Source: Porphyra umbilicalis
Taxonomy: Eukaryota > Rhodophyta > Bangiophyceae > Bangiales > Bangiaceae
NCBI GenBank assembly: GCA_002049455.2
Contig: KV919059.1
Location: forward strand, 33,173-97,172
Length of the DNA stretch: 64,000 bases
Direction: 5' to 3'
Below, in pieces: positions 1 to 64,000 of the stretch. The notes beneath the pieces are model-generated. The model worked only from the letters and a program-made list of their open reading frames with translations. It did not search any database and was not told the DNA's origin. The first letter of the stretch is position 1. Every line of letters begins with the position of its first letter. The position numbers and the translations under genes are program-made.

Positions 1-1886
1 TGCCACATCACGCTGCTGCCCGCAACACGGTGTCGGACACCACCTCCTTGGAAAATGTATTGGTCCGTTGCACGTGCTTTCCGTCCATCAGTCGGATGCG
101 CACGTGCACCATTTCATGCAAAGGGTTGTCCAAGTCATTTGCATTGGTCTCGTCCCGCCAAACCGCGTGAAGCGTCCGAGAGTTGCCCTTGTGCGCGGCG
201 ACGCGCACTTCAGCGCGCACCTCCAGGTGCCAGCGCTCCGCGACGCACGCGAGGCTGACGTGGCCGAGCACGCACGCGACATGGCCCTTCCCACCACTGG
301 ACGATCGCGTCGCACTGCGCTCGCGCAATCCCGCGAAAACGAGGAAGGACTCAATGGCTCAATTGACCGCGGTCCTGCTGCGCGGAGAGGTCTGGTACCA
401 GAAGCGCTACAGCCAGTTCTGAGCCGCCACTTCGAAGGTACGACTGGTATCCCCCAAGGAGTAGAAAAAGGCGTTCACCATGACATTGCGCTACTTTTCT
501 ATCAAGCGCGGCACGCATTTGGTCAGGCACGAGAAGAGCGTTGTCAGTTTGATGGTCACGCCGTTTCAGGTCGGGAAGAGGCGCGCATTGAGATTATACG
601 ACTTGACTTCCTTGACCGACAGCTTGCTCTACAAGAAAAAAACGTCTTAAAAGCCCCAGGTTCTGCATCGAAACATCCCGGGTTATGCGTCGCAACATCT
701 TGGGTTCGTCGAACAGAAACTGCGTCCAGACAGTCACCAGGCACACTAAAAATACCGGCTTTCCCGGAATATACATGGATACAGGGTGCTCCACAGGCCT
801 CCAGGTGTGCCATGGAAAGTCCGGGATACTTTGGACTGCGATTCGCTCCCAGGCCGCCACGTTGCTTACTGGTTGGCGACCAGTGGTCCTCACGACACTG
901 TCCAGCTTGGACGAAGTGAACAAGAACGGGCACAGGAACTTCACATATTGAAAAAGAAAGCATTGCCGTGGCTGATGAGATAATTATTATCTTGGTAATA
1001 TTGGGTCGTGGCCCATGGCCACCCGCCGGCAGAGAAGTAGAAGCGTCTTCTCAGTTTTTTTTTGTGCACCTAGCTACTGAGCCTTGAAGACAGTAACCCA
1101 ATTCTGACCGATTAGAGCAAGCCCAGCGGTGCCCGGCAACGCCATAGTATAGCGTTCTCGACTCGATTTGTGGCGCATGGTGAGTGGCTCCTCCAAATTA
1201 TGGAGCGGCCGATGGTCGGTGTCATCCAGCGGTTCGGGCGCCAGAGTATAGCGTAAAATCCGAATTCCTCGGGACCGCGCCAGGAAGTGGAGGATGAGCC
1301 CTGCCTGCGCAATCCCAGCTGCAAACATGCGTTTTCGGCCGGCCGGGCGCCCGCTGCGGAAGAGTAAAGATATGTAATCCCTCCCCTCTCCATTCGCATA
1401 TTGCCCCCCAGCCCTGCACCCCCCCCACATGAGTTGAAGGGCGTATTTTGGGGGACTCGGCCATCACGCTCGCCAGGAAGAATGTATGGGTTCAGCGCCA
1501 CCCCACCCCCCGACTCTCGGCCAGCTGAAAGGAACTGAAGATGTCGACGAAGAAACAGACGTATTAGATTGCTCCTCTGTTTATGTAGATTACAGTGGCG
1601 GTGACTGGCAAAAAGACGACAGCATTTGAATTCTCCCTGTTGAACAGTGCTTCCAGGAGGAGGGAATGTCTGGTCGCTGGGCTCTTAGGAGATGGTCATT
1701 CTGTCGTTCAGATTTTGCTGTATGAATGGTCCGTGTATGGTTTCCATGACAAAAACTATGATTATGAAATGGTTGCCAAAGAGTCCGGGCCGGTCCGCGG
1801 CTGCACCGTGGCACCGCCAGCGCTGTCACTCGACGCACCCAGAAGAGCGGGCGGTTCCGGTCCCCGAGAGCCCGACAGCGGCACCG
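1..1886. other. decayed intergenic or transposon-derived sequence
   Basis: There is no gene I recognise here. On the minus strand a 106-residue open frame (8-328) and another (594-944) have protein-like composition, with no stop over 100 and 116 codons, but lie in different frames and match no family I know. They may be pieces of one broken mobile-element protein entering from the left edge. From 960 to 1886 I see no coding signal; there are short C runs near 1410-1430 and 1500. Confidence 0.25.
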
Positions 1887-2238
1887 TCACGGACGTAGAC
1901 GTCGCTGGTGGTGGCTCGAGAGGGCTGACCCTCCCAGCCACATGGCCGGCGTAGTCAAACGCGTTGGTAGTAGCCCTCGAGAAGAGGGCGCACGCCTCCC
2001 AGGACCGCTCGCAGGCGGCGAGGCGGGGGTCGTTGCGCTCTCAGTAGGCAATCGCTTTCTCCGTCGCCGCCCGAGTCTTGGAGCAGAACGTGTGGCGCTC
2101 GCCCTCGCCGCGGGCAAACTCGGCGGCGGCCCGGCGCGCCAGGGCCCGCAAGCGGTTGGCGTCCGTCGCCGCTATTCCAAGCGGCGACGCACCGACGACC
2201 TTCATTCGGTTGATCGATCGCGCTACCGGAATCGCCAC
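1887..2238 (-). pseudogene. degenerate alanine/arginine-rich ORF
   Basis: Read on the minus strand, 2238 to about 2041 encodes a 65-residue Ala/Arg-rich segment. Past a TAG stop the same frame goes on with similar composition to about 1930. This looks like a protein of which only a decayed part is left. No domain is recognised. It lies in the repeat-rich left arm among transposon remnants, so a mobile-element origin is likely but unproven. Confidence 0.2.
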
Positions 2239-2314
2239 TGTCCGCCGACCTGCATGAAGATCGGGATCCAGCTAGAACCCATCTGCTAGTTAGAGCGAGT
2301 CTGCCGACGCCCCT

Positions 2315-3080
2315 TCAGAGAGTTGGATGGCGTTGGAAGCGAAACCGACGACGGCAACAGCTGATTGGATGAGCCACCGGCGAAGCTGTTGACGTTACGT
2401 GTAGTAGGCGTCGTTGGGTTCGCTTGCGTGGCGCCCACCCTAGGCGGTTGCCGCGTTTATCGAGATGCGCGTAAATTGGCTGCCTCGTCACACTAGCGAG
2501 CCACGCACCCACATCTGAGGCATATGCACTTGAAATGCGAGGAGCAGGTCTCGAGGCCCCAGCATCTTGGGCCGCTGCTGCAACGCCCACAGCCGTGCTA
2601 ACGGCCGTCGTTGCGGCCGCACCCCCCATACCAGTCAGACCGATAACGTCCGACTGAGCCACATGGGCCCGAAGCCGCTGCCCGTCTATTGGGTGAATCT
2701 CCGTCTGCGCCCACTTGTGCTCGCTGGCAGCCTCATTCTGCTCACGAATTTTTGGTGGAATGCTCTTGATCGCCCCTCGAAGGCGCACCTGCATGCCCGT
2801 CATGTCATGCTTTTCACACGACCACTGAGGTGAGGCCCTGGCGACAATGGCCACGTCGACGTTGTCGGGCTCATGTCCCGCGACGTCGCAGACGGCGCAC
2901 ATCGCCGATCAGGACATGCAGGACTCGTCGTTGCAGCCGCAACGATTGTTCTGCGCCTTGTTGACGAGACAGCGCGTCATCGTGGGGCCTGCCACACGGC
3001 AAGTATCGCACTTCCGCTCGTTCCCTGAGTCGCACGTGCCACAGACGCACAGAACCAGCACGAGAGGAAAAAAGCGGTCA
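2315..3080 (-). pseudogene. degenerate cysteine-rich ORF
   Basis: The minus-strand frame from about 3080 down to 2315 stays open apart from one TGA near 2911. Upstream of that TGA it is rich in cysteines in pairs (CGTC, CDTC, CGC), and just after it come CAVC and a further Cys, suggesting a zinc-binding region at the N-terminus. The next 170 residues hold an Ala-rich stretch and a basic tail. I cannot assign a family. Without the TGA this would be one protein of about 250 residues. Its place among transposon remnants suggests an accessory protein of a mobile element, but a decayed host gene is as possible. Confidence 0.3.
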
Positions 3081-3424
3081 CAGAGCTCAGCGACGTGAGT
3101 ATAAAAAGGAACAAATTTTGGTCATCACTATGCGTGGACCTCTCGGGAAGACATGCAAGGAGACGGCAGAAATGCAGATAATTCAAAACAAACTCACTGG
3201 CAAGAGCACCAAAGTTCGTGATCCATACCGCTCTGTACCAACCCGCAAGCAGCAGGTGTGGCACCGGCATCCGCAGCACCAGCCGGTCCAGGTGTCCTGG
3301 CGTAGGAGACTGGCGTGTGATGCTGTACCGGGGACATGAGTTCGAGGATAGAGGAAACGAGGAGCCGCCTGTGTCTCGTCGTGCGCTGTGCTGAGCTGGG
3401 GGTCTCGTTACGCTGCGATCCCGG

Positions 3425-3589
3425 TTGGAAGAACGTGACGCTGTCGTCGTTGCAGATGATCCAGCCCTGTCTTGCGCCACTGCATCAGATGTCTTTCTCG
3501 TCGTCAATTGGAAGAACGTGACGCTGTCGTCGTTGCAGATGATCCAGCCCTGTCTTGCGCCACTGCATCAGATGTCTTTCTGACGTCAA
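3425..3589. repeat. two-copy tandem duplication, 83-bp unit
   Basis: Copy 1 is 3425-3507 and copy 2 is 3508-3589. They are identical except at the 3' end, where CTCGTCG in copy 1 is CTGACG in copy 2, followed by TCAA. A third copy begins (TTGGAA) at 3590 and then diverges. The near-identity points to a recent duplication or an assembly artefact. Confidence 0.9.
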
Positions 3590-3654
3590 TTGGAAATTGA
3601 CGTCTCAAGCTGGGCTGACGCAAAGAATGTAAAAAAGTTGATTTTGACACTGAA

Positions 3655-3735
3655 AGTACCCCTTGTGTTCGGGTTCCTGTTCGGATCGGCCAAAATTGAG
3701 CGTTCTGCAATATATGCATTGCGAGTTTGTCGAGT
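3655..3735 (-). repeat. dispersed repeat, copy A (partial)
   Basis: The stretch around GTTCGGATCGGCCAAAATTG matches the end of the repeat at 14640-14840 (TTGTCCGGATCGGCTAGAATCG), including a following CTGCAA and a nearby ATATGCA. On the minus strand both encode the short string ILADP. It is much shorter than the other two copies. Confidence 0.45.
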
Positions 3736-6414
3736 GGGATTCAACTGTGAGGCCTTCGAACTGCCGGTTTTAGACGTCATGATGCACGTGGAGGCCGAAA
3801 CCAAGAAACGTCTGTGCTAAATCGGCGCAGATGGCCCTGCCAAGTTGACTAAGAAGAGCGAAGCGCCGATTGACGGTGACGTCTTTCGTCTCTCACACAT
3901 GGACATGCACAGAAAGGGACGGGGCAAAGTGTTTTGGGGCTTACATGTATTCAGAGATAGTCATGTGTGTCCGGGTCGTCACCCGTAACCCCTGGGGTTT
4001 GCAGCCTCGTTCCCCGTGCGTTTTCGGGGACGGGCACTTTGGTGATCAGTGAGTGAGGGAGTTTGGGTGTTTTCGAACACTTACGATGGGACCTCGGCTC
4101 GCTTTCTCTTTCTTTCGTTTCTGAATTCCTTTTGTGATTGTTCTGCTCCTCTCCATTCGCCACAGCCCATACACTGTACGCAATCCGGATTCGCATTGTC
4201 GGCGTTGTTACCAAAGAACGGCTGTGGGTGACTTACGCGTACCTGCCGGTCTTCAAGCAGCTCAGCGAGTCGGCGGCAGACGAGTGCGCTAAATTGCGGC
4301 GCAGCGCCGTGTTGTAGCGCGTTCTTTACATGGCATTCAGATGGTTTTGCAACGCGAGCAACTCGGGCGTGGCGGCGTTCACGAATGATGGCACGCCGCT
4401 GACGGCATTTTTCCGGCTCTTATCGTACACTGCCGACCAACTCGAGTAAAGGGCAGTTTTGGCTCTGAAGCAATGCTGGTGCCATCACCACCGCTCACAC
4501 TGTGACATGGCACTGAATGACTGCGGCACGGCCAAGGTGGTCAAGGTTAACAAGCGCCAAGTGTTGCGCACCCTGCGTCGGCACTCAGAGGCGACTCCAA
4601 ATCATCACTTGTCGCTCCGAAGCGCAAAGAGCATTGAGCTTGAAGTCGACGGTAGCCTTACGAGCTTTATTGCAGCATATCTTCTGAATCATTGATGTTC
4701 AGTCCAGGGAGCCCCCCTGTCTAGTCGCTGTTCTTGCGGAGGAATCAACCGACTTGCGAATGGCTTTTTGGGAGGCTGCTGCCGTCTTCATTATCTTTCC
4801 TTTCTTCGTCGTCCCTGCTTCGGTGGTTTGTTCGATCCTTCCGATCGCTCGGTCAATCCACCCCGCCCCTTCACCATCAAACCATTAGAAGCACTATGGG
4901 ACCGCGTATGGCCATTGTCTGCGTCCCCGGCTCCCCATCAGAGATTGCACGCACAAAAGTCCCTCTTCCTCTACTCTTGGGCGATAGGGCTCGCTTTATC
5001 GTGCGTCTGCGGTCGGTCACTATCGACTGGTTAACGAAGCAACGTAATAAATCCCACACTTGTGCCTGCCATCGCGGTGATGGATGCGCTGAGCACCGGG
5101 CTCATAATGATCAAGCAGGCGATCGGTTATGACATGCTTCATGTGCGTGGCGTGCGTTTCTCTTCTCTGTCGAGCATTTTTAAGCGTTCGGTTCCGTGCT
5201 GCTCTATGAGCTGCTTCTGACGAGCTCCTCTGCCAATTTCTACTACCACCTCTGACGGAGAGTCTGCGATGTTGTGGCAGAAGTTCGTTAATCTGGTGTC
5301 TCAAGGGCATTGATGCGCCTGCTCGTGCATGTACTCCCCAGCCTTTGTGCCGTCTGTCCCCCCGCTTTGCGCTTCCCACCCACTGTCTACCGGATCTTCA
5401 ATGTTCGGATTTGCACGCTCATCCGGCGCAGAAAAGCGTAGAGGACGGCAACAGGGCAAGTTTTCACTTTTTTCTGTCGCCGGAGTCTCCATTAATTCAG
5501 TACGAAGGCCGCTCAATACGGAGATGGTATTGCTGACCTCCACGAAAGGGCGGTTGCACAGTACTTGCAGTTATTCAACAGCGTACGTGAACATGTGAAA
5601 AGACGTTTAATCCTCAGCGCTCATCACAGAGTCTCGCCATGCAGCTTTGCGCACTGAGAACGCACGTCATGATCTCAAAATGTCTCAAGAAGTTTGTTGA
5701 TCTCATGAAAAATAATCAGTCTTGTTCAGAATCCTCTCCATGCTGTTTTCGGGCCCAAGCAGGCAGCCCCAAATTCTCAGGAACTCTCATTGTGGATGTA
5801 AATGGCTCTGCGTGACTCCTGCGAGATATGATGACTGGCTTGCAAAATTACAGGCGGTAGCTCTCTGCTAATAGTTCGACCTGGGTTGTCAATCAACCGG
5901 CTCGACTTTATCTCTACGCCGCGTCCTCGGCTCTGCCACCTTCCTTTTTGGAACTGTCAATTTTCGGAGGTAAGCAATACTCGCTTCATGAACGAGATGC
6001 TCATATTGAAGAATTTGTCTCCTTTTTGTTTTATTCTCGATTGCCAATTTTCGTGTTTCTTCCTGGTTATTTTTTTTTCATATACATTGTCGGTCCAAAT
6101 GAGACGCAGGTCACTTTCATGGGACAGGAACAACACCAAGGCGTTCACATGGTGCCATTCGCTGTCCCGGACACGTTCAAGCTCCAATATGAGCCGCCTG
6201 CTTCCACAGCTGACGGCGACTCGCCAGCAGGCGTGCCCGACAGTGATACTTCCGCGACTGTGACGCAGACCGGGCGCCTCGGTGCAGTCCCGCGACAAGA
6301 GCGGCTATCAGGCTGGTGACGATAAAGCAGCCACTCGCGTGGATAAAAGTTTCACGTACCACTGGGCGGCGTGTCATCTCGCCTTCGGCGACACGCGGTA
6401 CGACAAAGCCGTCA
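3736..6414. other. intergenic sequence, no gene recognised
   Basis: This AT-richer stretch has only short open frames on both strands, none with a domain I know. A frame at 4459-4695 (+) encodes 78 residues with a His-rich start, but it has no support from context. A T-rich stretch lies near 6060-6085. Confidence 0.3.
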
Positions 6415-6960
6415 CTGCTATGTTTCTTGCAATTGTGCTTTTGTACAAGCGGTTGACCGGGTACGTAAGCGACTCATTCCACCTCGCCGATGACCCTGAT
6501 CGACGCCCGCAGCATCCAGAACGAGGCATCGCTGTTTACAAACCAGTTTACAACGCCCGTCATGCGGCCAATGTACGGCTCCAAATTTACCCGCTTTTGC
6601 GCCACGTCCTCGAAGCAATAAGCGACCACGGTAGCCAGTGCAACAGCAGCACGGCGATGAGTGCATTTAAGGGCAAGAAGCACAAAGCCCAATGCATGCG
6701 CACCAACCAGCAATCGAAGACGAACGCCCTCAAAGTCGTCCGGAACATTCTCCCGCCTAGTCGGCGTTCACACTCGAAGCGGGAGATGCCGCCGCGGTCG
6801 CTGGAAAGACCACCCGCCGGGCGGAACGTGCAGCCGCGGTGGCCGCTGCTGCCCGTGCGTGCGAAGGCTGCGACGTCAGGAGCGCCGACGACTCGGATGT
6901 CACTGTGTCGTCTCTTTCCACAGGCGCACCTGTCCCCCGCGCCTAGAGTCTATACGTGTC
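6415..6960 (-). other. degenerate ORF with hydrophobic segments
   Basis: The minus-strand frame 6713-6474 encodes about 79 residues with a hydrophobic stretch at its start (residues 4-14) and another around residues 24-32. The same style continues into neighbouring frames upstream (Ala/Ser-rich, to about 6940). This may be the remains of a membrane protein broken by frameshifts. No family is recognised. Confidence 0.2.
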
Positions 6961-7239
6961 TGTACGTTGCGCGGCGGCCGTGAGGTTCATAGCTGCGGGC
7001 ATATTGCCCCAACACAGCACAGAGCCAAAGAGCTCACGCCCTTTGCTTCTCCGACACTTCACGCAGCACCTCGTTCCGTTGTTCGGATTGATCATGGAAA
7101 AGGGACCAATCGATAGGACCATCTGTTTCATTTCTGTGCCGGTAGTCCTCGCATGTGAGACATACATGTGAGACATACGCTGCACTACGATTCATGTGAT
7201 TGAAAGCTGACGATGGTCCCGCAACGCCTGATGGCGCGG

Positions 7240-7590
7240 GTGCACCCACCGTCACCACGTCCCCGCCCTCTCGGCGGGACAAGCCGCCCTACCCCGAGTT
7301 GCGTAGGCAACGGCCCTGCTGTCGTGGGATCGCCCGCTGTAGCCGGTATGCCTGATACCGTGACGGCACCGCAAGGCGTCGATTTGCCCCCGCCCATCAT
7401 ATGGCCCCGCCGGAAGCAATTTACTCAATGGGTGACCTATTTGAGTCGTGGGGTGCAGCTCGAGGCCCCAAGGGTCGTCCGTCAGCCGTCGGTCGATGGC
7501 GGGAGCCATGCGACCGAAAGTCTCTCACACGACTGGTCTAATCTCGTGTGGGATGGCGGTCTTGATCAGAGGCGGGGAGTTTTTATTCCG
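7240..7590 (-). pseudogene. fragment of RLE-type retroelement C-terminus
   Basis: The minus-strand translation around 7575-7480 reads TAIPHEI.PVV*ETFGRMAPAIDRRLTD. This matches the C-terminal endonuclease region of the element at 21140-25300 (TATPHEFTPLMWEAYGRVAP, then TDRWLTE). The nucleotide match is also visible (CTCGTGTGGGATGGCGGTC against CTCGTGTGGGGTGGCGGTC). The fragment has in-frame stops and no reverse-transcriptase part nearby, so it is an old 3' fragment. Confidence 0.7.
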
Positions 7591-8339
7591 CGCAGCACAT
7601 ACAACAGCCCCACGTCACCACTCCCGACGTGCCGTTTGTAGTATCTGCCTTCCCCCAGTTTGTGACACCTGTACCGGTTCCTGACAATTTGGGGTTGCGT
7701 GGGAAGTCCACTGTGTATTCCCATAAGATCGCAGTCGAATCGACACCGGGAAGCCCCCGACTGTTTGTAGAAACTTTTTAGGAAATCCGTAAAATCGGAA
7801 CGGAAACAGTGTCGCCCACCGTTGTACGCGCCAACTCAAGGGCTCATCATCGGTATAACGCCCGCGCGGAAAGCGGGGCGAGGCACCACGGGGCGTCGTC
7901 TGGTGACAAAATCGGGCGCACTCGTGGTAATCAAACTAGTTAGTACATACAGGTACTGGCGACCCGACCGAGCAGTATTGCCCGTATTTGTCCACCCACA
8001 CACAGGTGACGGCGCCTCTGCAACCGCCCTCATCAGGTGTTTTCACCCTCAGTGCTGCGGGCTCCGCTCCCCCCTCGCGGGCACTCCCCTCGAGGAAGGC
8101 CGCTCAATCTGTAATCCCCCCCTCCCCCTCGCGTGCTCCAAGATGGCACCCGGCGGGCGCGCGACCCTAGAGTAGGATGATCATGCGCTCCACGAAAAAG
8201 TAATCGCCGGTTTACCTCTCGTTCACAGCAGCGCGTTGACGACCGCGGTTCTTGCGCAGCGCTTTCGGCGGGCGTCCTCCCATGTCCGCATAATCATCCT
8301 TCGTGACGAGGACCTGCGCAAGCAAGGTCCCGGCCCCCT
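7591..8339. other. intergenic sequence
   Basis: I see no gene, tRNA or clear repeat in this stretch. A few short open frames exist on both strands without recognisable motifs. Confidence 0.4.
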
Positions 8340-9830
8340 GTTCACGCCGGCCGAGTAGTACCTGCTGGACGAATATTTGATCATCAATGCGAGCATCGGC
8401 CGCAGTCTGTCACAAGATGCTCAGTCGCGAGTTGTTGCTTGCTACCTGTCGAAGCTATCTGGCGAGCGTGCGGCTACGGCACGTGTTCACTTCAACGGCT
8501 CCCGTTCGCCTGGCGCAGCTCGGTGATGTTCTTTTTGTGTTGACGCCTGCAGCTGAGGCGCATGTACGAAGGCACCCTGGAGCACGGCCGGGCGCTGAAG
8601 TCAAGGTTTGACGTGGTGGCGGGCTGGTACGCCCTGTTGCGTTCAATCTACCGCGATTACAGCATCACCTCTTCCATTCAGGTCTGGAACATGCATGAGA
8701 CCCGCATCTACTCGCGGACGTTCAAGATTGCGGGTACAAGCAAAATGATTGAGGGCGTCGGCCTCACCGAGCCGGAGATCATCCTGCAACCCTCTGCGTC
8801 TGGGGCGGGCGCGTGCACGGCCGCGTTTGGCGTGTCAGCAGCGGGTTTTGTGGCGCCTCAGTTTGTGGTGGTCGATTGTCAAGTTCCTGGGTACGCATTG
8901 CTTCTGTTTTCGAACTGAACGGCTCTACGCGCGACGTGGCGCTTGCATCGCACCTGAGTGACTGGGCGATTGTGTGGCGTCGCTTAGACTCTGGCTTCAA
9001 CAAGGCCGTGTTTGATGTTTGGGCGGAGCAGTTTGCCAAGCTTGCGCGCTCATACTGCCCGGAGGCGGCCAAGATTCTATTACTAGATGGTACCAAGGTC
9101 CATCTTTCCTCTACGGATCTGCTGAATCTACTACGTGCGAACGTGCATGTCATCGCCGAGCCGTCAAAATTTGTCGCTCATCCTGCAGGCGCTGGACACT
9201 TCGAGCGTGTTCGGGCGCTATCAACCCAAAATCCGGTCACGAGTCCGCAAGATTGCGCGTGAGTGTCGCGACGCCGGCACCCAGTTCAACACGCCAGAGT
9301 TGATGCGCTGTATTGCGCGCGCGGCATCAGACGCGCTGACGGAAGACGCGTTGCTGACAGTTCTTCGTCGTGTCGGCATGTGGCTATTGGACCCCACGGT
9401 CGTGAGCGTGGAGGAACTCAGCAAGATGGCCGATGCGCAGGTCACGACCGTCGATCTCGAGTTGATGAAATGGCATCTTATCCAGACTGTGCGCTAAGAT
9501 TCCGTGCACCCGTGAGTAATAAAAGGGACACTCTCAACTGCCAGACGTGGAACAATACTGACTGTACCTGAGGTGCTTGCCGTTTTAGCTGAAGGGGCGG
9601 CTGCCAAATAGGCGGTAAAGATTGTAATGACGCTTCCAAGGGCGCCCGCGAGAAGAAGGTGCAGCAGAAGAAGATCTTGGCGGCGGCGGCTGCACAAGCG
9701 CAGCACCTCACGCGGCAGGAGAAGCAAAACCAGGTTCTGCAAGAGGTTTGGACGAAGCTTTCCAATGATTCGGCGCGTGAGGGTGAGGGCCGCCTGCGTG
9801 CAATCGGAATGGTTGCCTCGTCGGCGGCCT
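8340..9830 (+). pseudogene. pogo/jerky-type DDE transposase, broken
   Basis: This encodes the layout of a DDE_1 (Tigger/jerky/pogo) transposase. First comes a region around 8356-8520 resembling the DNA-binding part; then WNMHETRI (near 8680) where the family has N-x-DET; then SAAGF; then LLLDGTKVHLS near 9080, which holds the second catalytic Asp; then the LQALD block near 9200 that corresponds to the usual LQPLD. The C-terminus continues to a Lys/Gln/Ala-rich tail ending about 9830. The frame changes near 8890 and 9180, and there are stops at about 9495 and 9610, so it cannot make one protein. The first catalytic Asp is replaced by His. It would have catalysed cut-and-paste transposition; it is now dead. 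No TIRs were found. Confidence 0.75.
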
Positions 9831-9959
9831 AACTGCATCGGCGGTCATTGGCATCTCATGCACGTCTTTCAATGCCGCCGTCCGTTGTTGTGTGGCGCTT
9901 CGTTTCTGCCCAGTGTGTGCAAGCGGCCAAACAACAATCGCGTGAAAGTTTCTGGGGTG

Positions 9960-10400
9960 CGGAATGGACAGCGCATGTGGCGCGGCGGGACAGCTGCAAA
10001 GCCATTGCGGGAGGAGACATGTTCAGACGGCGGGCAAAGTATTGGGGAGGCAGCGTGGAGGGATGATTGGAAAGTCATCAGGAGGGGAGCGTGGCGGGAC
10101 GGCGGGCACGTCGTCGGGAATGGTGCGTGGGAGGAAGGCAGGAAAGCTATTGAAGGAACGGATTTCGGGCGGACTGCGGGCACGTTGCAAAGCCAGAGTC
10201 GTTGAAGTACGACAGGAAAGTCATTGAATCGAGGAGGCGTGGCGGAACGGCAGACAAATCATCAGAAGAGAGCGTGGCGGGAAGGCGGGCAAATCATCGG
10301 AGGAGGGAGTGTCGCGCGGCGGCTGGCCTGATATTGAAAGGAGCAGCCGCGTTGGGTGTGCGGGCATGTCGTGCGGCGGCAAGCGCGTTAGGACAGCGGG
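9960..10400 (+). repeat. degenerate minisatellite, about 36-42 bp unit
   Basis: Variants of a unit resembling GGAAAGTCATCxGGAGGGGAGCGTGGCGGGACGGCGGGCA recur about ten times with much decay. The best copies lie at 10060-10130 and 10205-10310. The array follows the transposase remnant directly. Open frames inside it are by-products of the repeat. Confidence 0.65.
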
Positions 10401-11200
10401 GTAGGCACTCTGAGCGAGGCGTGGAGAGACATCCTCACGCGATCAGTCATGGTGTCACGAACTAGTACAGTTATTCCACAAATTTTCCGGCACTCTGGCT
10501 TCATCAGCAGTGATCGGCACATGTGGCAATTCGAACATGTTCCAATGAAAGCGTATCAGCGTGCACGCGCCCGACTGCTGACGGATTCAAACCATCCTCA
10601 CGTCCTACCGAACTTCTGATCGGAGGGGATGGGCCCTCTCGAGGTCTTCAGGTCTGCGCGACAAGAGGAAGATTGGTGTGGAAAAACGGGCTGCGGGAAC
10701 AGTGATGCCAAGAAGTGGAGGGTGAGCGAGCAGACCTCATCGCGCTATGTGGCGCAGGTGGAGCTCCAAATCCGCAGCAAGGCATCGACGGCCTCTCGCT
10801 TGGACGTGACAGGTCACATTAAGTGAAACCGGACAAAGACGTGGAGGCCTACAAAATAATGACACCCTCTCGCGTGAAAGCTGAGGGTCAGAAGAGCAGC
10901 TGCTCGGCCTGCTGGTCCTCTTTTTAGCAGGCTCTGGAAAAATCGAAAAGGCATCCCGCTGTTCCGAGACCTTCCAGTGTTTCGCCAGAATGCTGGTCCG
11001 CCCTTGGTCCGATGGGACATTGAAATCAGTATACTTACCGCTCCTCCGGCATCCACTGTGCTTCCACATCTTAGCCATTGAAACCATCACACCGCCGAGG
11101 ACACTAAATCCCGTGGTTGTAACTACTTCAACATCGCCGTGTCCATCCGTTCCGAGTTGTCCAGGCCCCCCCTCACCCCTCCCAACCCCCCGCCAGCATC
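10401..11200. other. intergenic sequence
   Basis: No gene was found. This stretch separates the minisatellite from the CACTA-type transposase and should hold the left end of that element, but I could not identify a CACTA terminus. Confidence 0.35.
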
Positions 11201-14200
11201 ATGCAGTCCTCCGACGGAGAGGACAGATACCCCTGCTCCTGCTTCGCGTGTACGGACAGTGGCCGGGCCGGCCCGCAGGTGATGTGGCCTGCGCCGTGGT
11301 TCTTGCGCAGTACGCCCGAGAAGCGCCGACGTTTGTCCCTTGGAGGTACGACAGCGAGACAACCAGCAAGTCCAAGTTCACAGACGGTGTCAGCCGGAGG
11401 CTCGTCAGGTGGGGGCGCGCCGGCCACTCCTGGCTTTTGCTCAGCATCTGGCGCTGCCGTGATTCAAGGCGGATTAAGGAACGTCCGGCGATGCGATGCA
11501 GACGAAACGCCAGAGTCAAGAGTCGCAGGTGGCGATGTTTGCTCTGATGAAGGTCCACAAGATATTCCACCACCCGAAATTTTCCAAGATCCCGAACCGG
11601 AAGCACACGATGAAGCACCACTTGCGCCGAGATATCAGACAACCATATATACAATCGAGATTAAACTCTTGGAGCAAGAGTTCAAGGACCGCGCAGCCGA
11701 TTTGGCCTTGTAATCCTATACGGTTCCTCACGATCTGACGCAGACGGCGATTTCAGATTTACTTGAGTTGAGCACGTCAGCTGCCAAGCACCGATCTCCC
11801 TACCTCATGGAGCAGATTATTGACGCAGGTGTTAACATCCAGACGCGGGATGTTGACTGCTATGTGAACGGCTGTCTCACCTTCACGTTCATACGCGCGT
11901 AGCGAACAGCGTGCGGTGCATGGAGCGCTCCACGCTTCAAAAGCAACAGGAATTCAGCGAGACAGGTGACGTACTGGTCCCTGGCTTCATGGCTAGTTTA
12001 CCTTCTTGGCGACCCCGTCATCAGAAAATCCATCCTGGGAAACATTTAGTAGGCCCGCCTCGCCGCGGATGAGGATGCCGACGGAGCACTCGACTACTAC
12101 CACTTGAAAAAGTTCCATTTCCTAAGGGACCGAGGGGTACTCGGCAGCACCTTCGTGCCCGTCAATTTAAGCACCGATGGCCTTCAAGTTTAGCGGCAGA
12201 ACGGATCTGAAGGCTGGCCGATTGTTGCCACCCCGCTTAGTCTGAGCCCGAAACAACGATCCAACAACAAGTGCCAGCTTTATCTCTCCGTCACGCGAGG
12301 GCGTAAGAGCACGTCTATCGGTGGACCATCCCACCGTCGCCAAAGTACAATATTTTGGGCAGTTTGAGGATGGCGCTGACGCGGCATCTCTATCGGTGTG
12401 GCCTGGTGGCAAGCCAGATTTTTGCTCACGAAGTTTCTCGGAAAAGTACGACAGGATCACGAGGCACGAGGGAGAGGTGGATTGTTCAGGACCCTGGGTG
12501 ATTCTGTTGAGCGTCGGTGATTAGGCTCATATGATTGGTTCCTGTCGTTCGGCGCATCGCGATCCCCATCCCCAAAAGTCATTATTTTGGGGATGGCGAT
12601 GGCGATCTGAGGATGGCGCATGACATTTTGAGGATCCGGTAGAGATGCCTCATCGCCAAAATGCCATCTGAGATGGCTTTTTGGCGCACCGATAGACGTG
12701 CTCTAAGCAACGAGTCGACCTCGAATCATTTTTACACCCTATCGTCGAGGAGGTAAACTAGTTGGCACTCGGGATTCCTGGGATCAAGTTCCCTAATCTA
12801 CCAACTACGCAAGTATTCAAAGCCGAAGTGCTCAACTTTACTACGGACCAACCAGGTGGCGACAAGCGACAAGCTCTCTCGATTCTGAGGGCTTAAACAG
12901 CTTGATGTACAACCAGCTTCGCGAATTTGCAGGTGTAAACATGGCGGCAAGCAACCACGTCTACTGCCCACCCCATGATCCCACGCCGGGTAGGGCCAAC
13001 CAGCAGCTAATTTCAGTGTAAACCCTCGCGACGCGGCAGCACACGGTAGCAAACATCGCTGCTAACGCGTCTGCCGCGGAAAATGCTCGCTCGGAGGGAA
13101 AGAGTGTGGCGGTTCAAACCCGTCTGCAGCAGAAGGCCGGTGTCAAGGGCTACTCCCTTCTCATTGTGCCGAGCACAGCAATGCGCGCGGCGTACCCGCA
13201 CCTTCAGCATGTGTGGGACATCGGTCCGACGGCTGCCCCGTACAACTTCATGCACCTGATTCTGCTCAACGTCGTACCTCATATTTGGAAGCTGTTTGCA
13301 GGCTGAAAAAGGGTGGAAAAGGACATGGACGAAGTGAATATCGTTTCCTAGGCCACCGTCGCCCTGATCGGGCAAGAACTTCTATTTTCCCGACGGACAG
13401 TGCCAAGGACCCAAGCAAGGTCCATGCGAAACATCGACGTGCACCGGAAGTCGATCAAGGCCGTTGACTGGATGCACTTTATTCTGTTCTCAGGACCAGT
13501 ACTTCTGGCTGGACGCATGCCAAGCGCGTCCTACACGATATTTGTGGCGCGAAGCCGGGCTTTCCGTTTGCTTCTCCGACCACGAGGTCTCTTCGAGGCG
13601 GACATTACGGCGACGGATGTCGACGTCAAGTACTTTGTTGCTAACAACTACACCAAGTTCTACCGCGGCAAGTCCGCGAGACTCTCTCTGTGTCTGTCGA
13701 CAATCACAACTCTTTTAGACGATGTTCCGCTGCTGCGGGCGTGTACCCTGGCCTGGTTGTTCTGGCTATTTCCCGATGGAGCGAAAGATCAAGACGCTCA
13801 ACTAGCTCATCCGATCTCACTCGGGATCTCATGCAAGTGTGCAGGAGAATCTAATGCGACGCTGCAAAGCTAACCTCATCAAGTTTTTTGGTGACAACAA
13901 TCTGCCGAACGAGTGGGCACAAAGACCTGGCCAGCGGCCAGTTGCTCCTGGTCTTTCTTGTGGAAACGTACTAGTGCCTCAAAGTCCTGGTCCCGACTGC
14001 ACTCTTCTGCCACCAAGAAGTGCACATGCCGCGTTGGTCGGCACTGAACTGGCGGCAATGCGCACGGTGCTTATTCAAGAAGATGCAACCCAATTTCCAC
14101 TCATGTTATGGCGAAGAAGAACTTCCGAGCTAATCTGGCTTCGGACCTAATTTCTGGTTCAAAGCCGGTTGAGTCGGACTGTGACACACACCGATGTCGG

Positions 14201-14485
14201 AACTACTTGGTGCGCATCAGTTTAACCGAGAGGGTTTTCTTTCCCGACGGGACTGTGGCAGTACGCCCCGTATCGACCTTTCGAGCAGTGCCGCACTACG
14301 CTGCTGGCTTCATTGACGGGCGCTCCATGGGCTTTGCGTATGTGGAATGTGTCAAGCCCGCTAAGGATCGGCGTGGCCGGTATCGATACGCCTCGTCCAT
14401 GTATGGGATCGAGTGCTTCATCGGGCAAGCGGGGATGCCGTACTATGTGCCCACCTGTGCTGTTGGCGACGTTGTTAGCATATGA
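11201..14485 (+). pseudogene. CACTA-type (TNP2) transposase, broken
   Basis: An ATG at 11201 opens a frame with an early Cys cluster (YPCSCFACTDSG). It is followed by VDCYVNGCLTF near 11850, a segment near 12100-12180 (FHFLRDRG, then VPVNLSTDG), GPTAAPYNFMHLILLNVVPH near 13220-13290, KAVDWMHFILFSGPVLL near 13460, a block around 13610-13740 (VKYFVANNYTKFYRGK), and a C-terminal part with PHYAAGF and FAYVECVK at 14290-14350. This order matches the TNP2 transposases of CACTA (En/Spm-like) elements, about 960 codons after removing a 397-bp insertion at 12307. Several stops (for example 11901) and frame changes show it is dead. Its product would have cut and moved the element. Confidence 0.75.
12307..12703. 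mobile_element. Harbinger-like MITE nested in the CACTA transposase
   Basis: It is 397 bp long with perfect 17-bp terminal inverted repeats, GAGCACGTCTATCGGTG on the left and its exact complement on the right. It is flanked by TAA on both sides (12304-12306 and 12704-12706), a 3-bp target duplication typical of PIF/Harbinger elements. It has no coding capacity. Subterminal parts share words such as GGCATCTCTA and GAGGATGGCG on opposite strands. If the element and one TAA are taken out, the interrupted transposase frame runs straight on (GRKQRVDLESFLHP), which confirms the insertion. Confidence 0.92.
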
Positions 14486-14639
14486 GAGAGGGGTGGGGAG
14501 CACTTTGCAATATTTACTAGGGAGCATTCTTTTGCGGGACAGTAGGTCTGCGCTCGAGAGCGGCGTTCTCGAGATTTTCATCACTTGCAGGTAGTTGCTC
14601 TCTCTCTTGATCCATGACATGCTTTGTGCTTAAAGGCAT

Positions 14640-14840
14640 GTTTACCTCAAGGTTTGTATTGCAGTCTCCCCAATTGTGGCCGATACCAACAAGAATAACT
14701 GTGCAGAACAGATGCACGACAGCCATCCATCCGGCCGGATACGACCTCTCGACCAATCAGAAGTTGTGCGGACCGTAGGTTGTTCTTGTCCGGATCGGCT
14801 AGAATCGGGAAGACTGCAAAAGACTTATCATATGCAAGCA
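14640..14840 (-). repeat. dispersed repeat, copy B
   Basis: It matches 20380-20545 over about 150 bp (for example GCAGTCTCCC, ACTGTGC, AATCAG, AGTTGTGCGGAC). The minus-strand translations also match: SAQLLIGREVVSGRM here against SAQLLICRELLSGLM there, ending in RPQLGRL against RPKLGRL. That the frame is kept suggests a once-coding mobile element. The family is unknown. Confidence 0.7.
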
Positions 14841-15193
14841 TCCATTTGAAAGTCGGCGACAGAGTGATGTTAGGGCGCTGCAGTAGTCTTTGTCGAGTCG
14901 TGTTGGGCCATCTCGATCTCGGCGAGCCCGGGCAACGTCGAAGAATCTCCGCCGTGGAATCTCAAAAGCGACGCGGAGCGCGCCGCACACCATAGAGCCT
15001 GTCCAATCAGCGTGAGTGCCGTACGGTCTTCTTTTGCTGTGAACGGCAGTCTTCTGTGTTGTGACAAACGCGGGCAGCACTTCCAGTCACAGTTGCTCGA
15101 CATCGTGATGGGCCAACCGGAATCTTTTTTTTTATTTTGCTCGTATGTTTGCTGGTATGTGGGTCTTGTGCGTGACTTTTTGCACGTGCGTTC

Positions 15194-16165
15194 TTGACAG
15201 GCGATTTGGCTGTTGCTGCAACGGCGGCGTCAGGCTTGCCTGCCGTGCCGGCGGTCGAGGAGTCAACCCACCAAACCACGAGGGCAACATCTCCCCGCCG
15301 CAAGTCGCCAAGGACCAGGCCGCAAAGCACGCTGTCGCAGGCCGCGTCATTGGCGGGACATCCAGCTCCCATCCGGTCGCAAACAACACCCCGTCCTCCC
15401 CAAGAACGGTCGCTGCCGCCCCACCAGACACGACCACGGCCACCCCCTCACCGCTTGGTGGCGTCCAAGCAGCATAGGCATCCGACACCACCTGTCACGG
15501 GCCGACTGAGATCCCACCGGGCCCAGCCTCGGCGGAGTGTATGAATGGGGCGGCCGTATCCGGCCACCACGGGGACTATCTCTGTGGCGGCCACTCCGGC
15601 ATTTGCGGTTCCTCCTGGCGGTGCGCATGCCGCAGCGCAGCCGCCGCAACCGGCTCGGAGGCTGGGGAATACCGACGGGCGGATGGGTTTTGTCCTCGGT
15701 ATTGACCCCCACGCCGCGCGGTGGAGCGTAGAAATGCCTGAGAACTGCCCCTCTACTAACTGCATGAGAGTGTTCGACGAGCTTGACTTGGGCATCTCCA
15801 ACGCTGACAAGAAGCAACTGCGCCTTTTGCTGTCCAGCGCGATCGAGTACTGTCAGAATGACCGCTCCTTCTGCCAACCAGCGCGCCACATCTTTGCTGG
15901 CGCCACCACCCATGTCGAGCTCCACGAGCGTTGTGTGTGTGCTCGTGGCGCAGCTGCTCGCTGCTGTCAAAGAGGGTCAACAACGCCTACGAACACCACC
16001 GACACATGAATGCCAAGCGCCTGGCAGCAGGCACGCCGCCCGCTGCGGCACCACCACCGCAGGCCCCGCCCGGGCAAGCAGCAGCGCTGGCCGCACAGGT
16101 TGCGCATGATGATACCGCCGCACTTGCGACGGCGCAGCGTAACGGTTTTGCATCAATTGCGTAGG
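15194..16165 (+). other. unrecognised coding-like region in several frames
   Basis: A Pro/Thr/Arg-rich frame covers 15194-15544 and a second frame 15545-16009. The second holds a more ordinary segment (MPENCPSTNCMRVFDELDLG, from about 15734), then shifts near 15930 into a frame that goes on to 16164 (HMNAKRLAAG, then QAPPGQAAALAAQ). Composition suggests one protein with a disordered N-terminus and a helical C-terminus, broken by at least one frameshift. I do not recognise it. It sits between transposon remnants and may belong to one. Confidence 0.3.
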
Positions 16166-16683
16166 CTAGCTAACTTTAGTAAACGATCGCTCATATCCTA
16201 TCCATCCACAAATGTACAATACCGATGAAACGTTACAAAAACAGTAGCCAGCACACATCATCATTACTAGCACATGTTCAGTATTGGCCAACTATGACCC
16301 AGTATCTACATCAGTGCACTCCCGATGACCTCACTATATGTTGAAGTTCGTAAAGTCAAATTATGCGCTGCATTGAAGTTGCGGCTGCTGATCAGACAGC
16401 TGACTCTGAGCTTTCTTAGACCAACAGGTCTACACGTGGATGCCTGTGAGCAAGTGTAAGTCCATCGCCATTCGTTCTTAGTAGCTGACAGTACTTAGGC
16501 TCCTTTCGCTCGACTTGCGATCGGCTGCCGTGAGGTGATTTCAAAACTGATGGGAAGAAAGAAATGTACGAAAGACAGCATTTACGGGGAACTTGAACGA
16601 GATAAAATCCAATTGTACTTGACTTCACAGAACCTGATCACGCGAGAGTGCGCCTCGTACCAACCCACCATGCCCCATCACTC
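16166..16683. other. intergenic, AT-richer
   Basis: I see nothing coding here, only short frames. Confidence 0.4.
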
Positions 16684-17073
16684 TTAATCGTACACCCCAG
16701 CCAAAACCACGTCAACCGTCTCATCGCCAGCCTCAACGACGGTCCCAGCCACCACCCAGCGACGTATCACCTGCGCACGGTCTGGACCGCTGACGCTCTC
16801 GAACTCGCGCTGCAGCGTCGTGTTGGCCATGATGGCTACTGGAGAAGACACGTCCAACTTTTCGTTGTCAGCAGCAGGATGAACGTCATCAGGTTGGCGT
16901 CTGAGCTCAGCGTTGGCCCTGTTGCGCAGGCAGTCCGCCTTCAGGCAACCCGGCGGGCAATCTGCGCGGGCCACATTGCGTTGCATTCCTCCGGGATGAG
17001 CTCGGACTCGTGTCAGTTGATCCTGTTTAAGAATATGTTCAACAGATGGAATAAAAATCTGTTTGCAGTCCAC
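16684..17073 (-). other. unrecognised 129-codon ORF
   Basis: The minus-strand frame from 17073 to 16684 is open for 129 codons. Its C-terminal half has balanced composition (MANTTLQREFESV, then a run of Val/Ala/Glu to the stop), which is more protein-like than its neighbours. The N-terminal half has a short Cys cluster (CPPGCLKADC). No family is recognised. It could be part of a mobile element or a decayed gene. Confidence 0.25.
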
Positions 17074-17259
17074 ATTGCCCGTTCTCTCGGCGCCTGTGGT
17101 GCGTTCTTCGGCCCTCTCATATTTACTGCGGATATAACCGGGACGGATTTATCCGAATAACGACTGTTTGGCCAAATACCTTGGAAGCATGCGTCAGAGG
17201 GTGTGTCCCCGTGATTTTCAGCACGGACGACGTCCGAAATCTTAGGTATGCCAACGTGT

Positions 17260-18240
17260 CATGCGACTCTCAGGGGGGTGTGTGGGCGGAGTATTATGGC
17301 CGTTCGACCTGAGATATCAGGTTGACACGTGCCCGGTATATACCGACACATTTTTCTTGTAGGGCGGTGCTCTACTAGGCGGTCCACCCTGGCGGAACTG
17401 CCGCGACTGAGGAGAACTAACCGACACATCCCTTCGCGGCCAACTCTGCGTCCAACTTTCCACCCTGCCGAGCCGTATTGGCGAGCACGGCTCGAAGCTG
17501 CTCCGGCGGCCCGACGACGCCGACGCTGTCGTGAGATGCCCTGACAAGGACCCACGGGTGGTTGGTGGGCAGCCGCCCCAGAACTGCCTCATGGTGGCGG
17601 TGTTCAGAAGTAGCCGAACGCGTCGCTTTGTTGGGCGCCCCGCTCGGCACGCAGCCATCAGGGCGGCGGAGGCAGCGGCGAGACGCCGCCGCCTGCGCCC
17701 AAGGGCGCAACGCCGCTCGCTTCCGGGGGCAGCGGTGGCGCCGCCTCGTGGACCGCCCACACGAACAAACACGGAACCCATCTACAGTACGCCCACTTGA
17801 GGTAGCGTGTCAGAAGGGGTAGGCCCGGCAGGCTGTCGGTGCCCACGCCACCAAGCTTCGCCAAAAATAGCACGCCCAACCCGGCCGGCGCGTGCGTGGC
17901 GACAGGCATCAGCTTAAGAAAGAGCCAGGCTGACTGCCTATCCGGCTCCTGCCGGACCCATTTAAGCGCCTCGGGTCCCAACAATCTCCACGAGCCGAAA
18001 AGTGCCGACGGCATGCGGCGCAGCGATCGCGCACGACGCAAGAAGCGGCGCCGACGACGCGCCGTCAGCACTGCCGCGCAGCAGAAGCGCGTCGCGTGCG
18101 CTCGCCCTTTCAGAGGGGTTCTTTGCAAACAGATTGGCGGCGTCCGAAACGGAGGTGACAGCAGCCGGGCCACCGGCCTTCGGCGGCGGCGGCGGCGGCG
18201 CCTCTACTGCCGAGACCTGGCGGCCGTGGCTACTGTGTAG
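17260..18240 (-). pseudogene. RLE-type retroelement, second degenerate copy
   Basis: The minus-strand translation near 17870 contains VATHAPAG and LAKLGGVGTDSLPGL, matching VATHALAG and LAKPGGVGADGMPGL of the copy at 21140-25300. Farther on, near 17540, HPWVLVRASHDSVGVVGPP matches HPSVLVRAFHDDVVVGRPP. The block that should hold RT motif A is missing. Motif B is decayed to SGAPNKA, and the second Asp of the catalytic pair is Ser. This copy is dead and carries an internal deletion. Confidence 0.7.
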
Positions 18241-19499
18241 TGGGTTGCCCGTGCGGCCCGCGCACTGCCCAAATTGGGCGCTGCACGAGCGGGGCGGGAC
18301 AAGGCCGCTCCGCCATCACCGTCCCTGGACCCTGTGACGCCACGTGCGCGGAACGCCATTGGACCAGTAACAAGTGCTCCATCAGCAGCGGCGACAGCCA
18401 CGTCGTGCATTGTGCGGCGAGGCACACACCCGGCGCCGTCATGCTCGCGCACGCCGGGCCGCCTGAGGGCCCCCCCCGGCAGATGCCTTGTCGGCAACTG
18501 CCCGTCCTTCGGTGCATCGCGCAGATGGGAGATCCCCCACGCGCGGCATCGCGGCGCTGCGACGCGTGTCGGAGAAGGCACGCGCGTCGATAGCATGCGA
18601 TGGTGCCACATTTTCAGGGGCACGTTGGGCGATGTGTTATCTTGTCCCTGCACCAGCCGTGCGCGAAGGTGAGCGCTGGCACGGATGCGCCAGTGAGATG
18701 AGTACGGATGCAGATGTAAATATCTGCTCTGTCACTCGTGGACGTCTCGGGACCAGTCCTCGCACGATTCCCTTCTCATACACCCACAGGGCGGCGCCCG
18801 CTTTGAAATGACGCCCCGCCTGCTTTGCCCCCATGAAATGGTCGGTCCGATTGAACGACCGCCGCCAGGCAGGCTCCACCTACAGCGCATACGAAGCCCG
18901 TAAGCTTTCACCCCACACACGCACACTGCCACCTACGGAGCGGGCACGTCCGGGTGAGCTCATCGCGCCACGCCCCGCCGTTCCCGCAGCTTTATTGTAC
19001 AGGCGCCGAGGCGGGGAGACGCGCCGGGGTAGAGCTCAGTCACAGCTCGCCCCCATCCGACGTCCTACTCACGGGTGGGACGCCGAAAGACGGGGGAAGT
19101 AGGGCACCGGGAAACATCCCGCGACTCCCCGGCCACCCCAAGTGCCGGTGTGGGATTAATCACGTTGGTTGAATTACCTGTGTGTTGAGAACGACCGTAG
19201 CCAAGCATTAGAGAGAGTTCTATCGCCGTAGAGGCGAGGAAGAAGGAAGTTTTGTGGAAGGGCATCCGATGGGGAGCCGGGTGGTGCCCACGACGGCGAC
19301 CCCGGGCCCATGGTGATTTAGTACAAACGAGGGCACTGGTCGATCGACCGTCCGATCGCAAGCGATCGCAGTGAGTGCCGGCATGCAGATAGGACAGGCA
19401 AAAAAAACAATACAAAAATAAACAAGGCGGAAGTAACCCCCCAAAGGGCATGCCACAGGCCAATCCACACAGTACGTGGATTTGACAAGTCAAAGGGGG
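18241..19499. other. GC-rich intergenic sequence
   Basis: Open frames on both strands are the by-product of high GC; none shows a motif. The part nearest 18240 may include upstream sequence of the retroelement copy. Confidence 0.35.
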
Positions 19500-20054
19500 C
19501 TACCGATGGCAATCGCCGATTGCAGGCAAAGACATGCTGCAGCTGGCGCGTGAGAGGGAAGCAGTTGACAGTTCGTCCCCGCGCTGGCGCGCCAACACGG
19601 TGAGCGGCGCTGCGCCGGCTGTCCGTGCACCGACCGCTGCGGAGGGTAACGCGCGGGTCGGCGGCGTGGCTGGCGGCAAAGTAGCCCCCTCAACCCGGGC
19701 CGCCGGGTTGGCTGTATCCGCATATCTGCGCGCAGCATTGGCGGTCGCCTCCGCCACCATGCGCTGGACGGCGCTTGGCGGTGGCAGGGGTGGTGGCGGC
19801 GCAAAAGGCGGGGCGGTGGTACTGCTAGAACGGGCAGCAGCAGTCAACGCCCCAGCAGCCAAGCCGCCGCAGATGGACGCGGCAGCGCCCCGAGGGGTCG
19901 CGGCGGCAGTCAAGTCTCTCCCCACCGAGCTACAGGCTGGTGCGGCGATGGGGCAGGCGTCGCGCCGGACATTGCAAACCTGTCGCTCGTGCCGCTGGCG
20001 CCGTTGCGGCCGATACCACATCCATACCAGCGCAACCGCGCAATTCCAGTGCAT
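19500..20054 (-). other. unrecognised alanine-rich ORF
   Basis: The minus-strand frame is open for 184 codons and contains an Ala/Pro-rich stretch with a helical segment (AVQRMVAEATANAARRYADT) near 19770-19710. The plus strand is open as well over 186 codons (19534-20094), so neither strand is clearly the coding one. No family is recognised. Confidence 0.2.
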
Positions 20055-20379
20055 CCTCTACAATCGCGCGCGCGTCGCTACCAGGGGTTGGTGAGGATAA
20101 ATCCTAAGAGGATTTATCCGTACAGGATACTCGTATCCATCCGGGATATGGGCTGAGGCTGGAAGCTCGTAATGTTCTCAACTCGGAGACAAAAGAGTAG
20201 AGCCGTCCTTATCGGAGCCCTTGTGACAGAGTAGACAGTACTCAGATCGGACTTGGGACACTCCGCTTTATCCGGTAAGAATATCTGTAAAAGCGATAGC
20301 GGCAGTGGCGCCTAGAGATTCATATGCAGGCGTGCAATCGAATCGTCAAACAAGCCACCTGTCCTATTCGTGCTAGCAC

Positions 20380-20545
20380 AGTTAGCGCAGTCTCCCGAGC
20401 TTTGGCCGATCCCGACGAGAAGAACTGTGCTGAACTGATGTAAGGCAATCATGCATTAGGCCGGATAAGAGCTCTCGGCAAATCAGCAGTTGTGCGGACT
20501 GCAGGTTGCTCTTGCTCCCATGGTCCAGAATTGACAAGATTGCAA
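20380..20545 (-). repeat. dispersed repeat, copy C
   Basis: This is the partner of the repeat at 14640-14840, in the same orientation, roughly 70 percent alike by eye. The minus-strand frame SAQLLICRELLSGLM is conserved. Between here and 21090 lies AT-richer sequence with no gene. Confidence 0.65.
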
Positions 20546-21092
20546 TACGCATCTCGACTGCTGATGTGAGGCTCTGAAATGGGGCCAGCGAGAACTGGTT
20601 CCAGCCTCCAGCTTTTGTGTTTCTGACAGTCGTGCCGAGGGCACCGGATGGCGACAGAACCAGGGCAGTCGCCTCTCCGGCCAATCTTTCTTTGTTCCCC
20701 GCCCCGCTCGCGATGCCAGGAGAGTTGCGATCGTATCGAATGTCGCGATCGGATTTTATCCTAGATCGTTGCAAATGCTCAATCCGATTTGACTCGAGAT
20801 CTTCTCCAGAAATTCTCATCTATTCGATACTTGAGCTTTCGCTATTGTCATGAGCCCGGTATGCAATCATTATGTATTTCCATGGATTGTATCGGAGTAC
20901 TGGCGAAATCTCAGATTCCACCAATCCCTGGTCGCTACGCGATATGACCGACGTCACAGGCCTCGCAGACGCGGCCCTCTCGCCAAACTCCGGATCGTTT
21001 CGCTCCCCCACCACCTTTCGTCATCCCGCGCGACCGGAGGGTACTCTGCATCCCCCCGCACGTACCTCTCCCGTCAAAAGGAGAGAAGAGTC

Positions 21093-21135
21093 TAGCACCA
21101 GGTGGTTTCGATCCACCGCCGTCTGGGTTATGGGC
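21093..21135 (-). pseudogene. 3' half of an initiator tRNA-Met (truncated)
   Basis: These 43 bases match the anticodon-loop-to-3'-end half of the tRNA at 25319-25402 with a single difference. The B-box (GGATCGAAACC) is present; the 5' half with the A-box is missing. A T4 run (A's at 21076-21079) lies at about the same distance downstream as the T5 terminator of the intact gene. It abuts the 3' end of the retroelement at 21140-25300. Confidence 0.9.
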
Positions 21136-21139
21136 TCTG

Positions 21140-24100
21140 TTTATCGGAATCTAAGAGACGACACATCCCCTGACCATCTCCCGCGGGAGTTACCCCCTAC
21201 TCTCCAATTCCAGCCAAATGTGGGCTTACACCCTCCACAGTAGCACCCCCCCCCCACTGGGGGTGCCTGCAAAGCAAAGCAGCGGGCGTAACGGTCGGCC
21301 ACGCCCCGCGCGTGTGATCGCCAGATGGCGACCGACACGTCACGCAGGAGCCCAGCGCGAACCGCCGCCAGCGTGGGGCCCCGAAACGCCTCTGTCAGCC
21401 AACGGTCGGTGGCAGGTGCCACGCGTCCGTAAGCCTCCCACATGAGTGGTGTAAACTCGTGTGGGGTGGCGGTCGCGGGCAGAGACGGGGAGTACTTGGC
21501 CGATTTGGCCGCCTCCCGCGCCTCGCCCGTGACCACCCGCAGCGGCGCGTCCGCCACCGGCGCCACCACTCGGGCGGCGAACGGCCACGCGACGGAGACG
21601 TCGGCCTAGGTGACGACGCCCGACGAGCCGTTCTTCGCCCGAAGGTCGGGGCGGAGCACGCTGTGGGCGTCGTCACGACCGGTCTCCACCACCACGTCCT
21701 CCAAGCCCGGGGCGCGGCGCAGCGCCGCCGCCACCAACCCCACGATCGGGTGGTGGAGGCGGGCGCGCCGTAGCTCCTGCTGCGGGCAGGTAAAGAGGAG
21801 GTGGCGGCCGTCCGAGTCAACGTCGGCGCCGCAGCGGTAGCGCGGCGCCGGCGGCGTGGAACGCGGCGCCACGTCAAGCCACAGGCGCACCGCCGCCCGC
21901 ATGGCGGCGCCCGAAAAATGGCGACCCCCCCCACACCCGACGCGGGCAGCGCAGAGAGCCAGAGCGAGGCACGGTGGCCCCGGCACGCGGCCAGGCCCGC
22001 CCAAGCCCACAACGACAGCTCCGCATACTGCCACGCCCGCCGTGCGGCGTGCGCGGGTACAGAGAGGTCGCGCTACACGCGCTGCTTCAGGCAGTCGCCC
22101 GTCCCCTCCACGATCACCCGCCACAATGGCACCGAGTGTAGCGCTGGGCCGTGTTGGCCATTGGCCGGATGCAGGGTCGCTCCAGGGCCACACTCGAGGT
22201 CGGGGGGGGGGGGGGTGGCAGAGCATCGCCCGAGCGCCGGGGCGGCGGCCACAGCAGCCCCGTGTTGGGCGCTACGGCGTGCGCGGTGGCGGCGTCGCGC
22301 AGGTCGAGCAGGTCGCCACACAGGGCGGCCACGGCTGGGGGGACCGGCGGTGGGGCCGCCGCCGCCGCCGACGCCGCCGCAAGGGGGCGAGGCTGTTCGC
22401 TGTCGGCCGGCGGCGGCGGCGGCGCGGGTATCGAACGCAGCCTTCGTATGGCCGAGTGACCCGCGGTCGCGCTGCCTCGGCGGGGGGGGCTCAAATCGGG
22501 CAGAATCGCCCCCCACCGCCGGCGGAACCGACACATTCGGAATGACGGCGGCGGTGGGCGTGGCCGACACCCCAGTTGCCCACGGGAGCGCCGCGCCGGC
22601 GGTAGCGCCCCGCGCTGGCGGGCCACGAGACACGGGCGGGGCCAGCGCAGCAGGAGGGGCGACCCGCGCAGCTCGAGGCCGGCACGGGGCAGCAGGGCAG
22701 TGAGGCAGTGGGGCGGCTGGCGCCACCCGGCGCGGAGGACTGCCTTCGTCCCGGCCAGAACGAAAAGAGGGGCAAGGACCACCGGCAAGACAGCCCCCCG
22801 CCTCCCTACCCGCACCAGGCAGCCGCAGCAGCGCGTCCGCGGACGCTCGGAGGGTGGGGGAGTAGGACCGCCCGGCCCGCAGCGCGTCCACCCACGAGGC
22901 GAGGGCGGCCGCAGGCGCAACAGCAGTCCGCCTCCCGATTCCTAGCCCCCCCATCGCGACGGGGAGGGCAGCACGCGCGACATCCGCCGCCTGCGTGGCG
23001 GCGTCATCACGCGCGTCACACAGAAGGACACAGAGCGCGCGCTGCGCCCCGCGGTCGACGGCGCCGGCGAGCTTGGCGCCTTCGGCCAGCGGCAGGTCGC
23101 GTAGCAAATAGATGGCCTGCGGCTTCGCGCACAAGCGCAGCAGAAGCAACTGCACATGCAGCGCGTCTGGCGGCAAGGCCGCGATGGCGTCGCACAGGGC
23201 CACCTGCTCGGTAGCGAGCCCGTCGACGGCCGCCGCCAAATAGGCTGGGGTGCCCAGGGGCACCGAGAACTGTGTGAGGCCCTCTGCGTGCCACTGGGCG
23301 GTCCACCTGGGTGGTGCCCCCCCCCCCGCCGGCGACCACCCCACGCACTTGGGTGGCTCCAGCACCGCGTCCGCCTCCCCCTCCAGCCGTGCGGCGCCGT
23401 CCAGCACGCGCGCAGCGCGCCCGGCGGCCGTCCGACGACCACGTCGTCGTGGAACGCCCGCACGAGCACCGACGGGTGCTCGACGCGGATCCGCTCCAGC
23501 AGTTGCCACATGGCGGCCGCGTGCAGTAGCGGGCCAAGCGGATCGCCCTGCTGGGCGCCCCGCTAGGCGTGCAGCCACCAGCGCGGCGGCGTTGTAGGGA
23601 ACACACACGCGGCCGCGGCTGCGGGCACAGCGCCGCGCGCCCCCGGCTGTGGCGGTGGCTCGGCAGCATCCGCCGCCCACCCGAATACACAGAGACCCTC
23701 CCCCCCGTACATTCAGGTAAGGTACGGTGTGAGGAGGGAGAGGGAGCGGTGGAGCACCGCGGCCGCCGCAGACCGATAAACAAGGTTAAAGGCATTTCTG
23801 AAGTCTAGCTGCAGGACCGCGTGGTCGGGGTGTTGGGCAAGGTGCGCTGCCAACTCGTGGAGAATTCGCTCACACGCGTTGGCGACGCCCACACCCAGCT
23901 GCACTGGGGCCAGCAGGTCCGCCGCAGCGGCACGCGCTGTCCCCGCCAGGGCCGACGCGGCAAGCTTGCGCAGGGCCTTCGGCATGCCAATAGGCCGGAG
24001 GCCCGGCATCCCGTCCGCGCCCACGCCGCCAGGCTTGGCCAGCAGCAGAAGGTCTGCGCCGGCCAGCGCGTGCGTTGCGACGGCGGGCACGCGCGTCGTC

Positions 24101-25300
24101 GCCGCGGCGCTGGTGAGCAGCACGCCGACGCTGAACAGAGCGTCACGGCCAGCCTCCCCCGGCGCCCACAGGTGCTCCATACCTTCGAGCCGACGGCCAA
24201 GCTGTGCGCGCTTGGCCGTCAGGCGGCGGCGGCACAGGTCGGCCGCCATCGCCGCGGCCGCCTCCGCCGACAGCTGGCGGTGGCGGACAGGCCCCAGCAC
24301 GGCGGGGCTCCACGAGGACACGCCGTCCAGCAGCGTGAGCCCCGCCGCCGCCGGCAGCCCCCGCACTGCCGACGCAAACGCTGCCGCCGCGGACACCTCG
24401 AGGGTGACCGCGGCGGTCGACCCGAAGCGGTCCAAGTCGACGAGACGGTCGACGTGGACCCCCGTCAAGTCGGCCACGAGGCCGCGCAGGCAGTGCGCGC
24501 GCGCCTCACGGCCGACCCCGGACACCAACACCGTCGTGAGGGTGATGGGGGTGGGCGGGTCCCCACCCCGCCCCCCGCCACCAGCACGCAAAGCAACCGC
24601 CGCCGACACTCGCGCGGCCGCCGCCGCGGCCGCCCCAGCCTCGGTGGCCGCCGCCGGCGGCACCCCACCAGCCGCCAAGACGCGCCGCCCGACAGGCGCC
24701 GCCCCCCCCCGTCCGCCGTCGCCGCCCCGCCTGCCGCCGCGCCGCCCGCCGTCGACGCGTTGGCGGTCGGCCGGCGGCGGCCACGCCGGACGTCAGTGGT
24801 CCAGCCGCCGCCGTCGGCCACTCTACCACGTGGCACCCCCCTCCCCTCAGGGGAGGCAGAAAACACAGGGGCCCCGGCCAGCCCAGCCACAGCACCGCCA
24901 GCACCAACAGACACCGCCGCCGGTGTCGGGGGGAGGGGGGAAGAAGACCCCCCAGGTCGGGGGGCGGGGGGAACGCGATCCCCCCCCGCGGCGGAGAGGA
25001 CGGCAGTGTCCCCCACCGGTGGCGGCGGCAGGACACCCGCCGCCGCCGACGAAGACGACGGCGGCGCTAATCGCAACGCCGCGCAATCATTGGCCCGTAT
25101 TAGGCGAACGAGCGAATCAAAGAGTCTGATTCGCTCGTCGCTAATTCGGACCCCGATCGCGACGCCGACGATCGCAACGACACCGCGCGCCGCCGCCTCA
25201 AACGTCGCCCGTTCCACCTCCCCCGCACCTCCCCCCGCAATCCCGCGCGACAGGGGGGCGCCCCGCACCCCCCCGCACCCTGCCACACGCACCTGGCCGA
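21140..25300 (-). mobile_element. non-LTR retrotransposon with RLE-type endonuclease, degenerate
   Basis: Minus-strand frames give a reverse transcriptase in order: LAKPGGVGADG and RPIGM (about 24045-24000); motif A LQLDFRNAFN (about 23810); motif B RGAQQGDPLGPLL (about 23555); and motif C with its catalytic pair, AFHDDVVV (about 23445). Farther on are a possible zinc site (CGAD, then HLLFTCP, about 21800) and a restriction-like endonuclease signature: RPD near 21650, then Asp 14 positions on, then K-Y and FTPLMWEAYG. This RPD-x-D arrangement is that of R2-like elements. An in-frame TAG at 21606-21608 splits the endonuclease, and frame changes occur around 23700 and 22900-22300, so it is dead as it stands. 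The Ala/Pro-rich region 24600-25300 is probably the 5' part of the element. Confidence 0.75.
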
Positions 25301-25301
25301 C

Positions 25302-25306
25302 AAAAA
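25302..25306 (-). terminator. RNA polymerase III terminator (T5)
   Basis: A run of five T on the minus strand starts 13 bases past the 3' end of the tRNA gene, the usual RNA polymerase III stop. Confidence 0.75.
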
Positions 25307-25318
25307 TGAGACAGCTTG

Positions 25319-25402
25319 TAGCACCAGGTGGTTTCGATCCACCGCCCTCTGGGTTATGGGCCCAGCGCGCTTTAGCGAATTGAACCACTGCGCTATGGTG
25401 CT
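25319..25402 (-). tRNA. initiator tRNA-Met (CAU) with a 12-nt D-loop insertion
   Basis: The minus strand folds as a full cloverleaf: acceptor AGCACCA/TGGTGCT, D-stem GCGC/GCGC, anticodon stem CTGGG/CCCAG around CCCATAA, T-stem GGTGG/CCACC around ATCGAAA. Initiator marks are all present: an A1:U72 pair, three G:C pairs in the anticodon stem, and A54 and A60 in the T-loop. The gene is 84 nt rather than 72. The excess lies in the D-loop, which is 19 nt (AGTGGTTCAATTCGCTAAA); removing TTCAATTCGCTA leaves AGTGGAA, a normal initiator D-loop. This is probably an intron at a non-canonical site. A-box (TAGCGCAGTGG) and B-box (GGATCGAAACC) are intact. Confidence 0.93.
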
Positions 25403-25904
25403 CGCATCTGATGACAACCAGCCATACGGATACACTGTATCACAAAATGCTGTAATGGCTCTCTCCATGAAATCGTCAGCTTGAATAGCGATTCTTATTT
25501 TAGTCAATCTGATGTGATCTTCGGATAATTCTAGCTGTTTCGATTACATGTTCGACTGCTTCTGAATATCCTGCATTTCGGTTAGGCACTGCGAGTCAAG
25601 AATCGGACACATGTATAAGTTTGGATTTTCTTTTCTGAAATGTTCGTGTGTGGCATATCCTACAGCACATACATAAAATGGCTGAGCAGGAAAGAAAATA
25701 TTGACTATTTCGGACTTACAATGGGATGCTTTGTATGTACGGTCGTCGAGGAGCAGAGTGGAGAGGTGCCAAGCCCACGCAGCTTGCATTGCAGCCCTAT
25801 ACATCTTTGCGAAGACGGCATTTACGGCGAAAATGTCGACGTCCCCCTACTCGTCCGGCTTGTCCCCAGTGTATTCCTGCACCGCTGCCACAGTTCCCTT
25901 CTTA
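25403..25904. other. intergenic, AT-richer
   Basis: An 86-codon minus-strand frame (25544-25804) has no recognisable motif. Otherwise this is the 3' flank of msrA and the 5' flank of the tRNA gene. Confidence 0.4.
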
Positions 25905-26966
25905 TCACCCCTCCCCGTCACTGACCGAAGGTAAAGGTAGTGCCAATGGAGGTACGTACACAGTATTGGCGTTGGTCGGACACGTCGCCCATGGGTTTTC
26001 TGCAAGGTACTGCTGGTGGTACAGCTCCGCATTGTAAAATGGGTACACCGCTGCGTCGGCGACGGCGCTGACCACCGCATCGCCTTCCACGCCACCGGGG
26101 GGGCGCGAGCGACGGCGACCGTGGCCGCTGCCGCCCTCTCCGCTCGACGTGGACACGGCCACGGCCGCCTGTGACGTGTCGCCTTCTGGTGACGCCCGTG
26201 CCTCCCCTTGCTGCTTGGTCACTGGTGCCGACGCCGCCGCTGCCGCCGCCGCCGCCGCCTCCTGCCGCTTCCGCAGTAGCGCGTCAAAATGTGCCAGACG
26301 CTCCCCGGCCGCCACCCGCTGGACGGCACCTACACAAAACACAACCGACCGATACTGCACGCCTGTGTCCCCCCCTTGCCGGTTGACCGTCGTCGGGTCG
26401 TGCGAGGCGAGCCACACATCGACGGCCGCGGCGTAGGGTAACACATTCGGATCAATGACGACCTTGACGACTTCGGCAAAGCCCGCTTCGCCGGCGCAAA
26501 CCGCGCGGTAGGAGGGGTTGACGACATCGTCGTCACCCCCCTGAAATCCCACGGCGGTTGTGACAACCCCGGGGGTGCCCCAAAAGGTGCGCTCGAGGGA
26601 CCAAAAACAGCCCCCTCCAAAGTAGGCAATTTCATAGCCGCGTGCGAGGTAGTGGGCATCTGCGTGGATGGGCGAGCCAAGCACCCGGTGGGTCTCCAAC
26701 TTCAGAGTTGGGAAAAGCGGGGGGGGTGGGGAAAGCGCCGAAAAGAACTGCAGGCGGTCAAGCCGCAGTACGCTTGCGTCCAGGGTGAGTGGTCGGGGGC
26801 ACACACGGGTCGGTCGCACTCGGCCGCGGTCTCAGCAGGCGTCCAATCCACACAACAACGCATGCAAAAAACCATTAAAAAACTGCGTAGAACGTACCAC
26901 AGGCATGGGCTCTGGCTGCGACAGCATCCACCGTGGAGCGCCCTTGAGTGCATCTAGCGCGCCCAT
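25905..26966 (-). CDS. msrA: peptide methionine-S-sulfoxide reductase MsrA, two exons
   Basis: It reduces methionine-S-sulfoxide in proteins back to methionine. Model: exon 1 26966-26898, intron 26897-26700 (GTACGT...AAG), exon 2 26699-25905; 287 residues. The join gives PMPVLETHRVLGS, which matches the N-terminal block of long E. coli-type MsrA. Exon 2 carries the active site FGGGCFW, then NPSYRAVCAG, SHDPTTVNRQGGDTGVQYRS and the C-terminal YHQQYLAENP. One resolving Cys is kept after NPWAT; the second, at the usual LPP motif, is Tyr. About 60 Ala/Gly/Ser/Arg-rich residues are inserted before the C-terminal block. An earlier in-frame ATG at 27335 would add 123 residues, perhaps a targeting sequence, but their composition is not convincing. 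It is head-to-head with glycerol kinase. Confidence 0.88.
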
Positions 26967-29935
<2,969 letters not shown>

Positions 29936-31060
29936 GATGCAGCAGGCTGGGGACGCGGAGCAGCGCGGCACGCCTCGCGCCTTCTTGTTTCTGCACCGCT
30001 TGGTGGCAGCGGGAGTCATTGTTGTGGTTGCGCCGGTAACTGTTTCTGTTGCGTACCGATGTTGCTGTCGCAGGTGACCCCCACACCACGGTCACCGCCC
30101 TGTCTTGACCGCCAGACGCAGCGGAAGAGGGTTTGTTCAAAAAGACAGGTAGCGACAAAGCAATTGGAGCTCGGGGATTTTCGACACAGTGGCCTTGAAA
30201 GCTCTAAACTTTTCTCTTTGCTGCTCTGATCCGAGGCAGGTTTGGCCTAAATACTTTAGTGTCTATTGCCCTGATCTTGAGGATCAATTGACCCTACTTG
30301 CGCGAAAAAAATGAATCTCTCTTCCTTGCCGTGCACATTTTGGTGCCCTCAGGGGCCCTTGAACGGTAAGACGGGCTTTCTGCGTTCGCCTGTGTCGAAA
30401 AAAAACAGAACGGACGTCAGAAAGGTTCTTTTTTGAGGTGCACCATATGACGATCAATTGATTCTTAGAGGATCAAATGATCCCCTCAGGGGAATAACAC
30501 TAGGAAGGTGTCTGGTGGAATCTGCCGCCGGTGGCCACACGTGGAGGTCGTGACGCCGCGCGGCCACACGCTTCGCGCCGGTTCGGCGACACAGCCGCCC
30601 ACGCCGTCTGTTTGTGAACGGAAAGTGCAGCGTGGGGACAACGTGCACTCCCCGTTGCTGTACTGGACGCCGATTGGCTCCTGCCCTTGTTTCGGCGCTA
30701 TCTCCCCCGCCGCCGCCGGTGGCCGTCGTGAGCCGCCGCCCCAACAAGCCTCCCAGACGAAGGCTGAGCGCCCTGCTCGTTTTACGGAGCTCAGCGGGGC
30801 CGCCTGTTTTGTCCCACTCCGTAGCCTTTGGCCTCACTCCCCCGGACACCGCCGTTATCAGCTGCCGCCGCCGTTGACAGACAACGTCGAGCCGTCTGGG
30901 CCCAGCAGCAGTTCACTGAGCTCCCCCGTCGTCTTGTTTTTTTTCCGTGACGGTTGCCGCTCCCGTCCCCCCGCTTGGCCGCCCGCATCTGCCAGTAGCG
31001 CAGTCGGGTGTGTGTCGTCTCCTTCCCACGCCCCCTCCCCCTGCCCTACCACCCTCCACT
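29936..31060. other. intergenic, holds the typA leader and promoter
   Basis: 29936-30500 has lower GC with A/T runs (for example 30305-30311 and 30398-30406). 30500-31060 is GC-rich and C/T-rich just before typA, as expected for a leader. No gene is seen. Confidence 0.4.
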
Positions 31061-33109
31061 ATGGACGCTCTTGGCTTTGTCGCCGGGGTCGCGGCCGCGC
31101 CTGTGCAGGGTCGGTCCGCGCTGCGCACCGGCTCTATCACCTCTGCCTTTGCTGGCGGCCGGGTGGCGCGCGCGGCGCCGGTACGACCAGCCCAACTGCC
31201 CCCGACTGTACCCGTAGACACTGTCAAAGCGGTCGTTGCGGGGGTGGACATCCCGGTTGACGCTGCGGCTGATGGCGCAGATGAGGTTGACCGGGGCACG
31301 CTCGAGACGCGCCAAGACTGCATTGCGGTCGCCATTGTTGCTCACGTTGACCACGGCAAGACGACGCTGGTAGACGCCATGCTCGGCGAAGCCAACGTCT
31401 TTCGCGCCAACGAGACGGTGCAGGAGCGGGTGATGGACTCGAACGACCTGGAGCGCGAACGTGGTATCACCATCCTCGCCAAAAATCTGGCCGTCAACTA
31501 CAAAGGCACGAACGTGCAGCTGGTGGATACTCCCGGTCACGGTGACTTCTCCGCTGAGGTCGAGCGCGTCCTGAACATGGTCGACGGCGTCCTGCTGGTC
31601 GTCGACGCCGTTGAGGGCCCCAAGCCGCAGACCCGCTTCGTCTTGAAGAAGGCGATTGAGATGGGCCTGCGTGTGGCGGTAGTTGTCAACAAGATTGACC
31701 GTCCCATGAGCCGCCCTGAGTTCGTTGTCGACTCCACCTTCGACCTGTTTGTGGAGCTTGGTGCTTCGGATGAGCAGGCCGACTTCGAGATTGTCTACGC
31801 GTCGGCACTCAAGCGCATCTCGGGCCACCAAGCTGATGACCTCAGCCCGGGACTGGAGGCCGTCTTTGACGTCCTCCTCGGTCTCCCGCGGCCCAAGGTG
31901 CGGCCATCGGGCCCGTTGCAGCTGATGATTAGTAACGTCGACTACGACGACTTCAAGGGCCGCCTCGGACTTGGCCGCATCACGTCGGGCACCCTCTCCA
32001 AGGCCGAGGGTGTCGTTGTGACCCGTCCGGGTAAGGAGCCCCGCCGCGCCAAAATCAATGAGCTCTTCCGCTTCGACAACCTCGGCCGTGCCCCTGTCGA
32101 GAGCGCCACCGCGGGCGACATTGTCATGTTCTCGGGCATCGACGCGTTCGACATTGGCGATACCCTATGCTCCCCCGACGTGCCCCTGCCGCTGCCGCCC
32201 ATCGCGGTGGAAGAGCCGACCGTGCGGATGACTTTCTCCGTGAATACGACGCAGTTTGCTGGCCAGGAGGGCAAGTTTGTGACGTCGAGGAATATCCGCG
32301 ACCGGCTGCAGAAGGAGCTGGAGCGCAACGTCGCGCTGCGTGTCGAGGACCAGGTGGAGACTCCAGACTCATTCACTGTGTGCGGCCGCGGCGCGCTGCA
32401 CCTGACCATTCTCATTGAGACGATGCGCCGGGAGGGTTACGAGTTCATGGTCGGTCCCCCAACGGTCATCTTCAAGGAAGGGGCCGACGGCGGCAAGGAG
32501 GAGCCGTTTGAGTTCGTGGAGATTGAGGTACCGGAGGAGTACATGGGCTCGGTCATCGACATGCTCGCCCGTCGCAAGGGCGAGATGGTTGACATGGCCG
32601 CTGCCAACTCACAGGGGCTCTCCAAGGTCAGCTACAACGTGCCGACGCGCGGCCTGCTCGGCGTCAAGAACGCGCTGCTGACGGCGACACGCGGCACGAT
32701 GGTGATGAACGCCCTCTTTGCTGGCTATCGGCCGTTTGCTGGGGAGCTCGAGGCCAAGGAGAATGGCTCCCTGCTCGCCTTTGAGAGCGGCAAGGTCACG
32801 GCGTACGGCATGGAGGGCGCCCAGGACCGCGGACGGCTGTTGGTGAACCCCGGCCAGGAGGTGGCCAAGAACCAGATTGTCGGCGTCCACCAGCGCGCGG
32901 GCGACCTCTCCATCAATGTCGTCAAGTTGAAGCAGCTTACCAACCATCGGAGCGCCAACAAGGGCATTGACAAGGGCATTAACGGTGTCCTTGACTTCTC
33001 CCTGGACGACTCGATTGAGTACCTCGGCCAGGATGAGATTGTGGAGGTCACCCCACTCAGCGTGCGGATGCACAAGGTCATCCAGCCGAAGCGCGGTGCC
33101 CGGCGGTGA
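31061..33109 (+). CDS. typA: plastid TypA/BipA translational GTPase
   Basis: This ribosome-binding GTPase of the TypA/BipA family acts in ribosome assembly and stress responses; in plants it is a plastid protein (SVR3). It is one exon of 682 residues. GTPase motifs follow in order: [10 protein letters not shown] (P-loop), [22 protein letters not shown], and ASAL, all within about residues 85-240. After domain 2 come the EF-G-like domains with [12 protein letters not shown] and [18 protein letters not shown], and the family-specific C-terminus ([19 protein letters not shown]). The first 80 or so residues are Ala/Arg/Pro-rich and lie ahead of the GTPase domain, consistent with a transit peptide. 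I took the ATG at 31061; the frame is open for another 38 codons upstream but without an ATG. Confidence 0.95.
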
Positions 33110-33861
33110 AGAGCTTTCTCTTAAGTGCACCACTTTTTGTCATGTCCTTTTTTTTGTTCAGCACGCATTGCGGTTACGTGTTGGTTTTGTGGCCACGGCT
33201 GGCGGGGTTGAGCTACTCCCGTTGGACCCAACGATTCATGTCAATAGTAGGGATGTGTGTATCCATGGCATATCTTGTCGCGGCGACTCAGTTCGCTAGT
33301 CTGCCACTCGTTCGTAGCCCTGTCTTCAGCATGGCAAGTGCACTGCGTGTCACTGCAGACAAACTGTCTTGTTATTCAGGACGTGTGCAGCTGGTCTGGC
33401 ATATGTAGAACCATGGCCGCCTAGCTGTGCGTGCACGGAAGACTAAATTTTTTGTCGCGAGGGGTGGGTCTTCTATAAGAAGTTGAGATCGCAGGCTATG
33501 TAACTCGGTAGCGAGACCCCGCAGCCAAGAACTCTGGGCGTCTACCACCGCGCGCTACCGGTACGAGTTTGTGTGCCTGAGCGCACTCCCAACGTGCGAG
33601 AAACGCATTCACACAAGACAAGCCTCACCCGGCAAGGCGGACATTCACAGTCCTGGCCGCTCATGGCGATGTACGAGCAGCCCGAGTACAGGGCAACGCA
33701 ACGAGTGCGAATGAGTGGAAAACGTGTCCGACGCCCCTGAGGCAGACTCAAGGCATAGGTACAGGATACAGGCAACTTTTGCTCCCGCCATGAGTCCTGG
33801 CGCCACCGCATCCAATCTACCGCAGGCAGAAAAAAAAAAGGGTCACAGCACGAAGGCATGA
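33110..33861. other. convergent intergenic region
   Basis: It lies between the 3' ends of typA and the eL29 gene. T-rich runs near 33145-33160 may belong to the typA 3' end, and an A-run at 33831-33839 to the eL29 3' end. No coding signal is seen. Confidence 0.4.
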
Positions 33862-34269
33862 TCATGCCTTGGCAGTCTGCTTGTTGCCCTTAAGAGCATA
33901 CTTCTGGTTCTTGAGGAACTTCACATCCATCTGTACAACAGGTGTCGTGCAAAAGGCGGGTGTCAACGCATGAGATGAACATTCGGACAAGGAGAGCGAC
34001 AGTTAGCAGCAAACCCCGCAGGCACAAGGACAGGCGAAACGAATGGACGAGCACAAAAACGAGCGCAGTGGACCACGACCTGAGAAAACCCACGAAGAGG
34101 GGCCCACAAGAAAAAAAAAACTGTTCAACCGGGACACACGCGCGAGCCAGAGCCACATGGAACGTACTCCCTTGCGAGATGGATGGAAATGACGAGTAGG
34201 CCGCTTGATGCCGTTGCGGTGAGCCTTGTAGCTCTGGTTGTGGGCCGTGTGGTTCTTGCTCTTGGCCAT
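33862..34269 (-). CDS. RPL29: 60S ribosomal protein eL29, two exons
   Basis: A small basic protein of the large cytosolic ribosomal subunit. Model: exon 1 34269-34168 (34 codons), intron 34167-33931 (GTACGT...CAG, 237 bp, phase 0), exon 2 33930-33862; 56 residues. Exon 1 starts MAKSKNHTAHNQSYKAHRNG, the hallmark of eL29, and ends PSRKG. Exon 2 reads MDVKFLKNQKYALKGN, matching the plant GMDPKFLRNQRYA block across the junction. The length fits the short plant and fungal form, not the long animal form. The join is exact in frame, so the model is secure. Confidence 0.96.
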
Positions 34270-36097
34270 CGCGTCAGAGCCAGATGGAGCAAGGCTCCAC
34301 TCGCACTGCCGAAGGCGGACAAAAGAGGACGAGGTCAGCAAGGCAACAAGGCATAGGCCAGCCGATAGGCCAAGAAGATCAAGAAAGACGTCCCAACAAG
34401 GTGTACCAAGGTGTACAGACACAGGCAACGAGATGTCAACAGTTGAGCGTGAAGCAACACACCACAAAGAGACGAGAGTTCATGAAAGGGTCGCTTCCCA
34501 CCGGATGCACCAAAACACAACAACGCCGCATTGCCGCACAAAGAGATGCCTCATTGCCGTACAAAGAGATGCAGCACCAACACCGAGTGCAGACCAGCCG
34601 CCCCAAAACCACACGTCCGCTAATGCGATGGACGGGGAGGCCCCTCGGATGACTACCGCACGAGAACGACGACCTACAAGCAGCCGAAGAGATGGAATCC
34701 AGCAACCAAAGGCACAGAGCAACAGGCGGCAGGGAACGTACGACTGTGTAGAAATGGGGAGGAACGTGTCTGAGTCCAGGCGTGGGGTGTGCTGGGGGCA
34801 GACCGACGTGAAATCGCAACATCCGTTGCAGTCAGCAGGGACGAGGGCGTTCGCACGACGATGACCATCGGAGGTCGAAGGAGAAGTTTCAGACCGACTG
34901 AATCCGATCGATCGCATGGTCCGTTCTCACGAATTACACTGGAATTGCTGCACGAGACAGCTGTGGATTGCTCCAAGTGATATCGTTTTCAGGTAAGAGG
35001 CAGGTTGATATATGAAGAGTCCTAGATATATTGTCAAACTTGAAAAAAAGCCCACGGCAAGTCACAGCAGTTCACAGCAGCTCACGGCAGAGATTTTGAC
35101 ACTAAATAGGTTGCTGTCCTTTCCATAGAGCCATGCAAACGCCCCAGATGGCGCAGCACGTGCATGCCCGCGCCGGGCCCGCCCGCCGGCGAACAATTCG
35201 GACGGGGGGTAGTGGTGGTCGCCCGTGTGACCATGAGCATTGCACCGCCGTGACCGACGCTTTCGAGTTATTTGCACAAGGTGCGTTTGCCCAGGCATTG
35301 CCTTGTCTTTCTTGCCTTAATCGACTTACCTCCTTTTGATACCAATTTTGGAGGGCGTCGGCGCCCTGCTTGATTGGCTTTAATGCGCACATGATCTTTG
35401 GTCATGACCCGATGTCACGCGGGAAACCACCCCGGGACACACATAAACGCGCCCAGGTGCGACGCTAAGCGGTTCTGATATGCTAATCCCTGTCACGACC
35501 CGCCTTGAAAGTCTCAAGGCATCCTTGAATCGTTTCGCAGACGCTCGTCTTGACCATCGGTACCAGCACTGTAGAGTTTCCCACTAAGACTGTTCATCAA
35601 TGACTCTTCCATCGAATGAAAAAGAACATGATGCTTTAAATTATATTGATGAAAGGTCGCATCGAAAATTCTGCATTTTCGTCAGCCATGGTGCCCAGGT
35701 CGTCACAATTCTGATCTCCCGGAAATGCGTGACTGCTAGTGTAGGAAACTCGTTTGCTGACTCCACATTTTGCGTGTGCGTGCAAGGGCGCAGGCCACTT
35801 CCTATCCCTTCTCATTCAGGCCGCCGTCGACTCGAAAATTGGTCCCAACGAGGCCACGCCACGGTCTTCTTCCACAAGTGCGAGCTCGGCATCCGTGTCG
35901 AATGCGCGGCGCGCTCTCTGCCTGCCTGACAATCCCGCCTGTCTCCCCTTGTGCGCGCTGCCCGCTATCTTTTCAACCTGTCAGACCTTCCGCTGCGCTT
36001 CCTCGTCCCTGCACTCTGCTATCTTGTATTGGATAGCTGTCGTCGCTTTGCGCGTGTCGTCTCGCTCGCACGCCTCGGTGACCTCCGGGGTTGCTCG
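34270..36097. other. intergenic between eL29 and PRS
   Basis: It holds the divergent upstream regions of both genes. A short A/C/G-rich tandem (variants of TCACAGCAGT, about 35058-35098) is visible. A 96-codon minus-strand frame at 35102-35392 has an ordinary composition (for example ALQNWYQKEVSRLRQERQGN) but no known motif; it might be a mobile-element scrap. Nothing else is seen. Confidence 0.4.
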
Positions 36098-37665
36098 ATG
36101 GCGCCCCCCCCTCGCTCCCGTCCCGCCCGCTCAGGGAGCGGCCGCGACGCCATGGCGTTCGCGGCCAGCCTGCCGCTCGGCACCGCCCTCAACGCCCACC
36201 GGTCGGCCTGGACGTCTGGGTCCGCACCGCCGCGGGGCGTTCTGGCCCCTCGGCCGGCTCGGCCGCCCCGGTGGACCGCCGTCGCTTCCCAGCGGCCGCC
36301 TAGCAGCTCTGACTCCTCCTCGTCGGCGGGCTCCGACGCAGTCAGGAGGTCAGCCGCGGGCGGTGTCAGCGCCGACGGCGGCGCCAATGGCAACGCTGTT
36401 ACGCCCGCCGCTGATAGCGGCCTCGCATCGCTGGCGCTCAGTCGCGGCGCGAGTGTCCCCCCGAAGTTCCCGGGGCTGGCCGATGAGGCTTTGGGCGCGA
36501 GCCTCGCGTTTGGCAGCCACCGCATGCGGGTCTTTTCGGGGACGAGCAACCCCGAGTTGGCCAATGCGGTTGCCCGCTACCTGGGGAAACCATCTGTCAA
36601 CCCTATCCTGCACAAGAAATTCGCAGACGGCGAGACGTACGTGCGCATCGAGGAGTCGGTGCGTGGGAGCAACGTCTTCCTCATCCAGTCCACCTCCAAC
36701 CCTGCCAACGGTACGTAGCTTACGGGATGATTGTGCGCTTACCACACTTGTGTGCGTATTGGTGTGTCTGGGGCGGTTACACGCTCGGAGCCAGCCGCGC
36801 GTGTAGTGCACTGCATGAGCACCTTCTCCGTTGATACTGGTTGCTGAGACTAACATGTTTTCGCATTTGCTCTCCATGCCTTGTCTTTTGGTCGCTCCTT
36901 TCCTCCGCTCCCTTGAATGTAGACCACTACTTTGAGCTTCTACTTATGATTGATGCTTGCCGCCGCGCGCACGCCGCTCAAGTCACCTGCGTGTTGCCCT
37001 ACTACGGCTACAGCCGCGCCGACCGCCTCATCGACCCTGACAAGCGGCGCCGCGAGGCGCTGACCTCCAAGCTCGTGTCGAACATGCTGACCGCCGCCGG
37101 TGCGGACCGTATCGTTCTCCTGGACATCCACTCGCCCCAGTCCTGTGGTTTCTTTGACATTCCCGTCGACCACATTTACGGCTCCGCCGTGCTCGTGGAC
37201 TACCTGCGCGACAAGAAGCTCGATGACTTGGTTGTCGTCGCTCCGGACGTGGGCGGCGTCGCTCGCGCGCGCGCCTTTGCCAAAGAGCTAGGCGACGCGC
37301 CGCTGGCAATCATTGACAAGCGTCGGGAGGCGCACAACGTGTCCAAGGTCTTGAACCTGGTCGGCGACGTGAAGGGCAAGACGGCTGTGATTGTCGACGA
37401 CATGATCGATACGGGGGGGACCATCCACGAGGGTGCCAAGATGCTTGCCCAAAAGGGCGCGCGCCAAGTGTTCGCTGTCTGCACGCACGCCATCTTCTCA
37501 GGGCCGGCAGTGGAGCGGCTGTCGAGCGGTGCCTTTCAGGAGGTCATCGTTACCGACTCAATCCACTTGCCTCCGGAGAAGCGCTTTGAGCAGCTCCGGA
37601 TCCTGTCGGTGGCGTCGGTCATTGGGGAGACCATTTGGCGTGTGAATGACCAGTCGTCGCGGTAG
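36098..37665 (+). CDS. PRS: ribose-phosphate pyrophosphokinase (PRPP synthetase), two exons
   Basis: It makes PRPP from ribose-5-phosphate and ATP, for purine, pyrimidine, His, Trp and NAD synthesis. Model: exon 1 36098-36710, intron 36711-36922 (GTACGT...TAG, phase 1), exon 2 36923-37665; 451 residues. The join gives NPANDHYFELLLMIDACRRA. Family blocks are KKFADGETYVRIEESVRGSN, PYYGYSRADR, VVVAPDVGGVARARAFA and the PRPP-binding loop VIVDDMIDTGGTI. The catalytic part is about 315 residues, so the first 130 or so, rich in Ala, Ser, Arg and Pro, look like a plastid transit peptide plus linker. A second ATG at 36152 could also serve. It is tail-to-tail with the importin gene, 548 bp apart. Confidence 0.94.
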
Positions 37666-38050
37666 GGGATGGTGGTGACATATGGGGGGTCAGGAGGTGG
37701 ACACACTGTCAATCTCGTGGTCTTCGCCTGCGACGTCCGAATTCGTCTTGTGCTGTAGACCACTCGGGGCGGTAAAGCATGGGACGAATCTTCATGCGCA
37801 CATCCAACCAGAGGCGAGAGGCAAAGCAGCATCACTGTCGCTCGAAAGGGTCACGGTTACAGAAGCACTCGGACACACGCCTTCTGTTTTACGAGGCCTT
37901 GAGGTGTCCCAAGAACTGAGTCCCGCCAGGTGGGTCGCTTGCATGACAATGCAGCGAGACTACTGGGCACGACGATTGACCTGCCCAGCAGACTTGTTCG
38001 CGCACTGACAAGCAACTCAAAGTGCTATCCCAGTCGCGATGCGGTCACAC

Positions 38051-38188
38051 ATGAGCAATGACAACTCTCCACACCAAAAGCAAAAAAGAGCCGGCTGACT
38101 CCCGCACTCTCCCTCACATATGAGCAATGACAACTCTCCACACCAAAAGGAAAAAACACCCGGCTGACTCCCGCACTCTCCCCGCTCA
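38051..38188. repeat. two-copy tandem duplication, 69-bp unit
   Basis: ATGAGCAATGACAACTCTCC starts at 38051 and again at 38120. The two units differ at a handful of bases. They lie just past the stop codon of the importin gene, probably in its 3' UTR. Confidence 0.85.
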
Positions 38189-38213
38189 CAAGGCACCAAA
38201 CTGAAAAGGCTAC

Positions 38214-40351
38214 TTACTGCTGCATACTCCCTCCCCCGGAGGCGGGACCGCCAAAGTTGAACGGTGCCGCGCCAGATGGCGCGCCGCCCGCTCCTCCAAA
38301 TGACGCAGAGGCGGGAGCACCCCCAAAGTTGAACCCCCCGGCTGGTGGAGCAGAGGTGGCGTCCCCCCCCGGCACTCCAAAAGCAAACTGCCCGTTTTGG
38401 GTGGTCGCCGGCTGGAGCCCCGCCACCTCCGTCTCCTCGTCGGCGGCAAAGTACGCCTCCAGTAGCCGCACGGACTTCTCGTACACATCAGCGTTGGCAT
38501 GCTGCTGCAGAGCCTCAATCTTGTCCAGGCCGCCGGCCGCCTCGACGGCCTCGGCATACTCGTTGATACTGCTGTCGTCGGTTGACACCCGCAGCCGCTC
38601 GCCGACCTTGAGGATGTTGTCGAGGCCTTCCAGGGCCACAGAGATGATCCGCGCGTCCTGCGCGTCAAGCAGGTTGCACAGCGGCTGAATGGCGCCCGCC
38701 CCGACCAGCGCCGCAATCTGTTCGGGGCTGCCACCCGAGGTGGCGTTGCTAATTGCCCACGCCGCCTCCTTCTTGATGTCAAACTCAGCGGTCAGCAGCA
38801 GTTCTACCAGGGGTGGAAGCAGGCCAGAATCAATCACGGCCCCGATCTGTTCCGTGTTACCAGCCGTGATGTTGGATACGGTCCAGCACGCCTCCTTGCG
38901 GATGCTCTTTTTAGGCGAGTTGAGCAGCGCAAGCAGCGACGGCAACGCCGACGAGTTGATGACCACCTGCGTCTGCACGTCGTCGCCCGTGACCACATTG
39001 CCGACAGTCCGCAGGGCCGGCGTCTGCACCGCCACCGACGGGTGGAGGAGGAGCTCCACAAGGCGCTTGACGACACCAGACTCGACCACCGCACGGATCT
39101 TGACGTCATTCCCATCCGAGAGGTAGCTCAGCGCCCAGGCCGCGTCCGTCAACACCTCATCGTCCTCAAAGTAGACCAGGTGGGCGAGCGTCGCGAGCGC
39201 CGGTCGGACCGCGTCAAAGTCCGGTTGCGGCTTGCCGCGGCAAAGGTTGGAGAGCGTCCAAGTAGCGTTGCGGAGCATGGTGATCTTGCTGTTGCCCGTC
39301 AGCTGCGCAAGCAGCGGCGGCAGCGCCGCCGCCGCCAGCACCGCATCACGGCAACGCGGCGAGTCGCCGGCCATGTTGCCGAGTGCCCACACAGCCTGCT
39401 CTCGCACATCGTCGTTGGGCGACGACAAAAGCCGCACAAATATGGGCACGGCGCCGGCGTCCATCACCACCGCCGTGTGGGCCGACGTGCCGGACGCAAT
39501 GTTGGTCAGGGCCCACGCCGCTTCGAACTGCAACTGCGGCAGCGCCTCGCATTGCAAGAACTCGACAAAGCGGGGAACCACTCCCTGCTGGATGACCTGA
39601 TCAATAGGCGGATTGCGCTCTGTGGAAGGGAGGCGGTGGACTTATGGGGCGGTTGTCACATCAACAGCAACATGACAGGCCACATGGACAAGCAACGCGA
39701 CAAAAAAATCCAGGACGGTCAGTAACAGCACAGAAGCCCCACACAACGAACCCACAACACGGCAACCGTATTAGAAAGAGCGGGCACACACCCTCAACAG
39801 GGTGTCGCAGACCGCGGAGCCACAGATCGGACAGCCTCCCAACCACCACCCCAGTCTCACGCGTGGCCTACTAAACGAGCAGCTTACAACCTTACAGACT
39901 CCCCGTACACCCCCACGCACGACAGCCCCACAGAAAAAAAAAAAGAAGGCGGACACCACGCAAACAGACTCCGCCCCACACGCACACGGCTCCTCCGAAA
40001 CGTACCAATAGACAGCAGCTTGCGGAACTCAAGCGTGTACTGCATCTGCTCCGCACCATTGGCGCTCATTACCCCTCGCACCATCTCCGGCAGGCGCTCC
40101 AATACAGCCGCATCTGTGCCCCGCACGTTCGAGTCAATGAGCGAGTCGGCCGCCGCGACATCCCCACTCACTCCCGGTGCCGCCGACGATGACCCCGTCG
40201 TCTCCCGCCGCTTCTTCAGCAGATTCTCTTCGCGCTTTGCCTTGCGGATCTCCACCTGGTGGTCCTCCCGTTTCCGCCGCGCCTCATCACCGTCAATGGC
40301 CTTCTTGAAGCCGGCGCGCCGCGCCTCCTGCTTGTTCAAGCGGGACGACAT
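38214..40351 (-). CDS. IMPA: importin alpha (karyopherin alpha), two exons
   Basis: This adaptor binds a nuclear localisation signal on cargo and importin beta through its own N-terminus. Model: exon 1 40351-40006, intron 40005-39620 (GTACGT...CAG, phase 1), exon 2 39619-38214; 583 residues. The join gives [20 protein letters not shown], the family block. Residues 1-60 are the basic importin-beta-binding domain. Then come about ten armadillo repeats whose Trp/Asn array lines the cargo groove ([66 protein letters not shown]). The last 50 residues are Gly/Ala-rich with several FNFGG/SFGG units, longer than the short FG-like end of plant homologues. Confidence 0.95.
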
Positions 40352-41245
40352 GGTGGTGGTAGCAACACCGGACAGGAGACTTCAAAAAGGAGGGAGGACG
40401 AGCGGCACGAGCGTCGGAAACGAGCAGAAGAACAGCAACCGAAGAGCAGGGGAAGGAATAGACACTAGCGTCGACCAGACCCCAGTGACCCGTTGACACA
40501 AGCACTAGATTTACACGCCTGGATGCAGGCCGAGCAGCCGACAAGCGCGGCTAACCGACGCGCCAGAGCCCCCAACGCGGCCGACAACACGTGCGGGGCC
40601 GAGTGCCGGAGCGGCTGGACGCCGGCCACGCAGCAGCCTCCAGCGCGGTACGGCAGGAGCGTGACGCGGGCGCACCAGCGACGGCGGCGGCGGCTGCAGG
40701 GCGCTGCTTGCTGGCCCGACAGCCTCTCACACCCCCTGCCAGCGGACGCGCACAAAACGACCTGCGAGCTGGGCCGCACCACAGCAGCGTCCGTGGGCGG
40801 TGCGAGCGACGCGGATTGGTTGACTGGCTGTGAGGCGGTGGGACAGTGGGCGCCGCCGTCGCCCTCCCTGTCAACAACCTGCTTTTTGACCAAGCGATGC
40901 ACTCGAGAGCGACAGTGACCGCCCGGGACGTTGGCAAGAAAGGGGTGTGCGTAGCAGAAAAACAGCATCGCAGAGAAGAAAACAAGGCTTGTGTTTCGTA
41001 CACGTCAGGAAGACCAGTTCCGAAGACGTGTTGTTTTGTTCAATTCATATGAGTTTATTTTTGGACTGTATCCTTCTCTTGACCAATCAGACCGTGGCCT
41101 GTCGAGTAGCCGCTGTACTACTTTTTACAGTGCGCACGGTAGAGTGTCCCACGTCCTGTTCCCTCAATTATTAGAAAATGTGTGAGCCACTTCTCGAATT
41201 GTCGCAGGCCTCGTGGCGAGTGCTCCCACAGCTCAAGCACAATTC
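40352..41245. other. upstream region of importin alpha
   Basis: The importin promoter should lie here, next to the 3' end of the membrane-protein gene. GC-rich to about 40900, then AT-richer. No gene is recognised. Confidence 0.4.
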
Positions 41246-43445
41246 TCAGGGTCGCATGGGCGCCACAGATGCCTTCGACGCCTGCGCAACGGCTTCCTCG
41301 CGGTGCCAGGCGGTATCGACGGTCAGATCCAAACCCTCCCATGGAGCATCTCCCACAACCACAACCAAGTGCGGGGCAGACGACGTGGCGTAGCCGCCAC
41401 CCCCCACATCCAGGACTTGGAGATGGCGTTCGACCACATGGCCGAGCAGGCGTACCAGCCCGGGTGGGGACAGGTCTGGGTCGGGCCCCGCGTCAACGCA
41501 CCTCCCATGCGCTGCGACGACAGAGAGAACAAAAATAGCGACGGCCGCAGTGCACCCAGTTGTGGCGACCACCCATAGGGGCACGACCACTGGGGACCTA
41601 TACACCGTGATCACTGCTGGCAATCGCATGTAGGCAAGCGCCATCGTCAGCACCGGCAAGGAAAACCGCGCACCAGAGTCCAGCTCCCACACCTCGGGGG
41701 CGCGGTAGGTGAGGCAGGCGCGTGCCACCACCAGCGGGACCGGTAGCTCCTTGGGACGGTCAAAGTGGTAGACGCACGTTGACTCCTGGGCGGGCAAGAA
41801 GAGGGTCCGCGAGATCCCGCGGCTGGGTCGCACGTGTGGCGCCGTCAACCGCACCATGGTCAAAATCATGAGGGACTTGTTGCGGTGCAACCAACCGGCA
41901 GCTCCATCGCCGCGGAGGGCGGCAACCCCGTCGGAGCGCGGTACCGTTCCCCAATCACTGTTGCCCGAGCCGTTGACGAAGTCGTTCCCGCCCTTCGCAT
42001 CAAAGGGTGGGACAACCAGCTCCGCGAAGACGACGCCTGATGGAACCTCATCGATGCGCACTTGCGTGGGGGCGGTTGCAGTACACGATGCCGACCGGAG
42101 GATGACCCTGGGGACGCCCGCCGCGCATGCGCCATGGCTCTGACGCACACCCACGGCCGCAGCCAGGCAGACGTCACCGTACGTGGCACCCAGGGCGGCG
42201 CCAGCCAGTACCTCATCGACAGCTGTCGACACAAAGCTGGCAGGCTGCGACACGACAGTGCCGCTCAAAAATGCCGCCGCATCCGTGGTCAGCGTCGTCG
42301 TTGAGGTGGCCTGAATGGCGTCGCCGCTTGTCAAGGTAGTCAAGGCTATCGGTGGGGCGGTCAAAGCCGCCGCCGACACTGCCAGGACCGTCGCCGCCCG
42401 CCACAAGCGGGATCGAAAGGAACCCCCGGCAGCAGCATCGTCGGTGCGGGTCATAACAACACGGACAAGCTTCGCCGTCGCGGACCGAAGGCCGACGTCT
42501 CTCACTGCCAGGCCCAGCGGCAGGCGTCCAGTACGATATAAGCGGCCTTGATTTGCAGCGCGGGTGGCAGCGGCTACCGCCGCGATGGCCAGCGTAGTGA
42601 CCGCTACGATGACCACTTCGGCGGCGGCGTTGACCAGCCCGCTCGGCGCGTACACGTTGACCATTTTCGTGGAGGTCGAGTAAGTTGCTGCGTCTCTTTC
42701 TGCTCTGGGTGGCGGAGATGCCGATGATACCGCCCGGGGGCTCACCCAAGCTGAAGATGGCCGCCTGTGTTAAACAGGAGAGCCCACAGGTGACCCGCAC
42801 ACAGGGTCTGAAGTCTGGCTGATTTTCGGAAGATGAGCGGGCCACTTTCCATCACCAAGAGACCCTGTGAGCCCTTTGTCATCTCCCTTCCACAGCGACA
42901 GCGCACAACATGCGCGATGATGGTGAGACGGGCTTTTGCTCTGGCTGGCAACACCAGCATACAGTTTCGCGTAGTGCATCGGACGACCCCGTGGGCTCTG
43001 TCTTGTGCGAGCACCAGGCCCTCAATCCTGCACCGTAATCGACGTACTGCCTGGCGAGCTCCCCCACCTGATGGGGACTGGTGGCAGTTTGCAACAATGC
43101 ACAGACAGCGTTGAAATGGAAGGCGCCGGGTCTCGTGCCCGACGCAGGAGACTCTGCAGCCTGCTCCGAAGAGGTAAGACGTGCGGCAATATACTGTAGA
43201 TCGTCGCGCCGGCCGCGTACAGCGCAGGCGGGTGCGAGCCAATCCACCCGGCATGGCCCTGTCACGCTCGCCTGGTGTGCGGGACCAGGGCAGAGCCTGT
43301 ATGGGTCGGACAATTCTGGCCCGACCAGACTGATCGGAACGAGCCCTGGCCGGCGCGTTGACCAGCCCGCCGACACGGGAGGCAGCAGCTCCCGTGGTCC
43401 ACCAGTTGAGAAGCCCAACAGAATAACCCGCAGACCGATTTTCAT
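41246..43445 (-). CDS. unknown membrane protein, predicted two exons
   Basis: I do not recognise the family. The long frame down to 41246 has hydrophobic stretches of 18-27 residues: LVNAAAEVVIVAVTTLAIAA just after the ATG at 42664, AATVLAVSAAALTAPPIALT, and VVVPLWVVATTGCTAAVAIF with its continuation toward the C-terminus. Between the last two is a large loop with Cys residues. Upstream, a frame from the ATG at 43445 (MKIGLRVILLGF, a short hydrophobic start) can be spliced at GTACGT (43047) to CAG (42705) in phase, giving 618 residues; without it the protein starts at 42664 with 472. The exon 1 join is inference: phase and donor fit, but the acceptor has a poor pyrimidine tract. Confidence 0.55.
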
Positions 43446-43550
43446 CTCTGCTGCCGCCGCCACTTGACCTGGTGGCAGCAGCGCCGCCGCTCGGCCACCT
43501 CGGCCACACGCCCCTCCCAGCGCCGCTCCCCAACAACACCTCCATCCCGC

Positions 43551-45808
43551 CTAGTCCCCACCTCCGCCTCCCCCAGCACCCAGGTGTGCACCCAACGCGC
43601 GCAAGCTCCGCTTCCGCGCGTTCCCCGCGTAGCGCTCCACCCACGACGCCGGCAGGGCCATCTCCTCCACCTCTGGACCAGGGGGGATGGCCGTCCACGG
43701 GGGGGCGGCGGCGGGCCCGCCCGAGTCCTGCCGCCAGGGCTCCGCGTGCACGGAAAGCCCGTAGAGAGACGGTGGCAGGGGCGGCGCGGCGCCGGGTGGT
43801 GGGGGGGGGCACCCGTGCGGCGCAGCTTGAGGGCGCGCGTGGCGGCGGCGAGCGCGCCACGCACGGCCCCAGCAGCACCAGCGGCGGCCGCCGCGCCACT
43901 GGCAGCTTCCACGTCAACGGGGGGAGCATCCACGAGCGCGGGCGACCGACCCCTGCCACCGCCGCCACCGCCACCGCCGCCGCCGCCACTGCCGCTGCCG
44001 CCACCGTCTCGGCGGGTCGCGCCCGGCCGCGCATCGTCTCCTGTCAAGTCAATGGTCGCCACGGGCCCGCTGGGGTGCACGCCCCGCCCAGACCCAGACG
44101 GAAGGCCCCTCCGCGACGCCCGCGAGGGCGGTCCGTAGGGGGTCCGCCCTCCCCCCCCCCCCCCCCCACGGTCGCGCCGACCCCCCCCCCAGCCGCCGCC
44201 GCCGCCACTGCCCGTTGCCGCGCGAGCAGCACCGACACCACCTGGGGCACCCGCAAGCCGAGGCGCTCGACGCCATCCGCCCCCCCGTCCAGCCCGACGA
44301 GCCCCTTGCCGTACACGCCCAACCCGCTGTCGTTGCACAGGCTGTCCCACGCGTCGGACGACGTGCGGCCGACGACGCGGGCGCCCGACACGGCCGCCGC
44401 GGGGTTGGCGGCCGTCGACACGGTGAAGCGTGGGGCGGCGGGGGAGCCGCCCACTTCCGCGCGCACGTGCACGCCGGGCACAACCTCCCGCACCGCCACA
44501 AAGCCAGTGGGGAGGCCCAGGCCCCGCGGCCACCCAGCATCCATCGGCGGGCGCACCGTGGGGGGGGTCGGATCCCCGAGGCACTCAATCGCCAAGCCCG
44601 GGGAGACAAACCACGGCAGCGGCGGGTCACCGACAATGACCGAGGGGCCGCCGCCGGGGGGGCGCACCGGGGGTGGCGCCGCCGGGGGGAGCGCCCGCCG
44701 CCCACGGCTGCCACCACCCCCGCCGTCGGCGCGGCTGCTGCCGCCGCCACTGCCGCCAGCCCCGGTCCCAAACGCGGCGGCGCTCCCGGCGTGGCGGCTG
44801 CCTGTCGAGACCGTCGCCATCGCCGCTCCCGGGTGCACGCCCGCCGCCTCGAGCGCGCTTCGAAAGTGCGCGACGAGCGCGTGCACGCGGTCCATGGCCA
44901 CGCACAAGCGGGGGAGCTCCCCCCCCCCCTCGTCCGGGTGGGTCGTGAGCCAGTCGGCACGGGAGGTGGCAAACATCAGGTCCGCGTCCGCCCACAGCGC
45001 CGCCCACCCATTGACGCCGTGGCGGTCGACGCCGTACAGCAGCGCCCGGTCGTGGACGGAGCGCCACCAGAGAGGCAAGTCCCGCCACCGCTTCATGCCG
45101 CGGAGGCCGTCAGAGAGGGACGGGTGCGGCAGTACCACAAGCCGCAGAAAGTAAAAGAGGGCGACGCGCTCGAGCACCCGCGCCCCGCGGGCGGCGGTGA
45201 GGTCAAACACCCCCCCCTGGGGCACGCCCTCCCCGCGGTCGAGGCCGACCAGCTCGGCCACGTCTGGCGGGATGGAGTCGTGCACGGGCCGGTAGGGCAA
45301 GCCTTGGCGGTAGGTCGGCACGGCGGCGAGAAGCTCGATTTGGTCGCTCATCCCCTCGTCGTGCCCATTGACCGCGTGCCGCGCCTCCGCCATCAGCTGC
45401 GCGTGCGCGTGGTGGAGGACCCCCTCGGTCAGATGGGACAGCGGCGGCACTCGCTCACGGAACCACCCCCAGTCGATGAGGTCCTCTGGCGCCCCCTCCC
45501 GCCGCTGATAGGCGAGACCGATGGAGCACACGGCGCGCTCCAGCGTCAGCGCCACACGGGGGTCCAACGGCGGCCGCCGCGGGCCGTCGGTCGGCCCAAA
45601 AGGCGGGGGCCCCTGCAGCGCGGGCGGTGCCCGCAGCGGGGCGCCGCGGGCGCCCGTGCCGCCGCCGCCACCAACGGTGCCACCCCCCCCCAACACCCCC
45701 GCCTCAGCCGCGGCGACGGCGAGCGCGTCGGGGCGCCCGCTCGACCCGTCCGCCACGCGGCGCCCGCCGCGGCGGTCGGGCACAAGCGGGGGCGTGTGCG
45801 GACGCCCG

Positions 45809-45839
<31 letters not shown>

Positions 45840-48048
45840 CCCGGCCCATGGGAGGCGGGGCGGCTCCAAACGGCAGGCCGCCTGCACCCGCCAGCAGCGC
45901 GCCAACCGGCGTCAGTGGCCGCGGCGGCGGCGCGCGGGGCAAGGAGCCCCCCGCCCCTGGAGGCGGTGGGGGTGCGCCGCCGCCGCCGCCGCCGCTGCCG
46001 CCGCCGCCTCCGCCGCCGCCGCCGCCAACGTCCATATCCCTGGCCGCGTCACCCGCGGCCGCCCCATTTGGCGGCTGCGGCCGCGGCCACGGGTAAGCCG
46101 GCAGGCGGGTGCGGCGCTCGAGCTCCCGCGCAAGGACGACGACGACGCTCTTGACCCGCCGCTGCAACGCGTTGGTCGCCGGCAACGGTGGCAGGCCCGC
46201 ACGCCCGCCGTCAGACCGCGGCGGCGGCGGCGGCGGCGGCGGGGGTGGGAGCGCACCCGCCTCCTCCCCGTCCCCCGCCAGATCGTCATCGTCGTCATCG
46301 TCCCCGTCGAGGATGTCGGCGCGGCTGACGCTGGCGCTCCCCGCCCCTCCCAGCGGTCGCGTGGAGCGGGGGGGGCCAAACAGGCGCTGAAAACAAAAGT
46401 TGCGGTCGTCGAGGAGCCCCTGCGAGTTGCCATACCCGTGCTCATAGTTGCCGAGCACCAAGTCCCGGTCGGCGACGCCCCCCCAGCCCGCCGCCGGCAG
46501 GTGCGCTTGCACGCGGAGGTCCCCCCGCGCGAGCGCCGTCAGCAGGTCGTCCCGCACGACCGTTTGGAGCTGCCGCAGGAAGCGGAGCTTGCGGGCCCAG
46601 CGCACAAACTTGCGCTTCTCCGACCCGTCAACGGTCGCTTCGGCGGCGACAAACTCGCCCGACAGCACCTGGTTTTGGGCGGCCGCGTCGAGGCCGGGCG
46701 CCAAATCCTCCCGCAGCAGCGCGTCGAGCGCCGCCCGCTCCGCCGCGTTGGTCGTGTGGATGAAGCAGCGGACCATGAGGGAGCGGGCGGCGGCAATCAT
46801 TTGGTTGACCGGCCGCCGCCGCAGGCGCCCCTCCCCCGCCTGTTGGATCTTGGCCCACCGGCCATAGCCGTACCGCATCAAGCCCGTGATGAGCGCCACG
46901 TGCTCGGCTTTGAGCCAGTTGGCGGGCGGCGCCGTCGCGCCCGCTTCGGCAACCACCGTCGGCAGGGGAGGGGGGGGCGGCGCCCCACGCCGCGCGTCGG
47001 GGGGGGGGGGGGCACACGCTGCGCGGCGGGGTGCCCGACCGCCACGCCGTCACCGTCATTGACAATGTCCATTGGGCCGCCGACCGACGCAGTGGCCGCG
47101 ACGACACCAGTGGGCGCCGGTGGCGGCGCCGGGGGGGCACCAAGAGTGGGCGGCGGGGGTGGTGGGGGAGGGGGGGGCAGCACCCCCGGCGCGCCCTGAG
47201 CAGACGGGCCGCCCGCCGGGAAGGGCGGCCCGCGGCGGGCGGCGGCCATGGACCGCGACACCACCTGCACTGGCGGCAGCAGGAAGAGCAGCAGCGAGTC
47301 GCCGAGGAGGATGAGGGAGCGGGAAGAGAGCGCCTGTGGTGGTGTGTCTGGCGTCATGGTGATGGCTCTGTCATCTGTCCACGGGGAAGCGCAACAGGGC
47401 GGGGTCGGTGCAATCCAAAGCAAATGGCAAGCACAGGTGTGGACAAGACGCACAACGCACGGGAGACAGATGGCCACGAAGCGGGACGCGCAGGGCGTTA
47501 GAATGCGGCAACCGGCGGTCATGGTAATCGACGCCACCGCGTACCCGCACTACCCCACCCCACCGGGTACCCCTCCTCCCACGCCGAGAACAACGCAGCC
47601 ATCCAAACCGGCAAAGAGCCCACAGCCCCAGCCCCGCCCGCCCCCCCCCCCGCCCCCCCCCCCCATCTCTCCCCCCCGCCACGTACCCTTGACCAACAGG
47701 AGCCCGTTCTTCCCCACACACTGCAGCATAAACAGGCGCTTGGGCGGGTCGTACACGACGCGCGCGTGGCGGCGCGACAGCTTATTCGAGTCCCCCACCC
47801 CCACCTCCACGTCCGACACGAGCCCCGCGGCGCCGCTCGGCGGCGGATTCTCCGCCCCAATCGACCCCGTCGACCGCCCGAGGGTGACGGCCAAGTGGCG
47901 CACCGCGTAACTAAAGTTGACCGACGTGCCGGCCTCGGTGGCGACAAACGCGCGGCCGCACAGGAGCGCATAGGCCGCGTCGGCGTCGCCACCGCCGCCG
48001 GGGGGGGGGGGCCCGCCCGCCGCGTCGAGGGCGCCCCCCGCGCCGGCG

Positions 48049-48103
<55 letters not shown>

Positions 48104-48154
48104 ACGCCGACGCCGCCGACCGCGCGGTCGCCTCGGTGAGGGGCACCCGCGACG

Positions 48155-48198
<44 letters not shown>

Positions 48199-48614
48199 GC
48201 CGCCGCCGTCGCCGCCGCCACCGGCCGCCCGCCCGCCGCCGGCGCGGGCGGCGCCTCTGCCGCCGGAGGGGGCGGGGGGGCGGGCGGCGGCGCCCCCCCC
48301 GGGCGGGCAGACGCCACCGCCGCGGCCGCACCGTCGGGTGCCGCCGCGGGCGACACGCCGGCGGGGAGGTCCCCCTGCGCGGCGGCGGCGGCGGCGGCGG
48401 CAGTGGCGGCGGTGGCGGCGGCGGTGGCGGCGGCGGTGGCGGTGGCGGCGGCGGTGGCACCCCGGCCGGTCGCCAGCACAGACCCCCCGCGGCGGGGCCG
48501 GGAGCCGAGGCTAAACCGCCGCTCGACGCGCTCCCACGGGCGGAGGCCGTCGCCGCGGTGGCCCCGGACGGCGGCGGGGACGCTCGGGCTCCCGTCGTCG
48601 GCGTCGGCGACCAT
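43551..48614 (-). CDS. large FHA-domain protein with CHD-like SANT modules
   Basis: A likely nuclear, phosphopeptide-binding chromatin or transcription factor. Exon A 48614-47687 starts MVADADDG and holds a poly-Ala run, a Gly-Arg repeat and the first part of an FHA domain (SRRHARVVYDPP, QCVGKNGLLLVK). Intron 47686-47375 (GTACGT...CAG, phase 1) joins it in frame to exon B, whose PDTPPQALSSRSLILLGDSL completes the FHA domain like plant FHA2. Exon B then has a SANT-like unit (NWLKAEHVALITGLMRYGYG), a GNYEHGYGN unit and LPLWWRSVHDRALLYGVDRH, resembling the C-terminal modules of CHD6-9 remodellers, but no helicase. Near the end VATIDLTGDD is a SUMO-interacting motif. The frame must change at C/G runs near 47000, 44160 and 43805 to reach the stop at 43551. 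The joining is inference; FHA and intron are clear. Confidence 0.7.
48050..48103. repeat. (GCC)n trinucleotide repeat
   Basis: About 18 uninterrupted GCC units code for the poly-Ala run of the FHA protein. It is followed at about 48150-48200 by a GCGCCC-type hexamer array that codes for a Gly-Arg run. Both should vary in length between individuals. Confidence 0.9.
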
Positions 48615-49856
48615 GGTGGTGGCAGGGGGGGGAAAGGGGGGGGGGGGGGGGGGGCAGGGAGTGCGGGATGGGGCCGACGCAGGAACAGCAACAGATGTGC
48701 GGGGGGGGGGAGGGGAAGGGGGGGGGGGGGGGGAGGGAAATGAGACGGAGCGGGTACCAGCGCACGGGTCACAACCCCCACGGGTCACCGGCGGCGAGGC
48801 GGTCGGCAATGCCACCACGACCGCGGGCCCACTCCAGTGCCCCACGACAGGCGGCGGAGCGGGCCAGAGCAGGCGCCCACCCCCCCTGCACCCCGCCCGG
48901 GGCGCGGGCGGCGCCGACGCGCCGCTCCCCGCCCGCCGCGACGACGGCACGCCGTCGCCCGGCCGCGCCAGCACACGGCGGCCGCGCCCCAAAAGTGGGG
49001 AACCACGCAGGGCGTGGCAGGGGGTGGGGAAGGGCCGGGGGGGGGGGGGGGGGGGCGCCAATCGGGGGCGGGAGACGGCGGCGCCGCGACCACGACCGGC
49101 CCGCCGCGCGCGCGGGGTGCGGAGCGGACGCGGCCGCCCGCCGCCACCGCCACGCCAGCGAGCCGGCAGTGGCAGCGGCGCGGCTCCACGGCGCGCCGCT
49201 CCCCCCCCACCCCCCCCCGCCCACAGCGCCCGGTGAGAGGGGGGTGCCGCCCGCAGCCGCATTCCCCGCGCGCGCCGCGCGCCGCGCGGCGCGCTGCGGC
49301 CCGAGTCATCCCGCAAGAGTCCTTTTCGCGCGGCTGGCCCCCACCATTTTTCAAGTCCGCTCCCGTGACGGCCGGTCCACCGTGGCCAGTTTGGGGCGGC
49401 GGGCCGGTGGATTTGCGCCTACGACCGCGGCCGTCTGCGGGGCGGGCTACAAACCGGCCGGGGGCCGTCAGCACCCCCGCGGCGCGGCTGCTGACGGCGG
49501 CGGCGGGCGCGGGACCGCCGCGGTCGCTTGTCGCCTGACGCACGGGCGCCCGGCCGGGCTGACGCGCTTCCACACGGGTGCGCCTCCACGCGAATAGGGA
49601 GAGAGGGCCCCCCCCGCCGTGTGTGCTGGCGCGCCATGGAACCCTGGCCAGGGTTGCTGCCGTGTGGGTGGGGGGGGCCCCAACCCTGTTGTGCGTGTGG
49701 GCTGTGGCCACGTCGGTTTGGCCGGTCCGACCAGGGCGCGAGCACACACAGCTCCGCCCCGTCGTCGGTCCTCGTCAGGGGACGGGCGGCCGCGCCGGCG
49801 CTGGCGGGACACGCCCCCCCGCCCGCGCGGGCGGGCGGGTTGGACCCGCCGGCGTG
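48615..49856. promoter_or_regulatory. G-run-rich region between two divergent genes
   Basis: This separates the FHA gene (minus) from the membrane-protein gene (plus). On the plus strand it contains several runs of 8-20 G (48627-48656, 48700-48735, about 49036-49055), so the FHA leader is C-rich and the opposite strand could form quadruplexes. Both promoters should be here. The open frames across it are by-products of GC content. Confidence 0.5.
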
Positions 49857-50729
49857 ATGCCCCTCCGCTGCGTGCCCCCCGTCTCGCCGCGCGCGGTGGC
49901 CACCCTCCTCGCGTGCCTCCGCGCCGCCATGATGTGGGACGGCCCGCCCTACCCCGCCGCCGCCGCCCCCGTGGGGTACCCCTCCCCCCCCGGCTGCGGG
50001 TCCCCCGCGCCGCCAACGCCCCTCGGCGCGCTCGTCGCCCTCCCCGCGGGCCTCTTGCTCCTCTTCCTCGGCGGCGCCGTCGCCGCCCCCGCCGCGGCCA
50101 TTGCCGCGGGCGCCGCCGCCGCGTCGGCCGTCCGGTCGGGGGGCGGCGGGTGGCTCGCCGCCGCCGCCGCCGCCGGGCTGGCGGCCGCGGCCGCGGCGGG
50201 GGTGTGGGCGGCGGGCGCCCCCCCGGTGGTGGTGACGTCGCTGGCGGCCGCCGCCGTCGGCGGCCGCGGCGGGTGGGTCGGCCCCCCGCTGGCGCTCGCC
50301 GGCCTCGGCCTGTGGGCCGCGACGGGCGGGTGTCGGCGGTGGGACGCTGCCGGCGCTCCGTGGGTCGGCGTCTGGGCGACGGGCGCCCCGGCGGGTGGCG
50401 GGGCGGGGGTGGGGGTGGCGGCCACCGCCACGGGCGGGGCGGTGCTGGTGCTCCGCGCGGTCGGGCTGCTCGGACCGGTGGATACGGCCGCCGACTGCCC
50501 GTCGGCGTGGATGGGCTTGCCGGGTGCCGCGTTGGCGGGCGCGGCGGGGGGGGTCCCCGCCACGATTGTGCGCGCGCTGCCGACGGTGCTGCTGCTCGGC
50601 ACGGTGGCGGCCCTGGGGGGGGTCGTCCAAGCCGCGCTGTTGAGGGAGGTGGGTAGGGACGACGTCGTGCGGGGGGTAAGACACGCCGATCGGCGACGGA
50701 ACCGCGTCGGCTACATCCCCATCCCGTGA
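49857..50729 (+). CDS. unknown multi-spanning membrane protein
   Basis: A 290-residue protein from the ATG at 49857, the first in this frame after an upstream frame without ATG. It has about six hydrophobic segments: around residues 58-75 (ALVALPAGLLLLFLGGAVAA), then Ala-rich spans near 100-120, 122-140 and 145-160, and two more near 190-210 and 225-260 (VRALPTVLLLGTVAALGGVV). The C-terminus is short and basic (RHADRRRNRVGY). I do not recognise a family. Composition is extreme (mostly Ala, Gly and Val from very GC-rich codons), so a chance open frame is possible, but the spacing of hydrophobic segments and the basic tail argue for a real protein. Confidence 0.5.
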   Translation: MPLRCVPPVSPRAVATLLACLRAAMMWDGPPYPAAAAPVGYPSPPGCGSPAPPTPLGALVALPAGLLLLFLGGAVAAPAAAIAAGAAAASAVRSGGGGWLAAAAAAGLAAAAAAGVWAAGAPPVVVTSLAAAAVGGRGGWVGPPLALAGLGLWAATGGCRRWDAAGAPWVGVWATGAPAGGGAGVGVAATATGGAVLVLRAVGLLGPVDTAADCPSAWMGLPGAALAGAAGGVPATIVRALPTVLLLGTVAALGGVVQAALLREVGRDDVVRGVRHADRRRNRVGYIPIP

Positions 50730-51371
50730 TCGGGCGTGGTAGGCACTAAACGGACTTTGCTTTGCTGGTGCTTCTCTGCATCGCTGCTTGAGCTGGATGG
50801 TGAACAATGCCCGTGATATGTTTGGTTGCCTCCAAAGCGGACCGCTGCGCCCCAGTTGTACGTACCATGCAGATGCATCTTGACAAGTGTGGTGGAATTG
50901 CGTGAGTGCCATGGTGGCGGTAGCGGAGTGCGACTTGTCAACCCTCAACCTGCTACTTGTCTCGAGAAGCGTAGTGGCTGGCTCGCCGCAGAGGGGGGGT
51001 TCGTACCGGCACGATCTTGAGGGGCTCTCTGCAGGAGATTCACGTCATGTGGAGGATGGCATGAGACGCTGTGCATGCGCGGCGCTTTCTTGTGGAGTCT
51101 TGGACGCCACTTCGTCTGGCAACCGCGCGCCCTCTCGCATCGAACAGGAGGCCCGTTCGTAAACGTGAAAATCTCGACTCTTCATTTTGGTCTCATTGGA
51201 CGATCTCAAAAAGATACGGCAACAATTGATCTGGAAGGCTGACAGTGGCTCGCATTGTCGTCCTGAGATCTGGTGTTGACGCGGCTCCCTCTCTTCTCTG
51301 TTGGCAAAGTGTATCGGTAGGAGGCGCAAGCGACTCGACGCCGAGCTTGTTCCGCGCGGCCTGGTGTGCTT

Positions 51372-51470
51372 CATGGTACTCTACAGGTATGGGGTGACAA
51401 ACGCGTCTCGCCCGTCATGTGTGAGTCTTCTGCACTCCCCACCTCCGCAAGGGACCATCTCGTTCAGAGC
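51372..51470 (+). repeat. direct repeat, left copy
   Basis: Begins CATGGTACTCTACAGGT and ends CCATCTCGTTCAGAGC. It matches 52672-52769 at both ends and through most of the middle. Confidence 0.8.
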
Positions 51471-51574
51471 AGCTGCTCCTCTCCCACAGTATCCAGAGTG
51501 CCCCGCCGTGGGACGGCAGCACTCCGCCTCCCCGGAGCGGCGGCAGCCGCAGCGGCGGCGACGGTGGCTGAGGC

Positions 51575-52556
51575 ATGTACCCCCCCCCTTGCGACACCCC
51601 CCCCATCTCCCACTCCTCCCCCCCACTGCGGCGAACCTCCCCGACCAACGCAAAGCCGCTGGCACGCCGAGACGTTAGTCAAAGGTGGCCCCACCGCAGG
51701 TGGGCGGCGGGACCCCCGCGGCGTCCGCGGCGCCCGCGGCGCCTGCCCCACCCGCCGTCCCTGCGTCGGCCGACGCGCGCGGCGGGCGGCGTCCCCGCCA
51801 GGCGGTCCCCTCACCGCCCGTGCGCGCATGTACGCGGCGGTCAAGGGCAGCGACGGGGACGCGGGGGGGGCGCACGGGGGGCGCGCGATGGCGCGCCGGG
51901 GGTGGCCACTGGTGGCGTGGGGGAGTGGGGGGGGGAGTCGGCTGGTAACGGGGGCGGCGGTGGGGCGGGCGCCACCCAGTCGAGCGACGCGGCCAGCGCG
52001 TGGGGAGTCGGTGCGGGTGCCATCCCCGCGGGCGGCGGCGGCGGCGGCACGTCTCAAATACGCGCCCGCGGAGGGCGGCGGCCGCGGTCGGCCCGGGGAC
52101 GCGCCGCCGCGGCACACCCCGCAAGCGCCGTGGCGGGTGGTGTGGCGGCAGTCGCCCCCGCGGGGCGTCGACGGCCCCACGCGCGCGGCAGGGGGGCGGG
52201 CCGGCGGGGAGCGGCCGGTGTTGGTGCCGCCGCAGACGGGAAGAGCGACGACGGCGAGGCGGTCGACGTGGGGGCGCGCGCGGGGGCGGGCGCCGCCGCC
52301 GCCGCTCCGCCCGCCCCCCTCGCCCCGAAACGCCGCCGCCGACGCGGTCGACGCGGACGTCGTCGTCGATGCGGCGGCCGGCGCGCCTCCTGCCGCCCGC
52401 AAGCCCCCCGGTCGCCCCCGCGAGCCGCGCCTGCGGGCCGACAATGGTGCGGACTGGAGCGCCATTTTTAGCTGCACCGCCGCCCGCCGACCTGCCCTGG
52501 ACGGCGACGCGACCACGACTGGCGGGCGAGCGGCGGGGATGCGTCGGCAGCGCTGA
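51575..52556 (+). other. possible basic nuclear protein, frame uncertain
   Basis: Two overlapping plus-strand frames are open for 298 and 396 codons. The first ends with a strongly basic stretch (APKRRRRRGRRGRRRR, about 52320-52370) followed by more Arg-rich sequence. The other ends with RKPPGRPREPRLRADNGADW, which includes an AT-hook-like core (PGRPR). A frameshift between them could give one chromatin-binding protein, but GC bias leaves every frame open here and no domain decides it. The region is bracketed by the direct repeats at 51372 and 52672. Confidence 0.25.
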
Positions 52557-52671
52557 AGCTGAACGTGAAACAACGTGGTGCACACAGCGTCATCTGCAAA
52601 CAGAACACTCTGACAAGGATTGTTTCACATGCAGCGCAGATGGTTCAGAAAAGTGTCCTGAACCAAAGCAC

Positions 52672-52769
52672 CATGGTACTCTACAGGTGGTGAAGTGACA
52701 AAGGGGCCGCCCGTCTTTGGTGCGTCGTCTCCACTCCTCTCATCACCAAGGAGCCATCTCGTTCAGAGC
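52672..52769 (+). repeat. direct repeat, right copy
   Basis: This is the partner of 51372-51470, sharing CATGGTACTCTACAGGT, TGACAAA, CGCCCGTC and CCATCTCGTTCAGAGC. Confidence 0.8.
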
Positions 52770-54063
52770 GGGACTGTGACGCTCCACCCTCTTCGCCCAC
52801 ACCAGCCAAACTGGTGCTTGCGCGTGCCATGCCGTGACCATTTGTGAAGCGGCACCGGCACTCAAGACGTAACTTCTGCCCCTTGTGTGTGCGAGTGCGA
52901 GTCATGTGTGCGCAACATCAACAACAGCATTGTTTTGCAATCCGAGTGCGCGCAATGGCGGCCGCGACCGCCCACGCCCGCGCTCCTGGCACCGCCTCCC
53001 GACCGACCGCTCGGCGGCAGCAGCGAGCATCGCCGCACGCGCGTGGTCCCCACCCCGCCCAATTAAGACAATCGACGCATACAAAGGGGGGACCGCGTGA
53101 GAGCGGGGGCGCCGTCGCCGCCGCAGCGCGGTACGCGTCTCACACAGCGGCCGAAGACGGCGGCCGCGGGAGCGCCCTCACCCCCACCGCGTGCACACCA
53201 CCCGCGCCAGCAAGACGCGGTACGTCCGTGGCAAGCATCCAACCCACGGCGGCGGTCTGCCGCTCGCCACGTCGCGACTCCCCATTGCGCGAGCCGCGGC
53301 TCCTGTCGCACGCACACACGTGCGGCCCGCTCAGCGGGGCCGTCGACAAAACCAAACCGGACGACCGGCGACCAGGCGCCGCTGGCGCGCGTCGTCCACA
53401 AGCGACCGACGGGCTGGACAAACCCCACTCCCACCCGCCGCGGCCAGGCAGGCAGGCCCCGGCGCGCCGCTGTGAGCGGCGGCGCATACGCCTGCTGCAG
53501 CAGGCTCCGCACCACGCTGCGGCCGCCGACGCGGACGCCGTGGCTGCCGCTGGCAGCCGACGAACGCCGCGGCGACGCGCGCAAGCTCGGCAGGTATGAG
53601 GCCGTGCCCGCGCTTCAAACAAAACAAAACGCCGACGCTGGTGTCGCAACAACACAAGCAGCGGACGCAAGCAAACAAAGCAAAACACAAGACCCAGAGC
53701 ACCGACGCGCACGCGTGGCGGGTGGGGGGAGCGCCGCGACCACCGCCACGCGGCCGTGCCGGTCACACTGCCATGGGGAGAGAACGGGCAGTACGGCCAT
53801 AAGGGGAGATGAGCACAAGAGAACACCAGTAAAAAAACATTCACAAGAGACAGTCCGCGCCTGGATACCAACAACGCCGAAAATGTCAGTAGCGCGCGCC
53901 ATGGCAGAGTGTCGCTACACCCGAGAGTGCGTCCCCACCACCCACTCCACAAAACAAAAAGACCATCCTCCAACATCCCCATACAACCCCCCCCTTCAAA
54001 TCACCACAAGAAACGAACCCCCAGTCTTGACACACATGCACGCTCTGTACACCCGCCACGGCG
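52770..54063. other. intergenic
   Basis: Open frames on both strands at 53060-53600 show no known motif. 53600-54063 is A/C-rich on the plus strand, which would be the T/G-rich 3' flank of the SERRATE gene. Confidence 0.35.
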
Positions 54064-54277
54064 TCATATGTCGTCGTAGCGCAGGAGCGACGGGTCGTCT
54101 GGGGCGTCCAAGTCGCGGTACCGCCGTCCTTGACCCCGCCCGCCTGCGCGGAGATCTGACGGCGGGCCGCCACCGGCGGCCGCCTGGTGGGCGCGCCGCC
54201 GGGAGCCGCGACTGGCGCGCCCACGGCCACGGCCGCCACCACCGCCACCGCCACCACCACCGCCACCGCCACTGCCA

Positions 54278-54308
<31 letters not shown>

Positions 54309-57300
54309 CACCACTACCGCCTCCCCCGCCGTTGCTACCCCCCCCCGCCAGCGGGTGCATCCCTGGTGGGGGCCCCATTGGCACCCCCTGCGGCGGGTAG
54401 CCGACCCCCGGGTGCCCCCGCCCGCCCATCACCCCCGGCGGCCCCATGCCGAGCGGCGGCGGCCCGTGGCCGAGCGGCAGTCCGTGGGGTCCCGGTGGGC
54501 CGAGCATCCCCATCGGTCGGTGCGCCATCTGCTGCGGCGGCGGGCCGTGGCCGAGCGGCACCCCGTGCGGCCCGCCCAAATGCTGCATCGGCGGCCCGTA
54601 GCCGGGAGGGGGCATACCGCCACCGAGAGGGGGCGGGCCACCCAAGCCGGCGGGGCCCATGCTTGCGCCCAGGGGCGGCGGCCCACCCAAGGGCGGCCCG
54701 CCCAGCGGCCGCGGCGGCGGACCCCCATGGTGGCCACCAATGCCGCCCATGTGGAGCCCCCCCGGCGGGGGCCCGTGCTGCATATGCCGCTGGGGCCCCG
54801 GATGTTGCGGGTGCTGCATGTGATGAGGGAGGGAGTGTTGCGCGTGCTGCGCGTGCCCATACGGCGGCGGGTGTTGTTGTGGGTGCCCATGCTGCGGATG
54901 TTGTGGGAGCGGGTGGTGCATCGGGTACATGCCACCGCTGGCAGGCGGCGGTGTGCCGCTGGGATGGTGCATGCCGAGCGGTGGCGGGTGGCCCGACGCG
55001 TAGCCAAGAGAACCGAGCGGCCGGGGGGGGCCATAGTAGCCGGGCGGGCCGGGTCCCCCGCCGCTGGCGCCGGGGGAGTGGCCATACATGGCCGACGGGG
55101 GCCCTTGCTGTTGCAATGGAGGTTGCTGCTGCTGCGCCTGCGGGTTGCTAAAGAGCGCCGCCGCAACGGCTTCGACCGGCGACATGGACGCGTACGGCGC
55201 CGACGCGGCGGCAACAATCGGCGTAACGGGCGCTCCCATTCCGGGCGCGTTGAAGCCACCGCCGCCGCCGCCGCCGCCAGGGCCCCCTGGCCCACCACCC
55301 GCCGACGCGGCCGACGCTGTGGAGCCCGCTGGTGGCGGCGGCGGCGGCGGCGCGGCCACCACCTCGTACATCGGCATCGAGTCGATCCGGTGTGGGTCGG
55401 CCAGGTAGTTCTCGTGGAATATGCCATCATCGACGGCCGTGAGCTCCTTGGCCAGCGCCTCCCCGTGTTTTGTCCGTAGGTGTTTGTGGACAAACTCGGG
55501 CGCCTTGAACAGCTTGTAGGGGGGGAGGGTGCAGCGAAAGCGACCGCCCTCCTCCTTGGTGTGCTCCCCGAGCCACGCTTCGGAGCGGGCAGCTCGCGCT
55601 TCCGCTCCGTCACTGCCACCCGACCGCACCCGCTCCGTGCCGCGCGCGATCATGCCCGTCGCCCGCTCGTCGACGCGGCGCTCCCACGAGCCCGGCCCCG
55701 CCGCCTCCTCCCGCTCCACATCGTCGAACGAGAGCGGCCGCCGCTTGGGCGGCGGCGGCATGGTCGACGGGTTGTCAACAAACTCATTGCCCGAGTAGTA
55801 GTCGTACGCGTGGACGGCGCGGAGGTAGGCAGACATATAGTCGACGCGTCGCGCAGGCGTCGGCAGCCCAGCAAGCAGCTCGTCGGTAAAGGGGCACCCG
55901 TCGACGCCGCGGCGAGCGTCGAGGCGCCGCGCCACCGCCACCGCCTGGGTGGCGTCGTGGACGATGCGGGTCGGAACGGACATGGACTTGGGGAGCGGCC
56001 GCGTGTCGACGGGCGGCTCCCGCTTGGACACGTTAAAGATGGGCTCGAGGCGGAACACGGGCGGGGGCACCGCGCCGACGGCAACTGCCGCCGCAGACGG
56101 CGGCACCACGGGCGGGGGCACAGGGATTTCCGCGCCGCGAACGCCATCCAGCGCTGCCGCCGCCACCTCCACAGACGCGTACTGCGCCCACGCGTAGCGC
56201 AGCAGCTGGCGGGCGGGGCTCGGCTCCGCGAGCTTGAGCCGCACCAGCTCAAACGTCGCCTCGCCGCTCGCCCCCGCGCGGAGCGCCTTTTCCAACGCCG
56301 CCCGCGGGATGGCTGGGGGAATGCCCCGGATAAAGAGCGTGTCGCGGCGGGTGACCTTGCCATCGTCCCGCACCTCCACCGCCGCCGACGAGGCGCCGGC
56401 CGCCGACTCCCCCCCCGTGTCGACTTTTCCATCCGGCCGCGGTTCCGCGCCGCCCGGTACCCCCCCGGCAATGCCGCCTCTCCTCCCCAGTGGGGCTCCG
56501 CCATTACCCGCCCGCGACGGGGCGTCCGCATCGGGCCCGTCGGTCGGCGCGCCGTCTTCCCCCACGTCCAGGTGCGGCACCCAGTCGTCACCAAGCGCCG
56601 CCCAGTCGGTGGCAAATGTCGCCGCCCGTAGCCGCGCGTCGGCGGCGATGCGCTCCGCCCGCTCCCGGAGGCACGCCGGGTGGTACTTTTCGCGGAACCA
56701 CTCCTCCCCTGCGTGCATCTCAAAGAAGGAGGTTGGAGGAGCGGCAGACGCAGCCGCCGCCGCTGCCGCCACCACGTGCTCCTCGTACCGGCGCTGCGCC
56801 TCCTCGGGCGTAATGTCGTCGGGCTGGCGGGCTAGGAAATCCTTAAAGGTCAACCGCTGACCCCCGTCTGCGTCGCCGCCGGCGCCACCGAGCCCCCCCA
56901 ACCGATCGGCGCCGCCGGCAGCGGTGGAAGCTGGGGGGGCCTTGCGTGGCACTGGCGGCGGCTCTTCCTCGGCGGCGGGTGGCGGCGGGTCGTCCCCAAA
57001 GCGCCGGCGCTTTCCGTTGGGGCCATTCTCCTCGGCCGGCGGGCCATTCCCCGCGGGGCCATCGTCACGGGAGCGCCGCCGCCGGTCAGACGTGCCGTCC
57101 GACGCGCCGTGGCCGTGGCCGTGGGGTGGCGGCACGTCCGCCCCGCTGTGGGGGTACCCGCTGCCGCCGCCGACCGACCCGCCGCGGACGCGGCCGTCGT
57201 GGGGGGCCGGCGGCACCGACGAGCCGCGAGGTGCACCGCCACCGCCACTAGCGCCGCCACCACCACTACCACCACCGCCACCCGCACCCCCGCCGCCGCT

Positions 57301-57387
57301 CCCGCGCCGGCCACGATTGCCGCCACTCCGCCGGTCCCGGTCGCGGTGGCGGGCGCCGTCGCGCCCCCCCCCGTCGCCGTCCCGCAT
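54064..57387 (-). CDS. SE: SERRATE/ARS2 homologue
   Basis: This zinc-finger protein links the nuclear cap-binding complex to RNA processing and, in plants, to microRNA maturation. It is one exon of 1107 residues from ATG 57387. Order: a disordered, charged, Gly/Arg-rich N-terminus with a basic NGKRRRFGD; the family block SFFEMHAGEEWFREKYHP; a long linker; the core DYMSAYLRAVHAYDYYSGNE; a zinc finger near residues 610-640 (FRCTLPPYKLFKAPEFVHKH, then LRTKHGE), in the animal form with one early Cys; a very long Gly/Pro/His/Met-rich tail; and the conserved C-terminal YRDLDAPDD. The tail is longer than in plants or animals and has poly-Gly/Ser from CCACCG-type repeats (54230-54330). Upstream codons are open but lack support, so I used the ATG beside MRDGDGGGRDG. 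Confidence 0.93.
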
Positions 57388-59191
57388 CTCTCGAGGGGGT
57401 GGCCCCCGGTCTGGGTGACCCCGCAGTGGCACCGGCGACGCGTGGGGGGGGGGGGGGGGCACCGTGCGTGCGGCGGGTGGGGGGGGGGGGGGTGCGGTGC
57501 GCGGTCGTACCGCGAGCGGCCGCGCAGCGCCGCGCCGCGCCGCGCGCCGCCGCCGCCAGACCGCCACCGCGGGCGCGCGCGTAGGGAATGCCGCGAGGCA
57601 GCGGCGCCGCGTCTGGCTCGCCGGAGGGTCGGGCGGCCAAACGCCGCGGCGGCGGCAGCGAAAAACGGCGCGTGGGGGGGGGGGGCGAGACGTGGGTCCC
57701 GTCTGCCGGGTCAAGTTGGGTGGAAAAACGGCGCGCTGGCGTATCCGCGGCATGCGATTGGCCGAGGGGCCAGTCAAGACATGTGACACGCTAATTCCCG
57801 AGGAGTGCTGGAGCTGAGCAGTACAGAACGTCTGTCTACCCTCGTCTGGACGAGTGTCCTGGTGCCGTGAAAACGGGACTGTCGCGGTGTCGTGCTGTCG
57901 CTTCTCCATATCCTCGGCTCAGTGCCGCCATGAGGCAGCTTCCGAGCATGAATTTCACTCAGAGAAGATCTGGGATCAATTAAAGTGGATCTGAGTGTGA
58001 CTGTCAGCTGATCGCTACACCTCGGTCTGCAACACAATTGGTCCATGCCAACCGAGAGACACGGGCGACTCGGTCGCTGGCCAGCACTGGGCAGCACTGG
58101 ACAGCGACCTCCACACGTCGTCGTACGTATTTGTTGTGTGACATGTGTTCGCTGTCACCGAGCGACGACACGGGCTGCCTTCCCCTTCTCGCTCCCACCA
58201 CCTGCATCGCAGTAGCGGATGTGGATAGTTTCTCCCGTACAGTTCTCCAGCGGGCCATAGTGCGGGAACGACACGTTACAGTAATGGAAGAACCCCAGGG
58301 ACGCTTTGGCGCCCACCGCGACAAGAGCGTGCTCCCGTGGAGGGCGCTCGCTGGGAATACAGCCGTTCTCGTAAAAACCTCGCACGCCAACTGTTGCACC
58401 ACTCTCACAAATAGGCCTCTGTGACCCCGTGAAGGCCGATTTGTAAGAGTTGTGTAACAGTTGGCGTGCGAGGTTTTTGAAAGAACGGCTGTAGTGGGGC
58501 AAGCGCGTCAACAAAGCCACACCCCGCATCGACCCGAACTTAATCCTCAGAGAGGAGCGCAAGCGGCAGTTGTCGGCAGCGACTACCGTAGTCCTCGTGA
58601 GCAAATATCTCCTCAAGACCGGCGGCCAACCTTTCGGGGGCAGATGGCCTGCCAGTGGTTGTCTGAGAACGGAATGCCACAACGGTCCCCCCTGTCGACG
58701 GCCAACCGGCAGTCTAGCGGGTAGTCACTGGCCCCGTCCAGGCAATTCAGGGTCGGGCACTGCCACTGAGCGCACGGCCGTGGGACCACTTGCTACATGA
58801 CGCGGGGTCGCACAGCAGCACCTCGAGGGTTGGCACCATTGGTGCTGCTGCTTGGTCGAGCCGCCGGCGGACGGATTAATCCTACGAAGTTCAAGCGGGC
58901 AAAATTTGCCTGACCGCTGTGACCCTGAGCGGAGGGGCCGTTGCCACGAAGTGCACGTGAAGAAAAAAGCACTGTGAAACACCGTCTGTCTGACCGCTGC
59001 GACAGGAAACAGAGAGAATAAAAGAATACCGAAACAGGAAAAAGCAAAGCCTGTAGCGAAACCGCCGACCCGCCGACGCACAGCGACTAATGCGTACACG
59101 CCCCGCGCAACGACCCGCCACCCCCCCCACGCCCATGCAAACGTACACGCCCAGCCGACGGCGTCCACAAAGACGCGGCTCCCCCCCCGCG
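57388..59191. other. intergenic between SERRATE and the kinase gene
   Basis: It holds the SERRATE promoter (GC-rich with G runs at 57448-57458, 57480-57491 and 57674-57684), then AT-richer sequence with the hairpin listed separately. No protein gene is recognised. Confidence 0.4.
58358..58493. repeat. long inverted repeat (foldback hairpin)
   Basis: Arm 1 is 58358-58419 and arm 2 is 58432-58493, about 62 bp each with some eight mismatches and a loop of about 12 bp. The core CCTCGCACGCCAACTGTT is perfect. It lies outside genes. It could be a foldback element, the head of a small RNA precursor, or a terminal hairpin. Confidence 0.9.
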
Positions 59192-61277
59192 TCACGGTCT
59201 CCGCCCCCCGCGCCTGCCGCCCGGTGGTTCCCTGGCGGCGGCGGCGGGCGGCCTCGGCGCCGCCGCCACCCGCTTTTCCTGCATGGCGCACACACCCGGC
59301 GATGCGGCTGCCTCGCCCTCCGCCGCCGCCGACGACGCCGCCTTGCCCGCCGCCACCGCCCGCTGCATCCGCTGCATGGTCACGACCGCCGCGACGGCGC
59401 GGCGGAATTTCCGACGGCTCGACCGCAGCCCCGCCAAGTCGTTATCGAGCGGCGACGCGGAGAGCGTCGCCGGGTCGGCGAGCCACGGGTGCTGCAGCGC
59501 CGCCGCGGCGGTGAGGCGCTTGGCCGGGTCGACGCACAGGAGCCCCCGCACGAGCGACACGGCGGCGGGGCTGACGCGCCGCCACTCCCGCGACGGCATG
59601 GCATAGTCACCGGCGGCGGTGCGGGCGAGGCACTCGGCGTCGTCGCGGCCGAAAAATGGCATCTTACCCGACAGGAGAATGTACAAGACGACGCCCGCCG
59701 ACCACAGGTCCGCGGGGGGGGCGTTGGCCCCGGGCAACCGCCGCACGACTTCGGGGGCCACGTAGCCAGGGGTGCCGATGAGGTGGCCCACGCCGCCAGG
59801 GGCAGACTGCTGCGTCCCGGCGGAGACGCCGGAAGGGGCCGACGCAGACGCAGGCGGCATGCTGAACTGGGGCGTGGCACTCGCCGAATGCACGGGGGCG
59901 GACATGGCCGTCGAGGCGCCGTCGCGGGTGACCGAGCGGCCAGACGACATGGTCGACAGCGTGTCGTCGTCAGCACCGTCCGCGGTGTTGCCCTCACCAG
60001 GGTCTCCGTCGTCGAGGTGGCTGTGTGCCATGCCGAGGTCGCTGAGTTTGACTTGCAACGGCCACGTCTTGGAGGTGGCGAGAATGTTTTCGGGCTGTCG
60101 GTGGCACACGACGGGCAAGGACGCGCAGCAATGATGACAGCAGTGGAAGCGAAAGCAAGCACAACGCAGAGACAGGGAGGAGATAAGCACGGCGAGCAGC
60201 CAACAAGGATGGCGGCAGTGGCCAACAGAACAAAAATCATGTCAGAGCCTGCACATACCCCCCCGCGCATGTCGATCAAGTAGAGCGCCGCTCGCTCACT
60301 CTCACGCTTCCTTATGCCAGCGCCCTCCCGCAGCAGCACCATGCCATCTACACTCCCCCCTTTTCGCACACATACCTTGATGTCACGGTGACAGATGCCT
60401 TGGCCATGTAGATAAGACAGTCCGCTAATCACCCTGCGCCAGCCAAAACACGCAGCCGACCGAGTCACCAACGACCCAGAGCGTCGGCACCGAGAATGTC
60501 AGTAAACCGTGGGCGACCAGCTCGCTACCCGCCCCGTTTCCTGCCCCGCAACCCCCACACATCAAGCCCGACATGGCCACCAGGCCGTGCCAGAATCTCA
60601 CCCCCCCATCACTCTCCAGGGGCACCAGCCTCCCAACAAACGTACCCTCGCATAACCTCTGACGCGCGTTGCTCCGACAGGTGCCCCGCCGACGCAACAA
60701 TGTCAAACAGCTCCCCCCCGTCGAGGAGCTCGAGGACCAAGTACAGGTGGCTGCGGCTCTCATACACGTCCCGCACGGCCACAATGTTTGGGTGGGAAAT
60801 GGCCTTCATAATCGCCGTCTCCCGCACGACAAACTCCATCTCCCGGTCGTCAAACGCCTCCTTGCGGATGACCTTGATGGCCACCGCCTCCCGAGACACG
60901 CGGTCCGTCCCCCGCACGACCGTCGCAAAGGCGCCCTCGCCGAGGCGCTCGCCGAGCTCGTACGCGTCTTCTACGCGCCGCGTCGCAACGGCCTTAAGGG
61001 CGGCAGTCCACTCGGCCGCCTCGGCCGTCGTGGCGGCAAAGAAGGACACCCGCCGTCGGTCGGGGAGGGTCAACACGAGCTCCCCGGTGCGCCCACCGGC
61101 GGCCACGTCCACGTCCGTGACGCTCACCTCCCACGTGGCGGGGGACACCTCCGAGTGGTGGTTGGAGAGGATTTGGCCCTTGAGCCGCACGTACCGGCGG
61201 TAGCGGCGGCGGAAGGAACCCTCCTTGATCAACCACCCGCCCATGGCCGACGGCGCGTCGTGGCGGAGCGTCGCCAT
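59192..61277 (-). CDS. PH-domain serine/threonine protein kinase, three exons
   Basis: It combines a lipid-binding PH domain and a CaMK-like kinase. Model: exon 1 61277-60646, exon 2 60433-60376, exon 3 60094-59192; introns begin GTACGT and GTATGT and end CAG; 530 residues. The PH domain is about residues 12-100 (GGWLIKEGSFRRRYRRYVRL). The kinase follows with LGEGAFATVVRG, VAIKVIRKE, LYLVLELLDGGELFDIV, then HRDIK and PENIL joined exactly by the second intron, and GTPGYVAPEVV. DFG is DLG (KLSDLGMAH). Between that and GTPGY the activation loop has about 75 extra Ser/Thr/Ala/Asp-rich residues. The C-terminus has a basic helical stretch (RRKFRRAVAAVVTMQRMQRA), perhaps a calmodulin site. The upstream frame is open but looks like a C-rich leader, so I start at MATLRHD. 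Confidence 0.92.
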
Positions 61278-64000
61278 GGCCGCGACACGCGCGCGTCGGG
61301 CGGCGGCGCACGAGGAGGCGAAGGGGGGAGGGGGCGCGCAGAGGCAGGCGCCCACGCAACGGTGAGGGCGACGGGCACGACGGCGGGCACGCACAGCAGC
61401 GAGCGGGCAGGGGGGTGAAGGGGCACCCAATGGGTAGGGGGGAAAAACAAGAGCAACCGGTGGAAAGAGGGAGGATGGGCAGACCGGTGGGACGACGGGG
61501 GGGGGGGCGGCGCACGGGGGCACTCTGGAATGGAAACGCACGGCCACCGCAGCACGTGGTGTTGCCTCGACAGAGGCGCCGCTCTCACGACCGCCCGCCG
61601 ACGCACGAGAGCGGCTGCGGCCACGTTGCGGTTGGGGGGGGGGAGCGACTCCGACGCCCCGACCGCCCGCCCACCCGCCGCGGTCGGCGGCGGCTACCAC
61701 CACCCCGACGGGCGCCGCGGCGGCAGTCCCGCACCGGCAGACACTGCGACGAGCCACAGGGCGGGGGGCCGACACAGGCGCGGCCCGCGCCGACGGCGCG
61801 TGCGTTGCCGCCACGCGCGGCGGGGGCCCCTGTCGTACAGGCGGTGGCGGTGGCCACGCGTCTCGGCAGGGACCCGCGTCCACAGCGCCCGCCGTCGCAC
61901 ACACGAGGGGGCGCGGCGGCGAGCGGCGGAAGCGGCCACCGTGGCGGCGGGTGCGGGCGCGGGAGCGCGTGGGCGCGCGCGACGGCGGGGGGCGCGAAAC
62001 CGGAGCGCGCCCCGCGGGGCGGACGGCGGCCTCTTGGCGGCCTCGATGGCGGGGGGGAGAGGAGGAGGGTGACGTGCACCTCGCACGCCGGCCCAGAGCG
62101 TCCGCGTTGTGCGCCACAGGGTCCATCGAACGCCCCCCCACGCGTGGTCCATTGGCCAGAATCGGCCCCATCCTGGAGCCGCCCTCCGGCTGTCGCGTGC
62201 CAACGTCAGCTGCCGCAAGAATCGCCCATCGGGCCCCATCAGCTGACATCGGGCACAAAAGCCCATTGGATCGACTGTTCGATGGAGCCCGATGACCCCA
62301 CCCGGACTCGAATCGGGCGCCCACCAAACACGGGCGCCAAATCGGCCTGCTCTCGTGATAGTGCTGCAAGGGACTAGATGTTAAGCACATTCCATTTGCA
62401 CCAAAGGACAAGATATAAGTACGAGAAACATCTGGTGCTGGTGACGCGTCCTGCCCGACTTGGCATCACGCCGAGTCTGCGGGCCTATTTAGTCCTCGGC
62501 CTTCATCCGGCCGCGTCTGAATCTGACCACGCTTCACCGCCCTGCGCACCTTCCCCAAGGTCCCCACCGACGGCCCCAACCGCGCGCCTCATCGGTCCAC
62601 TCACATGTCCGCAGGCGCGATTGGCTTTATTGGGCACGGAGCAGGTTTGCGGCCGTTCCTTCCTTTCTCCGGAGGCGATCGGGTTCGAGGGGTGCCATAT
62701 CTGTTCGTTCACGCACTGTTCTATTCCTTCGGTCTCGTCCTTGGCCAGCACTCTGTCGTCGTGCCACGCGTTTGGCTTCCATCATCCTTTTTTGTATCAC
62801 GCAGCCAGTTTTTGTACGCCACAGCTTTCCAACCGCCCTGTCGTCTTGCTTGTTTTTCTTGATAGATAGACATCATCCACCGCTCTCTTGCTTTCGCCGA
62901 TTGTCTTGCTCTTTCTTTGCCTCTCTGCCCCTTTCGTATCTCAACGGCACCCGACTTGTCACGTGTCACAACCTTCGGTCCCGATAACAGCGTTGGAGAC
63001 TCCCTTGACATCCGTGCCACATTCAGTATGATGAGCGGGCCTTTGTCATGTGTGGTGGTGATAGGGTTGCCGGCGCTGGACAGCTGTCTGTCCGTCCGGA
63101 AGATGCATGCGGCGGTAGTGCTCTTGTTCTTTCTGTCTCCTTGTGCCTAGTCCTTTTCAGCTGTGTCTCTGCTACGTGTGGTGCTGCATCATCCTTTTCT
63201 GTATGTGTCTCTCTTGCCTGGCTACAAGGAAAGAGCACGTTGTTCTGCGTCTGTCTCGCGTGCCCATGAACTGCATGGCACGTGCCTGGTGCGGTTCATG
63301 AACACGTTTTCTTGCTCAAGCATGATCTCTGGATGTTTCTCTAAATGCGATGCATTGCCATCTGTGTACTCATCGCCGAAGCTCGTGCGTAGCCCGCCAT
63401 CTCAATCAATTCTTTATGCAATGGCGACTTGGCACTAGCAGACATCAGTACGGACATCAGCATCCTGTAGCAACTCCACCATGTCACGCTTGTGGTTGGT
63501 CAGAAAATAGCTGTCAGTCTTTTCTGTCTCGTGACTTCCAGCTATGGTGCCCAATGCGGCCCGATGACATCGGTAAAAATTTCCCGTCAGTTGCAATCGG
63601 GCAGCCTGTTCGGTGGGCCATCAGATCCCATCGGAACGCGAGTTCGATGGTCATCTGAGCGGAAGCTGACGAAGGCACTGTTGGCAGCCACGGGGCAGGC
63701 TGGACCACGAGCCTTACAGTGGGTGGTCGAGCTGACTCCCACTCGCCCACGAGATAGCGCTTGCACACCTGACCCGACGGTGCGGCGGGCACCAACCAGG
63801 TGTGCCGCGTGGCCGACTTCGACGGCACTGGTCAGCGGCGCCGGTCGGGGAGCCACTCAACGCAACAGCGCCGAGGCGCTGCGGCGGGGCCCACCGACCG
63901 GGCGCGGCCACCCACCGCAAAAGCGTCGGCGCGCTGTCCTCGGCACCCCCGTCGCCTGTCCGTGGGGCGCCACCCCGGTCGGGCGGCGGGTGGCGCGCCG
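61278..64000. other. kinase leader region and unassigned right end
   Basis: 61278-62120 is C/T-rich on the minus strand and likely holds the kinase leader and promoter. 62120-62370 and 63540-63660 both contain GCCCGATGAC and ATCGGGC words and may be copies of a short repeat. 62400-63500 is AT-richer with T/C runs and short frames only. From 63660 the sequence turns GC-rich; a plus- or minus-strand gene may begin beyond the window. Confidence 0.35.

Follow-up and report, generated by a model that had tools for sequence, protein, structure and literature searches.

An initiator tRNA-Met gene in the nucleus of the red alga Porphyra umbilicalis carries 12 nucleotides too many in its D-loop, and the question it raises is whether these are an intron, part of an enlarged mature tRNA, or the mark of a gene that is no longer used. 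Here we report the gene, its copies elsewhere in the genome, an exactly bounded block that is free to vary among them, an insert-free homologue, and genes for subunits of the splicing endonuclease. From comparison of these sequences we conclude, with a probability of about 0.9, that the 12 nt at 25372-25383 are an endonuclease/ligase-type intron at tRNA position 20/21 of a nuclear initiator tRNA-Met gene. Positions are those of the window, by which we mean the whole 64,000-nt stretch of DNA analysed (C299:33173-97172, where C299 is the label of the window's contig). The gene and its parts are as follows.

25319..25402, minus strand: initiator tRNA-Met(CAT) gene, 84 nt (from sequence, tRNA models and exons identical in four copies)
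25384..25402, minus strand: 5' exon, 19 nt, ending AGTGGT, tRNA positions 1-20 (from copy comparison)
25372..25383, minus strand: predicted 12-nt intron TCAATTCGCTAA, tRNA position 20/21 (from copy comparison, the sole fitting register of 14)
25319..25371, minus strand: 3' exon, 53 nt, beginning AGCGC (from copy comparison)
25385..25395, minus strand: A box TAGCGCAGTGG, not interrupted by the insert (from sequence)
25330..25340, minus strand: B box GGATCGAAACC (from sequence)
25302..25306, minus strand: T5 run, likely Pol III terminator, 13-17 nt 3' of the gene (from sequence)

An initiator tRNA gene with an enlarged D-loop

Read on the minus strand, the gene is AGCACCATAGCGCAGTGGT-TCAATTCGCTAA-AGCGCGCTGGGCCCATAACCCAGAGGGCGGTGGATCGAAACCACCTGGTGCTA, with hyphens at the predicted intron edges. 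The original prediction of a complete cloverleaf with initiator marks was confirmed by the sequence, by an Rfam match and by a model made from the genome itself. A full initiator cloverleaf can be read at 25319-25402 (-), with A1:U72, a D-stem GCGC/GCGC, an anticodon arm CTGGG-CCCATAA-CCCAG and a T-loop ATCGAAA that supplies A54 and A60; the gene has the nuclear initiator marks, namely the CAT anticodon together with the GGG:CCC anticodon stem, A1:U72 and A54/A60 that we take to distinguish eukaryotic initiator tRNAs. Rfam model RF00005 matches 25319-25394 at 32.2 bits, its sole match in the window at gathering scores, and a model from 11 tRNA sequences of the same genome, the window gene included, matches the whole of 25319-25402 at 77.4 bits; ARAGORN, run on the window, did not detect an initiator gene there. 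No CCA is encoded. The A and B boxes and the downstream T5 terminator are present, as had been claimed, and the inner promoter is intact because the A box ends just before the predicted cut. The D-loop measures 19 nt, and comparison with an insert-free copy on another contig (C180) upholds the 12-nt excess first noted.

Copies of the gene and the edges of the insert

A check for other initiator genes, suggested along with the original prediction, was run on the assembly (83.8 Mb, 665 contigs) and found five insert-bearing copies, the window gene among them, and the insert-free gene on C180. The count comes from one DNA search, with the gene plus 10 nt on each side as query, which gave eight matches (the window gene, C15, two full copies on C50, C488, C180 and two 3'-half pieces), and from one pattern search with 44 matches at up to 2 mismatches, 30 of which were examined. 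Most of the initiator gene copies found carry the 12-nt insert. Four are 84-nt genes with an insert of this length (C299, which is the window gene, C50a, C50b and C488); the copy on C15 has an 11-nt insert and has lost one anticodon-loop base, and because this leaves a six-base loop it is probably dead.

The exons are identical at 72 of 72 positions across C299, C50a, C50b and C488, and the inserts of the four differ (TCAATTCGCTAA in the window, TAATCACGCTTA, ACATCACTCTGA and ACATCACACTTC in the others). Variation thus affects 8 of the 12 insert columns versus none of the 72 exon columns (Fisher p = 1.1e-8, indicative only since the genes are related); it falls at gene positions 20, 21, 23, 24, 25, 27, 30 and 31, the other 76 being constant in these four intact insert-bearing genes. 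The intact-looking 72-nt gene on C180 departs from the spliced form of the insert-bearing genes by five differences, which are two acceptor pairs and one variable-loop base: the variable loop is AGGTC in the C180 type and AGGGC in the insert-bearing type, which also has the acceptor strand TGGTGCT.

These differences allow the edges of the insert to be placed. Fourteen registers were tried, each removing 12 nt from a start at gene positions 13 to 26. Register 20-31 (window 25383-25372, a cut between U20 and A21 in standard numbering) is the only one that yields one identical 72-nt product from the four genes, and the only one that restores the C180 D-arm GCGC-AGTGGTA-GCGC; what remains after removal is a tRNA of the standard 72 nt. 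The earlier claim that excision leaves an ordinary D-loop and a 72-nt tRNA is supported by this comparison, but its cut lay one base off and moves from TTCAATTCGCTA to TCAATTCGCTAA, since the earlier cut (register 19-30) gives two products, with D-loop AGTGGAA in three genes and AGTGGCA in one. Because the exons are identical, the block varies, and a single register leads both to one product and to the C180 D-arm, the 12-nt block is very probably an intron.

The strongest competing account is that the insert-bearing genes are pseudogenes or silent and that the insert-free C180 gene makes all the initiator tRNA. Such a gene does exist, the C15 copy has lost an anticodon-loop base, two apparent 3'-half relics lie in the genome, and eukaryotic tRNA genes with a short insertion in the D- or T-arm are mostly single members of larger synonymous sets and are regarded as pseudogenes (PMC4090602). 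Dead copies would not, however, be expected to keep all 72 exon bases in four places while the insert and the flank common to C488 and C50b drift. This diverged downstream flank matches at 81% across 203 columns that take in the gene, and at 90% across 716 columns lying further down, yet the exons of the two are identical; in the other five of the six pairs among the four copies, similarity is confined to the gene and a margin of no more than about 15 bases, simple repeats aside. Gene conversion keeping the exons alike should, we reason, have equalised the 12 nt too, and a T4-T7 run begins 12-15 nt 3' of the gene in all four copies, closer than the T-run of C180 at +36. We regard wholesale silence of the insert-bearing genes as improbable. 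Retention of the 12 nt in the mature tRNA as an enlarged D-loop, with which the constant insert length in four copies would agree, has a slimmer chance still: 8 of the 12 positions vary, the C180 gene has the same D-arm and no insert, and we know of no 19-nt D-loop in nuclear tRNAs. An assembly or contamination artefact, conceivable in a draft of 665 contigs, is scarcely credible for a structure met at four loci whose inserts differ and whose flanks mostly do too.

A candidate splice site and its proposed processing

The copies point to a short helix at the proposed splice site.

25386..25389, minus strand: AGTG, exon strand of a proposed 4-bp central helix (from copy comparison; absent from the minimum-free-energy fold of the window copy)
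25374..25377, minus strand: CGCT, intron strand of the proposed 4-bp central helix (from copy comparison)

At the proposed site, the D-stem GCGC/GCGC is followed by exon AGTG opposite intron CGCT, CGCT, CTCT and CACT in C299, C50a, C488 and C50b, which gives 4, 4, 3 and 4 helix pairs, respectively. The three bases before the 3' D-strand are AAA, TAA, GAA and TCA; cleavage would fall between the second and third of them, in the manner of a relaxed hBH site. In the window copy the 3-nt bulge AAA directly follows CGCT. Within the insert, one of the four helix positions is variable, as against seven of the other eight. A random 4-mer fully pairs with AGTG in 3.2% of draws, a figure to be read with the copies being related and hence not independent tests. 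No inner helix h' was found at the proposed site, and it is for this reason that the motif is of the relaxed kind. To judge by sequence, an exact relaxed bulge-helix-bulge motif at the insert edges is probable.

Free-energy folding gave the AGTG/intron helix at the proposed place in the minimum-free-energy folds of two of the four copies, C50a and C50b, whose best folds displace the D-stem and leave the anticodon arm open. In the window copy these intron bases go into a rival hairpin, TAGCG/CGCTA. In C488, for which the folded sequence was one base out of register, the partner of AGTG is CACT, displaced by two bases in the 5' direction. A full cloverleaf with the proposed splice site appeared in none of the four insert-bearing copies by this method; the insert-free C180 gene folds as a cloverleaf. 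As for the bulge-helix-bulge fold that had been suggested as a check, the insert edges fit a relaxed site by sequence, with one helix pair fewer in C488, but the helix arises in only two of the four folds. In pair counts over six sequences, 97.7% of 44 cells pair versus 4.7 to 70.5% once the 3' partners are moved out of register; shuffles do no worse than the real alignment, and two-sided (compensatory) pair changes are absent from these counts. With no pair changing on both sides, we do not claim covariation as proof of the helix. Our claim of an intron is made from the comparison of genes and not from the fold.

We propose the following pathway. Transcription by Pol III would be directed by the A and B boxes, neither of which is interrupted. 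The D-stem of the precursor would run on into the short exon AGTG/intron CGCT helix, of the relaxed bulge-helix-bulge type hBH. A Sen2/Sen34 endonuclease would cleave 3' of AGTGGT and 5' of AGCGC, and joining of the exons by ligation would yield an ordinary 72-nt initiator tRNA with D-loop AGTGGTA for use in translation. The spliced product of the insert-bearing type would read AGTGGTAGCGC, with variable loop AGGGC. Candidate genes for the endonuclease, its catalytic subunits included, are present: PF01974 occurs at two places in the genome, in a Sen34-like frame on C104 (E 1.4e-16; best solved chain named Sen34, E 3.7e-16) and in a Sen2-like frame on C7 (E 2.0e-7; best solved chain named Sen2, E 2.5e-10), and the Sen54 N-domain (PF12928) on C25 (E 4.0e-11).

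The original prediction had also held that an intron here would make the start of translation depend on unusual splicing. This claim is weakened, because with an insert-free, intact-looking initiator gene on C180 translation start need not depend wholly on splicing.

Other interrupted tRNA genes and known systems

The initiator family is not the only one in this genome with genes of unusual shape. A search of the genome with RF00005 scored 63 of 1261 candidates and gave at least 49 matches, the window gene not among them. Among the 49 listed, 25 lie on a plastid-like contig (C665, 185 kb), which carries 10 of the 11 phycobilisome-family matches, in keeping with a red alga, and whose allophycocyanin and phycocyanin match solved phycobilisome chains (E 8e-92 and 5e-93), the matched structure, 6kgx, being presumably from Porphyridium. 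Elsewhere, 21 of the 24 matches were read by eye, that is, all but those on C60, C10 and C77, and three looked enlarged in the D- or T-loop.

C432:10360-10452 (L059): read as Asn(GTT), labelled Met by ARAGORN; D-loop about 19 nt too long
C249:112041-112126 (L060): read as Arg(TCG), undecided by ARAGORN; D-loop about 13 nt too long
C409:19569-19658 (L066): Cys(GCA) gene with about 17 extra bases in the T-loop

From their sequences, the interruptions of these Asn, Arg and Cys genes are probably ectopic introns; a simple script that tried registers found at most three of four helix pairs in the Asn and Arg genes. On C97, ARAGORN places the 15-nt insert of a Thr(TGT) gene at the anticodon loop. 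Among the genes read, those for Lys, Glu, Val, Ala and Gly and the Thr(CGT) gene on C14 look uninterrupted. A broader reading, to which we give roughly even odds, is that D- and T-loop introns are regular in the nuclear tRNA genes of a large red-algal genome outside the hot-spring lineage, and that most initiator tRNA would arise only after removal of a 12-nt 20/21 intron by an endonuclease recognising sites away from the anticodon; as an insert-free isogene with another acceptor stem coexists, two gene types with different processing could contribute to the supply. Should the intron reading of the insert-bearing genes hold, a splicing step would gate at least some of the initiator tRNA.

Our observations can be compared with four known systems. 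D-loop introns and permuted genes have been described in Cyanidioschyzon merolae, D- and T-arm introns in the Guillardia nucleomorph, and introns at 20/21 in archaea (PMC3978253, PMC4090602, PMC4033280), so that the earlier statement that C. merolae has tRNA introns in the D-loop and at other odd sites is accurate (PMC3978253). In that alga an intron lies at 14/15, position 20/21 is the permutation junction of a Leu gene, and bulge-helix-bulge motifs occur at the junctions (PMC3978253). The ectopic (non-37/38) introns and permuted genes of C. merolae resemble the present case in residing in a red-algal nucleus, in their D-loop disruptions, including 20/21, and in the accompanying homologues of Sen2, Sen34 and Sen54; for C. 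merolae itself, no Sen15 is recognised (PMC3978253). They differ in that the C. merolae initiator gene is permuted at 50/51 and listed without an intron in Table 1 of that account, whereas ours would be a linear gene with a D-loop intron, and in that 43 genes serve 42 anticodons there, while the initiator family here has insert-bearing and insert-free members (PMC3978253).

The nucleomorph of Guillardia theta, a red-algal relic, likewise has non-canonical insertions, of 3-24 nt in nine genes, including D and T arms, and their excision was confirmed by sequencing of RT-PCR products; the passages of the source that list the interrupted genes do not name initiator tRNA (PMC4090602). Many of these nucleomorph introns form no defined bulge-helix-bulge (PMC3978253), unlike the motif proposed here. 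Archaeal 20/21 introns share the position, and relaxed hBH motifs occur among them (PMC4090602), but they belong to archaeal genes and to an archaeal endonuclease architecture. Canonical eukaryotic introns at 37/38 would be served by the same enzyme family as the insert; they differ in position, and anticodon-intron pairing is absent here.

Since ectopic tRNA introns are already known, a linear initiator gene with a D-loop intron would be a further member of the class, and our search, among the titles and abstract openings listed, a scope outside which the main 2013 C. merolae paper (Soma et al.) falls, returned no report of one. Such genes are overlooked by a standard tRNA finder: ARAGORN detects the C180 gene but none of the five insert-bearing copies. 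tRNAscan-SE found tRNA-Ile in only two of eight red algae (PMC10496412), and hidden, disrupted genes could, we infer, be the cause. Comparing the four natural variants with the insert-free gene allows the edges of the intron to be placed on DNA evidence alone, and these genes provide ready substrates for studying how a eukaryotic endonuclease recognises sites outside the anticodon loop.

A LINE-like repeat beside the gene

A decayed LINE-like repeat lies downstream of the initiator gene on the same strand, from 21136 to about 25300, and ends in a piece of a second initiator gene.

21093..21135 (C299:54265-54307), minus strand: initiator tRNA 3' half lacking its 5' counterpart and fused to the LINE-like repeat at the 3' end of the latter (from DNA search; a neighbour, outside the gene)
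21093-25318 of the window, minus strand; C50:296840-298387 (L046); C15:74738-76335 (L040): LINE-like repeat with initiator gene parts

The 3' end of the repeat is fused to an initiator 3' half both in the window and on C50 (83% over 1227 columns), where the second such piece is C50:298340-298387. Its presumed 5' end follows the initiator gene in the window and on C15, and the downstream flank of the two is common to 93% over 1233 columns. We rejected a permuted or split gene as the origin of the two 3'-half copies, as four exact strings revealed no 5' half in the surrounding 3-kb loci; model R1 gives weak full-length fits (21.1 and 29.4 bits) without a credible 5' half. By sequence, both look like relics joined to the repeat. 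One reading frame of the repeat has a sub-threshold reverse-transcriptase match (E 0.052), and a solved-structure search with three repeat frames gave no match of reverse transcriptase type. These junctions suggest an element that may insert into initiator tRNA genes with target duplication; our literature search found no paper on a tRNA-gene-targeting retroelement of this type.

Other sequence features were also noted. Window positions 17503-17771 are a 69% copy of 23421-23691, and 21005-21092 are a 74% copy of the initiator gene's 3' end and its downstream flank; together they may be what is left of another, older copy of the element, lying behind the first in head-to-tail order. Of the 30 loci examined among the 44 pattern matches, 22 (L014-L023, L025-L027, L029-L035, L037 and L038) belong to a dispersed repeat, at least 130 bp long, that carries an initiator-like anticodon arm such as ACTGGGCCCATAACCCGG; in most of them AGGACGGCCGAAGCTTCGAATACCGCC follows the arm. 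Just upstream of the initiator gene is a peptide methionine sulfoxide reductase frame at 25905-26831 (-) (PF01625, E 1e-38), and an imperfect palindrome (82%) at 58358-58493 recurs on C50 (L041:1125-1261), at most 0.4 kb from an initiator gene copy.
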